Part shown: positions 1 through 64,000 of the stretch, piece by piece | Numbering within the stretch: the stretch's first letter is position 1 | Layout of the letters: each line of letters begins with the position of its first letter | NCBI GenBank assembly: GCA_913060815.1 | Contig: CAJXSZ010000002.1 | Coordinates: 310,001-374,000 of the forward strand | Direction of reading: 5' to 3' | From: an uncultured Sulfitobacter sp. | Lineage (GTDB): Bacteria > Pseudomonadota > Alphaproteobacteria > Rhodobacterales > Rhodobacteraceae | Length of the DNA stretch: 64,000 nucleotides | Notes under the pieces: generated by a model | What the model was told of the DNA's origin: nothing | Database searches by the model: none | What the model saw: the letters and a program-made list of their open reading frames with translations, nothing else | Program-made: the position numbers and the translations under genes

Positions 1-692
1 ACGATGCGCATGTCAAAGTCTTCACCGCCGAGGAACGTGTCGCCGTTGGTGGATTTCACTTCGAACAGGCCATCGTCGATCTCGAGTATGGTCACGTCGA
101 ATGTACCGCCGCCAAGGTCATAGACCGCGATGGTTTGTGTGTTCTCTTTGTCCAGACCGTAAGCAAGGGCCGCCGCTGTCGGCTCGTTGATGATGCGGAG
201 CACTTCGAGGCCAGCGATTTTGCCGGCATCTTTGGTGGCCTGACGCTGGGCGTCGTTGAAGTAGGCAGGGACGGTGATGACCGCTTGGGTCACGTCCTCA
301 CCGAGATAGCTCTCGGCGGTTTCCTTCATCTTGCCCAGAATGAAGGCAGAGATTTGGGAGGGGGAGTATTTCTCACCTTTGGCCTCAACCCATGCGTCGC
401 CGTTGCCGCCGTCGACAACATTGAAGGGGAGGTTTTTCTTGTCTTTGGCGAGATCGGGATCGTCATTGCGGCGACCGATCAGACGCTTGACACCAAAGAC
501 GGTGTTTTCGGGGTTTGTGACGGCCTGACGCTTGGCAGGCTGGCCTACCAGACGCTCGTCGTCAGTGAAGGCCACGATGGAAGGCGTGGTGCGCGCGCCC
601 TCTGCGTTTTCAACAACGCGAGGCTGGCTGCCGTCCATGATGGCGATGCAGGAGTTTGTTGTTCCAAGGTCAATACCAATTACTTTGGCCAT
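1..692 (-). CDS. dnaK: Chaperone DnaK (Hsp70), N-terminal part
   Basis: ATP-dependent Hsp70 chaperone of the cytoplasm, working with DnaJ and GrpE. The minus strand gives the canonical start [15 protein letters not shown], then the phosphate-binding segment and [15 protein letters not shown] and [13 protein letters not shown], all hallmarks of the Hsp70 nucleotide-binding domain. About 230 codons are present and the gene runs off the left edge of the window, so the substrate-binding domain is outside. The start is supported by an AGAGGGA ribosome-binding site upstream. A long plus-strand reading frame over the same bases is only its shadow. Identity is essentially certain. Confidence 0.98.
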
Positions 693-806
693 ATCTTCGA
701 TCCCTCTTCTAGCTTAAGGCGATTGCTCGAAACACTGGCCCGTTGTGGCGCCATTGCCCCGATTTGGTTGACGCTGGGGACGGCTCGTCTCCAGCGGTTC
801 GGTGGG

Positions 807-835
807 TATATAGTGAGGGGGTTGGGGTGCTGCAA
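807..835 (-). promoter_or_regulatory. Candidate dnaK promoter
   Basis: Read on the minus strand, TTGCAG (835-830) and TATATA (812-807) are separated by 17 bases and lie about 115 bases upstream of the dnaK start, leaving a leader of roughly 100 nt. The hexamers fit a housekeeping promoter. A heat-shock sigma-32 promoter is expected for dnaK but I do not see a clean match. A tandem 9-base direct repeat (gcaaccacg) overlaps the upstream side. Confidence 0.45.
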
Positions 836-908
836 CCACGGCAACCACGAAGATGTGATTTTACGGGGCTAATTCCTGAAAATTATTGATAAAACAGGAG
901 GGATCGCA

Positions 909-1508
909 GTGAAATTAGAGGTTAAGGGCTTTGAAATTCACTGTGGGTTTCTGGATGTCGGGGCGCAGCGGGAGATTCTGGACGCAGTGCGCGGGGTGGT
1001 GAAACAGGCACCCTTGAGCCGGTACAGCATCGCGCGGGGCAAGAAGATGTCGGTACGTATGACGGCGGCGGGACAGCATGGCTGGGTCGCTGATCCTGCG
1101 GGATACCGCTATGCGCCCACGCACCCGGACGGGCAGGCGTGGCCTGCGATCCCTGCGCCGATTCTGGCGGTTTGGGACGCTTTGACGGGGTTGGAGCGCC
1201 AGCCTGACAGTTGTCTGATAAATTTCTATGACGCAGATGCGCGGATGGGGATGCATCGCGACGATACCGAGGCTGATGCACAGTGGCCTGTGGTCTCGAT
1301 ATCGCTGGGAGACGAGGGATTATTTCGCATGGGGAACCTCACCCGTGGTGGCAAAACGCAGAGCCATTGGCTCCGCTCGGGCGATGTGGTGGTGATGGGG
1401 GGTGCTGCGCGCCTTGCCTATCACGGGGTGGACAGGATCAGAGCGGGATCAAGCACGCTGTTGCCCAAGGGCGGGCGGCTGAACCTTACGCTGCGGGTGG
1501 CGGGATAG
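909..1508 (+). CDS. alkB: AlkB-type 2-oxoglutarate/Fe(II) dioxygenase (alkylated DNA repair)
   Basis: Member of the AlkB family, which oxidatively removes methyl groups such as 1-methyladenine and 3-methylcytosine from DNA or RNA. The 199-residue protein shows the iron ligands His116-x-Asp118 (in MHRDD) and His172, and the 2-oxoglutarate-binding arginines of the RLNLTLR segment (190 and 196). Length fits short AlkB proteins. The start is GTG, chosen because CAGGAGGG stands just upstream. It is divergent from dnaK and separated by 216 bases. The substrate cannot be read from sequence. Confidence 0.9.
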   Translation: MKLEVKGFEIHCGFLDVGAQREILDAVRGVVKQAPLSRYSIARGKKMSVRMTAAGQHGWVADPAGYRYAPTHPDGQAWPAIPAPILAVWDALTGLERQPDSCLINFYDADARMGMHRDDTEADAQWPVVSISLGDEGLFRMGNLTRGGKTQSHWLRSGDVVVMGGAARLAYHGVDRIRAGSSTLLPKGGRLNLTLRVAG

Positions 1509-1531
1509 CGTGTCCCAAATGCCATGGTGCG

Positions 1532-2131
1532 TCATGCGGCTTCGTAGGATCGTGCAGCAGCCCTTAGTTTGTCAAATTTTCCGGTGCACCATCTGAGAAA
1601 GAGTGTCCTGCTGTAGCGGTTGATGCTGAAGAATACCTTGTCAGACGTCCCGTCAACAACGACCAGCCCTCTGGAAGAGATCACCACATTTTCGCATTTG
1701 AGATCAGAGCAGATAATATGCTCTTCTTTCACCGTCTCTTCCAGCGCGTCGATCATTGCGCCCAAGTCTTCGGTGAAGCCGTGCCGCTCGATGTAATCGT
1801 GAATGTTCAGGGCGACTTCCCCATCAGCCCCCTTGATCTTCTCGACCACCATCGCGACCCCGAGATTGGTTTCTACAAACCCGTGGAACAGAGGGAGGGG
1901 CGTGGGCAAGCGATCCAGTCGGGCAACCGCGCTGATATACTCCTCGTACTCACGGAAAGCGGTGGTCATACGACCGTATCGAGCGCGGCTTAGATTGAAG
2001 CGGCTCAGGAACCTTTTGCTGTGCTTGACTGGCTTTAATACCTTCACCAGCAAATCGTCATCCAACGGATGAGGATATACTTTGCGAAAGTGTCCCTGTG
2101 CCAGAATGTTCTGTTCATCAATGATGAGCAT
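1532..2131 (-). CDS. YrbL-like protein-kinase-fold protein
   Basis: Kinase-fold protein resembling PhoP-network protein YrbL, a family of unknown function. With the start at 2131 (MLIIDEQ) it is 199 residues. An N-terminal glycine loop (AQGHFRKVYPHP) and a lysine in LLVKVLKP precede a catalytic-loop-like stretch ICSDLKCENVV and VVVDGTSD in the place of the DFG segment. A longer reading frame to 2197 exists, but its extra 22 residues look unlike the family. The neighbouring polysaccharide-export permease, in the same direction, suggests a link to glycan synthesis or export, which is inference. Activity as a kinase is unproven. Confidence 0.7.
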   Translation of the reverse strand: MLIIDEQNILAQGHFRKVYPHPLDDDLLVKVLKPVKHSKRFLSRFNLSRARYGRMTTAFREYEEYISAVARLDRLPTPLPLFHGFVETNLGVAMVVEKIKGADGEVALNIHDYIERHGFTEDLGAMIDALEETVKEEHIICSDLKCENVVISSRGLVVVDGTSDKVFFSINRYSRTLFLRWCTGKFDKLRAAARSYEAA

Positions 2132-2278
2132 CGGATTTCTCAATTTCACGCTTGGTCGTGTTTTTAAAATTGCTGAGTGATCAGCAATGCAACACAACAG
2201 ACTGGAGTATGAAAAGTTCCATCAAGTCGGCAGCGAAAGATCGGTGAAGGGTCAGGCAGGCTGTGCTTGCCGAGGCAA

Positions 2279-3103
2279 TCAGCGTCGCGCGCTCCACGAT
2301 ATGCTTGCATGTTTGCGGGTGTAGAATTCGCCCATCAGTCCGATCATCACCAGCACCAGACCCACCCAGAAAGCATACATCGGATCGCTGTAGCGTGGAT
2401 TGTAGTTGATGAAAGAAAAGCCGCGTGACTGGTCAATCGTGTGGAACAGCGGGTTCCAGTCGAACATGGCCAACATGAAGCCCGGTAAGGTATTGGCCAC
2501 GAACATCTTGCCCGAAGCGATCATATTGGCGCGCTGGTAGATTGTGGAAAAGATGCCTACGGCGGTGGGAAACCATGGTTTGATCGCCAGCAGAACGAGG
2601 CCAAGCGCAGCCCCTGTGAACCACGCCAGCACAAGCATCGCAAATGCGCCAACGGGCTGGTCAATTTCCAGCGGTGTGAAGGCCACGTGGTAGACGAACA
2701 GGATAAGCACCAGCGACAGAATTTGAATATAGAGTGCCCCGAACGCGGCGGAGCAGATGGAGATAATGGTGTTCATCGGAGCGTGCTGCATCATCGGGCT
2801 TGCCGGTCCTTCGGACCCGACCACAGCACCGAGCGCCTTTGAGTGGGTCATGTAGAGGAAGATGCCTGTCATAATGTAGATCAGAAAATCACCGCGCACG
2901 GCAGCACCGCGCAGCCCGAGAATCGAGAACATTACATAGAACGCACCCACGAAGATGACAGCCTGAAGGATGTTCGTCGCGATCGCCAGAAAGGCATTGT
3001 TGTGGCTTTTGCGCACAGATCGGACGATGGAATGATAGATCAGTTCCAGCATCGACAAAACGATACTTAAGGTGGACCTGTGTGCTTGTTCCGGTTTGAA
3101 CAT
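2279..3103 (-). CDS. ABC-2 type polysaccharide export permease (KpsM-like)
   Basis: Inner-membrane permease of the ABC-2 class that exports capsule or O-antigen-type polysaccharides. The 274-residue sequence has about six hydrophobic segments (for instance around residues 45-70, 115-140, 145-175 and 240-260) and the KpsM-like organisation with a cytoplasmic N-terminus rich in basic residues. A partner ATPase (KpsT type) would normally be adjacent, but none is present in this window on either side, so the ATPase must be elsewhere. It lies between a YrbL-like gene and divergent cysQ. The exported substrate is not known. Confidence 0.82.
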   Translation of the reverse strand: MFKPEQAHRSTLSIVLSMLELIYHSIVRSVRKSHNNAFLAIATNILQAVIFVGAFYVMFSILGLRGAAVRGDFLIYIMTGIFLYMTHSKALGAVVGSEGPASPMMQHAPMNTIISICSAAFGALYIQILSLVLILFVYHVAFTPLEIDQPVGAFAMLVLAWFTGAALGLVLLAIKPWFPTAVGIFSTIYQRANMIASGKMFVANTLPGFMLAMFDWNPLFHTIDQSRGFSFINYNPRYSDPMYAFWVGLVLVMIGLMGEFYTRKHASISWSARR

Positions 3104-3217
3104 CTCAATACAGCCTTGCGGTTAGGACCACTCTTGCACGGAAATCTTGCCGATCCGTTACAGGCGCATCATAAGGGTTGGCAGACGAATATCAACGAAG
3201 GATGGCGACAGTTGGGC

Positions 3218-4015
3218 ATGGACTACGAAAAGTTAACAGGCGTGATGCGCCGTCTTTCGCTGGAAGCAGGCGATGCGATCATGGAGATTTACGGACGTGA
3301 CGATTTCGATGTGAAGTCCAAATCCGACGACAGCCCTGTGACGGCGGCCGATGAAGCGGCGGATAAGATCATCTCGGACGGGCTGCGCGCGGCATTCCCT
3401 GACGCCTTGCTGATTACCGAAGAGCAGGCGGATACCCACAGCGCGACAGGTGATACTTTCCTGATTGTAGACCCGCTGGACGGAACCAAGGAGTTCATCC
3501 ACCGCCGTGGCGATTTCACCGTGAATATCGCATTGGTCGAGGGCGGCGTGCCCACGCGGGGCGTGGTTTATGCACCTGCAAAAGGGCGGATGTTTTTTAC
3601 CACAGCAGACGGGCAATCGGTCGAGGAAACGGGCGATTTTGATAAGGATTCAATCGGGGCATTGAAGGCATTATCAGTCTCTAATCCAGACAATTCGGCG
3701 CTAATGGTCGTGGCCAGCAAGTCGCACCGCGATCAGGCCACTGATGATTATATCGGCAAATATCAGGTCAAGGACATGAAGAGCGCGGGAAGCTCGCTTA
3801 AGTTCTGTCTGATTGCCACGGGAGAGGCGGATATCTACCCTCGCGTGGGTCGCACGATGGAATGGGACACGGCTGCGGGTCACGCCGTGCTCAAAGGGGC
3901 AGGTGGCGATGTGGTGCGGTTTGATGACCACAGCCCGCTGACCTATGGCAAGGCAGAGTATGCCAACCCGTTTTTCATCGCCTATGCACCTGGTGTTGAC
4001 CTGAAGGACGCATAA
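3218..4015 (+). CDS. cysQ: 3'(2'),5'-bisphosphate nucleotidase CysQ
   Basis: Inositol-monophosphatase-family phosphatase that hydrolyses PAP (adenosine 3',5'-bisphosphate) left over from PAPS use. Metal-binding motifs are clear: ITEEQAD (Glu69), DPLDGTKEF (Asp86, Asp89) and MEWDTAAGHAV near the C-terminus. The start at 3218 (MDYEKL) gives 265 residues, the usual family length; an upstream in-frame extension of 46 residues is not family-like. It is followed after 6 bases by a glycosyltransferase gene. In this context it may recycle PAP made by the sulfotransferase at 10315-11742, in addition to its role in sulfate assimilation. The link is inference. Confidence 0.92.
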   Translation: MDYEKLTGVMRRLSLEAGDAIMEIYGRDDFDVKSKSDDSPVTAADEAADKIISDGLRAAFPDALLITEEQADTHSATGDTFLIVDPLDGTKEFIHRRGDFTVNIALVEGGVPTRGVVYAPAKGRMFFTTADGQSVEETGDFDKDSIGALKALSVSNPDNSALMVVASKSHRDQATDDYIGKYQVKDMKSAGSSLKFCLIATGEADIYPRVGRTMEWDTAAGHAVLKGAGGDVVRFDDHSPLTYGKAEYANPFFIAYAPGVDLKDA

Positions 4016-4021
4016 ACGACA

Positions 4022-5257
4022 ATGGCCGGCCTGACCGTCAGTGTGATTATCGTGAGCCGTGCGCGGCCCGATGCACTGCGCCAGTGTCTGAGTGCGGTAG
4101 CCCAGTTGCAATACCATCCCTATGAAGTGGTGGTGGTTGCCTGCCCTCAAGGGGTGGCGGTCACGGAAGAAACGGATGTTCTGCGCGATCTCAAGTGTAT
4201 CGCCTTTGACGAGGCGAATATCTCGGCGGCGCGCAATCTGGGGCTGACCCATGCAGCGGGAGAGATAGTCGCGTTTATCGACGATGACGCCGTGCCAGAG
4301 CCGCAATGGCTCCATCATCTGGTGGCCCCTGCCGCGCGTAGTGATGTAGCGGCGATGGGCGGCTATGTGCGTGGCCGTAACGGCATCAGTTTTCAGTATA
4401 AGGCGCGCACGCTGGACAGTCAGGGCACGCCCACAGAAGTCGAGATTGATCCGTTGCAGGCGACTGTGCTGGTCCCGCCCAAAGGGCGCGCGATCAAGAC
4501 CGAAGGCACGAATATGGCCTTCCGCCGCGATGCGCTGATCGCGATTGGCGGGTTCGATCCTGCGTTCCGTTTTTATTTGGACGAGACGGACGTGAACATG
4601 CGGCTGGCACGTGCTGGCCATGCCACAGCACTGGTGCCGCTGGCGCAGGTGCACCACGGCTTCGCGGCCAGCGCCATGCGTCGCGAAGACCGTGCGCCGC
4701 GTGATTTATACGAGATCGGGGCGAGTTGGGCGGTGTTTCAGCGCAAGCATATGCCCAAGGACGTTCGCACCACCCATTGGCGAGGCGTGGTGGATGCCGA
4801 GCGGCGGCGCATTTTGGCGCATATGGTGGCGGGTCGGCTGGAACCCCGCGACGTGCGCCGCCTGATGAAGCGGTTGCGTGAGGGATATGCCGAGGGGCAA
4901 GAGCGCAAATTGTCGAGTACGGCGTTGGCACGGCATGCGGTCCTGCCGTTCCGGCCTGTCAACACCGGACAGCGGGCGTCACGATTTACCGCTGTACGGG
5001 GCTTACGGGGTAGGGCGGCGATAGAAGCGGCGGCAAAACGCGTGGCGCAGGGCAGCATCGAGACGGTTCTGGTGATGTCGTTTACGGCGTTGTATCACCT
5101 CGTTTTCTTCGACCCGCGTGGCGTCTGGGTTCAGCGTGGGGGGCTGTTTGGACGCGCCAATCGCGACGCGCCGTTGTTCAAACTCACAACGCTATCACGG
5201 CGCAGCAAGCGCGAGCGTGCACGGATTGCGGCAGTGCGCGGGCTTGATGACAGCTAA
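4022..5257 (+). CDS. Glycosyltransferase family 2
   Basis: GT-A fold glycosyltransferase, probably transferring a nucleotide-activated sugar to a surface glycan in the cytoplasm. The N-terminus (SVIIVSRARPDALRQCL) is the nucleotide-binding beta strand, FIDDDAVPEPQW carries the metal-binding aspartates at about 87-89, and FYLDETDVNMRLARAG near 190 is the acceptor-side ED-type motif. The last 180 residues are basic and less typical. It starts 6 bases after cysQ, so the two are probably co-transcribed. Donor and acceptor cannot be deduced. Confidence 0.88.
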   Translation: MAGLTVSVIIVSRARPDALRQCLSAVAQLQYHPYEVVVVACPQGVAVTEETDVLRDLKCIAFDEANISAARNLGLTHAAGEIVAFIDDDAVPEPQWLHHLVAPAARSDVAAMGGYVRGRNGISFQYKARTLDSQGTPTEVEIDPLQATVLVPPKGRAIKTEGTNMAFRRDALIAIGGFDPAFRFYLDETDVNMRLARAGHATALVPLAQVHHGFAASAMRREDRAPRDLYEIGASWAVFQRKHMPKDVRTTHWRGVVDAERRRILAHMVAGRLEPRDVRRLMKRLREGYAEGQERKLSSTALARHAVLPFRPVNTGQRASRFTAVRGLRGRAAIEAAAKRVAQGSIETVLVMSFTALYHLVFFDPRGVWVQRGGLFGRANRDAPLFKLTTLSRRSKRERARIAAVRGLDDS

Positions 5258-5434
5258 GTGATAATATTGTTTCCAGATTGCCAACAATTTACCTTTATTG
5301 GTCTTATTCGCGCCGCTATTCTGAGGCACATCGTCATACTTGGGCGGATCTGAATAATATCATGGCGCCTCTCGCCTGCTGATGCGATTGTTTCGGCACT
5401 GTACTGACAAAATGAGAAAAGACGAGGCACACCA

Positions 5435-6316
5435 ATGGGCAATAAAGTAACCACAGCAGTCTTCCCTGTTGCAGGCTTGGGCACGCGGTTTTTGCCCGCG
5501 ACGAAATCGGTCCCGAAAGAGATCATGACTTTGGTGGATCGCCCCTTGATCCAATACGCCATCGACGAGGCGCGTGCGGCGGGAATTACGGAATTTATCT
5601 TTGTGACTTCACGGGGCAAGGGCGCTTTGGAGGACTACTTTGACCTCGCGCCCAACCTCGAGGAAGAGCTGCGGCGCAAGGGCAAGGAAGACATGCTCGA
5701 AGTGTTGGCAAAGACCAATATGGACAGCGGTGCGATCGCCTATATTCGCCAGCACAAGGCGCTGGGGCTTGGCCACGCGGTCTGGTGTGCGCGGCGTCTG
5801 ATCGGGGATCAGCCGTTTGCCGTGATCCTGCCTGACGATGTGATCGCGGCCGAAAAGCCGTGTTTGCAGCAGATGGTTGAGGCATATGATGAGACGGGCG
5901 GCAACATGGTTGCTGCGATGGAAGTGCCAGCGGAGAAGACATCCTCCTACGGGATTCTGGATGTGGAGAACAACGACGGCAAGTTGCTGGACGTGAATGG
6001 CATGGTGGAGAAACCTGCCGCTGATGAGTCGCCGTCGAACCTTGCTGTAATTGGTCGCTATATCCTGTCGCCCAATGTTCTGAAGAATCTCGACGAGATG
6101 AAGAAGGGCGCCGGTGGTGAGATCCAGCTGACCGATGCGATTGCCGCCGAGCTTGAGCAGAAGAACAAGGTCTACGGCTATCGATTTGAGGGTCAGCGGT
6201 TTGATTGTGGCTCTAAATCAGGGTTTTTGCAGGCAACTGTGTCTTACGGGCTTGCTCGTGCAGAGCTGCGTGATGACCTTGCAGGCTACATCAAAAGCAT
6301 CGCTCCGACGCTGTGA
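5435..6316 (+). CDS. galU: UTP--glucose-1-phosphate uridylyltransferase
   Basis: Makes UDP-glucose from UTP and glucose 1-phosphate, feeding cell-surface glycans. The 293-residue protein starts with the nucleotidyltransferase signature VAGLGTRFLPATKSVPKEI and has LPDDVIAAEKPC, VEKPAADESPSNLAVIGRYI and GEIQLTDAI, all typical of GalU. GAGG precedes the ATG by a suitable distance. The gene sits between two glycosyltransferases, consistent with supply of activated glucose for the local glycan. A 177-base gap before it may hold its own promoter, but I could not settle on one. Confidence 0.97.
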   Translation: MGNKVTTAVFPVAGLGTRFLPATKSVPKEIMTLVDRPLIQYAIDEARAAGITEFIFVTSRGKGALEDYFDLAPNLEEELRRKGKEDMLEVLAKTNMDSGAIAYIRQHKALGLGHAVWCARRLIGDQPFAVILPDDVIAAEKPCLQQMVEAYDETGGNMVAAMEVPAEKTSSYGILDVENNDGKLLDVNGMVEKPAADESPSNLAVIGRYILSPNVLKNLDEMKKGAGGEIQLTDAIAAELEQKNKVYGYRFEGQRFDCGSKSGFLQATVSYGLARAELRDDLAGYIKSIAPTL

Positions 6317-6340
6317 TCGCGATGTGGAGGGGAAGCCTAA

Positions 6341-7558
6341 CTGGACCAGTGCCCGCATAAGCCATCCGCAAGACTGCTGGATTTCACCCGTGTGATGCGC
6401 CGTGCGGGGCGTGTCTGGACCGGTGTTGACCGTGTCGAGCTTGCCTATATCGAAGCGCTGATCGCCGATGATGTTCCTGTTTGGGGGCTAGCGCGGACGC
6501 CGCTGGGGTATGTGTTGCTGGACAGTGCGGGGCTCACCGCGTTTCACAAAGGTCTGACCGCCGCTGCGCCATCCTCTTCGCTGGATATTTTGTCGCGCTT
6601 GCAGAGGGGGATGCATCCTGCGGCGCGTGCCGCCCTAAGCGATGCACGCAGGCTGGCCGTGGCGCGGTGCCTGCCGCGTGGCTTGGCTGGCATGTTGCAG
6701 CGTCATTTGCCTGCGCGGACGGCGTATCTCAATATCGGACATAGTAATCTGTCGACTCGGGTGTTGAGTGCGGTACGGGCGCTGCCGGACTCGCGCATAG
6801 CGGTGTTTGTGCATGATGTGATTCCATTGGAGTACCCACGGTATCAGCGTGCGGGGACTGTGGAGGTGTTCGAGCAGAAGATGCAGCGCGCAAGGCGGTT
6901 TGGTGATCTGTTGATCTATAATTCCGCCGATACCCAAGCGCGGACCGAGCGGGTAATGGCCCCGTGGGGGCCGGTGCCGCAGGGAATTGTTGCACATTTA
7001 GGGACAATTCCGCCTGTTGTAGTGGATGCGGAGGTGCCAGAAGGGTTGCTGCCCGAGAGACCATACTTTGTTACCGTGGGCACAATCGAGCCGCGAAAGA
7101 ACCATGCGCTGCTGTTGGACGTTTGGGAGAACTTAGGGTCCGATGCGCCGATGTTGCTTATTTGTGGAAGTCGCGGCTGGAACAATGACGCCGTGTTCGC
7201 GCGGCTGGATGCGCTGGGCCCCGAAGCGCGGGTACGCGAGGTGGCGGGGCTGTCCGACGGAGCCTTGGCCAGCTTGGTTAAGGGCGCGCAGGGTCTATTG
7301 TTTCCCAGTCATGCAGAGGGCTACGGCCTGCCCGCGATAGAGGCGCTGCAACTGGGGACGCCCGTGATGTGCAGCAATATGGCGACATTCAGGGAAATCC
7401 TTGCAAATAAAGCGCAATACATAGATGATTCAGACCACAAGTTATGGGAAGAGTATGTAAAAGAGTGGTCCCAACGGTCTCGGGATGCGCACCAGGTCCG
7501 TGATTTTGAAGCCCCCACATGGGAGGCGCATTTCAAGGTCACGTTAACCTTGACTTGA
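6341..7558 (+). CDS. Glycosyltransferase family 4, probable CTG start
   Basis: GT-B fold glycosyltransferase with the C-terminal nucleotide-sugar domain: VTVGTIEPRKNH at about residue 250 and the E-x7-E type segment HAEGYGLPAIEALQLGTPV near 330. The first ATG/GTG is at 6392, but the same frame upstream encodes SARLLDFTRVMRRAGR, which reads as the conserved N-terminus of this family. The frame opens after a stop at 6338-6340 with CTG at 6341, and GGAGGGG at 6326-6332 sits 8 bases before it. No ATG, GTG or TTG lies between. I therefore take CTG 6341 as start (405 residues). If wrong, the gene begins at 6392. Confidence 0.85.
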   Translation: MDQCPHKPSARLLDFTRVMRRAGRVWTGVDRVELAYIEALIADDVPVWGLARTPLGYVLLDSAGLTAFHKGLTAAAPSSSLDILSRLQRGMHPAARAALSDARRLAVARCLPRGLAGMLQRHLPARTAYLNIGHSNLSTRVLSAVRALPDSRIAVFVHDVIPLEYPRYQRAGTVEVFEQKMQRARRFGDLLIYNSADTQARTERVMAPWGPVPQGIVAHLGTIPPVVVDAEVPEGLLPERPYFVTVGTIEPRKNHALLLDVWENLGSDAPMLLICGSRGWNNDAVFARLDALGPEARVREVAGLSDGALASLVKGAQGLLFPSHAEGYGLPAIEALQLGTPVMCSNMATFREILANKAQYIDDSDHKLWEEYVKEWSQRSRDAHQVRDFEAPTWEAHFKVTLTLT

Positions 7559-7603
7559 TAAGCGTGCGGGAAGGCTGACGGATTATGCGTATGAGGGCAG
7601 TGT

Positions 7604-8614
7604 TTGGGTGCGATAAGTTCATATCGCCTAAGGCTCCAGCGGAAGCGTTGGCGGATTAGGGCATTTCGAAAGCGGCGCGAGCTCAAATGCGTCGTGGACC
7701 GGACCGATCAGATTCGGCCCGACGATATTCTGCTGTTCTGCACTCAGAGAAACGAGAAAATCCGCCTGTCCTATTTCCTTGAGTACTATCGTAAGCAAGG
7801 TGTGAATCATTTCTTTTTCGTGGACAATGACAGCGACGATGGCGCGATGGAGTTCCTCAAGCAGCAGCCTGATGTCTCGCTTTGGCACACGAAGGCGAGT
7901 TACAAGCGCTCGCGCTTTGGGGTCGACTGGCTGAACTGGCTCCAGCGTAAATATGCGCATGGGCATTGGGTGCTGACGCTCGATCCGGATGAGTTCCTTG
8001 TGTACCCGTTCTGCGACACGCGGCCGCTTCGCGCGCTGACGGACTGGCTCGATGCGTCGTCGATCAAATCATTCTCTGCGATGCTTTTGGATATGTACCC
8101 CAAGGGGCGGTTGGACGAGCAACCCTACCGCGAGGGGAGCGACCCGATCGAGATTGCCTCATGGTTTGACAGCGGCAACTACACCATGGCGCGCAACAAG
8201 GCGTTCACCAACCTGTGGATACAAGGCGGGCCACGGGCGCGGGTGTTCTTTGCCGATGCACCCGCCAAGGCACCTGCGCTCAACAAGGTGCCTTTGGTCA
8301 AGTGGGACAAGAAGTACGTCTATGTCAGCTCGACCCATATGCTGCTGCCGCGTGGCCTCAATCAGGTTTATGACGAGTGGGGTGGCGAGAAGGCGAGTGG
8401 CGTGCTGTTGCATGCCAAATTCATCGACACCTTTGGTGCCAAGGCGGCAGAGGAGCTGGAGCGCGGTCAGCATTACGCAGGCTCGGTCGAGTACAAAGCC
8501 TATGCGCAAAGCGTGAAGGATAATCCGCAGCTTTGGTGCAAATGGTCAGAGCGCTATATCAACTGGCGGCAGTTGGAGATTTTGGGGCTGATGTCCAAGG
8601 GGAACTGGGCATGA
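7604..8614 (+). CDS. Glycosyltransferase family 2-like protein (Glyco_tranf_2_4 type)
   Basis: Family-2-like glycosyltransferase of the Glyco_tranf_2_4 type, 336 residues. Visible motifs are LLFCTQRNEKIRLSYFLEYY, then FFFVDNDSDDGAMEFL (about 68-83) and VLTLDPDEFLVYP (about 122-134), where the DPDE aspartates probably bind metal. The start is TTG at 7604, supported by GAGGG six bases upstream and by the basic N-terminus seen in relatives. No in-frame ATG exists before the conserved region. Its stop overlaps the start of the next gene (ATGA), so the two are translationally coupled. Substrate unknown. Confidence 0.83.
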   Translation: MGAISSYRLRLQRKRWRIRAFRKRRELKCVVDRTDQIRPDDILLFCTQRNEKIRLSYFLEYYRKQGVNHFFFVDNDSDDGAMEFLKQQPDVSLWHTKASYKRSRFGVDWLNWLQRKYAHGHWVLTLDPDEFLVYPFCDTRPLRALTDWLDASSIKSFSAMLLDMYPKGRLDEQPYREGSDPIEIASWFDSGNYTMARNKAFTNLWIQGGPRARVFFADAPAKAPALNKVPLVKWDKKYVYVSSTHMLLPRGLNQVYDEWGGEKASGVLLHAKFIDTFGAKAAEELERGQHYAGSVEYKAYAQSVKDNPQLWCKWSERYINWRQLEILGLMSKGNWA

Positions 8615-10314
8615 CCGCGACACTTGGCGTTGCCATGCTGGTGCATACTGCACTGGGCCGTGCCGAGCAGGTCGCACGCCATTGGGCGGCAGCCAATGTG
8701 CCTGTGGTCATTCATGTAGACCGCAAGGTGCCTGCCAAGACTTATGAGAATTTCGTGGCCTCGCTTGCGGATGTGCCCAATGTTCTGTTCTCCAAACGCT
8801 ACCGCTGTGAATGGGGGACGTGGGGGATTGTGGCCGCATCGCAGGCCACCTCCGAGTTGATGTTGGCGAGTTTTCCTGACGTGCGGCATGTGTATCTTGC
8901 GTCAGGCTCGTGCCTCCCGCTGCGCCCTGTGCATGAATTGATCGACTATCTGGCGCAGCGTCCGCGTACCGATTTCATCGAAAGCGCCACGACGGCGGAT
9001 GTGCCGTGGACTGTGGGTGGTCTGGATCAGGAGCGGTTTACCATGCGCTTTCCCTTCTCGTGGAAGCGCCACCGGTTCTTATTTGACAAGGCGGTGAATA
9101 TTCAGCGTGCCATCGGACTAAAACGGCGTATCCCTTCGCGGGTCGTGCCGCATATGGGTTCGCAGTGGTGGTGTTTGACGCGCCAGACGCTGTCGGCGAT
9201 TTTGCAAGACCCCGACCGCCCCAAGTTTGACCGCTACTTCCGTCACGTATGGATTCCAGACGAGAGTTACTTCCAGACTTTGTCGCGTCTCTACGCTACC
9301 AACATCGAGAGCCGTTCGCTGACGCTGTCGAAGTTCGATTTTCAGGGCAAGCCGCACATTTTCTATGATGATCATCTGCAATTGCTGCGGCGATCTGATT
9401 GCTTTGTGGCACGCAAGATCTGGCCCTATGCGGACCGTTTGTATGAAGCGTTCCTGACCGATGCCGATGGCGCGATGAAAAAGACGGAGCCGAACCCCGG
9501 CAAAATTGACCGCATTTTCGCCAAAGCTGTTGAGCGGCGGACGCGCGGGCGCTCGGGTCTCTATATGCAGTCACGCTTTCCCAATGAGGATTGGGAGAAC
9601 GGCGTGACGGCAGCGGAATACTCGATGTTTCAGGGGTTCACCGAACTTTTCGAGAATTTCGAGACGTGGCTTTCCAATGCGACATCGGCGCGGGTGCATG
9701 GGCATCTATTTGCGCCTGATCGTGTCCATTTTGCCGAAGGGCAAACAACATTGAACGGTGCGCTGAGCGATAGCGCCATACAGCGCGACTATAACCCCGA
9801 GACGTTCCTGACCAATCTCATTTGGAACACGCGCGGTGAGCGGCAGTGTTTTCAATTCGGGCCGATGGCAAATCAGGACATCAACTGGCGTGTGGCCAAG
9901 GACCCGAATGCGCAGGTCTCTGTTATTACGGGTGCCTGGGCCGTGCCGCTGTTTCGCTCGAACATGGATTTTGCGGATATTCGCCGCATCGCCGCGACCC
10001 TGCAAAAGATCGAGAGCGATCATATGGATGTCCTGCGCTCCCCCTATGCCAAGGCGCGGGTGCGGATTTGGACCATGGCGGAGTTTATCGAGGCGCCGAT
10101 GGAGCCGTTGCAGGGTATATTGGACGAGATTGGGCAGACGCGCATCCGCCGCTTGTCGGAAGCGCCCAAGATGGTGGATTTGCACGGCTTTGGCCAATTT
10201 CTGCAAAACCTCAAAAATCAGGGGATGCACCCGTATCTGATGGGTGATTTCCCTGTCGAGCAGAATATGCCTGCACATTCTGAAGCGCCGCGCAAACCCT
10301 ATCTGGTGAAATAG
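8611..10314 (+). CDS. Core-2/I-branching beta-1,6-GlcNAc-transferase-like protein with C-terminal DUF domain
   Basis: GT14-type enzyme related to animal Core-2/I-branching N-acetylglucosaminyltransferases, a group common in Rhodobacteraceae surface-glycan loci. The N-terminal 280 residues hold AMLVHTALGRAEQVARHW, VVIHVDRKVP, HVYLASGSCLPLRP and GSQWWCLTR, which match the family fold. The C-terminal 260 residues (from FTELFENFETW) form a separate domain of the DUF5928 kind, function unknown. The ATG at 8611 overlaps the previous stop and has AAGGGGA upstream; a longer frame to 8533 lies inside the previous gene. The exact sugar transferred is not known. Confidence 0.85.
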   Translation: MTATLGVAMLVHTALGRAEQVARHWAAANVPVVIHVDRKVPAKTYENFVASLADVPNVLFSKRYRCEWGTWGIVAASQATSELMLASFPDVRHVYLASGSCLPLRPVHELIDYLAQRPRTDFIESATTADVPWTVGGLDQERFTMRFPFSWKRHRFLFDKAVNIQRAIGLKRRIPSRVVPHMGSQWWCLTRQTLSAILQDPDRPKFDRYFRHVWIPDESYFQTLSRLYATNIESRSLTLSKFDFQGKPHIFYDDHLQLLRRSDCFVARKIWPYADRLYEAFLTDADGAMKKTEPNPGKIDRIFAKAVERRTRGRSGLYMQSRFPNEDWENGVTAAEYSMFQGFTELFENFETWLSNATSARVHGHLFAPDRVHFAEGQTTLNGALSDSAIQRDYNPETFLTNLIWNTRGERQCFQFGPMANQDINWRVAKDPNAQVSVITGAWAVPLFRSNMDFADIRRIAATLQKIESDHMDVLRSPYAKARVRIWTMAEFIEAPMEPLQGILDEIGQTRIRRLSEAPKMVDLHGFGQFLQNLKNQGMHPYLMGDFPVEQNMPAHSEAPRKPYLVK

Positions 10315-11742
10315 ATGACCCAAAAATTCAACAGTTTCGTGGTCTTCGCAGAAATGCGGACAGGCTCGAATTTTCTTGAGGCGAACCTTAATTCCTTCGC
10401 GGGGATCACCTGTCATGGGGAAGCGTTTAACCCGCATTTCATCGGCTACCCGAATACAAACAGCATTCTGGGCATCGATCAGGCCGCGCGTGACTCTGAC
10501 CCAGGAGCGTTGCTGCGGGCCATTCGTCATGACCCTTCGGCAATGGGGGGATTTCGGTATTTTCATGACCATGATCCGCGGGTGCTGGACCCGATCCTTG
10601 ATGATCCGTCTTGTGCCAAGATCATTCTGACGCGTAATCCGGTCGAGAGCTACGTCAGCTGGAAAATTGCGCAAGCCACGGGCCAGTGGAAGCTGACGGA
10701 CATGAAGGCGCGAAAGGCGGCGCAGGTTGTATTCAATGCGGCTGAATTCGAAGCCCATCTCGAAGCGCTGCAATCTTTCCAGCTCATGTTGATGAACCGT
10801 TTGCAGACCAGCGGGCAGACAGCATTTTATGTGGCCTATGAGGATCTGCAAAGCGTTGAAGTAATGAACGGGATTGCGACCTATCTCGGCGTGCCAGAAA
10901 TGCTAGAGGGTCTGGACAAGAACCTCAAGAAACAGAACCCCAGTCCGTTGTCGGAGAAGGTCAGCAATTTCGCGCAAATGGAGCAGGCGCTGGGGCGACT
11001 GGACAAGTTTGATCTGACTCGCACGCCCAATTTCGAGCCGCGTCGCGGGCCAAATGTGCCGGGTTATGCCGTAGGGGTGCGCGCGCCGCTGTTGTTCATG
11101 CCCATCGCGGGTGGGCCACAGCAGGAGGTGCGCCGTTGGATGGCCGCATTGGACGGTGAGAAGCAGAACGCGCTGGGCACGAAGCTGTCGCAGAAGGATC
11201 TGCGCCAGTGGAAGCGCAAGAACACGGGGCACCGCAGCTTTGCCATCCTGCGCCACCCGATTCTGCGTGCGCATGAAGTGTTTTGCCACCGTATCCTGAA
11301 CAGCGACAAAGGCAGCTTTCTACAACTGCGCCGCACGCTGGTGCGGCGTTATAAGCTGCCGCTGCCCGAAGAGGGGACGGAAGGTACGATAGATCTGGCT
11401 GCCCACCGCGCTGCGTTTATGGCGTTTTTGACCTTTCTGAAGGGCAATCTTGCAGGGCAAACGGCCGTGCGGGTTGATCCTGCGTGGGCGACCCAAGCCG
11501 AGGTGATCAACGGGTTCGGTGAATTCACGCTGCCCGATATGATCTTGCGCGAGGAGACGATGGCAAATGATCTGACGCAGCTTGCCGCAGGGGTTGGATA
11601 CGATAGCGCGCCGCGGATTGAGCCTGCATCATTTCACGGCGCACATATGCTGGGTGATTTCTACGATGACGACGTCGAAGCGCTGGGCGCTGAGGTCTAT
11701 CAGCGCGACTACATGATGTTCGGCTTTGGTCGCTGGCGGTAA
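10315..11742 (+). CDS. Two-domain sulfotransferase family protein (NodH-like)
   Basis: Predicted PAPS-dependent sulfotransferase, 475 residues, starting on the base after the previous stop. The N-terminal half has the 5'-phosphosulfate loop FAEMRTGSNFLEANL (residues 11-25) and the 3'-phosphate motif ILTRNPVESYVSWKIA (about 104). A second, weaker sulfotransferase-like unit follows from about 255: LLFMPIAGGPQQEVRRWM takes the place of the P-loop, and FAILRHPILRAHEVFCHRIL (about 309) looks like a second 3'-phosphate motif. The second loop lacks the usual lysine/threonine, so that half may be non-catalytic. The glycan neighbours suggest the acceptor is a polysaccharide. Confidence 0.82.
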   Translation: MTQKFNSFVVFAEMRTGSNFLEANLNSFAGITCHGEAFNPHFIGYPNTNSILGIDQAARDSDPGALLRAIRHDPSAMGGFRYFHDHDPRVLDPILDDPSCAKIILTRNPVESYVSWKIAQATGQWKLTDMKARKAAQVVFNAAEFEAHLEALQSFQLMLMNRLQTSGQTAFYVAYEDLQSVEVMNGIATYLGVPEMLEGLDKNLKKQNPSPLSEKVSNFAQMEQALGRLDKFDLTRTPNFEPRRGPNVPGYAVGVRAPLLFMPIAGGPQQEVRRWMAALDGEKQNALGTKLSQKDLRQWKRKNTGHRSFAILRHPILRAHEVFCHRILNSDKGSFLQLRRTLVRRYKLPLPEEGTEGTIDLAAHRAAFMAFLTFLKGNLAGQTAVRVDPAWATQAEVINGFGEFTLPDMILREETMANDLTQLAAGVGYDSAPRIEPASFHGAHMLGDFYDDDVEALGAEVYQRDYMMFGFGRWR

Positions 11743-11743
11743 G

Positions 11744-12208
11744 TTAAGCCGCCTGCGCACCTTCTGCTTCTGTCAGGATAGTATAGAGCGTGCTCGCATT
11801 CGGATTCGCGCGCAGCTTTGCGCAAACGCCCGAATCGCGCAGGGTGCGTGATACGAGTGCCAATGCTTTGAGATGTTCGACACCTGCGTTTTCAGGCGCG
11901 AACAGAGCAAATGCAATATCGACGGGCTGGCGGTCAACCGCGCCAAAATCAACAGGCTTATCCAGCAAGACAAACAGGCCTACGACCTTATCCAAACCCG
12001 TAAGGCGCGCATGGGGCAACGCCACGCCGCGGCCCACACCTGTGGGCCCCAGCGCTTCGCGGGCAAGCAATGCTTCGACAACCGTGGGTGCCTCAAGACC
12101 ATATGCAATGGCTGCCAGATCACCCAGATCCGTCACGAGACGTTTCTTGCTGGTGGTTGACGACAGCACTTTTACCGCACTAGGCGTGAGGATGTTCTCG
12201 AAGTTCAT
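11744..12208 (-). CDS. ptsN: PTS nitrogen regulatory protein EIIA-Ntr
   Basis: Phosphate-accepting regulator of the nitrogen-type phosphotransferase system (PtsP-NPr-EIIA-Ntr), acting in the cytoplasm. The 154-residue protein has the active-site histidine in GVALPHARL (His66) and the conserved VVGLFVLLDKPVDF and LKALALVSRTLRD segments. It is downstream of hpf on the same strand, with 53 bases between them, the usual alphaproteobacterial order. It ends one base from the stop of the convergent sulfotransferase. Confidence 0.95.
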   Translation of the reverse strand: MNFENILTPSAVKVLSSTTSKKRLVTDLGDLAAIAYGLEAPTVVEALLAREALGPTGVGRGVALPHARLTGLDKVVGLFVLLDKPVDFGAVDRQPVDIAFALFAPENAGVEHLKALALVSRTLRDSGVCAKLRANPNASTLYTILTEAEGAQAA

Positions 12209-12261
12209 GTCTTAACTTTTCCCTGAAAAGGCGCACGGCTGATGCGCCAATATCTGCTTCT

Positions 12262-12828
12262 CTACGTAGGGTCAATCCAGCCGATGTTGCCATCTTCGCG
12301 GCGGTATACGACGTTGACCCCGTCCTCATTTTCTTTCTTGAACACGAGTACTGGTGCGCCTGAGAGCTCCATTTGCATGACTGCTTCACCGACAGACAAT
12401 GTTGCGATTTTGGTCTGCATTTCTGCGATGATCATCGGCTGGAGAGTTGCTGGCTCCTCAGAATCTGTCTCCTGTTCGGAAGCTAGAACATACGAAGAAG
12501 CGCCAAAAAGTTCAACAGGTTCCGACCGTTCACGGTGGTGATCTTTCAATCTACGCTTGTAGCGGCGCAGTTGCTTTTCCATCTTGTCGCTGCATCCATC
12601 AAATGCGGCATAAATTTCGTGTGCATGTGCTTTTGCGGATGCGGTGAGGCCTGTGGAGAGGTGCACGGTGGCTTCGCAGACGAATTCGTGACCGGATTTC
12701 GAGAACACAACCAGCGCATCCGTCGGTCGTTCAGCGTATTTTTGGACAGCACTGTCGAGTTCTGCTTTCACGTGTGTTTGCAGGGCATCGCCGATGTCGA
12801 TCTGTTTTCCGCTGATTTGGTACCGCAT
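12262..12828 (-). CDS. hpf: Ribosome hibernation promoting factor, long form
   Basis: Binds the 30S subunit in stationary phase and drives formation of 100S ribosome dimers. The start MRYQISGKQIDIG at 12828 is backed by GGAG upstream and gives 188 residues. The N-terminal domain (1-100) has the beta-alpha ribosome-binding fold, a linker follows, and the C-terminal dimerisation domain ends in PVLVFKKENEDGVNVVYRREDGNIGWIDP, which marks the long form. It is followed by ptsN. A strong promoter-like sequence lies about 165 bases upstream. Confidence 0.95.
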   Translation of the reverse strand: MRYQISGKQIDIGDALQTHVKAELDSAVQKYAERPTDALVVFSKSGHEFVCEATVHLSTGLTASAKAHAHEIYAAFDGCSDKMEKQLRRYKRRLKDHHRERSEPVELFGASSYVLASEQETDSEEPATLQPMIIAEMQTKIATLSVGEAVMQMELSGAPVLVFKKENEDGVNVVYRREDGNIGWIDPT

Positions 12829-12993
12829 AGTGTCTCCTTCAATTGTTTTGATCCAACGCAAGGAATCGCCTGAGAGGGCGGGCTTGCAGGGCTGGATGCG
12901 GGAATATGGCGGTTGTGAGCAGGTTGTAATCTATCCTCTCACCCGAGGGTGGCGCGGAAGATTGGAACGTGCACAGCAATTTCGCCATACCTG

Positions 12994-13023
12994 ATTAGAC
13001 GGGCAGAACCCGATCTGTGTCAA
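12994..13023 (-). promoter_or_regulatory. Sigma-70-like promoter for hpf-ptsN
   Basis: On the minus strand, a perfect TTGACA (13023-13018) and TCTAAT (12999-12994) are 18 bases apart. The predicted transcript would start near 12987 and have a leader of about 160 nt before hpf. This is the best -35/-10 pair seen in the 237-base gap and would separate hpf-ptsN from the upstream lpt genes. The leader contains no structure I can name. Confidence 0.65.
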
Positions 13024-13065
13024 TGATTTATGAGGAGAAAGCAGGTTGGTTTGGAAGAATTCTTG

Positions 13066-13818
13066 TTAAGAGATCTTAAAGTTATCACCAAGGTAGACGC
13101 GGCGCACATCGCCGTTGTTCACGACTTCTTCGGGGGTACCAGACATCAGGACACGCCCTTCGTGCAGGATATAGGCGCGGTCGACAATCTCGAGTGTTTC
13201 CCTGACGTTATGATCTGTAATCAGCACGCCGATGCCGCGCTTTTTCAGGTCTGCCACAAGGTGGCGAATGTCGCCCACCGAGATAGGATCGACACCCGCG
13301 AAGGGTTCATCCAGCAGGAGGTATTTTGGGTTGGCGGCGAGGCAGCGGGCGATCTCGACGCGCCGCCGCTCCCCACCAGACAGCGCCATGGCGGGCGCGC
13401 GGCGCAAGTGTTCGATGGAAAATTCGCCTAAAAGCTCGTCAAGGCGAAGTAGCCTTTTGCGACGGTCCTTTTCGACGATGTCGAGGACTGCCAAGATGTT
13501 TTCCTGCACCGAGAGGCCGCGGAAGATGCTCATCTCTTGCGGCAAATATCCGATGCCAAGCTGGGCGCGGCGATACATGGGCAGGTTGGTAACGTCTTTG
13601 CCATCAATCACGACAGAGCCGCCTTCGGGCGTGACAAGACCCGCAACGGAATAGAATGTCGTGGTTTTACCAGAGCCGTTCGGCCCCAGCAGGGCCACGA
13701 CCTCACCGCGCATCAGCTCCATCGAGAAATCGCGGATGACGATCTTCTTGCGGTAGGATTTGCGCAAGTGGGCGATGCGCAGACCTGCGCCGCCTTCTGC
13801 CACGGTCAGCTCTGGCAT
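13066..13818 (-). CDS. lptB: LPS export ABC transporter ATPase LptB
   Basis: ATPase of the LptB2FGC transporter that moves lipopolysaccharide from the inner membrane to the outer membrane. The 250-residue protein has Walker A GPNGSGKTTT (about 45-54), the signature ALSGGERRRVEIARCL (about 144), Walker B LLLDEPFAGVDP (about 165) and the switch histidine in ITDHNVRE. The LptB-specific YLPQEMSIFRGLSV is present. Its first base overlaps the last of lptA, showing coupled translation. rpoN, which often follows lptB in proteobacteria, is absent here. Confidence 0.97.
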   Translation of the reverse strand: MPELTVAEGGAGLRIAHLRKSYRKKIVIRDFSMELMRGEVVALLGPNGSGKTTTFYSVAGLVTPEGGSVVIDGKDVTNLPMYRRAQLGIGYLPQEMSIFRGLSVQENILAVLDIVEKDRRKRLLRLDELLGEFSIEHLRRAPAMALSGGERRRVEIARCLAANPKYLLLDEPFAGVDPISVGDIRHLVADLKKRGIGVLITDHNVRETLEIVDRAYILHEGRVLMSGTPEEVVNNGDVRRVYLGDNFKIS

Positions 13819-14327
13819 CAGTTGCCGCCTGTTTGCAGGCGCGTGCGCACGTTACCCTGCATCCGTGCCGTGCCGTCGCGCAGGCGGATGGTCATGGTGT
13901 CGGCGCTAAGCGCGCTGGCCCCTTGGGCGAGCAGGACATTGCCGCGCATGACGATAGTGCCGTCATCAATGCTATAATCGGCGCGCTGGGCCTCGGCGGC
14001 GTCATTGCCCGACACCAGCGTTACGCCGCCTGTTGCCTGCATGGAGGCGATGCCATCCGCGTTTTCGCTATAGACGACTTCGACGCGCCTTGCGGAGAGG
14101 CGCATATCGCCCTGACCGATCACGACATTTCCGGTAAACACGGCCACGCCTGTTTGCTGGTCGACGGCCAACTCGTCGGAGCTGACCTCAACAGGCAGGC
14201 TGGTATCCTGTGCGATAGTGCCAAACGCGACGCTGGCCCCCTGAGCAGTGGCAGCGGTGGACAAAAGCGCCACAAACAGCGCTGTCAGGAGTAAACGAAG
14301 GCCCATATTTTCGCGCACTTTCTTCAT
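13818..14327 (-). CDS. lptA: Periplasmic LPS transport protein LptA
   Basis: Periplasmic bridge protein that carries lipopolysaccharide across the periplasm. The 169-residue protein opens with a signal peptide (LLLTALFVALLSTAATAQG, about 10-29) and then shows the OstA-like beta-jellyroll repeats, for example AVFTGNVVIGQGDMRLSARRVEVVY and IVMRGNVLLAQGASALSAD. It lies between lptC (3-base gap) and lptB (1-base overlap), which supports the call. Confidence 0.93.
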   Translation of the reverse strand: MKKVRENMGLRLLLTALFVALLSTAATAQGASVAFGTIAQDTSLPVEVSSDELAVDQQTGVAVFTGNVVIGQGDMRLSARRVEVVYSENADGIASMQATGGVTLVSGNDAAEAQRADYSIDDGTIVMRGNVLLAQGASALSADTMTIRLRDGTARMQGNVRTRLQTGGN

Positions 14328-14330
14328 TGA

Positions 14331-14927
14331 TTACGGCGTATATACCAGTTTCACGCCATTACTGAAAACCATTTGCGTGCCATCCGCCTCTTTTGGCGAG
14401 AAGATTCGCATATTCCCCGCTGTGAACACACCCAAGGGGCCAGATACTTCGACCTGCTGCGGTGCTGTGACATCAAGTGCGGAGATAAGCGCAGTCACTT
14501 CGGGTGTATTCACACGGTAGCCTGTGGAGGTGACGAGCGAGACATCCCCTGTCATATCGGCACGGCCGCCCGCCATATCAAGCTCTACCACATCGGCCAG
14601 AAGCTGGAATGTGGCGCCTTGGCGGGTTTGCAGGCGGGTAATCACGCCTTCGGCGCGGTTGATGCCAACGCGGTCTTCAACGGTAATCAGCTTGTCCGCC
14701 GATAGGGAAATCTGGCCCCCGTCCGGTGTGCTGCCCGAAAAGAACGGGCCAGTGATCTGTTGATCCCGAAGGCGGTCCTGAATTTCCTTTTCGGCAAAGG
14801 GAATTGCCGTTTCGGTCTCCATCGCGCGGGCGACCAGAAACAGCGTGGACAGAATTGCCAGTGCCGCCAGTGGCAGCAGCACCTTAAGCAGAGCCACCAT
14901 ACGTGAATATCTGTCGCGCCTGTTCAA
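14331..14927 (-). CDS. lptC: LPS export protein LptC, TTG start
   Basis: Membrane-anchored subunit that passes lipopolysaccharide from LptBFG to LptA. One N-terminal membrane helix (about 11-35, VALLKVLLPLAALAILSTLFLVA) precedes a jellyroll domain with GVITRLQTRQGATFQLLADVVELDM. A longer frame reaches 15062 but overlaps nrnC and encodes unlike residues. GGAGGG at 14940-14935 stands 7 bases before TTG at 14927, so I chose that start, giving 198 residues right after the nrnC stop. An ATG nine codons further in is a weaker alternative. Confidence 0.88.
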   Translation of the reverse strand: MNRRDRYSRMVALLKVLLPLAALAILSTLFLVARAMETETAIPFAEKEIQDRLRDQQITGPFFSGSTPDGGQISLSADKLITVEDRVGINRAEGVITRLQTRQGATFQLLADVVELDMAGGRADMTGDVSLVTSTGYRVNTPEVTALISALDVTAPQQVEVSGPLGVFTAGNMRIFSPKEADGTQMVFSNGVKLVYTP

Positions 14928-14940
14928 GGTGTGGCCCTCC

Positions 14941-15555
14941 TCAGGCGTGGGCGAAGATGTCCGTATCGGGCCAGCCCGCCAGATCGAGTTTTGCGCGCAT
15001 GGGCAGGAAGTCGAAACAGGCTTGGGCCATGTCCATACGGCCTTCACGCTCGAGCATGCCATTCAGGACATCGCGCAGCTGGTGCAGGTAAAGAACGTCT
15101 GAGGCGGCGTAATCCACCTGCGCCTTCGTCAGCTCGGCCGCGCCCCAGTCGCTGGATTGTTGCTGTTTGGAGATGTCGATGCTCAAAAGCTCGCTCAGTA
15201 GCTTCGCAAGGCCATGGCGGTCTGTGTAGGTCCGAATGAGGCGGCTGGCGATTTTGGTGCAGTAAACAGGTGCGGTGACCGCGCCGAAGGCGTTGAGCAT
15301 AGCGGCGATGTCAAAACGGCCAAAGTGGAAGAGCTTGAGCACGTCAGGGTCTTCGAGCAGGCGGCACAGGTTTGGCGCCTCCGTCTGGCCCTTTGCGATC
15401 TGCACGAGATGCGCGTGGCCGTCCCCGCCCGACAGCTGAACCACGCAAAGGCGGTCGCGGTGTGGATGCAGGCCCATGGTTTCACAGTCGATGGCAACCA
15501 TAGGGCCGAGGTCTAGGCCGTCTGGCAGGTCGTTTTGATATACGGTGTTTGTCAT
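14941..15555 (-). CDS. nrnC: NrnC-type diribonuclease (short ribonuclease D family)
   Basis: DEDDy 3'-5' exonuclease that degrades the last dinucleotides of RNA decay in alphaproteobacteria. The 204-residue protein has the catalytic AIDCETMGLHPHRDRLCVV segment, FHFGRFDIAAM, and QSSDWGAAEL with YAASDVLYLHQL, and ends in FLPMRAKLDLAGWPDTDIFAH. It has only the exonuclease domain and no HRDC domain, which fits NrnC rather than full-length RNase D; both names are used for such proteins. The start at 15555 (MTNTVYQND) replaces a longer frame. It heads the nrnC-lptC-lptA-lptB run. Confidence 0.88.
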   Translation of the reverse strand: MTNTVYQNDLPDGLDLGPMVAIDCETMGLHPHRDRLCVVQLSGGDGHAHLVQIAKGQTEAPNLCRLLEDPDVLKLFHFGRFDIAAMLNAFGAVTAPVYCTKIASRLIRTYTDRHGLAKLLSELLSIDISKQQQSSDWGAAELTKAQVDYAASDVLYLHQLRDVLNGMLEREGRMDMAQACFDFLPMRAKLDLAGWPDTDIFAHA

Positions 15556-15602
15556 GGCGCTCTCTATACAGGCAGGAGGGGAAGGGGAAAAGGGATCAGC
15601 AC

Positions 15603-16385
15603 TCAGGTCGGCGTGATATGGGCGAGCGCGGGGCGCGGCAAGCGCGATAGCAGTGCGTCGACCAATTTGTGGCACGCAGCACCTGTCCAGTTGTCGGGAC
15701 GGAGGGTGTCAGGCACCTGCGGGTGGCGCAGCACGATGCGCCGCCAGTTGTGCACGATCAGACATCGGATCACTGCAATTTGCAGCGGCGATAATGTGCT
15801 GGCGCGAAACGTGTCATACGCAGTTTGTAAATGCGGGAGCAGACGGGCGTATTCATCCTCCAGCAGCGCGGGGGAGAGTTGTGCGCGGAGCCAGTCGGGC
15901 GGGGTGTCACCGCTCAGGACCAAGGTTGAGCCGGGAGGGTTCGACACAGCGCCGCCAAGATAAACGCGTGGCAGGAGCGGGATGAAGCCTGACGCGGCCA
16001 TCTCGTCTGCGGTATTTGTCGTCTCGGTCAGGGCCAAGGTCCACTCCGTGTGGCGCACCTTTGGGTCTGCGTAAATGCGGGCACTGGCGGCTTGGGTCTC
16101 GGCGCGGCTGGTAGGGGTGAGGCTGTGACGGCCTGTGCGGCCGTGTTTTTCGGATACGATCCAGCCGTCATTGCGCAAGCGGTAGAGGGCGACGCGCACG
16201 GCCTCGGGGCGGATGTCCATCTCGGCCATGATTGCCGACAGGACAGGCCCGTCGATGGTGTTGCCTTCTTCTTGCGCCAGATCACCAAACAGCGTGGCCA
16301 TCAATGACCAGACCCGATGACCGCCCATCGCAAGCAGTGCGGTTTTGGATTGGCTATAGGCGTCAGGGGGCATCAGGTGTTCCAT
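15603..16385 (-). CDS. PaaX-family transcriptional regulator
   Basis: GntR-like winged-helix repressor of the PaaX family, which in other bacteria responds to phenylacetyl-CoA. The 260-residue protein has an N-terminal winged-helix domain (about 25-90, including RPEAVRVALYRLRNDGWIVSEKHGR) and the PaaX C-terminal domain (ETQAASARIYAD and LQTAYDTFRASTLSPLQIAVIRCLIVHNWRRIVLRHP). No phenylacetate genes are in the window. It is divergent from the short-chain dehydrogenase at 16515, which may be its target. The start could be this codon or the ATG four codons later. Confidence 0.85.
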   Translation of the reverse strand: MEHLMPPDAYSQSKTALLAMGGHRVWSLMATLFGDLAQEEGNTIDGPVLSAIMAEMDIRPEAVRVALYRLRNDGWIVSEKHGRTGRHSLTPTSRAETQAASARIYADPKVRHTEWTLALTETTNTADEMAASGFIPLLPRVYLGGAVSNPPGSTLVLSGDTPPDWLRAQLSPALLEDEYARLLPHLQTAYDTFRASTLSPLQIAVIRCLIVHNWRRIVLRHPQVPDTLRPDNWTGAACHKLVDALLSRLPRPALAHITPT

Positions 16386-16514
16386 CGAGTGTCAGGCGCC
16401 ATGAGTATAGCGCGATTGCCGCCAGCCACCAGCGGCGCGTGAGGGCGATAGGGTCTATACACCGCCGCAAACTTGGCTAGTTTTCGGGCAGAATATGAAA
16501 AAGGGAGCGCTGGC

Positions 16515-17279
16515 ATGAACGTATCGGGACAAATCGCATTGATCACAGGTGGCGGCAGCGGATTGGGCGCTGCCACGGCGCGCCATTTCGCAGCGCAGGG
16601 GGCGAAGGTCGCGATCCTTGATTTCGATATGGACCGTGCGCAGGCGGTAGCCGAGGAGATTGGCGGGATTGCCGTGCAAGCCGATGTAGGCGACGAGGCG
16701 GCAGTGGGTGCTGCATTTGATGCAACGGTAGCGCATTTTGGTGCAGCGCCGCGCATCGCGGTGAGTTGTGCGGGCGTAGGCCTCGCGGCGCGCATTGTTG
16801 GCCGTGAGGGCAAGATGTCATTCGATGTGTTCGAGAATACGCTGCGCGTGAACCTGTTTGGCACTTACAATGTGATGAGCCATGCTGCGGCGCGGATGGC
16901 GGAGCTTGAGCCGATGGAAGACGGGGAGCGCGGCGTAGTGATCAACACCGCCTCTGTTGCCTATGAGGACGGGCAATTCGGGCAGGCGGCCTATGCCGCG
17001 TCCAAAGGTGCGATTGCCTCGATGTGTTTGCCTGCGGCACGGGAGCTGGCGCAGTCCGGCATTCGGGTAGTGGCGATTGCGCCCGGTCTGTTCCTGACCC
17101 CGATGATGGAGAGCCTGCCCGAAGAGGTCACAGCCAAGATCGCCGCAAACATCCCGTTTCCTGCGCGCCTTGGTGCGCCTTCGGAATATGCGCTGCTGGC
17201 GGAGCAGATTGTGGGCAACCGTTTCCTTAACGGCACGACCATCAGGCTTGATGGTGCGGTTCGGTTGCCACCGCGCTAA
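16515..17279 (+). CDS. Short-chain dehydrogenase, 3-hydroxyacyl-CoA dehydrogenase type 2-like
   Basis: NAD-dependent short-chain dehydrogenase resembling HSD17B10-type 3-hydroxyacyl-CoA dehydrogenases of fatty acid or branched-chain catabolism. The 254-residue protein has the cofactor motif TGGGSGLGAATA (about 11-22), the structural CAGVG motif, SVAYEDGQFGQAAYAASKGA with the catalytic Tyr and Lys (about 157-175), and IAPGLFLTPMME. The start at 16515 follows AGGGAG. It is divergent from a PaaX-type regulator, consistent with acyl-CoA catabolism. Substrate not determined. Confidence 0.85.
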   Translation: MNVSGQIALITGGGSGLGAATARHFAAQGAKVAILDFDMDRAQAVAEEIGGIAVQADVGDEAAVGAAFDATVAHFGAAPRIAVSCAGVGLAARIVGREGKMSFDVFENTLRVNLFGTYNVMSHAAARMAELEPMEDGERGVVINTASVAYEDGQFGQAAYAASKGAIASMCLPAARELAQSGIRVVAIAPGLFLTPMMESLPEEVTAKIAANIPFPARLGAPSEYALLAEQIVGNRFLNGTTIRLDGAVRLPPR

Positions 17280-17281
17280 AG

Positions 17282-17608
17282 TCACGGGTCGCTCTCGCTG
17301 GCGTCAAAGACGTTTTTGAGATCGAAGAACAAGTGCTTATCCGCGCCGAGGCTGCGTATTTGCGCGCTGCCCGTGTCGCGGAAGGTATCATGCGCTACGG
17401 CGAGGATGATACCAGCGTAGGCGCCTGTTTGGGGCGCCTCCACCAGATCAATGCCGTATTCGCGCTTGGCCTCTGACGGTTTGACCCACGGGTCGTGGAC
17501 ATCGACCTCCAGACCGAAGTCGCGCAATTCCTCGACCACATCGACGATGCGTCTGCGGGCGAGGATAACTTGGGGATTGTCACCCAGCGCCTTCGAAAAC
17601 TCTTTCAC
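17282..17608 (-). pseudogene. Truncated UDP-glucose/GDP-mannose dehydrogenase, C-terminal remnant
   Basis: The minus strand encodes only the C-terminal domain of a nucleotide-sugar dehydrogenase of the TviB/WbpA kind: RRRIVDVVEELRDFGLEVDVHDPWVKPSEAKREYGIDL followed by GIILAVAHDTFRD and LFFDLKNVFD (quoted in parts). The NAD-binding and central domains, about 300 residues, are missing, and the sequence before RRRIVDVV no longer matches the family's ENCPDLRN-type segment, suggesting decay. It is almost certainly non-functional. It lies beside a small HGG-type gene and a tRNA. Confidence 0.75.
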
Positions 17609-17788
17609 TGTTTTAGGTCAAGTTGCGGCGGTTGAAATGATGCTCAATCAAACCGTTAATGACAGGGTGATGAGTTTTGTTGGCTATTCGGATGAGGACG
17701 CGTTTAAGGGGCTTTTTGAGTAATATTGCGCGTGAAATGGGGGGGCTGGCGGGTGCATTCACAGGCGTGCTTGTTTTAATAGAAGGGT
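17609..17788. other. Intergenic stretch with no recognisable gene
   Basis: Upstream side of the dehydrogenase remnant. Short reading frames exist on both strands, including a 61-codon one on the minus strand, but none looks like a known protein. Composition is more AT-rich than the flanks. It may be decayed sequence from the deletion that truncated the dehydrogenase gene. Confidence 0.4.
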
Positions 17789-18037
17789 ATGAAGGCAACC
17801 GTCAATCCTATGCACAGGGCGCACCAGTCGCCGCGATGCACTGCCCATTCCAAACGTATGGGCGTTCTGTGCAAGGACCCTGAGGTGTGCGGTTGGGCCG
17901 TTCGTCGGATGCATGGTGCAGGTGGTGGCGCAGGGGGCGGGTCTGCGCACCCCAACTATCGTTACGGATTGCGCAGTGATGCCATGCAAGAAATCAGAAC
18001 ACTGAAACGACTTTTACGCGAAGCAACGCATTTGTAG
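17789..18037 (+). CDS. Small HGG-type (Cys-rich, MHGA motif) protein
   Basis: An 82-residue protein with the pattern of a widespread small family often found near mobile or phage-derived genes: SPRCTAHSKRMGVLCKDPEVCGWAVRRMHGAGGG, then SAHPNYRYGLRSDAM and a basic helix. Cysteines at the front and the CRMHG-like turn (here RRMHG, one cysteine replaced) suggest a metal site that may have decayed. The start could be 17789 or the ATG at 17810, neither with a strong ribosome-binding site. Function unknown. Its place between a gene remnant and a tRNA fits transfer. Confidence 0.6.
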   Translation: MKATVNPMHRAHQSPRCTAHSKRMGVLCKDPEVCGWAVRRMHGAGGGAGGGSAHPNYRYGLRSDAMQEIRTLKRLLREATHL

Positions 18038-18212
18038 TGAGGGGGCGGTGGAAAGTCTGGACGGAGTTAATCGGGACCCCACGTCATAGTGCTTTTTATT
18101 CGCAGGCAATTCAAAGATAACAAGTTGAAGGGTTGAAGGCATGGCGCAAAGGTGGGCCAGAATACGCTCAGCGCCCCTAGGCGTATGTTATCATAAGAAA
18201 AAACGGAATATT
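18038..18212. other. Intergenic stretch downstream of tRNA-Leu
   Basis: No gene seen. On the minus strand a run of six T residues (18205-18200) follows the tRNA 3' end closely and may help end its transcript, and an inverted repeat (atacgc ... gcgtat, about 18161-18185) lies beyond it. Nothing else is recognisable. Confidence 0.4.
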
Positions 18213-18298
18213 TGGTGCCCAGAAGAGGACTCGAACCTCCACACCGTTGCCAGTACTAGCACCTGAAGCTAGCGCGTCTACCATTCCGCCACCTGGGC
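18213..18298 (-). tRNA. tRNA-Leu (anticodon CAG)
   Basis: On the minus strand the sequence folds as a class II tRNA. The acceptor 5' GCCCAGG pairs with TCTGGGC followed by A and an encoded CCA. The anticodon stem CTAGC/GCTAG closes the loop TTCAGGT with anticodon CAG, a long variable arm follows, and GGTTCGAGTCC is the T loop. Length is 86 nt with CCA. The long variable arm and anticodon identify leucine. Confidence 0.97.
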
Positions 18299-18314
18299 AC
18301 TCAACGTGGTGCAG

Positions 18315-18343
18315 CAATTACGGCGCTGGGGGAGGGGAGTCAA
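18315..18343 (-). promoter_or_regulatory. Promoter of tRNA-Leu
   Basis: On the minus strand TTGACT (18343-18338) and TAATTG (18320-18315) are 17 bases apart, placing the transcription start about 10 bases before the tRNA 5' end. The -35 is nearly perfect and the spacing ideal; the -10 is weaker. Confidence 0.6.
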
Positions 18344-18463
18344 TCTTAATTCTGGTCGGAATGTGAACTTATCCTGCCTTGTCCTGCGTGTGCGGTTTTT
18401 GCGCCTTGTTTGCGCGGCAGTGCAGGGGTACACCCGACGCGGATACTCGTGAGGATACGCATC

Positions 18464-19444
18464 ATGTCAAAGCTGGTTACGATCTATGGTGGTTCAGGAT
18501 TTGTAGGACGGTATATTGCACGGCGGATGGCCAAAGCAGGATGGCGCGTGCGCGTGGCGGTACGCCGCCCGAATGAGGCGATTTTTGTCAAAACATACGG
18601 CGTTGTCGGGCAGGTTGAGCCCGTGCTGTGTAACATCCGTGATGATGCCTCTGTCGCGTCTGTGATGAAGGGTGCTGATGCGGTTGTGAACTGTGTCGGT
18701 GTGCTGGCCGAGGACGGCAAGAACACATTTGACGCGGTCCAGTCCGAGGGGCCAGAGCGTATTGCACGTTTGGCGCGCGCGGCTGGGATCATGCGGATGG
18801 TGCATGTTTCTGCCATCGGCGCGGACCTTGAAAGCGACAGCAACTATGCCCGCACCAAGGCTGAGGGCGAAGCGGCAGTGCTCAATCATCAGCCCGATGC
18901 GATGATCTTGCGTCCTTCGATTGTGTTCGGCAGCGAGGACGAGTTCTTTAACCGCTTCGCCGGCATGGCGCGGATGGCACCAGTGCTGCCCGTGGTGGGA
19001 GCGGAGACGCAGTTTCAGCCCGTTTATGTAGATGATGTAGCGCGGGCCGCGGTTATGGGTGTGCTGGGTGATGCTAAGGGTATCTATGAGCTTGGCGGTC
19101 CTGTCACGATGAGCTTTCGCGAGCTGATGGGGTTGATGCTGGATGTGATCCGCCGCCGCCGTTTGATCCTGAATATTCCATTCTTTGCCGCCCGTTTCAT
19201 GGCGTTCGGTTTTGACATGTTGCAGGCGGTCACTCTCGGGTTGGTCAAAAACGGCATGATTACACGTGATCAGGTAAGGAATCTGCGCCGCGATAATATT
19301 GTGGCAGAAGATGCGCAGGGCTTTGACGCGTTGGGTATCGAGCCTGTTGCGATGGTGTCTGTGTTGCCCGATTACCTTTGGCGGTTCCGCCCCTCGGGGC
19401 AGTACGATGCGATCAAGGAATCAGCGCAGAACCTGCGCAGCTAG
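18464..19444 (+). CDS. Complex I NDUFA9-subunit-family NAD(P)-binding protein
   Basis: Atypical short-chain dehydrogenase related to the NDUFA9 subunit of complex I; bacterial members may help assemble or stabilise respiratory NADH dehydrogenase. The 326-residue protein has the cofactor loop IYGGSGFVGRYIARRM (about 7-22), VVNCVGVLAEDGKNTF, a degenerate active site (NYARTKAEGE lacks the usual YxxxK spacing) and a C-terminal helical extension. Start at 18464 has GTGAGGAT upstream. Its stop shares CTAG with the stop of the convergent uppP gene. Confidence 0.88.
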   Translation: MSKLVTIYGGSGFVGRYIARRMAKAGWRVRVAVRRPNEAIFVKTYGVVGQVEPVLCNIRDDASVASVMKGADAVVNCVGVLAEDGKNTFDAVQSEGPERIARLARAAGIMRMVHVSAIGADLESDSNYARTKAEGEAAVLNHQPDAMILRPSIVFGSEDEFFNRFAGMARMAPVLPVVGAETQFQPVYVDDVARAAVMGVLGDAKGIYELGGPVTMSFRELMGLMLDVIRRRRLILNIPFFAARFMAFGFDMLQAVTLGLVKNGMITRDQVRNLRRDNIVAEDAQGFDALGIEPVAMVSVLPDYLWRFRPSGQYDAIKESAQNLRS

Positions 19445-20238
19445 GCATAGGCCAGCCACAGCAGGAAGCTACCAAAGATCACGCGGTAAATTACATAAGG
19501 TGTGAAGCTGACCGATTGGAGCAGTTTCATCATCAGCACCAGTGCGCAAAGGGCTGCGGCAAATGACATAACCGCTACAATTGCGATGCTGCCGAGGATG
19601 TCAGGCGTCCCGATCACATCAAGGCTGAGCAAAGCGGCGGATGCGATAATTGTCGGGATCGACATCAGCATCGAAAGGCGAGCCGCGTCAGAGCGGTTGT
19701 ATCCCAGCGTACGCGCCGCTGTGATGGTAGTGCCCGATCGTGACGTACCCGGAATGAGCGCGATACACTGCCACAGCCCCATGGTGATCGCGTGTTTCAG
19801 TGTCCACTGTTCCGCGGTGCGGGTGACGGGGCCTTTCTGGTCAGCCCAGTAAAGGACAATGCCAAAGATCAGCATGCTCCACCCGATGACGGCGATGCCG
19901 CGCATCATGTCAGCCAGACCTGTAACCTTGAGGATCAGTCCTGCGATGATCACGGGAATGGTCGCGACTAGTAGGCAGAGCGCGAGAAAAGCGCCCTTTG
20001 TATCTATCTTGCCCCGCACGAGGCGCAGAGTGCCAGCGAGGGCGAGACGCACATCGGACCAGAAATAGAGAATGACTGCGAGCAGTGTGCCGACGTGTGC
20101 CGCGACATCGATGACCTGCCCTTGATCCTGTTGCCCTGAAAGCTGCGGGAGAAGGATCAGGTGGCCAGACGAGCTGACAGGGAGAAATTCGGTAACGCCT
20201 TGGATCAACGCAACAAGCAGGAGGTAGAATGTGGTCAT
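19441..20238 (-). CDS. uppP: Undecaprenyl-diphosphatase UppP (BacA)
   Basis: Inner-membrane enzyme that recycles undecaprenyl pyrophosphate to the monophosphate carrier used for peptidoglycan and surface glycans; it also confers bacitracin tolerance. The 265-residue protein has both signature motifs, QGVTEFLPVSSSGHL (about 12-26) and IPGTSRSGTTI (about 168), within about eight hydrophobic segments. The start at 20238 (MTTFYLLLVALIQG) is family-typical; the 35 upstream residues of the longer frame are not. Divergent from gltD. Confidence 0.97.
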   Translation of the reverse strand: MTTFYLLLVALIQGVTEFLPVSSSGHLILLPQLSGQQDQGQVIDVAAHVGTLLAVILYFWSDVRLALAGTLRLVRGKIDTKGAFLALCLLVATIPVIIAGLILKVTGLADMMRGIAVIGWSMLIFGIVLYWADQKGPVTRTAEQWTLKHAITMGLWQCIALIPGTSRSGTTITAARTLGYNRSDAARLSMLMSIPTIIASAALLSLDVIGTPDILGSIAIVAVMSFAAALCALVLMMKLLQSVSFTPYVIYRVIFGSFLLWLAYA

Positions 20239-20377
20239 CAGTGCATCCGTTGATTCGTTTTGGGCAAGATAGAGGTCTGGAAAATAGTGGGAAGAGTATA
20301 TATAGAACCGTATCGGACCTAATATTTGCACGATAACTTCCATCGAACAATCTAAGTCGCCAGAAAAGTCTATATAG

Positions 20378-20401
20378 GTCAGTATTGCTGACTTTTATAA
20401 T
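20378..20401 (+). promoter_or_regulatory. Candidate gltD-gltB promoter with palindromic operator
   Basis: A perfect TATAAT (20396-20401) lies 52 bases before gltD. Immediately upstream is the interrupted palindrome GTCAGTATTGCTGAC (20378-20392), arms GTCAG/CTGAC with a 5-base spacer, where the -35 to -10 spacer should be. The hexamer at the -35 position does not resemble TTGACA, so the promoter may need an activator or be controlled at the palindrome. The binding protein is not known. Confidence 0.45.
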
Positions 20402-20453
20402 ATTTGTACCTGCGCTATCTGGTTGTCTCAAAGTGAAGTAAGGATCGTGCGCC

Positions 20454-21887
20454 ATGGCCAAGCAACCAATGTTGAAGTTTACGCAAGTTGAACGGGACAT
20501 GCCCGAGAAACGTCCGCCAAACCTGCGTAAGGAAGACTTTAACGAGATCTACGCCGAATACGCGGATGCGAAGGCCAAAGAGCAGTCCAGCCGTTGTAGC
20601 CAATGCGGTGTGCCCTATTGCCAGACGCATTGCCCACTGCATAACAACATTCCCGACTGGCTGCGCCTGACCGCCGAGGGGCGTTTGCAGGAAGCTTATG
20701 AGGTCTCCCAAGCGACCAACACCTTCCCCGAGATTTGTGGACGCATCTGTCCGCAGGACCGCCTTTGCGAAGGGAATTGTGTGATTGAATCCTCCGGCCA
20801 CGGTACTGTGACGATTGGGTCGGTCGAGAAGTATATCACTGACACTGCGTGGGAGCAGGGTTGGGTCAAGCCCATCGTCGCAAACCAGGAGCGTACGGAG
20901 AGCGTGGGCATCATCGGCGCAGGGCCCGGTGGCTTGGCAGCGGCGGATTTCCTGCGCCGCGCCGGCGTGCAGGTCACCGTCTATGACCGCTATGACCGTG
21001 CGGGCGGGTTGATGACCTATGGCATCCCCGGTTTCAAGCTGGAGAAGGATGTGGTTATGCGCCGCAATGCGCAGCTTGAAGAGGGCGGGGTCACCTTCAA
21101 GCTCAATTGTGCGGTGGGTGAGGACATCAGCTTTGACGAAATTCGAAAAGCCCATGATGCGGTGATTATCGCCACGGGCGTCTACAAGAGCCGCGATCTG
21201 GCTGCTCCTGGTGTGGGAGCGCAAGGCGTTGTACGGGCGATTGATTTCCTGACCGTAAGTAACAAGAAAAGCTTCGGCGATGATGTGCCCGAGTTCACGG
21301 ATGGTACGCTCAATGCAGAAGGCAAGCGCGTTGTCGTGATCGGCGGGGGCGACACGGCAATGGACTGTGTGCGCACCTCGATCCGTCAGGGCGCGACATC
21401 TGTGAAGTGCCTTTATCGCCGCGACCGTGACAACATGCCCGGCTCCCAGCGTGAGGTGGCCAATGCCGAGGAAGAGGGCGTTGTGTTTGAGTGGTTGAGC
21501 GCGCCCAAGGGCTTCACGGGAGAGCCTGTGACAGGCGTGATGGTGCAAAAGATGCGGCTTGGTCTGCCTGATGCGACAGGCCGCCAAGCGCCTGAATTGA
21601 TCGAAGGCTCCGACTATGTCGAAGAGGCCGATCTGGTGATCATGGCACTTGGCTTTGAGGCCGAGGACCTGCCGACGCTTTGGGACTGTCCCGACTTGCC
21701 CGTTAACCGCTGGGGCACGGTAAAAGCCGATTATATCTCTGGTCGGACCGAGGCAGAGAACGTGTTCGCTGTAGGCGATATCGTACGCGGTGCTTCATTG
21801 GTTGTCTGGGCGATCAAGGATGGCCGCGATTGCGCCGAGGCGATCATCGAGCAGTTCAATGGCGCTGCCGCCGTGGCAGCGGAGTAA
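20454..21887 (+). CDS. gltD: Glutamate synthase (NADPH) small subunit
   Basis: Beta subunit of GOGAT, passing electrons from NADPH through FAD and iron-sulfur centres to the large subunit for glutamate synthesis from glutamine and 2-oxoglutarate. The 477-residue protein has cysteine clusters CSQCGVPYCQTHCPLHN (about 44-61) and CGRICPQDRLCEGNC (about 93-108), the FAD motif GAGPGGLAAADFL (about 154), the NADPH motif GGGDTAMDC (about 300) and FAVGDIVRGASLVVWAI. It starts the operon that ends with gltB. Confidence 0.97.
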   Translation: MAKQPMLKFTQVERDMPEKRPPNLRKEDFNEIYAEYADAKAKEQSSRCSQCGVPYCQTHCPLHNNIPDWLRLTAEGRLQEAYEVSQATNTFPEICGRICPQDRLCEGNCVIESSGHGTVTIGSVEKYITDTAWEQGWVKPIVANQERTESVGIIGAGPGGLAAADFLRRAGVQVTVYDRYDRAGGLMTYGIPGFKLEKDVVMRRNAQLEEGGVTFKLNCAVGEDISFDEIRKAHDAVIIATGVYKSRDLAAPGVGAQGVVRAIDFLTVSNKKSFGDDVPEFTDGTLNAEGKRVVVIGGGDTAMDCVRTSIRQGATSVKCLYRRDRDNMPGSQREVANAEEEGVVFEWLSAPKGFTGEPVTGVMVQKMRLGLPDATGRQAPELIEGSDYVEEADLVIMALGFEAEDLPTLWDCPDLPVNRWGTVKADYISGRTEAENVFAVGDIVRGASLVVWAIKDGRDCAEAIIEQFNGAAAVAAE

Positions 21888-21935
21888 TTGTATGCGCGCC
21901 CAACCTTTGCCATTCCGCGTGGGCGGGGGACCTGC

Positions 21936-22709
21936 ATGAGCAAGCCCCGGTTGAACATACGGCAGACTGAGCAGAGTGATCTGCTTTGGACGTGGGAGCA
22001 TGACGGCTCCAACGATACCCTTGTTGTGTGTTTTTCTGGCATCGGCAAAAATACGGACCCTGAGCCCGTGCTCAATTTTGCTTCTTCTGCAACGCAGGGG
22101 GGCAGGAACAGCGTTCTCTATATTGCTGATCCGCAGCGCACATGGCTCAACGCCGAAGGGCTGGTTGAGGCAATCGTTGGGCAGGCGTTGCGCAAGGCAA
22201 AAGAGGTTGGTGCGACGCGGATTGTTACGCTAGGCCATTCGATGGGCGGTTTTAGCGCCTTGGTCATCGCGGGTATGTTGGATGCGGAAGTCGCGATTGC
22301 CTTCTCTCCGCAGCTGTCAATTGATCCAGCTGTGGTCCCAAGTGAGAACCGCTGGACCGAGCACCGCAGCAAGATAACGGATATCAATATCTCGAATGCG
22401 GCCGATTATATGAACGAGAGCTGTGCCTACTATGTCTTTTTCGGCACCCATCAGCGCGAGCAGCCGCAGCGCAGACACTTGCCCCAAGGGGACAACGTCA
22501 AACTGTTTATGATACCGGGGATTAACCACAATTCGCCCCAGCGGATTAGAAAAGCAGGCATCTTGGGCAGTGTTATTGGTCTTGCCGCGCAAAAGCGGAC
22601 GCACCGTTTGCGTCTCGAGATGCAGGCGGCGTTCGGGGAGCAAAGCCAGATCGCACCCGAGGAGATGCCTGTGGCTGTGCGTCCTTTCCTCAAAAGGACA
22701 GTATCATGA
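21936..22709 (+). CDS. Alpha/beta hydrolase fold protein of unknown substrate
   Basis: A 257-residue cytoplasmic-looking protein with the nucleophile elbow TLGHSMGGFSAL (Ser at about 107), an oxyanion-strand candidate LVVCFSGIGK, and a late histidine in MIPGINHNSPQ that could complete a triad. This indicates an esterase/lipase-like fold; substrate is unknown. The start at 21936 (MSKPRLN) follows the gltD stop by 48 bases. Its stop overlaps the next start (ATGA). It is one of two genes set between gltD and gltB, so it is very likely co-expressed with glutamate synthase. Confidence 0.75.
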   Translation: MSKPRLNIRQTEQSDLLWTWEHDGSNDTLVVCFSGIGKNTDPEPVLNFASSATQGGRNSVLYIADPQRTWLNAEGLVEAIVGQALRKAKEVGATRIVTLGHSMGGFSALVIAGMLDAEVAIAFSPQLSIDPAVVPSENRWTEHRSKITDINISNAADYMNESCAYYVFFGTHQREQPQRRHLPQGDNVKLFMIPGINHNSPQRIRKAGILGSVIGLAAQKRTHRLRLEMQAAFGEQSQIAPEEMPVAVRPFLKRTVS

Positions 22710-23134
22710 GCGTCGACCTCAAAGGCCAGTGTTTGTGCGGGGCGGTGCAGGTGACCGCCAGCGTGGATAACCCGCGCCTTCGGGCCTGCCATTGTGACAT
22801 GTGCCGCCGGCATACATCGGGCGCGTTTTTCTCGCTTGAAACTGTGGCGGGGAGCATCACCGTTACGGGGCCTGCGCAGAGCTACAAATCGTCCGACTGG
22901 GCGGAGCGGGGGTTTTGCGGGACCTGCGGATCGACGCTTTGGTACGGAATGCAGCACGACGGTAGCCGCAATCTGGCGGCGGGCCTGTTCGAGAATGCGG
23001 GGGGTGGAATCCTCAAAGTAGAGTTTTTCGCGGACAAATGTCCGCAGGGGTATGCCCTGTCGGGTGACCAGAAGAAAATGACAACCACAGAGACAATTGC
23101 ATTGTTTGCACCACAAGATGGAGACGCCAAATGA
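22706..23134 (+). CDS. GFA-family (glutathione-dependent formaldehyde-activating-like) protein
   Basis: Small zinc protein of the GFA/CENP-V family. The 142 residues show the conserved cysteine pattern: QCLCGAV (about 8), CHCDMCRRHTSGAF (about 29) and GFCGTCGSTLWY (about 66). Family members were proposed to form S-hydroxymethylglutathione, but most have unknown roles. It overlaps both neighbours by four bases (ATGA at start and stop), showing tight translational coupling between the hydrolase gene and gltB. Confidence 0.88.
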   Translation: MSVDLKGQCLCGAVQVTASVDNPRLRACHCDMCRRHTSGAFFSLETVAGSITVTGPAQSYKSSDWAERGFCGTCGSTLWYGMQHDGSRNLAAGLFENAGGGILKVEFFADKCPQGYALSGDQKKMTTTETIALFAPQDGDAK

Positions 23135-26100
23135 CCAAATATGATGACGCATGGGTAGCCCGTGAAGAAGCCAAGCGCGCGTTTATGGCCGAGAAAGGTT
23201 TGTACTCCGCCGAGGAGGAGCATTCATCCTGTGGTGTGGGCCTTGTGGTCAACATCGATGGCACGCGCTCGCGCGAAGTGGTCGAGAACGGGATTAAGGC
23301 GCTCAAGGCGATCTGGCACCGTGGTGCGGTTGATGCCGACGGCAAGACGGGCGATGGCGCTGGCATCCACGTGCAAATCCCCGTCCCGTTTTTCTATGAC
23401 CAAGTCGAGCGGACAGGTCACAAGCCTCGCAAGGATGAGATGATCGCCGTAGGACAGGTGTTTTTGCCGCGCACCAATTTTGGCGCACAAGAGACTTGCC
23501 GCACGATTGTGGAGACCGAAGTGCTGCGCATGGGGTACTACATCTATGGCTGGCGCCATGTACCTGTGAAGGTCGAATGTCTTGGTGAGAAGGCCAACGC
23601 GACACGCCCAGAGATCGAACAGATCCTGATCTCCAATGCCAAGGGTGTGGATGAGGAGACGTTCGAGCGTGAACTCTATGTGATCCGCCGCCGCATCGAA
23701 AAGGCGGCCATTGCCGCACAGGTGCCCGCGCTCTATATCGCGTCGCTGTCGTGCCGTTCCATCATCTACAAAGGTATGATGCTGGCCGAGCAGGTTGCGG
23801 AGTTCTATCCCGACCTGATGGACGAGCGGTTCGAGAGTGCATTTGCAATCTATCACCAGCGTTATTCCACGAATACCTTCCCGCAGTGGTGGCTGGCCCA
23901 GCCGTTCCGCATGCTGGCCCATAACGGTGAGATCAACACGCTCAAGGGTAACCTTGGCTGGATGAAGAGCCACGAAATCCGCATGGCGTCCTCGGCGTTT
24001 GGCGATATGGCCGAAGATATCAAGCCAATCGTCGCAGCAGGATCGTCGGATTCCGCTGCATTAGACTCTGTTTTCGAGGTGCTGGTGCGGGCGGGACGCT
24101 CTGCGCCGATGGCAAAGACAATGTTGGTCCCGGAAAGCTGGTCCAAGCAAGCGATTGAGTTGCCGCAGGCGTGGCGCGACATGTATTCCTACTGCAATTC
24201 CGTAATGGAGCCTTGGGATGGTCCTGCGGCACTGGCGATGACCGATGGCCGCTGGGTCTGTGCAGGACTGGACCGCAACGGCCTGCGCCCGATGCGTTAT
24301 GTCGTGACTGCGGACGGGATGATCATTGCAGGCTCCGAAGCAGGCATGGTGCCGCTCAATGAGGCCAATGTCGTGCGCAAAGGCGCGCTGGGGCCGGGGC
24401 AGTTGCTGGCCGTGGATATGGCTGAGGGCAAGCTTTATGGCGATACCGAGATGAAGGACAAGCTGGCCGCTGCACGGCCGTTTGGTGAATGGGTCGGAAA
24501 GATCAACGAGCTCGACGATGCGCTCGCTGGTGTGACTGAGAAACCGCTGTTCGAGGGTAATGAACTGCGCCGCCGTCAGGTTGCTGCGGGGTATACCATT
24601 GAGGAGCTAGAGCAGATCCTTGCGCCCATGGCGGAGGACGGCAAGGAGACGCTGGCCTCTATGGGGGATGATACGCCCTCGGCTGTGCTGTCGAACAAGT
24701 ACCGTCCGCTCTCGCATTTCTTCCGCCAGAACTTTTCTCAGGTGACCAACCCGCCGATCGACAGCTTGCGTGAATTCCGCGTGATGAGCCTTAAGACGCG
24801 TTTCGGGAACCTCAAGAACGTGCTGGACGAATCCAGCAGCCAGACGGAGATTCTGGTGCTGGACAGCCCATTTGTCGGCAATGCGCAGTTCGAAGAGTTG
24901 ATGACGCATTTCAATGCGGAGCGTGTGGATATCGACTGTACCTTTGCCAAGGGCGCGAGCCTGAACGCCGAGTTGGGCCGTATCCGTGCAGAGGTAGAGG
25001 ATGCCGTGCGTTCGGGCGCGGGGCATATCGTGCTGACGGACCAACATAGCGGCGCGGACCGTGTGGCGATGCCGATGATCTTGGCAACGAGTGCCGTCCA
25101 TTCCCATCTGACGCGCAACGGGTTGCGCACCTTCTGCTCGCTCAACGTGCGCTCTGCTGAATGTATTGATCCGCATTACTTTGCCGTCCTCATCGGCTGT
25201 GGTGCGACAGTTGTGAATGCTTATCTGGCAGAGGATTCTCTGGCAGACCGCATTGGTCGTGGCCTGCTGGACGTAGACCTTACAGCCGCAATTGCCCGCT
25301 ACCGTGAGGCGATTGATCAGGGCTTGCTCAAGATCATGGCGAAGATGGGAATCTCAGTGGTGTCTTCCTATCGCGGTGGTCTGAATTTCGAGGCCGTGGG
25401 CTTGTCCCGCGCCATGTGCGCAGAGTATTTCCCAGGCATGACCAGCCGCATCAGTGGGATCGGTATCACAGGTATCCAGCGCAAGGTGGAAGAAGTGCAT
25501 GCTCAAGGTTGGGGTGGCAATGATACGGTCATGCCCATCGGTGGCTTCTACAAGTCCCGCAAAAGCGGTGAGACCCACGCGTGGGAGGCGACCTCCATGC
25601 ACATGATGCAGGCGGCGTGTAACCGTGCCTCCTATGAGATGTGGAAGCAGTATTCGGCCAAGATGCAAAGCAACCCGCCGATACATCTTCGCGATCTGCT
25701 GGAGCTGAAAAAGCTGGGTGATGCGATCCCGATTGAGGAGGTGGAGAGCATCACCGCCATTCGCAAACGCTTCGTCACGCCGGGCATGTCCTTGGGCGCG
25801 CTCAGCCCCGAGGCGCATAAGACGCTGAACGTCGCGATGAACCGTATCGGTGCCAAGTCGGACAGTGGCGAGGGCGGCGAAGACCCCGCGCATTTCCACC
25901 CCGAGCCGAACGGCGACAACCCGTCTGCGAAGATCAAGCAGGTTGCCTCGGGACGCTTTGGTGTAACGGCGGAATACCTCAACCAGTGTGAAGAGCTGGA
26001 AATCAAGGTCGCTCAGGGTGCCAAGCCCGGTGAGGGTGGGCAATTGCCTGGCATGAAGGTGACGGAGCTGATTGCACGGCTGCGCCACTCAACGCCCGGT

Positions 26101-27660
26101 GTGACGCTGATCTCACCGCCGCCGCACCATGACATCTATTCCATCGAGGATCTGGCCCAGCTGATTTACGATCTCAAGCAGATTAATCCGCGCTGTAAGG
26201 TGACGGTAAAGCTCGTAGCCTCCAGCGGTGTTGGTACGATTGCAGCGGGTGTGGCAAAGGCCAAGGCTGATGTGATCCTGATCTCGGGTCACAACGGTGG
26301 CACGGGTGCTTCGCCTGCGACTTCCATCAAATACGCAGGTCTGCCGTGGGAGATGGGTTTGACGGAGGCGCATCAGGTTCTTTCCATGAACAACCTGCGC
26401 GACCGTGTGACCCTGCGGACCGATGGTGGCCTGCGCACAGGACGTGACATTGTCATGGCCGCGATGCTGGGCGCCGAGGAGTACGGCATCGGCACAGCAG
26501 CACTGATCGCGATGGGCTGTATTATGGTGCGCCAGTGCCAGAGCAACACCTGCCCCGTGGGCGTGTGTACGCAAGATGATGAGCTGCGCGCCAAGTTCAC
26601 AGGCAATGCGGATAAGGTCGTGAACCTAATCACCTTCTATGCGACCGAAGTGCGTGAAATCCTTGCATCCATCGGGGCACGTAGTCTGGACGATGTGATC
26701 GGCCGTGCCGATCTTCTGACGCAGGTCTCGCGTGGTTCCGCACATCTGGATGATCTGGACCTGAACCCGCTGCTCATCAGCGTGGATTCCGAGAAAGGTA
26801 CAGTTTATGACCGCGCCAAGCCGCGCAATGCTGTGCCTGACACACTGGACGCGCAGATCGTCAAGGATGCGGTGCGCTTCCTCGAGGATGGTGAGAAGAT
26901 GCAGTTGAGCTATGCTGTGCAGAACACGCATCGTTCTGTCGGAACGCGCACGTCGAGCCATATCGTCAAAAGCTTTGGCATGCGGAACGAATTGCAGGCG
27001 GACCATCTGACCGTGAACCTTGCAGGCTCTGCTGGGCAATCCTTGGGGGCCTTCGCGGCGCCGGGTCTGAAGCTGGTCGTGGCGGGTGATGCCAACGACT
27101 ATGTCGGCAAAGGTCTCTCAGGGGGTACAGTAGTTGTGCGGCCTGCGATGAACTCTCCGATTGTGGCGTCAGAGAACACAATCATCGGCAATACTGTTCT
27201 CTATGGCGCAACAGACGGCTACCTATTTGCCGCTGGTCGCGCGGGGGAGCGTTTTGCTGTGCGCAACTCTGGCGCGCAAGTTGTGATCGAGGGGTGTGGC
27301 TCCAACGGGTGTGAATACATGACCGGTGGTGTTGCTGTCATTCTGGGCGAGATCGGTGCCAACTTTGGTGCAGGTATGACTGGCGGGATGGCGTATCTAT
27401 ATGATCCTGATGGGCAAGCTGCGGATATGATGAACCATGAAACATTGGTGCATTGCCCTGTTAAGACAGCGCATTGGGAAGATCAGCTTAAAGGGTTGAT
27501 CGAACGCCATGTGGCCGAGACAGACAGCCGCAAGGCCCGCGATATCCTGCAGCATTGGGAGTTGGAAAAGGTGAATTTTGTGCAGGTCTGCCCGAAAGAA
27601 ATGCTTACCCGTATCCCTGCGCCGCTGGGCATTGAGGAACAGTCTATTCCCGCCGAATAG
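23131..27660 (+). CDS. gltB: Glutamate synthase (NADPH) large subunit
   Basis: Alpha subunit of GOGAT: releases ammonia from glutamine and adds it to 2-oxoglutarate. At 1509 residues it has the normal length. An N-terminal amidotransferase domain begins at Cys34 (EEHSSCGVGLVV) after a short propeptide, a central domain follows, the FMN synthase domain holds SGHNGGTGASPATSIKYAG, the 3Fe-4S cluster cysteines are in CIMVRQCQSNTCPVGVC (about 1130), and a C-terminal GXGXG beta-helix ends the protein. It is coupled to the GFA gene by ATGA and followed by a strong terminator. Confidence 0.98.
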   Translation: MTKYDDAWVAREEAKRAFMAEKGLYSAEEEHSSCGVGLVVNIDGTRSREVVENGIKALKAIWHRGAVDADGKTGDGAGIHVQIPVPFFYDQVERTGHKPRKDEMIAVGQVFLPRTNFGAQETCRTIVETEVLRMGYYIYGWRHVPVKVECLGEKANATRPEIEQILISNAKGVDEETFERELYVIRRRIEKAAIAAQVPALYIASLSCRSIIYKGMMLAEQVAEFYPDLMDERFESAFAIYHQRYSTNTFPQWWLAQPFRMLAHNGEINTLKGNLGWMKSHEIRMASSAFGDMAEDIKPIVAAGSSDSAALDSVFEVLVRAGRSAPMAKTMLVPESWSKQAIELPQAWRDMYSYCNSVMEPWDGPAALAMTDGRWVCAGLDRNGLRPMRYVVTADGMIIAGSEAGMVPLNEANVVRKGALGPGQLLAVDMAEGKLYGDTEMKDKLAAARPFGEWVGKINELDDALAGVTEKPLFEGNELRRRQVAAGYTIEELEQILAPMAEDGKETLASMGDDTPSAVLSNKYRPLSHFFRQNFSQVTNPPIDSLREFRVMSLKTRFGNLKNVLDESSSQTEILVLDSPFVGNAQFEELMTHFNAERVDIDCTFAKGASLNAELGRIRAEVEDAVRSGAGHIVLTDQHSGADRVAMPMILATSAVHSHLTRNGLRTFCSLNVRSAECIDPHYFAVLIGCGATVVNAYLAEDSLADRIGRGLLDVDLTAAIARYREAIDQGLLKIMAKMGISVVSSYRGGLNFEAVGLSRAMCAEYFPGMTSRISGIGITGIQRKVEEVHAQGWGGNDTVMPIGGFYKSRKSGETHAWEATSMHMMQAACNRASYEMWKQYSAKMQSNPPIHLRDLLELKKLGDAIPIEEVESITAIRKRFVTPGMSLGALSPEAHKTLNVAMNRIGAKSDSGEGGEDPAHFHPEPNGDNPSAKIKQVASGRFGVTAEYLNQCEELEIKVAQGAKPGEGGQLPGMKVTELIARLRHSTPGVTLISPPPHHDIYSIEDLAQLIYDLKQINPRCKVTVKLVASSGVGTIAAGVAKAKADVILISGHNGGTGASPATSIKYAGLPWEMGLTEAHQVLSMNNLRDRVTLRTDGGLRTGRDIVMAAMLGAEEYGIGTAALIAMGCIMVRQCQSNTCPVGVCTQDDELRAKFTGNADKVVNLITFYATEVREILASIGARSLDDVIGRADLLTQVSRGSAHLDDLDLNPLLISVDSEKGTVYDRAKPRNAVPDTLDAQIVKDAVRFLEDGEKMQLSYAVQNTHRSVGTRTSSHIVKSFGMRNELQADHLTVNLAGSAGQSLGAFAAPGLKLVVAGDANDYVGKGLSGGTVVVRPAMNSPIVASENTIIGNTVLYGATDGYLFAAGRAGERFAVRNSGAQVVIEGCGSNGCEYMTGGVAVILGEIGANFGAGMTGGMAYLYDPDGQAADMMNHETLVHCPVKTAHWEDQLKGLIERHVAETDSRKARDILQHWELEKVNFVQVCPKEMLTRIPAPLGIEEQSIPAE

Positions 27661-27672
27661 ACCTGAAAATAG

Positions 27673-27725
27673 ATTGTGTCAGCGATTGAAACAGTTTGTT
27701 TCGCTGACACAATATGACCCTTTTT
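27673..27725 (+). terminator. Terminator of the gltD-gltB operon
   Basis: A perfect 12-bp stem (attgtgtcagcg, 27673-27684, with its complement at 27702-27713) encloses an inner gaaaca/tgtttc pairing. A run of five T (27721-27725) follows a few bases later. It lies directly after the gltB stop. Confidence 0.75.
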
Positions 27726-27758
27726 GGAAACAATAAGCGTCTAATTGTCGGCAAATTT

Positions 27759-27801
27759 GACGCGCATCTTGGGCTTAGTCACAGCCAAGGATGCGCGTCA
27801 T
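27759..27801 (+). promoter_or_regulatory. RNA hairpin that may mask the ribosome-binding site of the Hint gene
   Basis: The left arm gacgcgcatc (27759-27768) pairs with gatgcgcgtc (27790-27799), and ttggg/ccaagg plus gct/agc extend the stem imperfectly around the loop. The 3' arm contains the AAGGA ribosome-binding site (27787-27791) and ends at the start codon at 27800. In mRNA this would hide the site, so opening of the hairpin could control translation. The trigger is unknown. Confidence 0.5.
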
Positions 27802-28720
27802 GCCAATCTACAAGGACCAGTATTTCACCATAGATCCGGGGAATCCGCCCGGGTTTGGAACGTCGTTGACCGTTGAGCGGGGCGAATTCAACGACAATAA
27901 CAACAACGGTCAGATCAACTCGGGCGCTGCTGCGGGTGATACTTTTAACGGGATCGCGATCACGGCTGTTTGGCGCAATGATAGCATTACCATCAACGTG
28001 CCGGGTGTGGGAAATGTCACCTATACAGGCGTTACTCTGTATCTGGCAGGCGGGAACCCTGCGGTTTTCACACCGAATGACGGGCAGGCATTGCAGGACG
28101 GGACCTTCGTCTCCAGCACGTTTGTTTTTACCAGTACTAACATGCCTGTTGGCACCTTTGGGCCAACTTGTTTCACGCGTGGCGCGCAGATCGAAATGGC
28201 GCAAGGAACGCGTAGCGTTGAGGACATCGGCGAAGGCGATCTGGTAATGACGATGGATCACGGGCCGCGGCCTGTGCGCTTTGTCCTGCGCCAAGAGGTT
28301 CGCGCCCACGGAAAATTTGCACCGATCCTGTTTGAGGCAGGGAGCATCGGCAATGATCGTCCCTTTATGGTGTCACCCGAGCATCGGATGTTGGTAAGTG
28401 ACTGGCGCGCGCAATTGTTGTCGGGGTGTGATGATTTGTTGATCGCGGCGAAAAGTCTGGTCAACGGTAATACCGTTCGGATCGTCGAAGGAGGGGTGGT
28501 CGAATACATCCATCTCGTTTTCGATGAGCATCAGATCATTTTCGCCGATGGCTGTCCCTCCGAGAGTTGCATGCCCGATAGTGGATTGGCCGAGCAGGAG
28601 GATGCGCAGCGTGCCGAGCTGCTTACTCTGTTTCCGGGCCTTTCGGACATTAAAACCAGCACATTCGCAGCGCGCAGAATTGCAAAGCGAGCCGAAGCGA
28701 CCTGTTTGAGAGCCGCATGA
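27800..28720 (+). CDS. Hint-domain (Hedgehog/intein-like) protein
   Basis: A 306-residue protein of a group common in Rhodobacteraceae. The first 120 residues form an Asn/Gly-rich domain without clear relatives (EFNDNNNNGQINSG). A Hint domain follows: the nucleophile Cys at about 124 in GPTCFTRGAQIEMAQG, VEDIGEGDLVMTMDHGPRPV, and SPEHRMLV in the position of the TxxH motif. Such domains may self-process or act as secreted modules, but there is no C-terminal splice junction, so it is not an intein. ATG 27800 fits the AAGGA spacing better than the ATG at 27791. Confidence 0.8.
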   Translation: MPIYKDQYFTIDPGNPPGFGTSLTVERGEFNDNNNNGQINSGAAAGDTFNGIAITAVWRNDSITINVPGVGNVTYTGVTLYLAGGNPAVFTPNDGQALQDGTFVSSTFVFTSTNMPVGTFGPTCFTRGAQIEMAQGTRSVEDIGEGDLVMTMDHGPRPVRFVLRQEVRAHGKFAPILFEAGSIGNDRPFMVSPEHRMLVSDWRAQLLSGCDDLLIAAKSLVNGNTVRIVEGGVVEYIHLVFDEHQIIFADGCPSESCMPDSGLAEQEDAQRAELLTLFPGLSDIKTSTFAARRIAKRAEATCLRAA

Positions 28721-28751
28721 TAGCGTTGAGACATCTTAAGTGGAGAAACTT

Positions 28752-28835
28752 ATGACACATACACTTTCATCCCCGCGGTTCTTTTTCGCACTCTGCGGTA
28801 TGGTTTTGCTGAACAGTTGTGCGGGTTTCGCTTAA
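28752..28835 (+). CDS. Possible 27-residue mini-lipoprotein
   Basis: A short frame with a good ribosome-binding site (GGAG, 28742-28745) six bases before ATG. It encodes a basic start (SPRFFF), a hydrophobic core (ALCGMVLL) and a lipobox LLNSC followed by only AGFA and a TAA stop. Processed as a lipoprotein it would leave a five-residue lipopeptide. It may be a real tiny lipoprotein, a decayed larger gene, or chance. It lies 31 bases after the Hint gene, on the same strand. Confidence 0.4.
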   Translation: MTHTLSSPRFFFALCGMVLLNSCAGFA

Positions 28836-28934
28836 GAATTCGCCCGTACCATTAGAGGCACGCGACCTTGCGCATGTTGTCCTCTCGGGGAAACGAGCGT
28901 TCACAACGGTGTAGCCCGCCGCTATAGCTGATCC

Positions 28935-29672
28935 ATGGCAAAGCGAAGCACAAAAACCAAACCCAAGGCCCCGCGGAAGGCGAAAGCCGCTGTTAAGGTG
29001 ACGCTGCATGACCGTTTGCGGCGGTTGCTCTTGCGCAGCATAGCGTTTGTATTTCTTGTGCTCGTTGCGGCAGTCCTGTTGGGCCGCGTCGTGAATCCGC
29101 CTACCACTGCTTACATGCTTGGTGAATCCTATCGGTTGGACGGGGTAGACCACGAATGGGTGCCATTAGAGCTTATTTCTCCTGTCATGGCGCGGTCCGT
29201 TGTGGCGGCAGAAGACGCGAATTTCTGCGAGCATTGGGGTTTTGATGTGCGGGCGATCAAATTGGCGATTGCTGAAGGATCCAACCGCGGTGCCTCTACC
29301 TTAAGCCAGCAGACGGTCAAGAATGTCTATCTTTGGCACGGACGCACCTATGTGAGAAAGGCGTTGGAGGCAGGGATTACCCCGTTAGTTGAGGCAATTT
29401 GGCCCAAGCGGCGTATTTTGGAAGTTTATCTGAATGTCGCTGAATTTGATGAAGGTGTGTTTGGTGTAGAAGCGGCAGCGCGGCATTATTTTGACGTAGG
29501 GCCAGAGGCGTTGAGCGCACAGCAGGCTGCACAGCTGGCTGCCGTGCTCCCTTCCCCCAAGAAGCGTAGTGCATCGCGACCAACGGCATATTTGAAACGA
29601 CGGGCAGCGCAAATCCGCTCGGGCGCCGCAACGATCGAGGCGGACGGACGCGCGGATTGTTTCGAGAGTTGA
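28935..29672 (+). CDS. mtgA: Monofunctional peptidoglycan transglycosylase
   Basis: Polymerises lipid II into glycan strands at the outer face of the inner membrane. The 245-residue protein has a lysine-rich cytoplasmic start, one membrane helix (about 33-50) and the GT51 motifs: AEDANFCEHWGFD (catalytic Glu), RGASTLSQQTVKNVYLW, KRRILEVYLNVAEF and GVFGVEAAARHYF. It has no transpeptidase domain, as expected for MtgA. Confidence 0.95.
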   Translation: MAKRSTKTKPKAPRKAKAAVKVTLHDRLRRLLLRSIAFVFLVLVAAVLLGRVVNPPTTAYMLGESYRLDGVDHEWVPLELISPVMARSVVAAEDANFCEHWGFDVRAIKLAIAEGSNRGASTLSQQTVKNVYLWHGRTYVRKALEAGITPLVEAIWPKRRILEVYLNVAEFDEGVFGVEAAARHYFDVGPEALSAQQAAQLAAVLPSPKKRSASRPTAYLKRRAAQIRSGAATIEADGRADCFES

Positions 29673-29724
29673 ATAATCGCCCGCTACAAGGCATCTAGGG
29701 TGGGCAACCAGATATGGATTCCAC

Positions 29725-30390
29725 ATGGCGCGCCTGTTTCACGTTCCCCTCTCGCCCTATTGTCGCAAAGTACGGCTGAGTCTTGCGGAAAAGAAGATCG
29801 AGGTCGAGTTGGTCGAGGAGCGGTATTGGGAGCAAGATCCCGACTTTCTGCGCCGCAACCCGGCAGGGAAAGTGCCCGTGCTGCGCCTAGACGGGATTAT
29901 GATGGCCGAAAGCGCAGCGATTTGCGAATACATCGAAGAGACGCGGCCCGAGCCCTCTCTGCTGCCTTCCGATCCCGTGCAAAAGCTTGAAGTGCGGCGG
30001 TTGGTGAGCTGGTTTGACGACAAGTTTCACCACGAAGTCACTTCGAAGCTGCTGTACGAGCGGGTGAACAAGAAGATGATGAAAACGGGCTACCCAGACA
30101 GCAAGAACGTGAAGGCAGGCGCGAAGGCAATCAAGTTTCATTTGGGTTATATGACGTGGTTGCTCGATCAGCGGCGTTGGCTGGCGGGGGATGTGATGAC
30201 GCTGGCGGACTTTGCAGCGGCGGCGCACCTGTCCTCGCTGGATTATATCTCGGATGTGGATTGGAACAGCTGTCCTGACGTGAAGGACTGGTACGCCAAG
30301 ATCAAATCGCGGCCTGCATTCCGATCAATTTTGGCGGATCAGGTGTCAGGTTTCCCGACACATGCGCATTATAGCGATCTGGATTTTTGA
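29725..30390 (+). CDS. Glutathione S-transferase family protein
   Basis: Cytosolic GST-fold protein, 221 residues. The N-terminal thioredoxin-like domain has FHVPLSPYCRKVRLSLAEKKI (Ser/Cys near position 9-11), NPAGKVPVLRLDG with the cis-proline, and MAESAAICEYIEE, which holds the glutathione gamma-glutamyl site. The C-terminal helical domain includes MTLADFAAAAHLSSLDYI. The start has few alternatives. Substrate and role (detoxification, dehalogenation or other) cannot be told. Confidence 0.88.
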   Translation: MARLFHVPLSPYCRKVRLSLAEKKIEVELVEERYWEQDPDFLRRNPAGKVPVLRLDGIMMAESAAICEYIEETRPEPSLLPSDPVQKLEVRRLVSWFDDKFHHEVTSKLLYERVNKKMMKTGYPDSKNVKAGAKAIKFHLGYMTWLLDQRRWLAGDVMTLADFAAAAHLSSLDYISDVDWNSCPDVKDWYAKIKSRPAFRSILADQVSGFPTHAHYSDLDF

Positions 30391-30449
30391 TTTTCTGCCT
30401 TTGCGCAGGCCGATGGTTCGGGAATTGAGTTTAAGGGAAAAATGAAGAA

Positions 30450-31472
30450 ATGAACCTGAAGCAGAGATTGGTTCAGGAGGCATTGGATGCGGGGTTTGTG
30501 GCGTGCCGTGTGTGCAGGCCCGATGCAGTGCCTGAGGTGCCCGAGCGTTTGGGCGCGTTTCTGGCTGAAGGCTTCCACGGACAGATGGGATGGATGGAGG
30601 AGCGCGTGACGTGGCGTGGGGATCCCTCCGTTTTGTGGCCAGAGGCGAAGTCGGTGATCATGTTGGCGGAGAGTTATGCGCCCGAGTATAATCCTTTGGC
30701 CGTGTTGGAGAAGTCCGATCTTGGGGCAGTCTCATGCTATGCGAAGGGGCGTGACTACCACGATGTGGTCAAGAAGCGGCTCAAGCGGTTGGCGCGGTGG
30801 TTGATCGCGCAAGAGCCCTGCGAGGTGAAGGTGTTCGTCGACACGGCCCCTGTACCTGAGAAGGCATTAGCGCAGGCGGCGGGCCTTGGCTGGCAGGGCA
30901 AGCATACCAATGTGGTGAGCCGTGATTGGGGCAATTGGGCCTTTTTAGGGTCTGTTTTTACAACACTTGAACTGGAGCCGGACGCGCCCGAGAGGGATCA
31001 TTGCGGCAGTTGCACGGCGTGCCAGGATGTTTGCCCTACGGACGCGTTTCCCGCGCCATATCGCCTCGATGCGCGGCGGTGCATCTCGTATTTGACGATT
31101 GAGCATAAAGGGCCCGTTGAAGAAGATCTGCGGGGAAAGCTGGGCAATCACATTTATGGCTGTGATGATTGTCTGGCGGTGTGTCCGTGGAACAAGTTTG
31201 CCGTCGCGGCGAGCGACATTCGGTATCATGGCAGTGCTGGTGGGACGTTGGCGGAATTGGTGGTTCTGGACGATGCGGCGTTTCGGTCAAGGTTCTCAGG
31301 CTCTCCGATCAAGCGGATCGGTCGGGACCGTTTTGTGCGCAATGTGCTGTATGCGATCGGCAACTCTGGCGAAGCGGCGTTGTGCGATGCGGCGCGCGGA
31401 TTGTGCAATGATCCAGATGCAACCGTGGCAGACGCTGCGCGCTGGGCTGTGGCGCGATTGGCTGATCTGTGA
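30450..31472 (+). CDS. queG: Epoxyqueuosine reductase QueG
   Basis: Cobalamin-dependent iron-sulfur enzyme that makes the last step of queuosine in tRNA wobble positions. The 340-residue protein has [26 protein letters not shown], the two 4Fe-4S ferredoxin motifs [16 protein letters not shown] (about 189) and [15 protein letters not shown] (about 233), and a C-terminal HEAT-like helical domain. Cobalamin dependence fits with cobO elsewhere in the window. Confidence 0.95.
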
Positions 31473-31539
31473 CGCGAATGGCGCTGGACCGCTTATGGTT
31501 TTGCGGTAGTGAATTCCAAAGAGCTATGAGGAGAGACAC

Positions 31540-33543
31540 GTGGCATTGCTTTTGGGAGTGGATACCGGTGGGACCTACACGGATGCTGTGATCCTGCGAG
31601 ACGAGCAGGAGGTAATTGCGAGCGCCAAGGCGCTGACCACGCGGCATGATCTGGCGATTGGTGTCGGCGGCGCGGTGCGAGCGGTTCTGGCGCAATCAGG
31701 AGTTGCGGCGGCGGATATCTCCTTGGCCTCACTCTCAACGACACTGGCGACCAATGCGTTGGTTGAGGGGCAGGGCGGGCGCGTTGCACTGGTCTTTATC
31801 GGCTTCAAAGAACGCGATCTGGAAGCGCACGGGCTGCTTGGGGCGCTGAAGGGCGATCCTCATGTCGTGTTGGCAGGGGGGCATAATCACGCTGGCGGGG
31901 AGGCCTCTCCTTTCGATGAGGTTGGATTGCGGCAGTTTCTTCAAGTTCACGGCACGCAGGTAGGCGGGTTTGCGGTGGCCTCGCAGTTTGCAACTCGCAA
32001 CCCTGCGCATGAATTGCGGGCGATGGAGATCATTGCGCAGATGACGGGGCGGGCCGTGTCGGCCTCGCACCAGTTGTCGGCAAAGCTGAATGGGCCAAAG
32101 CGCGCCATGACGGCGGTCCTCAATGCGCGGTTGATCGGGATGATTGACCGGCTCATCGGGCGGGCAGAGGATACGCTGGTTGAGTTGGGGATCACTGCGC
32201 CGCTGATGGTGGTGCGGGGGGACGGCGCCCTGATCTCGAGCACGCAGGCGCGGGAGCGGCCGATCGAGACGATCCTGAGCGGGCCTGCGGCCTCGATCGT
32301 GGGGGCGCGCTGGATGACGGGGGCCGATTTGGCACTGGTGTCAGACATTGGCGGTACGACGACTGATGTAGCGCTGCTCAAGGATGGGCGGCCTGCGATT
32401 GATCCTGCGGGCGCACAAGTTGGGCCATACCGCACGATGGTCGAGGCGGTAGCGATGCGCACAACGGGCCTTGGCGGGGACAGCGAGGTGCACTTTGTGA
32501 CCGAAGGGTTGCAGGGCGGGGTGACGCTGGGGCCTCGGCGAGTGTTGCCGATCTCCTTGGTTGCGGTGGATGCGCCTGATGTTGTTCATGCGGCGCTTGA
32601 TGCGCAGTTGCGCGCCACGTTGCCCGGTGAGCATGACGGTAGATTTGTGCGGGCTGTAGCCGGCCAGACGGTGGAGGGGATCTCCGAGCGTGAAGCGGGT
32701 TTGCTGGGGCGCATTGGCGCGGCATTACATCCGCTGGGCCAAGTGTTGCAATCACGTATGGAGGCGAGCGCGCTGGTGCGGTTGGTGGAGCGTGGGCTGG
32801 TGCAGATGGCGGGGGTCACGCCGTCAGATGCCAGTCATGTTCTGGGGCTTGCCGATGCGTGGGATGCAGAAGCGGCGGGCAAGGCACTTGCGTTGTTCGG
32901 GCGGAGGCGGACGGGTGCGGGCGAGCGCCTTGCGACAGAGCCAGAGATGCTGGCGGACATGATCATCCAGCAATTGCAACACCAGACAGGTTTGGCCTTG
33001 TTAGAGACTGCATTTGCCGAAGAAGACAGAGAATTTGATGAGGCGCCGAGCATTCTTGCGCGCCATGCGTTGATGCAGCGCGGATTAGGCGGACACCGTG
33101 GTTTGGTGAAGCTGGAGACGGGACTTTCTGTGCCTGTGATCGGGCTGGGTGCTTCCGCCAAGACGTATTACCCCAAGGTGGGCCGGCTGTTGGGCTGCGA
33201 GATGATCCTGCCTGAACATGCGGGCGTGGCCAATGCGATTGGAGCGGTGGTCGGGCGCGTGACCATGCGGGAGGCAGGTACGGTAACAAGCCCTAGCGAG
33301 GGAAAGTTTCGCGTGCATGTCGGCGCGGAACCTGAGGATTTTAGAACTTCGGAGGCGGCGCTAGGGCGGCTTGAAGACGTTCTGCGCGCGCATGCAGTAG
33401 CGGCGGCGGAAGCGGCAGGGGCCGCAGATATTACCGTGAATGTGGTGCGCGATATCCGCGTGGCCGAGATCGAGAGCCGTGAAGTGTTTGTGGAAGCAGA
33501 AATCACGGTCGAGGCGTCAGGGCGTCCACGGGTAGCAGTTTAA
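31540..33543 (+). CDS. Hydantoinase A / oxoprolinase-type ATPase subunit
   Basis: Member of the HyuA/OplA family, which with a HyuB partner hydrolyses N-substituted hydantoins or 5-oxoproline in an ATP-dependent way. The 667-residue protein begins with LLLGVDTGGTYTDAVIL (ASKHA-type phosphate loop), has LSTTLATNALVEGQGGRVAL, and SGPAASIVGARWM and SDIGGTTTDVALL in the middle. HyuB is not adjacent, though it normally is, so the partner is elsewhere or the gene works alone. The start follows GAGGAG. Followed by a hairpin before convergent msrA. Confidence 0.87.
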   Translation: MALLLGVDTGGTYTDAVILRDEQEVIASAKALTTRHDLAIGVGGAVRAVLAQSGVAAADISLASLSTTLATNALVEGQGGRVALVFIGFKERDLEAHGLLGALKGDPHVVLAGGHNHAGGEASPFDEVGLRQFLQVHGTQVGGFAVASQFATRNPAHELRAMEIIAQMTGRAVSASHQLSAKLNGPKRAMTAVLNARLIGMIDRLIGRAEDTLVELGITAPLMVVRGDGALISSTQARERPIETILSGPAASIVGARWMTGADLALVSDIGGTTTDVALLKDGRPAIDPAGAQVGPYRTMVEAVAMRTTGLGGDSEVHFVTEGLQGGVTLGPRRVLPISLVAVDAPDVVHAALDAQLRATLPGEHDGRFVRAVAGQTVEGISEREAGLLGRIGAALHPLGQVLQSRMEASALVRLVERGLVQMAGVTPSDASHVLGLADAWDAEAAGKALALFGRRRTGAGERLATEPEMLADMIIQQLQHQTGLALLETAFAEEDREFDEAPSILARHALMQRGLGGHRGLVKLETGLSVPVIGLGASAKTYYPKVGRLLGCEMILPEHAGVANAIGAVVGRVTMREAGTVTSPSEGKFRVHVGAEPEDFRTSEAALGRLEDVLRAHAVAAAEAAGAADITVNVVRDIRVAEIESREVFVEAEITVEASGRPRVAV

Positions 33544-33544
33544 G

Positions 33545-33570
33545 AGGCTGCCCGCGGGTGCAGGCAGCCT
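33545..33570. terminator. Hairpin between convergent hyuA-type gene and msrA
   Basis: A perfect 8-bp inverted repeat aggctgcc (33545-33552) / ggcagcct (33563-33570) with a 10-base loop occupies the gap between two convergent genes. It could stop transcription from both sides, although no T-run follows on either strand. Confidence 0.4.
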
Positions 33571-33576
33571 GATCGA

Positions 33577-34083
33577 TTATTCTGCCATTGCGCGTTTGGG
33601 TAGGACCCAATCGGGGCGCGGGAAGTGGCAAGTGTAGCCGTTTGGAATACGCTCGAGATAGTCCTGATGCTCTGGCTCCGCTTCCCAGAAGTCCGAGACA
33701 GGTTCGACTTCGGTGACGACTTTGCCCGGCCAGATGCCTGAAGCTTCGATGTCGGCGATGGTGTCGAGCGCGACAGCCTTTTGTGTCTCGTCCTCGTAGT
33801 AAATTGCGGAGCGATAGCTCATCCCGCGGTCATTTCCCTGGCGATTGACCGTGGTCGGGTCATGGATCTGGAAGAACAGTTCCAACAGTTCGCGGTAGCT
33901 GAGCTGGTCAGGGTCAAAGACAACCTCGATCGCCTCGGCATGGGTTCCGTGGTCGCGGTAAGTGGCGTTGGGGACATCGCCGCCTGAATAGCCGACGCGG
34001 GTACTTACCACGCCTTTACGTTTGCGGATGAGGTCCTGCATGCCCCAGAAACACCCTCCTGCCAGTACTGATCGTTCGGTCAT
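33577..34083 (-). CDS. msrA: Peptide methionine-S-sulfoxide reductase
   Basis: Repairs the S form of oxidised methionine. The 168-residue protein shows the active site [12 protein letters not shown] (Cys11), [12 protein letters not shown], and [31 protein letters not shown]. The C-terminus lacks obvious extra recycling cysteines. The start overlaps the stop of msrB by four bases, so the two reductases form one coupled unit. No signal peptide, so it acts in the cytoplasm. Confidence 0.96.
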
Positions 34084-34523
34084 GCGACGTCCTCCACTTG
34101 ATTAATGTATTTGCCGTATCCTTCGGCCTCCATATCGTCGCGATGGATGAACCGCAGCGACGCTGAATTGATGCAATAGCGCAGGCCGCCACGGTCACGT
34201 GGGCCATCGGGGAACACGTGGCCAAGGTGGCTGTCGCCATTGGCGCTGCGCACTTCGGTGCGGACCATGCCGAGGCTATGATCCTCAAGCTCGACGACAT
34301 TATCGATGGCTTTGGTAAAGCTGGGCCAGCCGCAGCCACTCTCGTATTTATCGGCCGAGGCAAACAGTGGCTCGCCCGAGACGATGTCCACGTAAATGCC
34401 AGGCTCTTTATTATCCAAAAGCTTGCCGGTGCCGGGGCGTTCTGTGCCACTTTCCTGCGTCACATAAAATTCTTCGGGTGAGAGGGTCGCGATGACATCG
34501 GGATTTTTGGTGTACTCGGACAT
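34080..34523 (-). CDS. msrB: Peptide methionine-R-sulfoxide reductase
   Basis: Repairs the R form of oxidised methionine. Start at 34523 (MSEYTKNPD) gives 147 residues; the longer upstream frame is not family-like. Seen are [14 protein letters not shown] with the resolving Cys, [29 protein letters not shown] with the catalytic Cys near 117. The two CxxC pairs that bind zinc in many MsrB proteins are absent, so this is the zinc-free type. Coupled to msrA by ATGA. Confidence 0.95.
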
Positions 34524-34656
34524 ATGGCTCTCCTTGCGCTGGTGTCGCTCTATTAGATGGGGCTTTTGCGCAAAAATCAAAGGGGGGCAATGGAAACCGC
34601 AATTGTTTGTGAACTTGTCGCGGGTTTGGCGCGTAGGGTCTGCAGGAGGATAATAC

Positions 34657-35175
34657 ATGCGGCTGATACTTGGACTGGTTTTAAGCGTTTGGGCGGGTGT
34701 GGCCATGGCCGCTCCGCGAGATGCGGTGTTCGCGTCTATTGACGGAGGCGAGATCAGGCTGAGTGAGTTTGCAGGCCAGCCGATCCTGGTCGTCAACACG
34801 GCCTCGCAATGTGGATTCACCTACCAGTATGACGGTTTGCAGGCAGTATATGACCGCTACCGCGCACGCGGCTTGGTTGTTCTGGCGGTGCCTTCGGACG
34901 ACTTTAATCAGGAATTGGACAGCGCTGCCGAGGTGAAGGAATTTTGCGAGATAAATTTCAATCTCACCCTCCCGATGAGTGATATGACCCATGTGCGCGG
35001 CGGGCAGGCGCATGAGTTCTACAAGGCGGTGCGCGATCAGACGGGGTTCGAGCCGCGCTGGAACTTCAACAAGGTACTCATTGGTCCGCAGGGCGATGTG
35101 GTTGGCACATGGGGTTCCACTGCGCGGCCCGATCGTGGCGTGATCCGCAAGGAAATTGAGCGGTTGCTGGACTAG
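34657..35175 (+). CDS. Secreted glutathione peroxidase-family protein
   Basis: Thiol peroxidase of the GPx family, 172 residues with an N-terminal signal peptide ([16 protein letters not shown]), so it probably acts in the periplasm. The catalytic Cys52 is in [17 protein letters not shown], and [12 protein letters not shown] carries the conserved Trp and Asn; a Gln stands in the SDDFNQE segment. It faces away from msrA/msrB, which also deal with oxidative damage. Its stop shares CTAG with the convergent EamA gene. Confidence 0.9.
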
Positions 35176-36041
35176 GCTGCGCGTTGGCGCGAGAGCTGCA
35201 CAGCAAGAATGCCAGCGGCGATGATTACCACCCCGACAATATCTCGCGGGCCAAGCTCCTCGCCCAGCAGAAGGGCAGCGATTGCGACACCGAAGAACGG
35301 ATTGAGGAAGTGGAAGGTCGCCGCGCGCGTAGCGCCAATGCGCCCGACAAGCAGGAACCAGACCCAAGTCGCCAGCAACCCCGGTACGAATAAGGTGTAG
35401 GCAAAGGCGATGGCCAAGGGCCAGCTGGGATTCAGGCGAGGGGTCTCGAAGGCAATAGTGGCTAGTGTAAGGGCGGCACAGCCGACCAGCATTTGCAGAC
35501 CCACCACCATCAAGAGGTTTCCGCCAGTGGTTGCACCCCGAACCGTCAGCGTTGCAATGGTGAGGGCCAGCACCCCGACGAAGCAGATAGCAACGCCGAT
35601 GAGGTCCAGATCATCCGTAAGGCGCGCGCCCATAATCAGGGCCACGCCGCCAAATCCGATAGCCAAGCCGATCACGCCAAGCGGGCTTAACCGTTCGCCC
35701 ATAAATGCCCATGCTGCCAGTGCCACCATTAGAGGCAGGGTTGAGGCGATGATTGTGGCTAGCGATGCCTCGATCGTTTGCATGGCGACAAAGAACAGAC
35801 CCAGATAGACGGCATTCTGCAGAATGCCGAAAGCGATTGTTGCCTTCCATTGCGCGCGTGTGAGGCTCCAGCTTTGGCCTAGTGCGCGTGCGATACCGAC
35901 GCCGATAAGGCCCGAAATGAGATAACGGACGGAAAGAGCGAAAAGCGGCGAAGCATCCGCGACGATAATGCGGGCAGAACTGAAGGCGGACGACCACATG
36001 AACGCGAAGGCGAAACCCAGAGCGATTGCGCGCATGTCCAT
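35172..36041 (-). CDS. EamA-family drug/metabolite transporter (DMT superfamily)
   Basis: Inner-membrane exporter with two EamA repeats and about ten hydrophobic segments (first ALGFAFAFMWSSAFSSARI, last VVIIAAGILAVQL). At 289 residues from MDMRAIA it has the normal length; the start at 36041 has AGAAGGG upstream, and a longer frame is not conserved-looking. HFLNPFFGVAIAALLLGEELGPRDIVG is the typical end of the second repeat. Substrate unknown. Its stop overlaps the gpx stop. Confidence 0.88.
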   Translation of the reverse strand: MDMRAIALGFAFAFMWSSAFSSARIIVADASPLFALSVRYLISGLIGVGIARALGQSWSLTRAQWKATIAFGILQNAVYLGLFFVAMQTIEASLATIIASTLPLMVALAAWAFMGERLSPLGVIGLAIGFGGVALIMGARLTDDLDLIGVAICFVGVLALTIATLTVRGATTGGNLLMVVGLQMLVGCAALTLATIAFETPRLNPSWPLAIAFAYTLFVPGLLATWVWFLLVGRIGATRAATFHFLNPFFGVAIAALLLGEELGPRDIVGVVIIAAGILAVQLSRQRAA

Positions 36042-36122
36042 TTGTGTGAGCCCTTCTCTTGTCCGCCAAGTAGTGGCGTCAAACGACGCAGCGCGCAAGC
36101 GCGGCCTGTGACGCCTCAATGG

Positions 36123-36148
36123 AAAAGGGCCGCCCAAACGGGCGACCC
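36123..36148 (-). terminator. Terminator downstream of the HU-type gene
   Basis: On the minus strand a nine-base stem (gggtcgccc and gggcggccc, loop gttt) is followed by TTTT, about 30 bases after the stop of the HU-type gene. A good intrinsic terminator. Confidence 0.75.
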
Positions 36149-36176
36149 TCTCTAACCAGTCAGCAGTGTGCCGGAC

Positions 36177-36467
36177 TTAGCCGTTCACGCTGTCTTTTAG
36201 CGCTTTGGCGATGGTCATTTTGACAACTTTGTCCGCGTCTTTCTTGAACTGCTCGCCCGTTGCGGGGTTGCGCACCATACGCTCGGGACGCTCACGGCAA
36301 TAAATTTTGCCAACGCCAGGAAGTGTCACAGCGCCGCCGCCGGAGACTTCTTTGGTGATCAGACCACATACCGCGTCGAGTGCTGCGCCTGCTGATTTTT
36401 TGTCGGTACCCATTTCGTCGGCCAGTGCGGCAACGAGTTGAGTTTTTGTCATTGGTTTAGTTGTCAT
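36177..36467 (-). CDS. HU-family DNA-binding protein
   Basis: Small basic nucleoid protein, 96 residues, that bends DNA as a dimer. It has the HU/IHF fold: MTKTQLVAALADEMGTDKKSAGAALDAV forms the helices, then VTLPGVGKIYCRERPERMVRNPATGEQF with the DNA-binding arm (RNPATGE proline), and a C-terminal basic helix. It diverges somewhat from classical HU and carries a cysteine in the arm. The start follows GAGGAG. Terminator and promoter suggest a single-gene transcript. Confidence 0.92.
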   Translation of the reverse strand: MTTKPMTKTQLVAALADEMGTDKKSAGAALDAVCGLITKEVSGGGAVTLPGVGKIYCRERPERMVRNPATGEQFKKDADKVVKMTIAKALKDSVNG

Positions 36468-36509
36468 TTTAATCTCCTCGGGTGCCCGATAATTAGGTCA
36501 CATGCGCGG

Positions 36510-36539
36510 AATGTAACGGTATCTTTAAGGTGAACACAA
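36510..36539 (-). promoter_or_regulatory. Candidate promoter of the HU-type gene
   Basis: On the minus strand TTGTGT (36539-36534) and TACATT (36515-36510) are 18 bases apart, about 43 bases before the HU-type start. Moderate match to the housekeeping consensus. Confidence 0.45.
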
Positions 36540-36603
36540 CGAATACTGGTGGAATTTCCTAGGAAATATGCTGTTTTCTTGCTTTTTGAGGGGTTGAGGC
36601 CGC

Positions 36604-38067
36604 CTAGAGAAAGGCGGTTTCGTCAAATGAGCGCAGTTTCCTGCTGTGGATGCGCTCCAACGGCATCTCGCGTAGCTGCTCCATCGCGCGAATTCCGATC
36701 ATCAAATGCCGCGATACTTGGGTTTTATAGAAGTCTGACGCCATACCAGGAAGCTTAAGCTCGCCGTGCAGGGGTTTGTCCGAGACGCACAGCAGCGTGC
36801 CATAGGGAACGCGGAAGCGGTAGCCATTGGCAGCGATGGTCGCACTCTCCATATCCAGCGCAACGGCGCGTGACTGGCTGAGGCGCTGCACGGGGCCCGT
36901 GTGTTCGCGCAGTTCCCAGTTGCGGTTATCGATGGTGGCGACCGTGCCTGTGCGCATGATGCGTTTGAGGTCGTAACCCTCAAGCCGCGTCACTTGGGCC
37001 ACTGCCTGTTCCAATGCGATCTGGATTTCGGCCAGTGCGGGTATCGGCACCCAAACGGGTAGATCGTCGTCAAGGACATGATCTTCGCGCAGGTAGGCGT
37101 GGGCGAGAACGAAATCGCCCAAGGCCTGTGAATTACGCAGACCCGCGCAATGCCCGACCATCAGCCATGCATGCGGGCGAAGCACGGCGATATGATCCGT
37201 TGCGGTTTTGGCATTGCTGGGGCCGACGCCGATGTTGACGAGGGTGATCCCGCCGCCATTCTCGCGCTTGAGGTGATAGGCTGGCATTTGCGGGAGTTTG
37301 AGTGGGGTCTCGAGTGGGCCATCTGCGTCCGTGATCTCCTGATTTCCTGTAGAGACGAAAGAGGTGTAGCCGCTGCCCTCATCGGCCAGCATCTCGCGGG
37401 CATAGGCCTCGAACTCGGTCACGTAGAACTGGTAGTTGGTAAAGAGGACATGGCACTGGAAGTGCGCAGGGTCAGTGGCGGTATAGTGGGCCAGCCGCGC
37501 CAGTGAGTAGTCCACGCGCTGGGCAGTGAACGGCGCGAGGGGGGCGACGCCGTCAGGCGAGACATAGGTGCCATTCACGATGTCATCATTGGTGGTGCTG
37601 AGGTCAGGCACATCGAACACATCACGCAGAGTGAAATCGGCAGCGCCGTCTTGGGGGATGGTCATACCGTCCTCGCTGGTCATCGCGAAATGCAGCGGGA
37701 TCGGCGTCTCCGACGTACCGATATAGACGGGTTGATCGTGGTTTTGCAGCAGCAGGCCGATCTGCTGGATCAGGTAGTTACGAAACAGATCGGGCCGCGT
37801 GATCGTGGCCGCATAAGTGCCAGGACCGGAAACGTGACCAAAGCTGAGACGGGTATCGACCTGAGCAAAAGAAGAGGTCGTGAACCGCACCTCGGGATAG
37901 AAAGCGCGGATGCGCGTGTCAGGGGCACTATCGCTCATCGCGGTGTTGAAGTGATCGCGCAGGAACTGGATCGCTTGGGTATAGATTTCCGTTAGCCGTT
38001 CCACGGCAGCAGTCGCATCGGTAAATGCTTGAGGATTCGCATCCTTCGGGGTGAGGATTTGTGTCAT
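36604..38067 (-). CDS. amn: AMP nucleosidase
   Basis: Hydrolyses AMP to adenine and ribose 5-phosphate, regulating adenylate levels. The 487-residue protein has the specific N-terminal domain (AQVDTRLSFGHVSGPGTYAATITRPDLFRNYL) and a C-terminal nucleoside-phosphorylase-like domain with LVNIGVGPSNAKTATDHIAVLRPHAWLMVGHCAGLRN and ALDMESATIAANGYRFRVPYGTLLCVSDKPLHGELKLPG (quoted in part). Length is as expected. It starts 3 bases after the upstream unknown gene and they probably share a transcript. Confidence 0.95.
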   Translation of the reverse strand: MTQILTPKDANPQAFTDATAAVERLTEIYTQAIQFLRDHFNTAMSDSAPDTRIRAFYPEVRFTTSSFAQVDTRLSFGHVSGPGTYAATITRPDLFRNYLIQQIGLLLQNHDQPVYIGTSETPIPLHFAMTSEDGMTIPQDGAADFTLRDVFDVPDLSTTNDDIVNGTYVSPDGVAPLAPFTAQRVDYSLARLAHYTATDPAHFQCHVLFTNYQFYVTEFEAYAREMLADEGSGYTSFVSTGNQEITDADGPLETPLKLPQMPAYHLKRENGGGITLVNIGVGPSNAKTATDHIAVLRPHAWLMVGHCAGLRNSQALGDFVLAHAYLREDHVLDDDLPVWVPIPALAEIQIALEQAVAQVTRLEGYDLKRIMRTGTVATIDNRNWELREHTGPVQRLSQSRAVALDMESATIAANGYRFRVPYGTLLCVSDKPLHGELKLPGMASDFYKTQVSRHLMIGIRAMEQLREMPLERIHSRKLRSFDETAFL

Positions 38068-38070
38068 GGA

Positions 38071-38910
38071 TCAATCCTTTGATTTGAACAGGCTGCCAAT
38101 TTTCTGCATCAGCGTTTCAGAGCTGTCATCATCCTTGAGGTCGAGATCCTCAACGGTGCGCATCAGCTTATCAATATAATCAAGCTCTTCCTGCGTGGGC
38201 GGCGGTGTCACCGACGTGAGCCAGCGGTTGAAGGGATCGGTTGTGTCGGGGTCTTGGTAATAGGCAAAGTCGGCTACACCGATCGTATGGGCCGTTGCGG
38301 GCATATCGAGGTCAAAGCGTTCTTTGAGAAACCCCTGAAAGGCGGTGGGACCTACGGGGCGCTCCTCCTCGGCAATCTCGTCCATGTCATAGACGCCGTG
38401 ATAGTCAAAGAATGCCTGCAGCGGTGTGATGTCAGTCTGTTCCAGCGATCCAGGCTCGGGATAGCCCATGGCCAGAAATTGCAGAAAGGCGCGGGGATCG
38501 TCGGTAATGATGCCTGTGGTGTCATGGCCCAAATGCACAAACTGCTGCTTGCCGTCCTCGTCCAGCCAGATCGCAGCGCGCCCTCCGTCACCTGCCGTGG
38601 TGGCGATCTCGAAAATGCGGTTATCGACGTCTGCATTCGGCGCTGACCAATGTCCCGTATACCGCAAATCTGTTCCACCAAAGGTGACAAAGCTTGCGCC
38701 GAAATGGTCGCGCTGCTCGGGCGGGTAGATAGACAGCCAGTGATCCGCTGGTTGACCTGAATCGCGGATGCCAAGCCAGCCTTGATCTTCGAGCCAGTCA
38801 AATGTCTCGACCAGCTCTGGTGGGAGCGTCACCCAATCGGGGGCAAGCCTCATCAGGTTTTGAGCAAAGGTTTTCAAGTGTCGGTAAACTCCTTGAGCAT
38901 GCACATCCAC
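38071..38910 (-). CDS. Conserved-looking protein of unknown function upstream of amn
   Basis: A 279-residue acidic, soluble protein without signal peptide. The middle part (FEIATTAGDGGRAAIWLDEDGKQQFVHLGHD, then ITDDPRAFLQFLAMGYPEP) recalls SMI1/KNR4 (SUKH) domains, which bind partners and often act as immunity proteins, but I am not sure. The C-terminus is a charged helix ending in SLFKSKD. It precedes amn by 3 bases on the same strand. The start could be this ATG or another further in. Confidence 0.55.
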   Translation of the reverse strand: MDVHAQGVYRHLKTFAQNLMRLAPDWVTLPPELVETFDWLEDQGWLGIRDSGQPADHWLSIYPPEQRDHFGASFVTFGGTDLRYTGHWSAPNADVDNRIFEIATTAGDGGRAAIWLDEDGKQQFVHLGHDTTGIITDDPRAFLQFLAMGYPEPGSLEQTDITPLQAFFDYHGVYDMDEIAEEERPVGPTAFQGFLKERFDLDMPATAHTIGVADFAYYQDPDTTDPFNRWLTSVTPPPTQEELDYIDKLMRTVEDLDLKDDDSSETLMQKIGSLFKSKD

Positions 38911-39033
38911 ATGCGTGACCTCGCGAACTGCTTGGCGGTCAGGTAGGGCATTGCGGCATCATGTAGGAAAGAAGCTTGTGTCATGGCGCAACATTCCACA
39001 GGGTTGGCGCAGGTTCAAGCGGGAGCAGAGCGG

Positions 39034-39453
39034 ATGGACTATGACACTGTTGGCGCAACAGAGTTCGGGGCAAGCTTGAGGGGGATCGGGCTCAACCTCT
39101 TGGTGCGCGATGTGGCTGCCCAAGTCGCCTTTTTAGAGAGTGTTTTCGGGATGAAAGCGCATCAGGCGACAGCTGATTTCGCGATTATGCGTTATGGCGA
39201 TCAAGTGTTTCAGATTCACAGTGACGGGACCTATCATTCCAATCCGCTGCTCGGGTTTTTGCCAGAAACACCTCCGCGCGGGGCGGGGATCGAGATCAGG
39301 CTTTATGACAGCGACCCCGAAGCGGCCTGTGCCCGTGCGGAAGACGCGGGCGGTACAATCCTGCAAGAGCCAACGAACAAGCCGCACGGCCTGCGCGAGG
39401 CGTATATTCTGTGCGAGAATGGGTACGCTTGGGTGGCAAGTCGTGCAGTGTAG
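39034..39453 (+). CDS. VOC (glyoxalase/bleomycin-resistance-like) protein
   Basis: Small metal-enzyme-fold protein, 139 residues from 39034. It has a single beta-alpha-beta-beta-beta unit pair with GLNLLVRDVAAQVAFLESVFGM, DFAIMRYGDQVFQIH (first metal-ligand candidate) and AGIEIRLYDSDPEAACARAEDAGGTILQEP, GLREAYILCENGYAWV. A start at 38983 (156 residues) is possible, but 39034 has GGGAG at proper spacing. Catalytic role unknown; may be an isomerase, dioxygenase or binding protein. Confidence 0.75.
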   Translation: MDYDTVGATEFGASLRGIGLNLLVRDVAAQVAFLESVFGMKAHQATADFAIMRYGDQVFQIHSDGTYHSNPLLGFLPETPPRGAGIEIRLYDSDPEAACARAEDAGGTILQEPTNKPHGLREAYILCENGYAWVASRAV

Positions 39454-39520
39454 TGTCGTTTTCGGGATGGACGACACTGTTCTGTAGTGGTCGAGTAATG
39501 AAGGTAGCAAAGGGACAAAT

Positions 39521-40261
39521 ATGAAACCGAACATAGATCACTGGGATGCGCGCGTCGATCTTGCTGCTGCGTTTCGCTGGACAGCACGCCTTGATATGCA
39601 CGAAGGAGTGGCGAACCATTTCTCGCTGGCGGTGAACGACAGCGGTTCGCAGTTTTTGATGAACCCCAATCAGGCACATTTCGCCCGTATCAAGGCGAGT
39701 GATCTTTTGTTGATCGATGCCGATGACCCCGAGACCTACGCAGGCCCCAATGCGCCTGACCCTACGGCGTGGGGGCTACATGGCGGGGTGCATGCGGCGG
39801 TGCCTCACGCACGCTGTGTCATGCATGTTCATTCGATATTTGCTACTGTGCTGGCCTGCCTGCAAGACAGCCGCCTGCCGCCGATCGACCAGAACTGCTG
39901 TACCTTTTTCAACCGTGTGGTGATTGACGAGGATTATGGTGGACTGGCCTTCGCGGAAGAGGGCGCGCGCTGTGCGGCTCTGCTCACCGATCCGAGGCAA
40001 AAAGTGATGGTGATGGGATCGCACGGGGTCATGGTTATCGGCGACACCGTGGCCGAGACATTCAACCGTTTATACTACTTCGAGCGAGCGGCGGAGACGT
40101 ATATCCGCGCGTTGCAAACAGGTATGCCTCTGCGGCGGATTTCGGACGAGATCGCCGAGAAGACGGCGCAGGAGCTGGAGCAATATCCCGAGCAGGATGC
40201 GCGCCACCTCGCTGAGCTTAAGGCGATTTTGGACAATGAAGGGGCGGATTACGCATCATGA
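39521..40261 (+). CDS. Class II aldolase/adducin-family protein
   Basis: Zinc-dependent class II aldolase-fold enzyme, 246 residues. The N-terminal MHEGVANHFSLAVND and WGLHGGVHAAVPHARCVMHVHSIF (His-x-His zinc ligands) and GSHGVMVIGDTVAETFNRLYYFERA (third His) are typical. Such enzymes cleave sugar phosphates or decarboxylate small acids. Its stop overlaps the next start (ATGA), and it opens a coupled run of catabolic-looking genes. Substrate unknown. Confidence 0.85.
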   Translation: MKPNIDHWDARVDLAAAFRWTARLDMHEGVANHFSLAVNDSGSQFLMNPNQAHFARIKASDLLLIDADDPETYAGPNAPDPTAWGLHGGVHAAVPHARCVMHVHSIFATVLACLQDSRLPPIDQNCCTFFNRVVIDEDYGGLAFAEEGARCAALLTDPRQKVMVMGSHGVMVIGDTVAETFNRLYYFERAAETYIRALQTGMPLRRISDEIAEKTAQELEQYPEQDARHLAELKAILDNEGADYAS

Positions 40262-41223
40262 GCCGCACCGAGTGGAACCATGCGCCAGAGGGGGCCATCG
40301 AAGTCTCGCCCCTGTGGCAATGGCCGCCACGCCCAGCGGCGGTGGCAAAATGGTACGCGGGTGCGTGGTTTCCACTGACGATCAATCTGTGCATTCTTGG
40401 GTTGGCATTTCTGAGTTGGGCGCTGTTTAGTCCTACCTTAGAGACTGCTTTAATGCTTGATTGGTGGATGGCGGGCATATGGTTGCGCAATGCGGCGATA
40501 ATAGCGCTGCTGGCGGGCGGGCTCCATTATTGGTTCCACGTGCGTGCCGCGCAAGGGACCGAGCTGAAGTATGACCCGCGCCCATTTCCGCGCCAAGGGC
40601 GGATGTTTTCATTCAGCGACCAGCTCAAGGACAACATGTTCTGGACCATCGCATCAGGTGTGACGGTCTGGAGCCTGTTTGAGGCGCTGGCTTGGTGGGG
40701 GATTGCCAACGACTGGCTGCCTAGCACCACATTCGCGCAGACACCTTTTTGGTTCATCGCCTTCTTTTTTCTGATCCCCGTGTGGGAGAGCTTCTATTTC
40801 TATTGGATACACCGGTTGCTCCACACCAATGCGCTTTACCACTTTCATGCGTTGCACCACCGGAACACCGATGTGGGTCCGTGGTCAGGTCTGTCGATGC
40901 ACCCCGTCGAGCATGTAATGTACTTCGGCACGGTGCTGATCCATCTGGTCGTGCCCAGTAGCCCTGTGCATGTGATTTTCCATTTGATGTTCTACGCGCT
41001 TCTTGCGGTGACCTCGCATACGGGGTTCGAAGGGCTTCGGATTGGCAATAAAAAGCGCGTGCATCTGGGGAATTTTCATCACCAGCTGCACCACCGCTAT
41101 TTCGAGGTGAACTACGGCAATCTGGATGTGCCGTGGGACAAGCTGTTCGGGTCGTTTCATGACGGGACGCAGGCCGGCAAAGAGATGATGCGCGAGCGAT
41201 TGAAGAGCAGGAAAAGAACATGA
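40258..41223 (+). CDS. Fatty acid hydroxylase / sterol desaturase family membrane protein
   Basis: Di-iron membrane oxygenase family protein, 321 residues, with four or so hydrophobic segments. The histidine clusters HRLLHTNALYHFHALHHRNTDVGPWS and FHHQLHHRYFEVNYGNLDVPWDKLFG are the metal ligands (HxxxH, HxxHH and HxxHH patterns). It is coupled by ATGA both to the aldolase gene before it and the acyl-CoA dehydrogenase after it. Lipid or sterol-like acceptor unknown. Confidence 0.85.
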   Translation: MSRTEWNHAPEGAIEVSPLWQWPPRPAAVAKWYAGAWFPLTINLCILGLAFLSWALFSPTLETALMLDWWMAGIWLRNAAIIALLAGGLHYWFHVRAAQGTELKYDPRPFPRQGRMFSFSDQLKDNMFWTIASGVTVWSLFEALAWWGIANDWLPSTTFAQTPFWFIAFFFLIPVWESFYFYWIHRLLHTNALYHFHALHHRNTDVGPWSGLSMHPVEHVMYFGTVLIHLVVPSSPVHVIFHLMFYALLAVTSHTGFEGLRIGNKKRVHLGNFHHQLHHRYFEVNYGNLDVPWDKLFGSFHDGTQAGKEMMRERLKSRKRT

Positions 41224-42380
41224 TTTACGGGCTGACCGAAGAACACACAATGATCGCCGACACAGTGCGCAGCTTTGTCGAGAAAGAGATTTATCCCCAT
41301 GAAGATCTGGTCGAGCGTACAGGCGAAGTGCCCCACGAAATCGCGCAGGAGATCAAGCAAAAGACGATTGATCTGGGGTTCTACGCCTGCAACTTTCCAG
41401 AAAGCGTCGGGTGCGCCGGGCTGAACCATCTGGAATTCGCGCTTGTCGAGCGGGAGTTAGGACGCGGGTCGATGGCGCTAAACCACTTCTTCGGGCGACC
41501 GCAAAACATCCTGATGGCTTGCGAAGGTGAGCAGATCGAGCGTTATCTCATGCCCGCTGTTCGTGGGGAGAGGATGGATGCGTTGGCCATGACAGAACCG
41601 GGTGCGGGTTCGGACGTGAGAGGCATGAAATGCAATGCCGTTCGCGATGGCGGCGATTGGGTTGTGAACGGGACTAAACACTTTATCTCCGGTGCAGACC
41701 ACGCGGATTTCATCATCGTCTTTATCGCCACGGGTGAGGATCAAACGCCTAAGGGGCCGAAAAAGCGGATTACCGCATTTCTCGTAGATCGCGGTACGCC
41801 AGGTTTTACGATCCGCGATGGCTACAAATCTGTGAGCCACCGTGGCTATAAGAATATGATCCTCGATTTTGATGACTGCCGTTTGCCTGATGCGCAAGTA
41901 TTGGGTGAGGTCGACAGTGGTTTTGACGTTATGAATACGTGGCTATACGCGACCCGCATCACCGTTGCGACGATGAGCGTAGGCCGCGCGCGCCGTGCGT
42001 TTGAATTCGCTTTGAACTATGCCGCCAAGCGAGAGCAATTCGGCCAGAAAATAGGGAAGTTTCAGGGTGTCTCGTTCCAGTTGGCTGATATGGTCACAGA
42101 GATCGATGCAGCGGATTTGCTGACCTTGGCAGCGGCGGATCGCTTGGACAAAGGCCTGCCTGCCAATCGTGAGATAGCCAGCGCCAAGCTTTATGCAAGT
42201 GAGATGCTATCGCGGGTCACGGATGCTGCCATTCAAGTGCACGGGGGCATGGGGCTGATGGATGACTTCCCTCTCGAGCGGTTCTGGCGCGACGCGCGTG
42301 TTGAGCGCATTTGGGACGGCACATCAGAGATACAGCGCCATATTATTAGTCGAGAAATGCTTCGGGCGTTGGATGCGTGA
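41220..42380 (+). CDS. Acyl-CoA dehydrogenase
   Basis: FAD enzyme that introduces the alpha-beta double bond into acyl-CoA, 386 residues. Seen are MTEPGAGSDVRGMKCNAVRDGGDWVVNGTKHFISGA (FAD/substrate region), ATMSVGRARRAFEFALNYAAKREQFGQKIGKFQG, and a C-terminal VHGGMGLMDDFPLERFWRDARVERIWDGTSEIQRHIISREML (quoted in part). A catalytic glutamate can be placed in the last region. It is coupled to the desaturase gene and followed after an intergenic repeat by an acyl-CoA synthetase, fitting acyl-CoA catabolism. Confidence 0.93.
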   Translation: MIYGLTEEHTMIADTVRSFVEKEIYPHEDLVERTGEVPHEIAQEIKQKTIDLGFYACNFPESVGCAGLNHLEFALVERELGRGSMALNHFFGRPQNILMACEGEQIERYLMPAVRGERMDALAMTEPGAGSDVRGMKCNAVRDGGDWVVNGTKHFISGADHADFIIVFIATGEDQTPKGPKKRITAFLVDRGTPGFTIRDGYKSVSHRGYKNMILDFDDCRLPDAQVLGEVDSGFDVMNTWLYATRITVATMSVGRARRAFEFALNYAAKREQFGQKIGKFQGVSFQLADMVTEIDAADLLTLAAADRLDKGLPANREIASAKLYASEMLSRVTDAAIQVHGGMGLMDDFPLERFWRDARVERIWDGTSEIQRHIISREMLRALDA

Positions 42381-42415
42381 TACGCTTTCGCTCGTACTTG
42401 CCTTTCTTGATGGAA

Positions 42416-42477
42416 GGGGGCCAGCCCCCAGTTGACCGAAGGCCAACTTCCCCCGGGATATTTCGGACCAAAAGAAA
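42416..42477 (+). repeat. Palindromic intergenic repeat, copy A
   Basis: The element reads GGGGGCCAGCCCCC, then an inner hairpin (agttgacc gaa ggccaact), then CCCCC, a GATATTT-like stretch and ACCAAAAGAAA. A second copy is at 59915-59975 in the opposite orientation. The inner hairpin sequence differs between copies but stays complementary, so its structure, not its sequence, appears kept. Confidence 0.7.
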
Positions 42478-42626
42478 CAGGGAAGCTCCGTTGAGAACTT
42501 CCCTGATCAAAACAGCATTGCTATTTCTTCTGGTACGGCCATCGGCGTCCCCGCCTGTACCGCAGGTTCAAACTTGCACAAACTTGGTTAAGAGTGGGTT
42601 ACTTCTTTTGGTTCAAAATATCCTCG
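42454..42626. repeat. Intergenic element bounded by near-perfect inverted repeats
   Basis: The left end (42454-42476, cgggatatttcggaccaaaa...) and right end (42603-42626, ...ttttggttcaaaatatcctcg) are inverted copies that match at about 20 of 24 positions. Between them are a hairpin agggaag/cttccct (42479-42504) and another around ggtac/gtacc (42532-42561). The 283-base gap has no credible gene. It could be a MITE-like or structured-RNA element, and may end transcription after the acyl-CoA dehydrogenase gene. Confidence 0.5.
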
Positions 42627-42663
42627 CCGAAGGCAAAACTCTCTTTCGTGCAGGGCAACCACA

Positions 42664-44691
42664 ATGAAGCCTGACTTGTTGCGTCTTTTGCGGCCAAAGT
42701 CGATTGCGATAATCGGTGGAGGTGCGTGGTGCGCTCAGATCATTCTGCAATCGCGGCGTATGAATTATACAGGCCGGATCGATGTTGTGCATCCGCGCGG
42801 TGCTGTAATCGAAGGTGTACAGTCGGTGACCGAGCTTGCCCGACTTCCTTCACCGCCAGATGCAGTCTTTATCGGGGTGAATAGGGTCGCGACGGTTGAT
42901 GCCGTCAGGTCATTGTCGGCGATGGGTGCCGGTGGTGCTGTCTGTTTTGCTTCTGGGTTTTCCGAGTCAGCAGCAGAAGACGAGACTGGAACGGATTTGC
43001 AAGCGGCGCTGGTTGCGGCGGCAGGTGATATGCCCGTCTTGGGCCCAAACTGCTATGGATTTATCAACGCTTTGGATGGAGCACTGTTGTGGCCTGATCA
43101 GCATGGTTGCGTTGCTGTGGAGCGGGGAGTCGCCATCCTGACACAGTCGTCCAATATCGCGATCAATCTGTCTATGCAGCAACGCGGCCTACCTATCGCC
43201 TATGTTGTGGCGTGCGGGAATATGGCGCAGACGTCGCAAGCGCGCATCGCTGCGGAGTTGCTGGACGATCCGCGTGTAACCGCGATCGGAATGCACATTG
43301 AAGGATTTGGTGATCTTTCTGAGTGGCATGCGCTGGCGCTTAAAGCACGGGCCAAGGGTGTGCCGCTCATTGCGCTTAAGGTAGGGCGCTCGGAACAAGC
43401 ACAACAGGCCGCCGTCTCTCATACCGCTTCGCTGGCAGGGAGTGATGCAGGCGCTCAGGCGCTGTTGGAGCGGTTGGGTATCGGGCGTGTGGACGATCTG
43501 CCAACCTTTATTGAAGCGCTGAAGCTGTTGCACATGGTTGGGACGTTGGACGCCCCGACCCTGTCTTCAATCAGTTGTTCAGGAGGCGAGGCGAGCCTTA
43601 TTGCCGATACAGCCGAAGGGTCTGGCATGGTTTTTCCAGAGCTAACCGACCCTCAGCGTGGCGCTTTAGGAGCAGCACTTGGGCCGATCGTGGCCTTGGG
43701 GAACCCGCTCGATTATCACACGTATGTCTGGCGCGATGTCGAGAGGATGACCGCCGCGTGGCTCCCGATGGCCGCAGAGCATATCGGGCTGACGATGATC
43801 ATTGTGGATTACCCGCACACGGACGCGACCGATTGGGTTTGTGCCACGCAGGCCGCTCTTGCTGTAAGAGCCCAAAGCGGGCGGCCTGTCGCGGTTGTTG
43901 CAACTTTGCCCGAGTTGATGCCTGCTGATGTGGCACAGGAGCTTATGGCGGGTGGTGTCATCCCCATGAGCGGGTTGACCGAAGCGATTGCCGCTGCTGC
44001 GGTAGCAGCGAAACTGCCGAACGTACAAGTCGAAAGCCTGCTTTTGCCCGGTGCGGATCGTGAAGGTGAACTGGTCAATGAAGCTGCGGCGAAGGCTGCA
44101 CTTTCGCGGGTCGGGCTGGTCGTGCCCAAGCGAGTAGAGGTCGAGGGCATTGCGCAGTTGGGGGCAGTGGCAAGGACACTTGAGGGGCCCTTGGTTCTGA
44201 AGGTCATGGGACTTGCGCATAAGTCCGAAGAAGGCGGTGTGCGCCTTGGGCTGACTGCTGACACGGTGGAAGAAGCGGCGCGTGATATGCCAGAGGGAGT
44301 GTATCTGCTTGAGGAGATGATACACGGCGCTGTGGCGGAATTACTCGTCGGGGTGCTTCGTGATCCTGCGCATGGGTTTGTTCTGACAATCGGGGCTGGC
44401 GGTGTGCTGACCGAGCTGTGGCAGGACACAGTATCTCTGCTGGTTCCTGCAGCTGAAAGCGCGGTGGAACGTGCTCTGCGGTCCTTGCGGATTTGGCCAT
44501 TAGTTGACGGGTATCGTGGGAAGCCCGCAGCGGACCTGACATCGATTATCGATGCGGTAATGGCCGTGCAGGCCTATGTCATTGCCAACGCGGACACGGT
44601 AAGTGAAATAGAGATTAACCCACTGATGTGTACGCCTGATGGCGCAGTTGCAGTGGATGCGTTGCTGCGTGAAGCGAAAAGGAGAGGCTGA
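42664..44691 (+). CDS. NDP-forming acyl-CoA synthetase (acetate--CoA ligase-like), fused subunits
   Basis: ADP-forming acyl-CoA synthetase in which alpha and beta units are one chain, 675 residues. The N-terminal CoA-binding domain has SIAIIGGGAWCAQII; the middle ligase domain carries the phosphohistidine in AAVSHTASLAGSDA (about residue 258); the C-terminal ATP-grasp domain has PLVLKVMGLAHKSEEGGVRLG and EIEINPLMC. It follows the acyl-CoA dehydrogenase gene and is one base from the hydratase gene. The acyl substrate is unknown. Confidence 0.87.
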   Translation: MKPDLLRLLRPKSIAIIGGGAWCAQIILQSRRMNYTGRIDVVHPRGAVIEGVQSVTELARLPSPPDAVFIGVNRVATVDAVRSLSAMGAGGAVCFASGFSESAAEDETGTDLQAALVAAAGDMPVLGPNCYGFINALDGALLWPDQHGCVAVERGVAILTQSSNIAINLSMQQRGLPIAYVVACGNMAQTSQARIAAELLDDPRVTAIGMHIEGFGDLSEWHALALKARAKGVPLIALKVGRSEQAQQAAVSHTASLAGSDAGAQALLERLGIGRVDDLPTFIEALKLLHMVGTLDAPTLSSISCSGGEASLIADTAEGSGMVFPELTDPQRGALGAALGPIVALGNPLDYHTYVWRDVERMTAAWLPMAAEHIGLTMIIVDYPHTDATDWVCATQAALAVRAQSGRPVAVVATLPELMPADVAQELMAGGVIPMSGLTEAIAAAAVAAKLPNVQVESLLLPGADREGELVNEAAAKAALSRVGLVVPKRVEVEGIAQLGAVARTLEGPLVLKVMGLAHKSEEGGVRLGLTADTVEEAARDMPEGVYLLEEMIHGAVAELLVGVLRDPAHGFVLTIGAGGVLTELWQDTVSLLVPAAESAVERALRSLRIWPLVDGYRGKPAADLTSIIDAVMAVQAYVIANADTVSEIEINPLMCTPDGAVAVDALLREAKRRG

Positions 44692-44692
44692 G

Positions 44693-45472
44693 ATGGACCC
44701 GATCAAAACCCGCCGTGAGGGGGCAATTCTCGAAGTGACGCTGGACCGGCCCAAGGCCAATGCGATTGATCTGAAGACTTCTGTCTTGATGGGTCAGGTA
44801 TTCGCGGATTTCCGCGATGACCCAGAGTTGCGGGTGGCGATTATCACTGGTGGCGGCGACAAGTTTTTCTGCCCCGGATGGGATCTGAAGGCAGCCGCAG
44901 ACGGTGATGCAGTTGATGGCGACTATGGCGTTGGCGGCTTTGGCGGGTTGCAGGAGCTGCCGCATCTGAACAAGCCCGTGATTGCGGCTGTGAACGGTAT
45001 TTGCTGTGGTGGCGGGCTGGAACTGGCGCTGAGCGCTGACATGATCCTCGCGGCGGATCATGCGACATTTGCACTACCCGAGATACGCTCTGGCACAGTG
45101 GCCGATGCGGCGAGTGTGAAGCTACCCAAGCGTGTTCCATACCACATCGCAATGGAGCTTTTACTGACGGGACGGTGGTTTGATGCCGAGGAGGGCAAGG
45201 GCTGGGGCCTGATTAATGAGGTCGTGCCCTCTGCCGATCTCAATGCCCGTGCATGGGAGCTGGCGCGGCTCTTGGCCTCTGGTCCGCCGCTTGTCTATGC
45301 CGCGATCAAGGAGATCGTGCGCGATGCCGAGGATGCCAAGTTTCAGGATGCCATGAACCGCATTACCAAGCGCCAGTTGGCCAGCGTGGACCGTCTTTAT
45401 GCCTCCGAGGACCAGCTGGAAGGCGCGCGGGCCTTCGCAGAGAAGCGGGACCCCGTCTGGAAGGGCAGATAG
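44693..45472 (+). CDS. CaiD-like carnitinyl-CoA dehydratase / enoyl-CoA hydratase
   Basis: Crotonase-fold enzyme, 259 residues from ATG 44693, which follows the ligase stop by one base. Seen are ITGGGDKFFCPGWDLKA, GICCGGGLELALSADMILAADHATFALPEI and LLTGRWFDAEEGKGWGLINEVV, which read like E. coli CaiD, the crotonobetainyl-CoA hydratase of carnitine metabolism. The neighbouring dehydrogenase and ligase correspond to the CaiA and CaiC roles, so carnitine or betaine-like substrates are possible, but other acyl-CoAs cannot be excluded. Confidence 0.75.
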   Translation: MDPIKTRREGAILEVTLDRPKANAIDLKTSVLMGQVFADFRDDPELRVAIITGGGDKFFCPGWDLKAAADGDAVDGDYGVGGFGGLQELPHLNKPVIAAVNGICCGGGLELALSADMILAADHATFALPEIRSGTVADAASVKLPKRVPYHIAMELLLTGRWFDAEEGKGWGLINEVVPSADLNARAWELARLLASGPPLVYAAIKEIVRDAEDAKFQDAMNRITKRQLASVDRLYASEDQLEGARAFAEKRDPVWKGR

Positions 45473-45542
45473 GGCATTTGCCAAATCGAAACCCACAGAG
45501 TCTATTGCGGGTCTAGCAAAACCCGAACAGGTACGTGACGAT

Positions 45543-46796
45543 ATGAATATCCTTTTTGTGCATCAGAATATGCCCGGCCAGTACCGTGAGTTGGTGCAAT
45601 GGCTTGCCGCGCAGAACGCGCATCGCATCTATTTTCTGACCCAGCGCAAGAACCCGCCTGCCATTGAGGGGGTAGAGGCGCGTGTCTATCAACCCCACGC
45701 CGTGTCAAAAGAAGACACCTACGGATTGAGCAGAGTGTGGGAGGACGCGACGGGGTCGGGCTTTGGTGCAGTCAATGCAGCCAAGAAGATTGAGCTTGAG
45801 GAAGGGTTCAAGCCTGACATCATTGTGGGTCATGTAGGCTGGGGCGAGCTATTATTTTTCAAACAGCTTTGGGCCGATGTGCCGATTATCGGCTTTTTCG
45901 AATATTACTACCGCGCCACGGGCGGTCCCGTCGGGTTCGACGCGGAGGAGCCAGTCAATGCGCATGCGCCGTTCCTGCTTCAGGCGCGAAATGCGGTGCC
46001 GAATTCCAACATCATGTCGGTCGATCGGGGGCTAAGCCCGACGCAGTGGCAGCGTGACTGCTTCCCGCCCGAGTTTCATAACAAGATTTATGTCTGTCAC
46101 GACGGCATCCGCACGGACAAATTGCTACCTGATCCCGATGCCAAATTAAAACTGGGGCGGATTGATACGCCCGTGCGGCACGGTGATGAGATCATAACTT
46201 ATATGGCGCGCAACCTTGAGCGGATGCGGGGCTTTCATAAATTCATGCGCGCGCTGCCTGATATTCTGGAGGCGCGACCTCATGCGCGGGTGGTGGTCAT
46301 CGGCGGGAACGAGGTTTCCTACGGGGCCAAAAACAATTCACCTGGTGGCCTGCGTGGAGAGATGGAGGCCGAGGTCGGGGACCGCATTGACTGGAGCCGA
46401 GTGCATTTTCTGGGGCAGGTGCCCTATGCCGATTACCAAAAGATCATTCAGGTAAGCCGCTGCCACATCTATCTAACAATGCCGTTCGTACTATCGTGGT
46501 CTCTGCTGGAAGCGATGTCGATGCAGGCGACGATTGTCGCGGCAGATGTAGCACCCGTGCGCGAGGCGGTGACCCACAACGAGACAGGCTTGCTGGTTGA
46601 TTTCCATGACCATTCGGCACTGGCGCGTCAGGTGATTGACGTTTGTGCGCGGCCGCAGGACTTTGCCCATCTGGGGCCTGCTGCGCGCCGCCATGTGGTG
46701 CGTGAGTACGACTTTTTGACCAAGTGTCTGCCAGATCACATTGCGGAAATGAACGCACTGCTACCGGCTGACAAACAGATCACGATGCCTTGCTGA
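45543..46796 (+). CDS. Glycosyltransferase family 4 protein
   Basis: GT-B fold glycosyltransferase, 417 residues from ATG 45543 (MNILFVHQNMPGQY). It has an N-terminal acceptor domain with PDIIVGHVGWGELLFFKQLW and FEYYYRATGGPVGFD, and the C-terminal donor domain with ARVVVIGGNEVSYG, VHFLGQVPYADYQKIIQVSRCHIYLTMPFVLSWSLLEAMSMQ (quoted in part). It lies 70 bases after the CaiD-like gene and faces the convergent export lipoprotein gene, so it probably belongs to the second glycan region. Confidence 0.87.
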   Translation: MNILFVHQNMPGQYRELVQWLAAQNAHRIYFLTQRKNPPAIEGVEARVYQPHAVSKEDTYGLSRVWEDATGSGFGAVNAAKKIELEEGFKPDIIVGHVGWGELLFFKQLWADVPIIGFFEYYYRATGGPVGFDAEEPVNAHAPFLLQARNAVPNSNIMSVDRGLSPTQWQRDCFPPEFHNKIYVCHDGIRTDKLLPDPDAKLKLGRIDTPVRHGDEIITYMARNLERMRGFHKFMRALPDILEARPHARVVVIGGNEVSYGAKNNSPGGLRGEMEAEVGDRIDWSRVHFLGQVPYADYQKIIQVSRCHIYLTMPFVLSWSLLEAMSMQATIVAADVAPVREAVTHNETGLLVDFHDHSALARQVIDVCARPQDFAHLGPAARRHVVREYDFLTKCLPDHIAEMNALLPADKQITMPC

Positions 46797-46810
46797 ACTT
46801 CGCTTGCGGC

Positions 46811-47923
46811 TTAGTTGTTGGCGATATTGAGCAGACCGAAGGCCGACCCGACGAGGCTCACTGCGGTACGGGCAGAGGCAACAGGGCTTTCGGTCGCGAG
46901 AACAAGATCACCAGAGTTGATGTGAAAGTTGCGTGCCGAGAACAGACCGTCAGATGTGGTCAGGTTTATGGTGAAGACAACACGCTGTTGGGCAGGGCCA
47001 CTGATACCTGACGGATCTATTGCTGACACGGGGTATTCACGCAGAATGAGTACGCCTTTCGGGTTTGCCGTTCTGTCATTCACACCGCCGATAAGCGCCA
47101 AAGCATCAAGCGCGGACACATGATCGCGGTTGAACGGGAACTGGTTCTCTTCGCCCGCAGCACCAAGCGACAGGAAGTAGCGGTCATCTTCTTGAACGAT
47201 CACCTGATCTCCGCCATTGAGACGTGTATCGAGCTTGGGATTGTCCAGCAGGCGGCTTAGTGAAGTGCGGTAGGTTTTGTGACCACGGACCAGTCTGACA
47301 CGCGGGTTCACAAGCCTTTCGTCAACGCCGCCCGCAGCAGAGATCGCCGCAAGAACCGAGAAGTCCTGATCCGGCATCTTGATGTTGCCTGGTTGGCGGA
47401 CGCCGCCGACAAGATCGACAGAGTTGGTGCGCCCTTCGGCCATGTTCAACTGAACTTGCGCGCCAGGGGCGACTGACTCCATCCGTCGTTGCAGAGTTTG
47501 ACGGGCATTGTCAGGTGAACGGTTAGCGATCCGGATCTTGCCGACATAAGGCATAAAGATCGTCCCCGCCTCAGAGACGCGCATGCCAAGCAATTCCACG
47601 CTGCGCTGGCCGGGGCTCATCAACAGAGAGTTCTCGGCGCTGTCCCAGATTGTGATATTTACTGTGTCGCCCGCGCGGATGATTTGTGCATTCGAGCCAT
47701 GGCTGTGAGGGAGCCAGCCATAACGACGCTCACCCGTGTGGGGCCATTCGGACACGGTTGGCAGGAATGTCTTGGATACAGGATAAACACTGAAATCAGC
47801 GTCAGGCTCTTCAGCGCCTTTAACGATCTCGGATTGAATTGCGGCGCCCCGTGGCAGGTTGCCGCACGCAGTAAGTGTCAATGAAAGCAAAATGCATAGA
47901 GCCGCTTTGGTAAACATACCCAT
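46811..47923 (-). CDS. Outer-membrane polysaccharide export lipoprotein (Wza/OPX family)
   Basis: Predicted outer-membrane export protein for capsule or exopolysaccharide, 370 residues. The N-terminal signal ends in a lipobox LTLTAC (Cys20), so it is a lipoprotein. A Poly_export domain (DTVNITIWDSAENSLL) and SLBB-like domains (GGVRQPGNIKMPDQDFSVLAAISAAGG and DHVSALDALALIGGVNDRTANPKGVLI, parts) follow. The start at 47923 or six bases further in fits the signal peptide. A polysaccharide co-polymerase and kinase are not in the window. Confidence 0.9.
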   Translation of the reverse strand: MGMFTKAALCILLSLTLTACGNLPRGAAIQSEIVKGAEEPDADFSVYPVSKTFLPTVSEWPHTGERRYGWLPHSHGSNAQIIRAGDTVNITIWDSAENSLLMSPGQRSVELLGMRVSEAGTIFMPYVGKIRIANRSPDNARQTLQRRMESVAPGAQVQLNMAEGRTNSVDLVGGVRQPGNIKMPDQDFSVLAAISAAGGVDERLVNPRVRLVRGHKTYRTSLSRLLDNPKLDTRLNGGDQVIVQEDDRYFLSLGAAGEENQFPFNRDHVSALDALALIGGVNDRTANPKGVLILREYPVSAIDPSGISGPAQQRVVFTINLTTSDGLFSARNFHINSGDLVLATESPVASARTAVSLVGSAFGLLNIANN

Positions 47924-48025
47924 TCGAAATACCGCCTGCCTTATTTCACTCAACCACTTGTACGCAGCTCCGAAAGGATCAGGTCGGGTTGGATAATCTT
48001 TCGGCAGACGATACTACATGGCGAT

Positions 48026-48880
48026 ATGAGGTCAATATCTCCGAAATATCAAAGCGCCGATTGTCAGGCACTGCTGCTGGGCGCTTCGGGGCGTTTAGGG
48101 CAGATGATATGTCGCCATTGGCCAACTCCCGAGATGCTCATAACCCAAAGCAGACGTGCGGGGGAAGCAGCCTGTGTGCTTGATCCGCTGACGATGCCTG
48201 ATGCGCTGCAAAAGGTTGCATCGCGCATGAATAGTGTCATTTGCCTGTCAGGCGTGACGCCTGCGCATGCTGCCCAAACCGGGGATGCCATGTCCCTGAA
48301 TACCGATCTGGCGCTTGCTGCGATTGAGGCTGCACCTGCGGAGGCTCGGGTGTTCGTGGCTTCGTCCGCCGCGGTCTATGGTGCGGCAGATGGGCCACAC
48401 CTTGAGACGCATGATGCCAACCCCGTCAGCGAATATGGCGTGGCCAAACTTGCGATGGAGAATGCCGCATTGGCGGCTGGTGGAGGCCGTGTTTGCGTTT
48501 TGCGGATCGGGAATGTCGCAGGTGCGGATGCGATACTGGGCAATTGGCGCGCAGGTATGACACTTGATCAATTAGCCGACGGAAGCACACCGCAGCGCAG
48601 CTATATCGGGCCGAAAACGCTGACGCATGTGATGCATACTCTTTGCTTGGCGGCGGATGTTCCGGAAATCATCAATATCGCCGCACCAGGGCTTGTCGAG
48701 ATGGGCGATCTGCTGGACAAGGCGGGGCGCGCATGGGCGCCACGGGCGCCGACAGGGCCAGTGATTGAAAAGGTAGCGTTGGATACGGGGTTGCTTGAGC
48801 AGCTTTATTCCTTCGCGCCAGAGGAATGCACGGCGGCGGGCATGGTCGCTCAGTGGAGAGAAGGATTGATCGGCAGATGA
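48026..48880 (+). CDS. NAD-dependent epimerase/dehydratase family protein
   Basis: Extended short-chain dehydrogenase, 284 residues, that probably modifies a nucleotide sugar. Seen are ALLLGASGRLGQMICRHW (Rossmann loop, about 15-32), VFVASSAAVYGAADGPH (catalytic Ser) and SEYGVAKLAME (Tyr-x3-Lys, about 136). It is divergent from the export lipoprotein gene (102-base gap) and overlaps the next start (ATGA), so it is expressed with the initiating transferase. Confidence 0.82.
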   Translation: MRSISPKYQSADCQALLLGASGRLGQMICRHWPTPEMLITQSRRAGEAACVLDPLTMPDALQKVASRMNSVICLSGVTPAHAAQTGDAMSLNTDLALAAIEAAPAEARVFVASSAAVYGAADGPHLETHDANPVSEYGVAKLAMENAALAAGGGRVCVLRIGNVAGADAILGNWRAGMTLDQLADGSTPQRSYIGPKTLTHVMHTLCLAADVPEIINIAAPGLVEMGDLLDKAGRAWAPRAPTGPVIEKVALDTGLLEQLYSFAPEECTAAGMVAQWREGLIGR

Positions 48881-49494
48881 CATGGCAGAAACGTATCTAT
48901 GATCTGTTCTTCGCGAGCCTTCTTGTCGTGATCCTCGGGCCTGTTGTGCTCTTGTTGGTCATCTACATCTATTTCAAACAGGGCCGTCCGCTTTTCTATG
49001 TGGCTGAGCGGATGAAGACGCCCGATCAATCCTTTGGGCTGGTCAAGTTTCGGACCATGACTGTTGTGGATGAGGATCAAGGTGTTTCAGGCGCGCATAA
49101 GGCATCACGCGTCACGCCATTGGGTGCCAAGCTGCGCGCTAAGCGGATGGATGAATTTCCTCAGCTTTGGAACATCCTCAAAGGTGATCTGTCCTTTGTC
49201 GGGCCACGCCCGCCTTTGCGTGAGTATGTCGAACGGTTTCCCGATATCTATAACGAAGTTCTCAAATCGCGCCCTGGTGTAACGGGGCTGGCTACAATCC
49301 GCTTTCACAAGCATGAGGACAAGTTGCTGTCGCGCTGCACCACTTCCGAGCAGACGGACGATGTCTATTGCCGTATTTGCATCCCGCGCAAAGCGCGGCT
49401 TGATCTGTTGTACCAGCGGGATCAGAACATGTGCTATGATTTCGATCTGGTCTTTCAAACGATTGCCAATTTGTTCAGACGGTCCAAGGGCTGA
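48877..49494 (+). CDS. Undecaprenyl-phosphate sugar phosphotransferase
   Basis: Initiating enzyme of glycan synthesis: transfers a sugar-1-phosphate to undecaprenyl phosphate at the inner membrane. It is the short PglC-like form, 205 residues, with one membrane hairpin (about 8-35, LFFASLLVVILGPVVLLLVIYIY), then FGLVKFRTMTV, RMDEFPQLWNILKGDLSFVGPRPPL (the family signature) and PGVTGLATI. The ATG at 48877 overlaps the epimerase stop. Confidence 0.92.
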   Translation: MTWQKRIYDLFFASLLVVILGPVVLLLVIYIYFKQGRPLFYVAERMKTPDQSFGLVKFRTMTVVDEDQGVSGAHKASRVTPLGAKLRAKRMDEFPQLWNILKGDLSFVGPRPPLREYVERFPDIYNEVLKSRPGVTGLATIRFHKHEDKLLSRCTTSEQTDDVYCRICIPRKARLDLLYQRDQNMCYDFDLVFQTIANLFRRSKG

Positions 49495-49654
49495 AACGCC
49501 TCAGTGACGTAAAAATTCGGCAAAGAGTGTGCAATTTGCCGTAATGAACGTTAAACACCCTAACGACGGATCACTTTTTTGGGTCGCGCCACGGGTTCCG
49601 CCCTGACACATTATGTTCAGAGGCTGTCGCTGCGCCGCAAATGATAGGGCAATT

Positions 49655-51544
49655 ATGCTGAGTTGGATTTTATCCCTGACCAAGCTGCAAAAGCGGCGGA
49701 TCATGCTTGTCCTTGATGTCGTGCTGGTGCCTCTTGCGCTGGTTTTTGCGTTTGTGGCGATCAATATCGACGGCAGCATCATGGGCAATTTGCGCAGTTT
49801 CATGCTGTTGCTGCCTTATATGATGGGTGTGGCAGTCTGTATTTCGATCTGGATCGGGATCAGCGACATTCAGGTTAGCGCCTATGAGGCCGCAGCCGTT
49901 GGCCTCACGGCTGTTCATGCGGCCGCTTTGTCAGCGGCGTCGATCGTGTTTTCGGACATTGCTGCGCTTGATCTGCCCTTGGGGCTGCATATGGTATTTG
50001 GCGCGGCCTTCTTTTGCTTGGCCGTAGGCAGCCGTGCGGTGCTGTTGCAGATTGTTTTGATGGTGTATCGCCATTCGAGCAAGCGGACGCGAGTGCTGAT
50101 CTATGGCGCTGGCACTACAGGCTCGCAGCTTGTCTCCGCTCTGCGAGGACATCAAACGATCCAGCCCGTAGCATTTGTTGACGACAACAAGGGCTTGCAG
50201 GGCTTGCGTGTGCACCGTTTGCCCGTTTTTCCGTCGCTCAATATTGCCGATGTTGTCGAAGAGAACCAGATTGATCGTGTGCTGCTCGCCGTCCCTTCGC
50301 TCAGCCGTCCCAAGCAGGCACAGATCGCGCGCCGCCTTGAGAAGATGGGACTAGAGGTTCAGACCTTGCCCTCCTTCTCGCAGCTGATCGGCGAAGATGC
50401 ACTGGTGAACAAACTCACGCCTGTTTCCGCCAAGAACTTTCTTGGACGTGCAGAGGTGGAGCATACTCTGGGCGAGGCGGGTAATTGCTACGAGGGTCGG
50501 GTGGTGCTGATCTCGGGGGCTGGTGGTTCCATCGGGTCCGAATTGTGCCGACAGGTGTTGGATTGCCGTCCTGCCAAGCTCATCCTGTTTGAGCTGAGCG
50601 AGCTTGGCCTCTATAGCATCGACATGGAGCTGCGCGCCATGATCGAGCATGAGAACCTTGATATCGAAGTGGTGCCTGTACTGGGTTCCGTGACCGACAG
50701 CCGTCAGGTCCGTAAACTGCTGACAGAGCATGGCGTGCGGGTCGTGCTGCATGCGGCGGCGTATAAGCATGTACCGCTGGTCGAGGCCAATCCACTGACG
50801 GGGTTGGTGAACAACGTATTCGGCACACAGACCCTTGCGGAGCAGTCGGCACAATGCGGCGTTGAGCGGTTCATGCTCATCTCCTCCGACAAGGCCGTAC
50901 GCCCCACAAATGTCATGGGCGCTTCAAAGCGCTTGGCTGAACTGGTAATTCAGGACATGGCCAAGCGGCAGGGTAACAAGGATGGCACCGTCTTTTCGAT
51001 GGTGCGATTTGGCAACGTCCTCGGCTCTTCGGGTTCGGTTGTGCCGTTGTTTCAGGAACAGGTTGCACGTGGTGGCCCACTCACCGTGACTGACAAGGGC
51101 GTCGAGCGTTACTTCATGACCGTTCAGGAAGCTGTGCAACTCGTGCTTCAGGCCTGCGCTATAAGTCGCGGCCAAGAAGTGTTCGTTCTTGATATGGGCG
51201 AGCCTGTGTCGATCCTGAGCCTCGCCCGTCAGGTGATCGAGAGCGCGGGATACGAGGTGCGGGATGCCGAAAACCCCAATGGCGACATCGAGATCGAGAT
51301 CACAGGCCTGCGCCCTGGTGAGAAGATGTCGGAGGAGCTGACGCTTTCGGGTGAGCTGATGGGCACAGTATACCCGAAAATCTTTATGACCCACGAGAAC
51401 GGGCTGTCGGAAATTGAAATTGCGGCAGCGATGCGCAGCCTGCGCGAAGCTTTTGTCGCGAGTGACGAAGAAATGGCGCGGGGCGTCGTTTTGAAATGGG
51501 TTGAGGGCTTTCAGCCCGACGTAGCCAGAGTGGACGTATTGTGA
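49655..51544 (+). CDS. Membrane-bound nucleotide-sugar 4,6-dehydratase (PglF/WbpM/CapD family)
   Basis: Makes 4-keto-6-deoxy nucleotide sugars, usually from UDP-GlcNAc. The 629-residue protein has four membrane segments in the first 140 residues, a CoA-binding-like region with VLIYGAGTTGSQLVSAL, and a C-terminal SDR domain with LISGAGGSIGSELCRQV, VVLHAAAYKHVPLVEANP and ISSDKAVRPTNVMGASKR, where Met replaces the usual catalytic Tyr, as in WbpM relatives. The start at 49655 precedes MLSWILSLTKL. It probably supplies the sugar for the PglC-like transferase upstream. Confidence 0.92.
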   Translation: MLSWILSLTKLQKRRIMLVLDVVLVPLALVFAFVAINIDGSIMGNLRSFMLLLPYMMGVAVCISIWIGISDIQVSAYEAAAVGLTAVHAAALSAASIVFSDIAALDLPLGLHMVFGAAFFCLAVGSRAVLLQIVLMVYRHSSKRTRVLIYGAGTTGSQLVSALRGHQTIQPVAFVDDNKGLQGLRVHRLPVFPSLNIADVVEENQIDRVLLAVPSLSRPKQAQIARRLEKMGLEVQTLPSFSQLIGEDALVNKLTPVSAKNFLGRAEVEHTLGEAGNCYEGRVVLISGAGGSIGSELCRQVLDCRPAKLILFELSELGLYSIDMELRAMIEHENLDIEVVPVLGSVTDSRQVRKLLTEHGVRVVLHAAAYKHVPLVEANPLTGLVNNVFGTQTLAEQSAQCGVERFMLISSDKAVRPTNVMGASKRLAELVIQDMAKRQGNKDGTVFSMVRFGNVLGSSGSVVPLFQEQVARGGPLTVTDKGVERYFMTVQEAVQLVLQACAISRGQEVFVLDMGEPVSILSLARQVIESAGYEVRDAENPNGDIEIEITGLRPGEKMSEELTLSGELMGTVYPKIFMTHENGLSEIEIAAAMRSLREAFVASDEEMARGVVLKWVEGFQPDVARVDVL

Positions 51545-51665
51545 GGCCGCAGATACAATTGTCACGAAATTGCGCCGCAATTCAGGTGCAGGGTTGCTTA
51601 TATTGCGTTTGCGTGGAGAGCGGTGCAGTATGCGCAAAAAAGCCGCATTGTGCAGAGAGCAGAGT

Positions 51666-53831
51666 ATGATCCGTACGTTTGGAAAAATCGCCTTAGGCTC
51701 CATGCTATTTGGCACAGTCGCATTGGCCCCGTTGCAGGTATCAGCGCAGGAAGTTGATGGAGTCTTTGAGGCGCCCGACAGGCCTTCTCTGAACTTCTAT
51801 GGCACGACAGGACTGATCGACATGCCTTCTGGCGAGGCATTGCCAGACGGGACGGTCGCTGTTGGCATTTCCAGTTTTGGCGGGACGACGCGCACGACAC
51901 TGACGTTCCAGGCAACCCCCCGCATTCAGGCCAGTTTCCGTTATTCGGGCATCAAAGATGCAGGTATTGGCCGTTTTGACACTTACCGGGACCGCAGCTT
52001 TGACGTGCGATTCTTGCTCAACCGCGAAAGCCGCTATCTTCCAGCGCTGACCATTGGTTTGCAGGATTTCGCGGGCACGGGGATCTACGCGGGCGAGTTT
52101 GTCGCTGCGACCAAGAAGTTTTCGGGCGGTGCTATTCCAGGCACTGTGAAAGCGACCGTTGGTCTGGGTTGGGGCCGTCTGGGCAGCTCTGGCGCCATCG
52201 GTTCTCCGTTTGGCTCCGATCGTCCGTCATTCACGGGCGGCGATACGGGTGGAGAGTTGTCTGCGGATCAGTGGTTCCGCGGGGAGGCTGCACCGTTCGC
52301 TGGTCTGGAATGGCAGATCAATGACAAGTGGGGTGTGAAAGCTGAGTACAGCTCTGACGCCTATGTGACTGAAACGGGTAACGGCGTTTTCGATCGCAAG
52401 TCGCGCTTCAACTTTGGTGCCGAATATCAAGTGTCCGAGCGTATTCGAGTTGGCGGATATTATCTTTATGGATCTGAGGTTGGTGTGAATGTTCAGGTCC
52501 AGTTGGACCCGAACCGCCCTGTATCGCCGCTGCGCCTGCCTGCGCCGCTTCCCTATGCTACGCGTCCGCCTCTGAAGGCAGGCCAGCAGGGATATGATAC
52601 GAATTGGGCGGCATCTTCTGCCGAGGTGTCTCAAGAGCTGCGGGATGTGATTGTGCCGTTGCTGAAGGCAGAGGGCATGACATTGGTCGCAGTGAAAACG
52701 ACCGCGCGGACCGCTGAAGTGCGATTTACCAACGACCGTTATGCTTCAACATCGATTGCGGTCGGACGGGTTGCGCGTATTCTGGCACGTGTTCTGCCGC
52801 CATCAGTGGGGACGTTCCGCATCGTTCCCGTGAAAAATAATCTGGCACAATCGACTGTTGTTTTCCGTCGGAGTGATCTCGAAACGCTCGAATTTGCGCC
52901 GAACGCATCCGAGGCTTTGCTAGCGGCGACCCAATTCGAGAGCGCTGACCCAGTGTTGGCAGGTGCCGCGTTGAACGAGGCGCTGTTTCCGTCCTTCAAT
53001 TGGTCCATTGGCCCATACATGAAGCGCCGCCTGTTTGACCCTGACGAGCCTGTGCGCGTCGATTTGGGGATTGAGGCGAGTGCACAATACCAGCCCGCAC
53101 CTGGATGGAAGATTGCAGGGACAATCCAACACCGCCTGACGGGCGATATCTCGGATGACACGATCCGTACGCCCTCGGCGTTGCCGCGGGTCAGAACGAA
53201 CTCGCTGCTGTATGCGCAGGGCAGCGATACAAGTATTCCAAATCTCTACGTGAGCCGCCAATGGAAGGCCGCGCCTGACGTCTATACCCGTGTGACGGCG
53301 GGGTATCTCGAGCAGATGTATGGCGGATTGTCAGCCGAGGTTTTGTGGAAGCCAGTGGCCAGCAGGCTCGCCTTTGGGGTCGAAGCGAACTACGTCAAAC
53401 AGCGTGACTTTGAAGATATTCTCGGTTTCCGGGATTATAGCATCGCGACGGGCCATGCCTCGGCCTACTACGAGATGCGCAACGGATTTACAGGCCAGCT
53501 CGATGTAGGCCGCTACCTTGCTGGTGATGTCGGCGCGACAGTCACGTTGGAGCGGGAATTTGCGAACGGCTGGAAGGTTGGCGGCTTCTTTACGCTAACG
53601 GATGTGTCCTCCGAGGACTTTGGCGAAGGCTCCTTCGACAAGGGTATCAAAGTTACGGTTCCTGTTAACTGGTTGCTGGGGAACCCCACGTCGCAGACAC
53701 GGTCTACAACGATCAGGCCGCTACAGCGCGACGGTGGCGCGCGCCTGAATGTTCCTGGCCGCTTGTATGATCAGGTTCGGTCGGGTCACCGCGCGGGACT
53801 TGTCGGTAACTGGTCTGGGGTTTGGGAATGA
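51666..53831 (+). CDS. YjbH-family exopolysaccharide outer-membrane protein
   Basis: YjbH-like protein, thought to form an outer-membrane beta-barrel for exopolysaccharide secretion in the YjbEFGH/GfcABCD systems. The 721-residue chain begins with a signal peptide (IALGSMLFGTVALAPLQVSAQ), then the family start PSLNFYGTTGLIDMPSGEALPDGT, many alternating aromatic beta strands and a C-terminal barrel. Start at 51666 (MIRTFGK) is favoured; upstream in-frame ATGs at 51570 and 51630 give non-signal residues. Its stop overlaps the yjbF-type start. Confidence 0.88.
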   Translation: MIRTFGKIALGSMLFGTVALAPLQVSAQEVDGVFEAPDRPSLNFYGTTGLIDMPSGEALPDGTVAVGISSFGGTTRTTLTFQATPRIQASFRYSGIKDAGIGRFDTYRDRSFDVRFLLNRESRYLPALTIGLQDFAGTGIYAGEFVAATKKFSGGAIPGTVKATVGLGWGRLGSSGAIGSPFGSDRPSFTGGDTGGELSADQWFRGEAAPFAGLEWQINDKWGVKAEYSSDAYVTETGNGVFDRKSRFNFGAEYQVSERIRVGGYYLYGSEVGVNVQVQLDPNRPVSPLRLPAPLPYATRPPLKAGQQGYDTNWAASSAEVSQELRDVIVPLLKAEGMTLVAVKTTARTAEVRFTNDRYASTSIAVGRVARILARVLPPSVGTFRIVPVKNNLAQSTVVFRRSDLETLEFAPNASEALLAATQFESADPVLAGAALNEALFPSFNWSIGPYMKRRLFDPDEPVRVDLGIEASAQYQPAPGWKIAGTIQHRLTGDISDDTIRTPSALPRVRTNSLLYAQGSDTSIPNLYVSRQWKAAPDVYTRVTAGYLEQMYGGLSAEVLWKPVASRLAFGVEANYVKQRDFEDILGFRDYSIATGHASAYYEMRNGFTGQLDVGRYLAGDVGATVTLEREFANGWKVGGFFTLTDVSSEDFGEGSFDKGIKVTVPVNWLLGNPTSQTRSTTIRPLQRDGGARLNVPGRLYDQVRSGHRAGLVGNWSGVWE

Positions 53832-54538
53832 TGACTCTGACCTCCAGACTTTTCGGTGTTGTGCTGTTGAGCGCGCTCGTAGCGGGCTGCAGCTCCAGCA
53901 CCGGTGCTGACGCGAACAAGAGCCTGCCTTCCGAGCTATTCTCGTCTGCGAAAAAAGTGATCGCCGCGCGTGGTGTGGGTCCTGTTGCTGCGGTGACGCC
54001 TTCCCGTGAAGTAATTCAGGGGCTTACGGAGCCTGTACTGCAGATTGACCCCGAACTTGCAGGCGGAAGTGACTTTTTGCGGCGCGTAGAGTCGCGTACC
54101 GATTCGTCGGGACGGACAAATGAGGTCTGGCGTTCGTCGTTAAAGGCCAATGTATTCCTTCGAAACGGTGTTTTGGTTGGTACCAGAGGTGTCGGAAGTG
54201 ACATAATTTCTGCAGATGCGAAATATACAACCAGAGCGTTAGCTGCGCGATCAAATGGCAGCGGTACACGGAGTTATACTATCTCTGATGGTGATTTGAC
54301 CACGACCAAATATGAATTCAACTGTCGGTATGAAAATCTCGGCGCGAAAAATATTGTCGTTGCTTATCAGTCATTTAAAACGACCCACATGCGTGAAACT
54401 TGCGTTCAGACCTCTCCTGAAAGCAATACAATAGCCAACGATTACTGGGTAGAATCCGGTACCAAGATAGTGCGCCAGTCACGTCAGTGGGTTTCGCCCA
54501 AAGTAGGGTATTTTCAATTTAAGTTGCTCAGGAAGTAG
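53828..54538 (+). CDS. YjbF/GfcB-family lipoprotein
   Basis: Outer-membrane-directed lipoprotein of the YjbF/GfcB family, partner of YjbH in exopolysaccharide secretion. The 236-residue protein has a lipobox LVAGC (Cys21) after a short hydrophobic signal. FLRNGVLVGTRGVGSDIISA and VVAYQSFKTTHMRETC are typical of the family. The second half is clearly more AT-rich than the surroundings. It overlaps the yjbH-type stop (ATGA). Confidence 0.85.
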   Translation: MMTLTSRLFGVVLLSALVAGCSSSTGADANKSLPSELFSSAKKVIAARGVGPVAAVTPSREVIQGLTEPVLQIDPELAGGSDFLRRVESRTDSSGRTNEVWRSSLKANVFLRNGVLVGTRGVGSDIISADAKYTTRALAARSNGSGTRSYTISDGDLTTTKYEFNCRYENLGAKNIVVAYQSFKTTHMRETCVQTSPESNTIANDYWVESGTKIVRQSRQWVSPKVGYFQFKLLRK

Positions 54539-54675
54539 ACATATCTGCAACATTCCGCTTCTTGATGCACTGATTTCCCGCGCTGATTTACTAAACCCGT
54601 TGTGAATGAGAAGAGGTTGTACTATCCACAAATTCGACGGGTTCTCCCGAAAACTATTCAAACAGGATGATTAAC

Positions 54676-54903
54676 ATGATGAAAACAATCTCAATCGCCG
54701 CAGTAATTGCAGCAACAGCCACTGCATCTTTCGCTGGTGCGATCAATGATCCCATCATCGAAGAGCCCGTAGCAGTTATCGCACCAGCCGGTTCCGGCAT
54801 CGGTCTGCCAGTCGTAATCGGTGGCGTTGCAGCCGCAGCAGTCGTAGCAGCAGTAATTGCAAACGACGACGACGATGACGCGACAGCAGAGACAACAGAC
54901 TAA
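54676..54903 (+). CDS. YjbE/GfcA-like small exported protein
   Basis: A 75-residue protein with a signal peptide (MMKTISIAAVIAATATASFA), a Pro/Gly-rich spacer, a second hydrophobic segment (GVAAAAVVAAVIA) and an acidic tail (NDDDDDATAETTD). The plan matches E. coli GfcA/YjbE: signal, spacer, Ala/Val-rich helix, Asn-Asp tail. AGGA at 54664-54667 and an 8-base spacer support ATG 54676 over 54667. It follows the yjbF-type gene in the same direction and ends before a terminator. Function unknown. Confidence 0.75.
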   Translation: MMKTISIAAVIAATATASFAGAINDPIIEEPVAVIAPAGSGIGLPVVIGGVAAAAVVAAVIANDDDDDATAETTD

Positions 54904-54928
54904 GTCTTTTCTCTCGAGAATTTGAATT

Positions 54929-54954
54929 CGGCTCTCCTTCGGGGGAGCCGTTTT
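54929..54954 (+). terminator. Terminator after the YjbE-like gene
   Basis: A nine-base stem cggctctcc (54929-54937) / ggggagccg (54942-54950) with a UUCG tetraloop and one G-U pair is followed by TTTT. It lies 26 bases after the stop codon. Confidence 0.85.
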
Positions 54955-55005
54955 CGTTTGTGACACCGGTTGGATCGTCTGCGGTCTGATTTTGCGGGAT
55001 ACCTT

Positions 55006-55872
55006 ATGGATCAGCGATTGCTCTCTATCGGCCACGGCTATACGGCGCAGGCGCTGGCGCGGCGGCTGATTCCTGAGGGGTGGCACGTCGTCGGTACAAC
55101 CCGAAGCGCCGACAAAGCAGATGCCATCGCTTTATCAGGCGTCGAACCAGTGCTGTGGCCTGGAACCGATCTTGCGCCGTTGATTGAAGAATTCCCCAAC
55201 ATACTAGTTTCGGCAGCTCCAGGCGCGGAAGGTGATCCAGTCCTTGCTGCTCTGCACGCTCAGCTTGTAGAAGCAGCGCCGCATAAGCACTGGGTAGGTT
55301 ATCTATCGACCACAGGTGTCTATGGCGATCATGGCGGTCGTTGGGTGGATGAAACAACACCCCTCACGCCGTCCACAGCACGGGGAAAAGCCCGCGTGAC
55401 TGCAGAGGAAGCGTGGCAGGCTATTCCTGCACTCCCCCTACATATTTTTCGGCTGGCTGGAATATACGGCACAAACCGTGGCCCATTTGCGAAGGTACGC
55501 GATGGGACAGCACGGCGGATCGTCAAGCAGGATCAGGTTTTCAGCCGTATCCATGTGGATGACATCGCGACCGCGCTGGAGCTTTCGTTGCATCAACCCG
55601 ACGCTGGCGCGATATATAACCTTTGCGATGATGACCCCGCCCCACCAGAAGATGTCATCGCCTATGCAGCCGGTCTGTTGGGCCTGCCTGTGCCACCAGC
55701 AATCCCTTTCGAGGAAGCGGACATGACGCCAATGGCGCGCAGCTTCTATGCAGAGAGCAAGCGGGTGCGGAATGATCGGATCAAGGCTGATCTGGGCTGG
55801 ACTCCACAATACCCAGACTATCGCACAGGCCTCAATGCTATCTTGAGCACTATAGAAAGAGGTGAGGTGTAG
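55006..55872 (+). CDS. NAD-dependent epimerase-like SDR protein (YeeZ-like)
   Basis: Atypical extended short-chain dehydrogenase, 288 residues from ATG 55006. Seen are LLSIGHGYTAQALARRL (Rossmann loop GHGYTA), YLSTTGVYGDHGGRWVDE, RLAGIYGTNRGPF, and a C-terminal DLGWTPQYPDYRTGL. The usual catalytic YxxxK is not obvious, as in the YeeZ group. Substrate unknown. It precedes the sodium channel gene by 87 bases. Confidence 0.8.
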   Translation: MDQRLLSIGHGYTAQALARRLIPEGWHVVGTTRSADKADAIALSGVEPVLWPGTDLAPLIEEFPNILVSAAPGAEGDPVLAALHAQLVEAAPHKHWVGYLSTTGVYGDHGGRWVDETTPLTPSTARGKARVTAEEAWQAIPALPLHIFRLAGIYGTNRGPFAKVRDGTARRIVKQDQVFSRIHVDDIATALELSLHQPDAGAIYNLCDDDPAPPEDVIAYAAGLLGLPVPPAIPFEEADMTPMARSFYAESKRVRNDRIKADLGWTPQYPDYRTGLNAILSTIERGEV

Positions 55873-55959
55873 CAGCGCATCCAAACACATCATCCGCTGC
55901 CTTGTGGCGGTCAGGCGGAGACGCCATATAGAGCGAAATCGCCGCACAGTGGAGCCGTC

Positions 55960-56781
55960 ATGACGCTGACCCAAAAACTGACCCAAACTCTGGAATCAAG
56001 CCTCGTAAGAAATACGATTCTGGGGGTCATTCTGTTTAATGCGATTATCCTCGGATTGGAGACCTCCAAGCCGATTATGGCCGAGGCAGGTGACCTGATT
56101 AAGCTGTTGGATCGGCTCTGCCTCGGAATTTTCGTGGTAGAGTTGCTCGCCAAGTTGATTGCCTACCGCGCACGCTTTTACCGTGATGGATGGAATATCT
56201 TTGACTTCGTCATTGTTGGCATTTCCCTTGCTCCCGCCGCCGAAGGTTTCTCGGCCCTGCGTGCACTGCGCATCCTGCGTGTTCTGCGGGTCATTTCGGT
56301 TGCGCCGAACCTGCGCCGCGTGGTGGAGGGGTTCGTAACCGCGTTGCCAGGCATGGCGTCGGTTTTCATGCTGATGTCCCTGATCTTCTACATCGGTGCT
56401 GTGATGGCGACCAAGCTCTTTGGCATGGGGTGTGCCGCCTGCACGCCCGAGCAAGCTGCTGACTTTGATCTGTGGTTTGGTACGCTAGGGCGTTCGGGCT
56501 ATTCATTGTTTCAGATTATGACGCTCGAGAGTTGGTCGATGGGCATTGTCCGCCCCGTGATGGAGGTCTACCCGCAGGCGTGGATGTTCTTTGTGCCGTT
56601 CATCATGATGACCACCTTCGCAGTGGTGAACCTGTTGGTCGGTCTTATCGTTAATTCGATGCAGGACGCACATCAGGAAGACGCAGTCGCTAGCACCGAT
56701 GCCTACCGCACTGATATCCAGAGCAAGCTGGAAGCTGTAGAAGCCAAACTCGACAGGCTTATTGCGGACCGCAAGGACTAG
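55960..56781 (+). CDS. Voltage-gated sodium channel (NavAb/NaChBac type)
   Basis: Single-domain six-helix sodium channel that assembles as a tetramer in the inner membrane. The voltage-sensor helix S4 has four arginines at every third residue (101, 104, 107, 110 in [22 protein letters not shown]). The selectivity filter TLESWSM (188-194) is identical to that of NavAb. S6 ([17 protein letters not shown]) and a charged C-terminal coiled coil ([17 protein letters not shown]) complete it. Length 273 is normal. Related channels are known from marine Roseobacter bacteria. The stop shares CTAG with dxs. Confidence 0.95.
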
Positions 56782-58706
56782 GCTGTCTGGGCACCAATCT
56801 TCGCAATCCCCAATGTGTCGAGAACTTTTGCTTCGATGTGTTCCGCGTTCATGGCGGCACTCGCGTACATCGCCTCGGGGCTTGCCTGATCGATAAACGT
56901 ATCGGGTAGTACCATTGAACGGTACTTCAGGCCTGTGTCGAATACGCCTTCTTCTGCCAGCAGCTGTGCCACATGACTGCCAAACCCACCCACGGCGCCC
57001 TCTTCGACGGTAATCAGTGCCTCGTGATTGCGGGCAAGATCTAGAATCATATCGCGGTCCAACGGCTTTGCGAATCGGGCATCAGCGATGGTCGGCGTGA
57101 TGCCCTTCGCCACCAAAGCTTCGGCAGCCTTCTCAACTTCTTCCAAGCGCGTGCCAAAGGAGAGGACTGCCACGCGGCTGCCCTCAGCGATCATGCGGCC
57201 CTTGCCGATCTCTAGGGCTTCGCCACGCTCAGGCATATCAACGCCGCGTCCTTCACCGCGCGGAAAGCGGAAGGCGATCGGCCCGTCGTCATAATCGGCA
57301 GCTGTTGCAACCATGTGTTTAAGCTCTGCCTCGTCAGCCGCGGCCATAACGACAAAACCCGGAAGATTAGCGAGATAGGCCACATCAAACGATCCTGCAT
57401 GTGTTGCACCGTCAGCCCCGACGAGACCTGCTCGGTCGATGGCAAAGCGCACGGGAAGACGCTGGATCGCTACATCATGGACAACCTGATCATATCCCCG
57501 CTGCAAGAAGGTGGAGTACATCGTGCAAAACGGCTTCATACCGCCTGCGGCAAGGGCTGCGGAGAATGTCACACCGTGCTGTTCTGCAATCCCCACGTCA
57601 AAACAACGCGATGGATACCGTTCCATAAACAGGTTCAGGCCGGTTCCGTCGGGCATTGCGGCCGTGACAGCACAGATTTTGTCGTCCTCAGCAGCGAGCT
57701 GCACAATGCTGTCGGAAAAGACGGAGGTGTAGCTGGGTGCGTTGCTGGGCGCTTTCTTCTGCTCACCAGTTATAACGTTGAACTTTGCGGTGGCATGGCC
57801 TTTGTCACGCGCGGCCTCGGCAGGGCCGTAACCCTTGCCCTTTTTCGTAAGCACATGGATCAGGATCGGCCCTGTCGCACGTGCTTTCACAGTGCGCAGG
57901 ACGGGCAATAGCTGGTCCATATCATGGCCATCAATGGGACCAAGATAGCTGAAGCCCAGTTGCTCGAAGAGAGTGCCGCCCACGGTCATCCCCTTGAGCA
58001 TGTCTTTGGCGCGCTTGGCTCCCTCGCGGAATGGCGGCGGTAACAGGCTCACTGCGCCTTTTGCGGCGGACTTCAATTCCTGAAACGGTTCTTCCGCATA
58101 GAGACGGCTGAGATATGCAGACATGGCACCAACGGGCGGCGCGATGCTCATCTCGTTATCGTTAAGGATAACGATCATCCGCTTCTTAAGATGGCCCGCG
58201 TTGTTCAACGCCTCATAGGCCATACCCGCCGACATAGAGCCATCGCCGATCACAGCAATTGCATCGCCAAGCCCTTCGTCGATCACACCGCCCAGATCGC
58301 GTGCCACGGCAAAGCCCAGCGCGGCGGAAATCGAGGTGGAGCTGTGCGCCGCACCGAACGGATCATACGGGCTCTCGGAGCGTTTGGTGAAACCGCTCAG
58401 GCCGCCTTCCATCCGCAATGTGCGAATACGGTCGCGCCGCTCGGTCAGGATTTTGTGAGGATAGCACTGATGGCCTACATCCCAGATAATCTTGTCGCGC
58501 GGGGTGTCGAATACGGCATGCAAAGCAACAGTCAGCTCAACCACGCCAAGACCTGCGCCAAGGTGACCCCCGGTCACAGACACCGCAGAAACGGTCTCGT
58601 CTCGCACTTCACTGGCCAGTTGCGTCAACTCTCGATCGGAGAGTGACTTCATATCGGCAGGGCGGTTGATCTGGTCCAGCAGAGGCGTGTTTGGCGTCTC
58701 GGTCAT
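56778..58706 (-). CDS. dxs: 1-deoxy-D-xylulose-5-phosphate synthase
   Basis: First enzyme of the non-mevalonate isoprenoid pathway: pyruvate plus glyceraldehyde 3-phosphate to DXP. The 642-residue protein from ATG 58706 has [33 protein letters not shown], the thiamine motif [16 protein letters not shown] and a C-terminal transketolase domain with [20 protein letters not shown]-like ending. It follows ispA after 13 bases, so both are in one operon. Its stop overlaps that of the sodium channel gene. Confidence 0.98.
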
Positions 58707-58719
58707 GTCTCTTGTATCC

Positions 58720-59586
58720 CTAGCTTTCTCGCGTGACGACAAATTGTGCCGCCTCGCGTAGCGTGTCTGCATCGCTGCCGTATGGTGTCAGTACATCGCA
58801 GGCAGCCTCTACTAACGAATGCGCGCGTTCTTTGGCACCATCAAGACCCAGCAGTGACACGAAGGTGGCTTTGCCCGCATCCGCGTCTTTTCCAACCGCC
58901 TTCCCGACGGTTGCTGCATCGCCCTCAACGTCGAGGATATCATCGGCAATCTGGAAAGCGAGGCCCAGGTCGCGGGCATATTGTCCCAGAGGTTTTGCAT
59001 CTGCTTGCGCCATATGCGGTCCTGCGGTGGCGGCCCACTCGATAAGCGCGCCAGTTTTCCCGGCCTGCAAATTGATAATCTTGTCGAGCGTCAACGGCAC
59101 GTCGGCGGTTTCTGCAGCAATATCCAGCGCCTGACCACCGACCATTCCGCGCACGCCAGATGCGGTCGCCAGCGTGCGTACCAGATGAAGGCGCCCAGCA
59201 TCGGCACAGGTTGTCTGAACCACCAGCTCAAAGGCCAATGTCTGAAGCGCATCCCCAGCCAGAACTGCGGTCGCCTCATCCCATTTGCGGTGCACGGTAG
59301 GCCTTCCGCGCCTCAGGTCGTCATCATCCATGCAAGGAAGATCATCATGCACAAGGGAATAGGCGTGAAGTGCCTCGATCGCAGCGGCAGCAGGAACAGC
59401 GTCGGACGCCTCTATCCCGTGCAGACGCGCTGTCTCCAAAACCAAGAACCCGCGCAGGCCTTTACCACCCTCTGTCGCATAAATCATCGCATCAGAGACA
59501 GGTCCCTCCGCACCTTCCAATGCAGCCTCAATACAGGCTGAGGCTTGCCTACTTGCGTCCTGCAGGGCCTGAGCAAAGCGACTCAT
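58720..59586 (-). CDS. ispA: Polyprenyl (farnesyl/geranylgeranyl) diphosphate synthase
   Basis: Chain-elongating prenyltransferase of isoprenoid synthesis, 288 residues. The first aspartate-rich motif is in [21 protein letters not shown] (about 80-100) and the second in [14 protein letters not shown] (about 213). [19 protein letters not shown] is conserved. Length and motif type fit farnesyl diphosphate synthase. It is between xseB (1-base gap) and dxs, the usual order. Confidence 0.96.
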
Positions 59587-59587
59587 T

Positions 59588-59830
59588 CTAGAGGCCTTCT
59601 ACGGGCTTAAGTCCGGATGGCTTCCCTTCGGCGTCCAGTGTAATGGCGGCGACCTTCTCTTCAGCTTCCTTGAGCTTGGTTTCACACCGCGCCTTCAGCA
59701 AAGCTCCGCGCTCGTAAAGCGTGATGCTTTCATCCAAAGCGACATCTCCGCGCTCCAGCTTGCCCAATACCGCTTCCAGTTCGGCCATTGCCGCTTCAAA
59801 ACTCATTTTGTCTACAGGTGTATCGGTCAT
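59588..59830 (-). CDS. xseB: Exodeoxyribonuclease VII small subunit
   Basis: Small subunit of exonuclease VII, which degrades single-stranded DNA. The start at 59830 gives 80 residues; the longer frame is not conserved. The pattern SFEAAMAELEAVLGKLERGDVALDESITLYERGALLKARCETKLKEAEEKV (quoted in part) is diagnostic. It is the first gene of the xseB-ispA-dxs operon. Confidence 0.95.
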   Translation of the reverse strand: MTDTPVDKMSFEAAMAELEAVLGKLERGDVALDESITLYERGALLKARCETKLKEAEEKVAAITLDAEGKPSGLKPVEGL

Positions 59831-59914
59831 GGTCTGTCTCTTTCGGGCTAGTTCAACAGCATCATAAAGACCCCGTCCCCCTATGACCAGCACAGGACAG
59901 TGCCGACTTCGTCA

Positions 59915-59975
59915 TTTCTTTTGGTCAATAAGTATCTCGGGGGAATCGGCCTTTGGCCGATGGGGGCTGGCCCCC
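59915..59975 (-). repeat. Palindromic intergenic repeat, copy B
   Basis: Same element as copy A at 42416-42477, on the opposite strand. From its left end on the minus strand: GGGGGCCAGCCCCC, a perfect inner hairpin (atcggcc aaa ggccgat), CCCCC, then a diverged stretch and GACCAAAAGAAA. It lies between petR and xseB. Confidence 0.7.
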
Positions 59976-59985
59976 TGCCAGCAGA

Positions 59986-60687
59986 TCAATCAGGTGTCAG
60001 CATATACCCTGCACCGCGTACCGTCTGCAAATAGCGAGGCTGCTTCGGATCGGCTTCGATTTTGCGGCGCAGGCGCGTAATCTGCACATCCACGGCGCGC
60101 TCCTGCGCCTGCCCCCGATCGCGGCCTAATTCCTCAACCAGATTAGACCGGCTCAACGCTTCGCCCGGTTTGGCGGAGAAGATCTTCATCAACTGGATTT
60201 CGGTCGCTGTGAGGCGGACAAGTTCGTCACCTTCCCACATCTCGCCGCGTTCCATGTCATAACGGATAGGTCCGAGGCTAAGTACTTTGGGTGCGACATC
60301 AGGGGTCTCGACGTCGGGCATCCTGCGCAGAATTGCATTGATCCGCAGCAACAGTTCTTTAGGCTCGAATGGTTTGGCGAGATAATCATCTGCCCCCGCT
60401 TCCAGTCCCTCGATACGGTTGTCCGTCTCGCCTTTGGCCGTCAGCAAAAGGATCGGGGTTTTCATCGTTTCGCACAGCGCGCGGGTCAGGCTAAGCCCGT
60501 CTTCACCCGGCATCATCACATCAAGAATGATCATATCGAATTCAAGACCCGATAGCACACGCCGCGCATGAGCTGCATCACGTGCTGCCGTAACCAGAAA
60601 CCCGTGCCGCAATAGAAATTTCTGGAGCAGCGTCCGGATACGCTCGTCATCATCAACGATAAGCAGATGGGCATCAGGAGTGCTCAT
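59986..60687 (-). CDS. petR: OmpR-type response regulator (PetR-like)
   Basis: Two-component DNA-binding response regulator, 233 residues. Receiver domain: acidic pocket VDDDE (about 11-15), phospho-acceptor Asp56 in MIILDVMMPGEDG, conserved LLTAK and AKPF (Lys105). Winged-helix domain: RLTATEIQLMKIF and RRKIEADPKQPRYLQTVRGAGYML. The overlap with the MarR-type gene and ilvE as divergent neighbour match the PetP-PetR pair known in Rhodobacter. No histidine kinase is present in the window. Confidence 0.82.
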   Translation of the reverse strand: MSTPDAHLLIVDDDERIRTLLQKFLLRHGFLVTAARDAAHARRVLSGLEFDMIILDVMMPGEDGLSLTRALCETMKTPILLLTAKGETDNRIEGLEAGADDYLAKPFEPKELLLRINAILRRMPDVETPDVAPKVLSLGPIRYDMERGEMWEGDELVRLTATEIQLMKIFSAKPGEALSRSNLVEELGRDRGQAQERAVDVQITRLRRKIEADPKQPRYLQTVRGAGYMLTPD

Positions 60688-61193
60688 GTGGTGGTATCCT
60701 TCAGTCTGCTATAGCTTGCGCGCATCTCGGTATCCATCATCGCCTCCAGCACGGTGCGGAATCCTGCAACGGCATCAGGGCCCGCCTCGCGAAAGGCGGT
60801 GCGCATGCGGGCGCGCTGGGCGTCTGATAGGGTCTGCTCCAATGCGCGTCCTGCCTGCGTGAGTGTCAAATGTCGCTCTCTCTTGTCTTTGCGGCCAACC
60901 TTGCTCTCTACCAGACCATCGGCGATCAACGTGCGCAATACACGGTTCAGCGATTGCTTTGTAACGCCCAGAATGTTGAGCAGGTTATTGACTGTGGTAT
61001 CAGGTGCACGTCCGATGAAGTGAATGGCACGGTGATGGGCACGCCCATAAGCCATATCCGCCAGAATACGGTCTGGATCAGCGGTAAAGCCGCGATAGGC
61101 AAAAAACATCGCCTCAATCCCCTGCCGCAGCTGTTCGTCGGTTAAAAACAGCAGTGCTGCGCCGCTTGAAGGGCCGGATGTGCGCCTGTCCAT
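60684..61193 (-). CDS. petP: MarR-family regulator (PetP-like)
   Basis: MarR-type winged-helix repressor, 169 residues from ATG 61193; the longer frame upstream is not conserved-looking. Seen are AHHRAIHFIGRAPDTTVNNLLNILGVTKQSLNRVLRTLIADGLVES (part) as DNA-binding helix-turn-helix and GRKDKRERHLTLTQAGRALEQTL as the wing. Its stop overlaps the start of petR (ATGA). A palindrome in its own promoter may be its operator. Confidence 0.82.
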   Translation of the reverse strand: MDRRTSGPSSGAALLFLTDEQLRQGIEAMFFAYRGFTADPDRILADMAYGRAHHRAIHFIGRAPDTTVNNLLNILGVTKQSLNRVLRTLIADGLVESKVGRKDKRERHLTLTQAGRALEQTLSDAQRARMRTAFREAGPDAVAGFRTVLEAMMDTEMRASYSRLKDTTT

Positions 61194-61222
61194 GGAGATC
61201 TCCTGCGGATCGTTGCCCCGTG

Positions 61223-61251
61223 ATATTATGTCAGTGTTGTTGACACTCCAA
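61223..61251 (-). promoter_or_regulatory. petP-petR promoter with a palindromic operator candidate
   Basis: On the minus strand TTGGAG (61251-61246) and TAATAT (61228-61223) are 17 bases apart, 30 bases before petP. The spacer contains AGTGTTGTTGACACT (61233-61247), arms AGTGT/ACACT around 5 bases, a layout typical of MarR repression. A second interrupted palindrome TAACTATATGTTA lies at 61285-61297 toward ilvE. Confidence 0.6.
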
Positions 61252-61355
61252 CCCCGAAAGGCTACCTCAAGCGCAAGTTTTGCGTAACTATATGTTATCA
61301 AGTGAGCGTATAGCGCAACATTCGGAAAAATTGGAACACCAAAAAAGGAAATATC

Positions 61356-62225
61356 ATGGCGGGCGGATACGATGATCGGGACGGGCATATCTGGATGGAC
61401 GGGAAGATGGTGCCATGGCGCGATGCCAATGTGCACATCCTGACGCACGCGATGCACTATGCCTCTTCTGTATTCGAGGGAGAGCGTGCCTATAACGGCA
61501 AGATTTTCAAAAGTCGCGAGCATTCCCAACGGCTCAAAGCCTCTGCCGAGATGATCGATTTCGAAATCCCCTATACTGTTGAGGAACTGTGTGCCGCCAA
61601 AGCTGAAGTTCTGGCCGCGTCGGGTTTGAGCGATGCCTATGTGCGCCCGATTGCTTGGCGCGGTGCGGGGGAGGACATGGGTGTCGCCTCGCAAAAGAAC
61701 CCTGTGCGTGTCGCCATCGCGGCATGGGAATGGGGTGCATACTATGGCGATGCAAAGATGAAGGGTGCGAAGCTCGATATTTCAAAGTGGAAGCGCCCAT
61801 CGCCAGAGACGATTCCCTGCCACGCCAAGGCTGCGGGTCTTTATATGATCTGCACAATGTCCAAACACGCGGCAGAGGCCAAAGGCTGTTCTGATGCGAT
61901 GATGTTTGATCACCGCGGCTACGTGGCCGAGGCGACGGGTGCCAATATCTTCTTTGTCAAAAACGGTGAAGTGCACACGCCTGATCCCGATTGCTTTCTG
62001 AACGGCATCACGCGCCAGACTGTTATCGGTATGCTGCGCGACAAAGGTATCACCGTGCACGAGCGGCATATCATGCCTGAGGAGCTGGAGGGCTTTGAGC
62101 AATGCTGGCTCACAGGCACTGCTGCCGAAGTCACGCCCGTCGGCCAGATTGGTGACTATACGTTTGAAGTAGGTGCCATGACACGCGACATCGCCGATGC
62201 CTATGAAAAGCTCGTGCGCGCTTGA
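61356..62225 (+). CDS. ilvE: Branched-chain amino acid aminotransferase
   Basis: PLP fold-type IV transaminase that makes or degrades leucine, isoleucine and valine. The 289-residue protein has THAMHYASSVFEGERAY, the catalytic lysine in TIPCHAKAAGLYM, EATGANIFFVKNGEVHTP and GITRQTVIGMLRDKGI, and TGTAAEVTPV for phosphate binding. It is divergent from petP and ended by a double hairpin. Identity is secure, though D-amino acid transaminases share the fold. Confidence 0.96.
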   Translation: MAGGYDDRDGHIWMDGKMVPWRDANVHILTHAMHYASSVFEGERAYNGKIFKSREHSQRLKASAEMIDFEIPYTVEELCAAKAEVLAASGLSDAYVRPIAWRGAGEDMGVASQKNPVRVAIAAWEWGAYYGDAKMKGAKLDISKWKRPSPETIPCHAKAAGLYMICTMSKHAAEAKGCSDAMMFDHRGYVAEATGANIFFVKNGEVHTPDPDCFLNGITRQTVIGMLRDKGITVHERHIMPEELEGFEQCWLTGTAAEVTPVGQIGDYTFEVGAMTRDIADAYEKLVRA

Positions 62226-62231
62226 TGTGTA

Positions 62232-62290
62232 GGGAGCCTAGCCTGTGCGCAGCACAGGCTAGGCTCCCATAGCGGGGCCGAAGGCCCCGC
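62232..62290. terminator. Twin perfect hairpins between convergent ilvE and the cyclase-family gene
   Basis: First hairpin: 17-bp perfect stem gggagcctagcctgtgc (62232-62248) and its complement (62252-62268), loop gca. Second: 8-bp perfect stem gcggggcc (62272-62279) / ggccccgc (62283-62290), loop gaa, followed by aatacctttt. Together they likely stop transcription from both sides. Confidence 0.75.
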
Positions 62291-62302
62291 AATACCTTTT
62301 GA

Positions 62303-63250
62303 TCAGTACAGAGCGACAGGATTGATCATCGCTTGCACTGTTCCCACGATGCGCGGCTGGCCCAACACAAACATAAACTCGTTCACGCCTTCACGCACCA
62401 ATGGCCCCACATTCATTGTCTCCAGAATATAAATGCCATTCTCCTTGAGCAGTGTGACATGGCCATAGAAAACCTTATCGCCCTCTGGCGCGGGGATAGG
62501 TTCCAATCCCCATGTATCCGCACCTACGGCCATCGGATTTAGGGACGCCATATATTCCGCGCCCTCATTGTTCAGACCAGGCTCGGACGAACCCCATGCA
62601 GTCGGATCACTCTCTATCATCCCTTCGGTCCAGCCTGTGTGAAAGAGGATGATATCGCCTTCTCCCATCGTCACGCCCTGTGCTTCGGCCGCGGCCTTGA
62701 TTTCGGCAGACCCGAAGTGCGCGCCTGCAGGCATCACATCCACGCCGGAATGAGCCGCCATATCAAGGATCACGGCACGCCCGACAAGCGGCGGCACATC
62801 ATGGGTGCCCAGCTTTGTCAGGCCTGTAATGGCGCTGATTTCCTTCTCGTCCAGACAGTTATAATAATGACCGCCCTCACCGAGATGCCCCAGCCCGTCG
62901 AGCTGTGATCCGATGCCAATCCACGTTTGCAGCAAGTCATCATTGTAGTTGGCCTCATAGCCGAAACCCGAGAGCTTCTGCCCGCCTTGCTGGTTCGGTT
63001 GGACAACCTGCAAATTAAGTGAACGGGGCGGAAAGGCGGGCGTATTCGATCCGATGGCAATGCCAAGCGGCATCGATTTACCCTGCTTGATCAGCGATGC
63101 CGCCAACATCGTCCGCTCTGGCGTGACCAGATTGGCCGAGCCGAGCGTGTCATCTGCGCCCCACTGGCTGTTTGAAGTGCATTCTGCCCATGCCGCACCC
63201 GCGGTCATGCTCAGACCAAGGCAAAGCGCCGTGATTTTCTGTAAGTTCAT
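62303..63250 (-). CDS. Secreted cyclase-family (PF04199-like) metal hydrolase
   Basis: Member of the cyclase family that includes kynurenine formamidase, 315 residues. A signal peptide (ITALCLGLSMTAGAAWA) targets it to the periplasm. The metal motif appears as QLDGLGHLGEGGHYYNC, and other conserved parts are GTHDVPPLVGRAVILDMAAH and GDIILFHTGWTEG. The start at 63250 (MNLQKI) has GGAGG upstream, though that site lies in a palindrome. Substrate unknown. Confidence 0.85.
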   Translation of the reverse strand: MNLQKITALCLGLSMTAGAAWAECTSNSQWGADDTLGSANLVTPERTMLAASLIKQGKSMPLGIAIGSNTPAFPPRSLNLQVVQPNQQGGQKLSGFGYEANYNDDLLQTWIGIGSQLDGLGHLGEGGHYYNCLDEKEISAITGLTKLGTHDVPPLVGRAVILDMAAHSGVDVMPAGAHFGSAEIKAAAEAQGVTMGEGDIILFHTGWTEGMIESDPTAWGSSEPGLNNEGAEYMASLNPMAVGADTWGLEPIPAPEGDKVFYGHVTLLKENGIYILETMNVGPLVREGVNEFMFVLGQPRIVGTVQAMINPVALY

Positions 63251-63255
63251 GTCAT

Positions 63256-63271
63256 CCTCCACTAGTGGAGG
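63256..63271 (-). promoter_or_regulatory. Palindrome containing the Shine-Dalgarno of the cyclase-family gene
   Basis: CCTCCACTAGTGGAGG is a perfect 16-base palindrome just upstream of the gene start. In mRNA it can fold with a 6-bp stem and CUAG loop that pairs the GGAGG ribosome-binding site (63260-63256). It could also be a DNA-binding operator. Confidence 0.5.
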
Positions 63272-63371
63272 GAGCGCCCTCTGACGGGACGATTCCCCCT
63301 TGTTAGAGGATCAGGCTAGCACGGGTCTCGCCTTTTGCGGGAAATTTACTTTTTCCGCAGCCTTCAGCGTT

Positions 63372-63971
63372 TCAGAAGTCAACGCCGCGCTGGGCTTTAA
63401 TACCGTTATGGAACGGGTGCTTCACTTCTGTCATTTCGGTTACCAGATCGGCGTAGTCGCACAGCTCAGGCTTTGCATCGCGGCCGGTCAGGATTACGCC
63501 GGTTCGCTTGTTGCGCGCTTCAAGCCCTGCGATCACGTTCTCGACTGACAGATAGTCATAGCGCAATGCGATATTGATCTCGTCCATTACGATCAGATCA
63601 TACTCACCGCTTGCCATCATCTCGCATCCTTTGGCAAAGGCGGCCTCGGCGGCGGCGATGTCGCGGTCTTTGTCTTGGGTGTCCCACGTGAAACCTTCGC
63701 CCATGGTGTGCCATGTCACTGTGCCCAGCTTGTCAAAAAACTGCCGCTCACCTGTGATCCATTTGCCTTTGATAAACTGGACGACGCCCACCTTTTGCTT
63801 CCAGCCCAACGCACGAACAATCACACCAAATGCCGAGGATGATTTGCCCTTCCCGTTGCCCGTATGGACCAGAACCAAACCCTGTTCGGGGTCTTGCAGC
63901 TCCGCAACGCGCTCGCGCTGCTTCGCCTGAACCTTTTGCATCTGTTGCTTGTGGTCGGTGTCGTCGGTCAT
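63372..63971 (-). CDS. cobO: Cob(I)yrinic acid a,c-diamide adenosyltransferase
   Basis: ATP:corrinoid adenosyltransferase (CobO/BtuR/CobA type) of cobalamin synthesis. The 199-residue protein has the P-loop VHTGNGKGKSSSAFGVIVRALG (about 31-50), VQFIKGKWITGERQF, YDLIVMDEINIALRY and LTGRDAKPELCDYADLVTEM. The start follows AAAGGAG at 63982-63976. It is cytoplasmic and likely serves B12 use by enzymes such as QueG. Other cob genes are outside the window. Confidence 0.97.
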   Translation of the reverse strand: MTDDTDHKQQMQKVQAKQRERVAELQDPEQGLVLVHTGNGKGKSSSAFGVIVRALGWKQKVGVVQFIKGKWITGERQFFDKLGTVTWHTMGEGFTWDTQDKDRDIAAAEAAFAKGCEMMASGEYDLIVMDEINIALRYDYLSVENVIAGLEARNKRTGVILTGRDAKPELCDYADLVTEMTEVKHPFHNGIKAQRGVDF

Positions 63972-64000
63972 AGAGCGCTCCTTTGGTCTGAATCAGTCAG

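Follow-up and report, generated by a model that had tools for sequence, protein, structure and literature searches.

A Dispersed Gene-End Repeat Often Holding Three Stretches Matched as Expected of a Three-Stranded DNA Helix

Introduction

Here we describe a short palindromic repeat, dispersed between genes, in which three stretches often match one another as they would in a three-stranded DNA helix. From sequence comparison this suggests that evolution is maintaining a triple helix at gene ends. Two copies lie in the window—the whole stretch of 64,000 nucleotides analysed here—at 42416-42477 on the forward strand (copy A) and 59975-59915 on the reverse strand (copy B), both just where an earlier note on this DNA had placed them. 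We think it somewhat probable that the repeat is a gene-end element with an intrastrand triplex-forming hairpin core, often retained at the corresponding sites of congeners. A bolder proposal is possible, though doubtful: that a DNA triple helix at gene ends is naturally selected across the family and, together with a sequence-specific factor reading the tail, would form an orientation-independent boundary between genes.

The relevance of intrastrand DNA triplexes in living bacteria has been in question since PIT elements were described; in the portion of PMC4666352 drawn on here, PIT oligonucleotides fold, but neither footprints in vivo nor reporters lent support. The three strands have changed together in many genera and in a few ortholog pairs, and we take this as evidence from evolution that the third strand matters. 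Natural variants of the element could allow the triplex rule to be broken and restored, and the conserved tail could serve as bait for a reader protein.

Architecture of the Element

A full copy runs in the order hairpin 1 (purine arm, loop, pyrimidine arm), linker, pyrimidine tract, GGGATATTT box and tail (nnGRCCAAAAGAAA). In type I copies the linker between hairpin 1 and the tract is a short spacer of few bases; in type II copies, which include A and B, it is a second hairpin. Covariance models were built as the earlier note had proposed: R1, the type II model, from 25 copies, and R2, the type I model. That note had staked its claim on further copies and on excess covariation across genomes, and both were found.

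The source genome (3.51 Mb, 45 contigs) gives 44 R1 matches at E<=0.01 and 50 at E<=1. A whole-genome search for the framing motif found 13 exact copies of GGGGGCCAGCCCCC and 0 in the reversed control, and the tail CCCGGGATATTTNNNRCCAAAAGAA with at most three mismatches matches 41 places, again with 0 in the reversed control; copy B, which has one extra tail base, is not among the 41 and was recovered by the GGGGGCCAGCCCCC and R1 searches. Three of the tail matches stand without hairpin 1 (L074, L075 and window positions 42627-42603). Rfam returned no family for the repeat copies of the whole window at the gathering score, nor for five loci of the source genome at a relaxed threshold. Elsewhere in the window, Rfam matches comprise Cis2_sRNA, a Ruegeria sRNA family (2384-2536, forward strand; RF02645, 111 bits), and a tRNA gene (18216-18298, reverse strand; 52 bits). 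A third small hairpin before TATTT (CTCC-CCC-GGAG), judged by eye, is present in some genera and broken in others, and was dropped.

In copy A, hairpin 1 (42416..42429; one of the 13 exact copies) is formed by GGGGG (42416-42420), the loop CCAG and CCCCC (42425-42429). Hairpin 2 follows as the type II linker (42430..42448; AGTTGACC-GAA-GGCCAACT), then the tract CCCCC (42450..42454), a candidate third strand with five C against the five G of the hairpin-1 arm, and the GGGATATTT box with the tail nnGACCAAAAGAAA (42455..42477), all on the forward strand. On the reverse strand, copy B has hairpin 1 (GGGGG-CCAG-CCCCC, 59962..59975), hairpin 2 (ATCGGCC-AAA-GGCCGAT, 59945..59961), its own candidate third strand CCCCC (59939..59943), and the box and tail GAGATACTTATTGACCAAAAGAAA (59915..59938). 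The earlier note had described the inner stems of both copies as paired; this holds throughout for copy B and for 7 of 8 positions in copy A, where one A-C mismatch interrupts the stem.

The acyl-CoA dehydrogenase gene at 41220..42380 (forward strand, by Pfam) ends 35 nt before copy A. Past the copy, a tail directed at it, with a small hairpin only, lies on the reverse strand at 42603..42627; the tail search found it, and it is absent from the earlier note. Its counterpart in the congener G159 (L162), which retains both tails, carries the other species' tail letters. In the congener G182 (L149, 2040-2090) the DNA between the two tails is seemingly gone and the tails run into each other, which is how the site would look after deletion of a palindrome. 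Directly after copy A stands a terminator-like hairpin of 12 pairs (42478..42505, reverse strand), with the tail complement TTTCTTTTGG as its T tract. Downstream of copy A and the facing tail is a forward-strand gene for a CoA-binding, succinyl-CoA-ligase-like, ATP-grasp protein (42664..44691; Pfam, with the start from a home-made gene call). Copy B follows by 10 nt the stop of a reverse-strand gene from the list of open reading frames (59986..60687), which we take to be response-regulator-like from its translation.

Distribution Across Genomes

The element is spread through a family that we take, from the named loci, to be Rhodobacteraceae. R1 matches 113 of 149 family genomes at E<=0.01 (up to 35 candidates scored per genome), and R2, in the search of related genomes that the earlier note had suggested, 222 of 295 at E<=0.001 (up to 20 candidates per genome). 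Within the genus, 34 of 38 genomes match, the source genome included, with 0 to 49 copies per genome; the sites are not fixed, and we count this against the explanation that we prefer. Of 385 genomes sampled across the class, 8 match at E<=1e-4, and four of these belong to other families. At the loci L449, L450, L452 and L454 of other families the hairpin is kept with a 3-nt spacer, a C tract and a box like GGGATATTT, but the tail is incomplete; the core of the element may therefore be older than its tail.

A pattern scan of GTDB found at least 80 loci; among the matches listed, 77 titles name Rhodobacteraceae or a genus belonging to it, and three name only Alphaproteobacteria. Plasmids carry the element too: 34 records match at E<=1, including Ruegeria, Leisingera, Salipiger, Antarctobacter and Paracoccus, with three E. 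coli records (37 of 59 letters matching) at the weak end. Ruegeria pomeroyi is a cultured host.

Covariation of the Second Hairpin

The letters of hairpin 2 change while its pairing is kept. The spacer is of usable length in 184 of the 205 type II copies. In 162 of these it contains a perfectly paired stem of at least 5 bp, whereas shuffled spacers do so in 6.3% of cases (highest 10.3%), and the stems use 106 distinct 5' arms. When 88 distinct rows from named genomes are aligned, covariation scores 0.166, against 0.056 for shuffled and 0.010-0.053 for slid alignments—the rows were fitted to the model, which favours the score. Cells with change on both sides number 68 against 22.8 in shuffles. 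Counted as pairs, changes on both sides show no excess (6 against 5.7 shuffled, with 343 of 500 shuffles reaching 6), and at the base of hairpin 2 (helix 2) pairing reaches only 49.3% in these rows. Hairpin 1 hardly varies in this alignment, which is thus uninformative about it; variation in hairpin 1 is found in type I copies.

Comparison of orthologous sites points the same way. Of the 18 type II ortholog pairs, 16 could be parsed by script on both sides; the hairpin-2 arms differ in every one of the 16, and each member keeps at least five pairs with at most one mismatch. The copy A site is an example, as its counterparts in two congeners (L149, L162) have other letters than copy A and keep the pairing. 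The covariation that the earlier note had read from two copies thus finds support in hairpin 2. In the pair L145/L040 hairpin 2 differs by eye. The stem of L137/L054 is mostly common to the two, with GAAGCC against GCAGCC, and the change breaks a pair, which on these letters is evidence against fast replacement of hairpin 2 at that site. An arm-exchange count for type II hairpin 2 was tautological and was discarded.

A Candidate Third Strand in Parallel Register

In type I copies the purine arm of hairpin 1 and the tract that precedes GGGATATTT have one pattern in common: arm and tract read GGGG/CCCC, GGGGG/CCCCC, GGGGGG/CCCCCC, GAGGGG/CTCCCC, GGAGGG/CCTCCC, GGGAGG/CCCTCC, GAGAGG/CTCTCC or GAAGGG/CTTCCC. 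The relation is parallel—the tract is the parallel complement of the purine arm and the mirror of the 3' arm, in letters and in length. Watson-Crick pairing gives no parallel letter match and a triple helix does. The earlier note had counted GGGGG and CCCCC as an outer stem; for homopolymers such a Watson-Crick stem is possible, but as a rule for type I we reject it because most mixed tracts fit only in parallel, and a third strand explains the tract better.

For the counts we took copies with a perfect hairpin 1, a canonical loop and a purine arm (n=117). Each T in the tract tends to be accompanied by an A at equal distance in the arm, counting from box and loop respectively, with phi of 0.94, 0.88 and 0.82 at positions 3, 4 and 5; other values in these rows lie within +-0.18. 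Arm and tract have runs of equal length in 103 of 117 copies, where shuffling gives a mean of 27.8 and at most 47. The informative copies number 75; a 5/5 parallel match is seen in 44 of them (after shuffling, a mean of 7.5 and at most 16) and an antiparallel one in nine, all nine of which also match in parallel. A gap of exactly 3 nt separates the pyrimidine halves in 98 of the 117 copies. All these copies are related by descent, and the counts are not independent.

The 117 include 24 copies found by selecting on the tract, in a search that led from 80 places to 45 loci and these 24 (the rest being type II, duplicates or without hairpin 1). Without them (n=93) there are 24 same-position T/A pairs, where 5000 permutations give a mean of 3.75 and a highest value of 11, and among 29 informative copies 19 match 5/5 in parallel and one in antiparallel. 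In the tract-selected copies themselves, A stands at the same position in 15 of 16 cases at position 3 and in 7 of 7 at position 4. Opposite the 57 arm A's are T in 47, A in 7, C in 2 and G in 1, with T inflated by the tract-selected copies.

Between orthologs, three strands have changed together from GGGG/CCCC to GGGGG/CCCCC (L041 against L148 and L163) and from GAGGGG/CTCCCC to GAAGGG/CTTCCC (L038 against L164). The rule has exceptions: L306, L309, L316 and L395 break it, and in the pair L051 (GAGGGG/CACCCC) and L166 (GAAGGG/CTACCC) there is no clean match. Matched triplets are few, with 4-6 in 98 of 117 copies. Type I has the third tract mirror to, or parallel with, the duplex purine arm that defines PIT and ITxF sequences. 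The element lies outside the limits of ITxF searches (stem 6-15 nt, loops 1-6 nt); 35 of 117 type I copies, those with at least six matched triplets, reach the stem limit, and copies A and B have five triplets and 18-20 nt between pyrimidine tracts.

Type II copies show a weak agreement in run length (147 of 205; shuffled mean 120, highest 134) and no letter signal: 8 of 36 informative copies match, against a shuffled mean of 8.5, and several tract-chosen copies (L375, L381, L387) break the rule. In copies A and B arm and tract agree in length only (5 and 5), and the third-strand rule is carried over to them from their type I relatives; since type II lacks the letter signal, a triplex at A and B is no more than possible. 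One hint, a further joint change of all three strands, comes from the copy A site, where the congener L149 has GGGGGA as hairpin-1 arm and CCCCCT as tract in place of GGGGG/CCCCC.

Gene Context and the Question of DNA or RNA

The element sits at gene ends. Of 118 placed copies, 53 lie between convergent genes, 31 and 26 between codirectional genes in the two orientations, and 8 between divergent genes. Own and named copies give, respectively, 17+33 convergent, 12+19 codirectional where copy and upstream gene share a strand, 7+15 in reverse and 4+4 divergent; to these come 3 convergent and 4 reverse codirectional copies from seven annotated plasmid regions. Among gaps of at least 45 nt in forty 20-kb samples of two genomes, 12.6% are convergent, 26.4% divergent and 61% codirectional. 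In the source genome, 13 of 17 convergent copies have the opposing stop 5-9 nt beyond the tail; in the named loci an opposing downstream gene is less tightly spaced (at most 13 nt away in 22 of 50). Gene calls are home-made except in the seven annotated plasmid regions, whose gene table is incomplete. The own set places 40 of 41 tail matches (one lies inside a called ORF), with three hairpin-poor tails included and copy B absent; the named set places 71 of 90, with 13 inside a called ORF and 6 dropped for having one neighbour.

Such a location could also suit an RNA element, in which paired hairpins at the 3' ends of mRNAs act as terminators or barriers to 3' exonucleases, and the three-strand match would be a pyrimidine-motif RNA triplex; both strands of a palindrome can fold. 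The position close behind stop codons, the convergent enrichment and the few divergent gaps agree with this, as do the 37 of 321 copies in which a further hairpin follows the tail (at least 6 bp, starting at most 6 nt away; 5.4% in shuffles), with the tail complement as a possible T tract, as at 42505-42478. Ordinary terminator-like hairpins also adjoin L048, L069 and L075. Against it, hairpin 1 of the 321 copies is not followed directly by the T tract of an intrinsic terminator: the mean number of T in 8 nt is 1.17 on the top and 1.71 on the bottom strand (background 1.51), and at least five T occur in 0 (top) and 13 (bottom) copies. We therefore reject a canonical terminator at hairpin 1, and no terminator was called at hairpins 1 and 2 of copies A and B. 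The two codirectional orientations, 31 and 26, are likewise unexpected of a signal specific to the RNA strand.

The triplet chemistry bears on the same choice. The top strand would use the pyrimidine motif, whose runs of C+·G-C triplets favour acid; the bottom DNA strand, with the same letters, would use the purine motif (G·G-C, A·A-T), which needs no acid. According to the part of PMC4666352 used here, the purine motif permits T or A opposite A and is impossible in RNA, and the pyrimidine motif permits T only; the A opposite A in 7 of 57 cases does not fit the latter. The earlier note had left its "RNA or DNA structure" undivided. Because A stands opposite A in some copies and the element has no orientation preference, the evidence, indirect and small in number, favours a DNA form, and we regard an RNA element as unlikely.

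Site Retention and the Tail

Sites are often shared between species. We fetched 16 of 21 matches in G182 and 16 of 24 in G159; in each, 12 of the 16 have a counterpart to an own copy by flanking genes, copy A being among them in both. The resulting 24 ortholog pairs represent 21 distinct own copies, and the type, judged by eye, is kept in 24 of 24 (6 type I, 18 type II).

This retention, with hairpins diverged, speaks against a non-autonomous mobile repeat of the REP/BIME kind, dispersed by a transposase and kept where harmless. The copies are dispersed, their number varies from 0 to 49 within the genus, and some form tail-to-tail inverted pairs (L207, L201, L222, L247; three in G223 and G305), all as such a repeat would have it. 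However, the own genome has 0 matches to a Y1 (RAYT-type) transposase, which in the family occurs in 15 of 149 genomes—11 of 113 with the element and 4 of 36 without—and copying does not yield mirror relations. We reject the RAYT link, as the own genome has no cognate Y1 transposase and the family few, and hold this origin to be rather improbable. As to the inverted pairs themselves, the members lie 8 nt apart in L207 (2228-2354) and 12 nt apart in L201 (1847-1957), further pairs occur in L093, L378 and L277, and the tail letters of two members are alike by eye.

Within one genome the tails are almost alike, and from species to species they vary: immediately before CCAAAA, 22 of the 24 own members carry A and two carry C, and every one of the 24 counterparts carries G. 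Since the arms are mostly private to a site and the tail is common to the genome, a trans-acting reader of the tail would fit better than gene conversion. A uniform, species-specific tail is also what a chromosome signal for uptake, packaging or segregation would show, read by a sequence-specific protein and placed at gene ends as the sites of least harm. We give this a slim chance, as an uptake signal would be expected in more copies than one per about 80 kb, and no clear polarity was seen by eye along two chromosomes. A replication polarity was tried and rejected: by eye there is a mild excess on a GC-skew arm in G223 and G305, among the matches listed, with gene strand bias unseparated. Least probable of all is mutational bias only, with template switching perfecting palindromes that persist without selection: correction of palindromes would account for hairpin-2 letters that are replaced fast yet stay paired, and the stretch between facing tails in G182 was apparently deleted, but template switching gives inverted or direct repeats, not a parallel (mirror) third strand, and leaves the conserved tail and gene-end location unexplained.

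Proposed Structure and Function

In the gene-end triplex element that we prefer, hairpin 1 would give a Watson-Crick stem of purine arm and pyrimidine arm, and the pyrimidine tract would lie against it as a third strand in parallel register, joined by 3 nt in type I and by the second hairpin in type II, as in copies A and B. The triplex would presumably form as DNA while the strand is single, type II using it too, and a trans-acting factor would probably read the tail. Location and retention suggest that the element could be a gene-end boundary in both orientations, which would stop or trim read-through between neighbours, convergent ones above all. We word this function with caution because related motifs in E. 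coli lack terminator activity: in the part of PMC4666352 considered here, PIT/TMECO motifs have neither promoter nor terminator activity, and in vivo DMS footprints gave no support for a stable triplex at them.

Comparison with Known Systems

Among known systems, the dialects of the Neisseria DNA uptake sequence—a conserved word in a species-wide form, often near gene ends—resemble the element in its species-specific tail word and gene-end position. Uptake sequences number hundreds to thousands of copies, thousands in Neisseria, against about 44 matches in 3.5 Mb here, and we do not place the element among them. REP/BIME repeats with RAYT are likewise dispersed extragenic palindromes with inverted pairs at gene ends; the element differs in its third-strand relation, its retained orthologous sites and an own genome without Y1 transposase. 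H-DNA mirror repeats share the mirror-symmetric pyrimidine halves, with a 3-nt centre in the 98 of 117 type I copies; in contrast, the extra purine arm of the element would let one strand fold alone, and its tracts are short.

The closest likeness is to the PIT/BoxC/TMECO repeats, as far as they are described in the part of PMC4666352 consulted. They too hold purine, pyrimidine and mirror-related third tracts on one strand; they are GC-rich and intergenic, number in the tens per genome, show no preferred orientation, include inverted pairs and differ strongly in copy number between relatives. The domain order differs, however: the element reads purine, pyrimidine, third strand on the top strand and third strand, purine, pyrimidine on the bottom, and TMECO reads pyrimidine, purine, purine. 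Copies read by eye accordingly do not follow the TMECO/BoxC pattern (CCCTCNCCC-N3-6-GGGNGAGGG-N3-GGGNGAGGG). The element also has mostly 4-6 triplets against 9, lies at gene ends where TMECO is more often upstream of ORFs, and adds a conserved box and tail, a second-hairpin linker and three-strand covariation. The main text of PMC4666352 does not mention Rhodobacter, Roseobacter or Ruegeria, and in the titles and abstract openings listed, from a literature with few subscription journals covered, we did not recognise the repeat as described. It is best filed as a variant, apparently undescribed, of the bacterial intrastrand-triplex (PIT) repeats.
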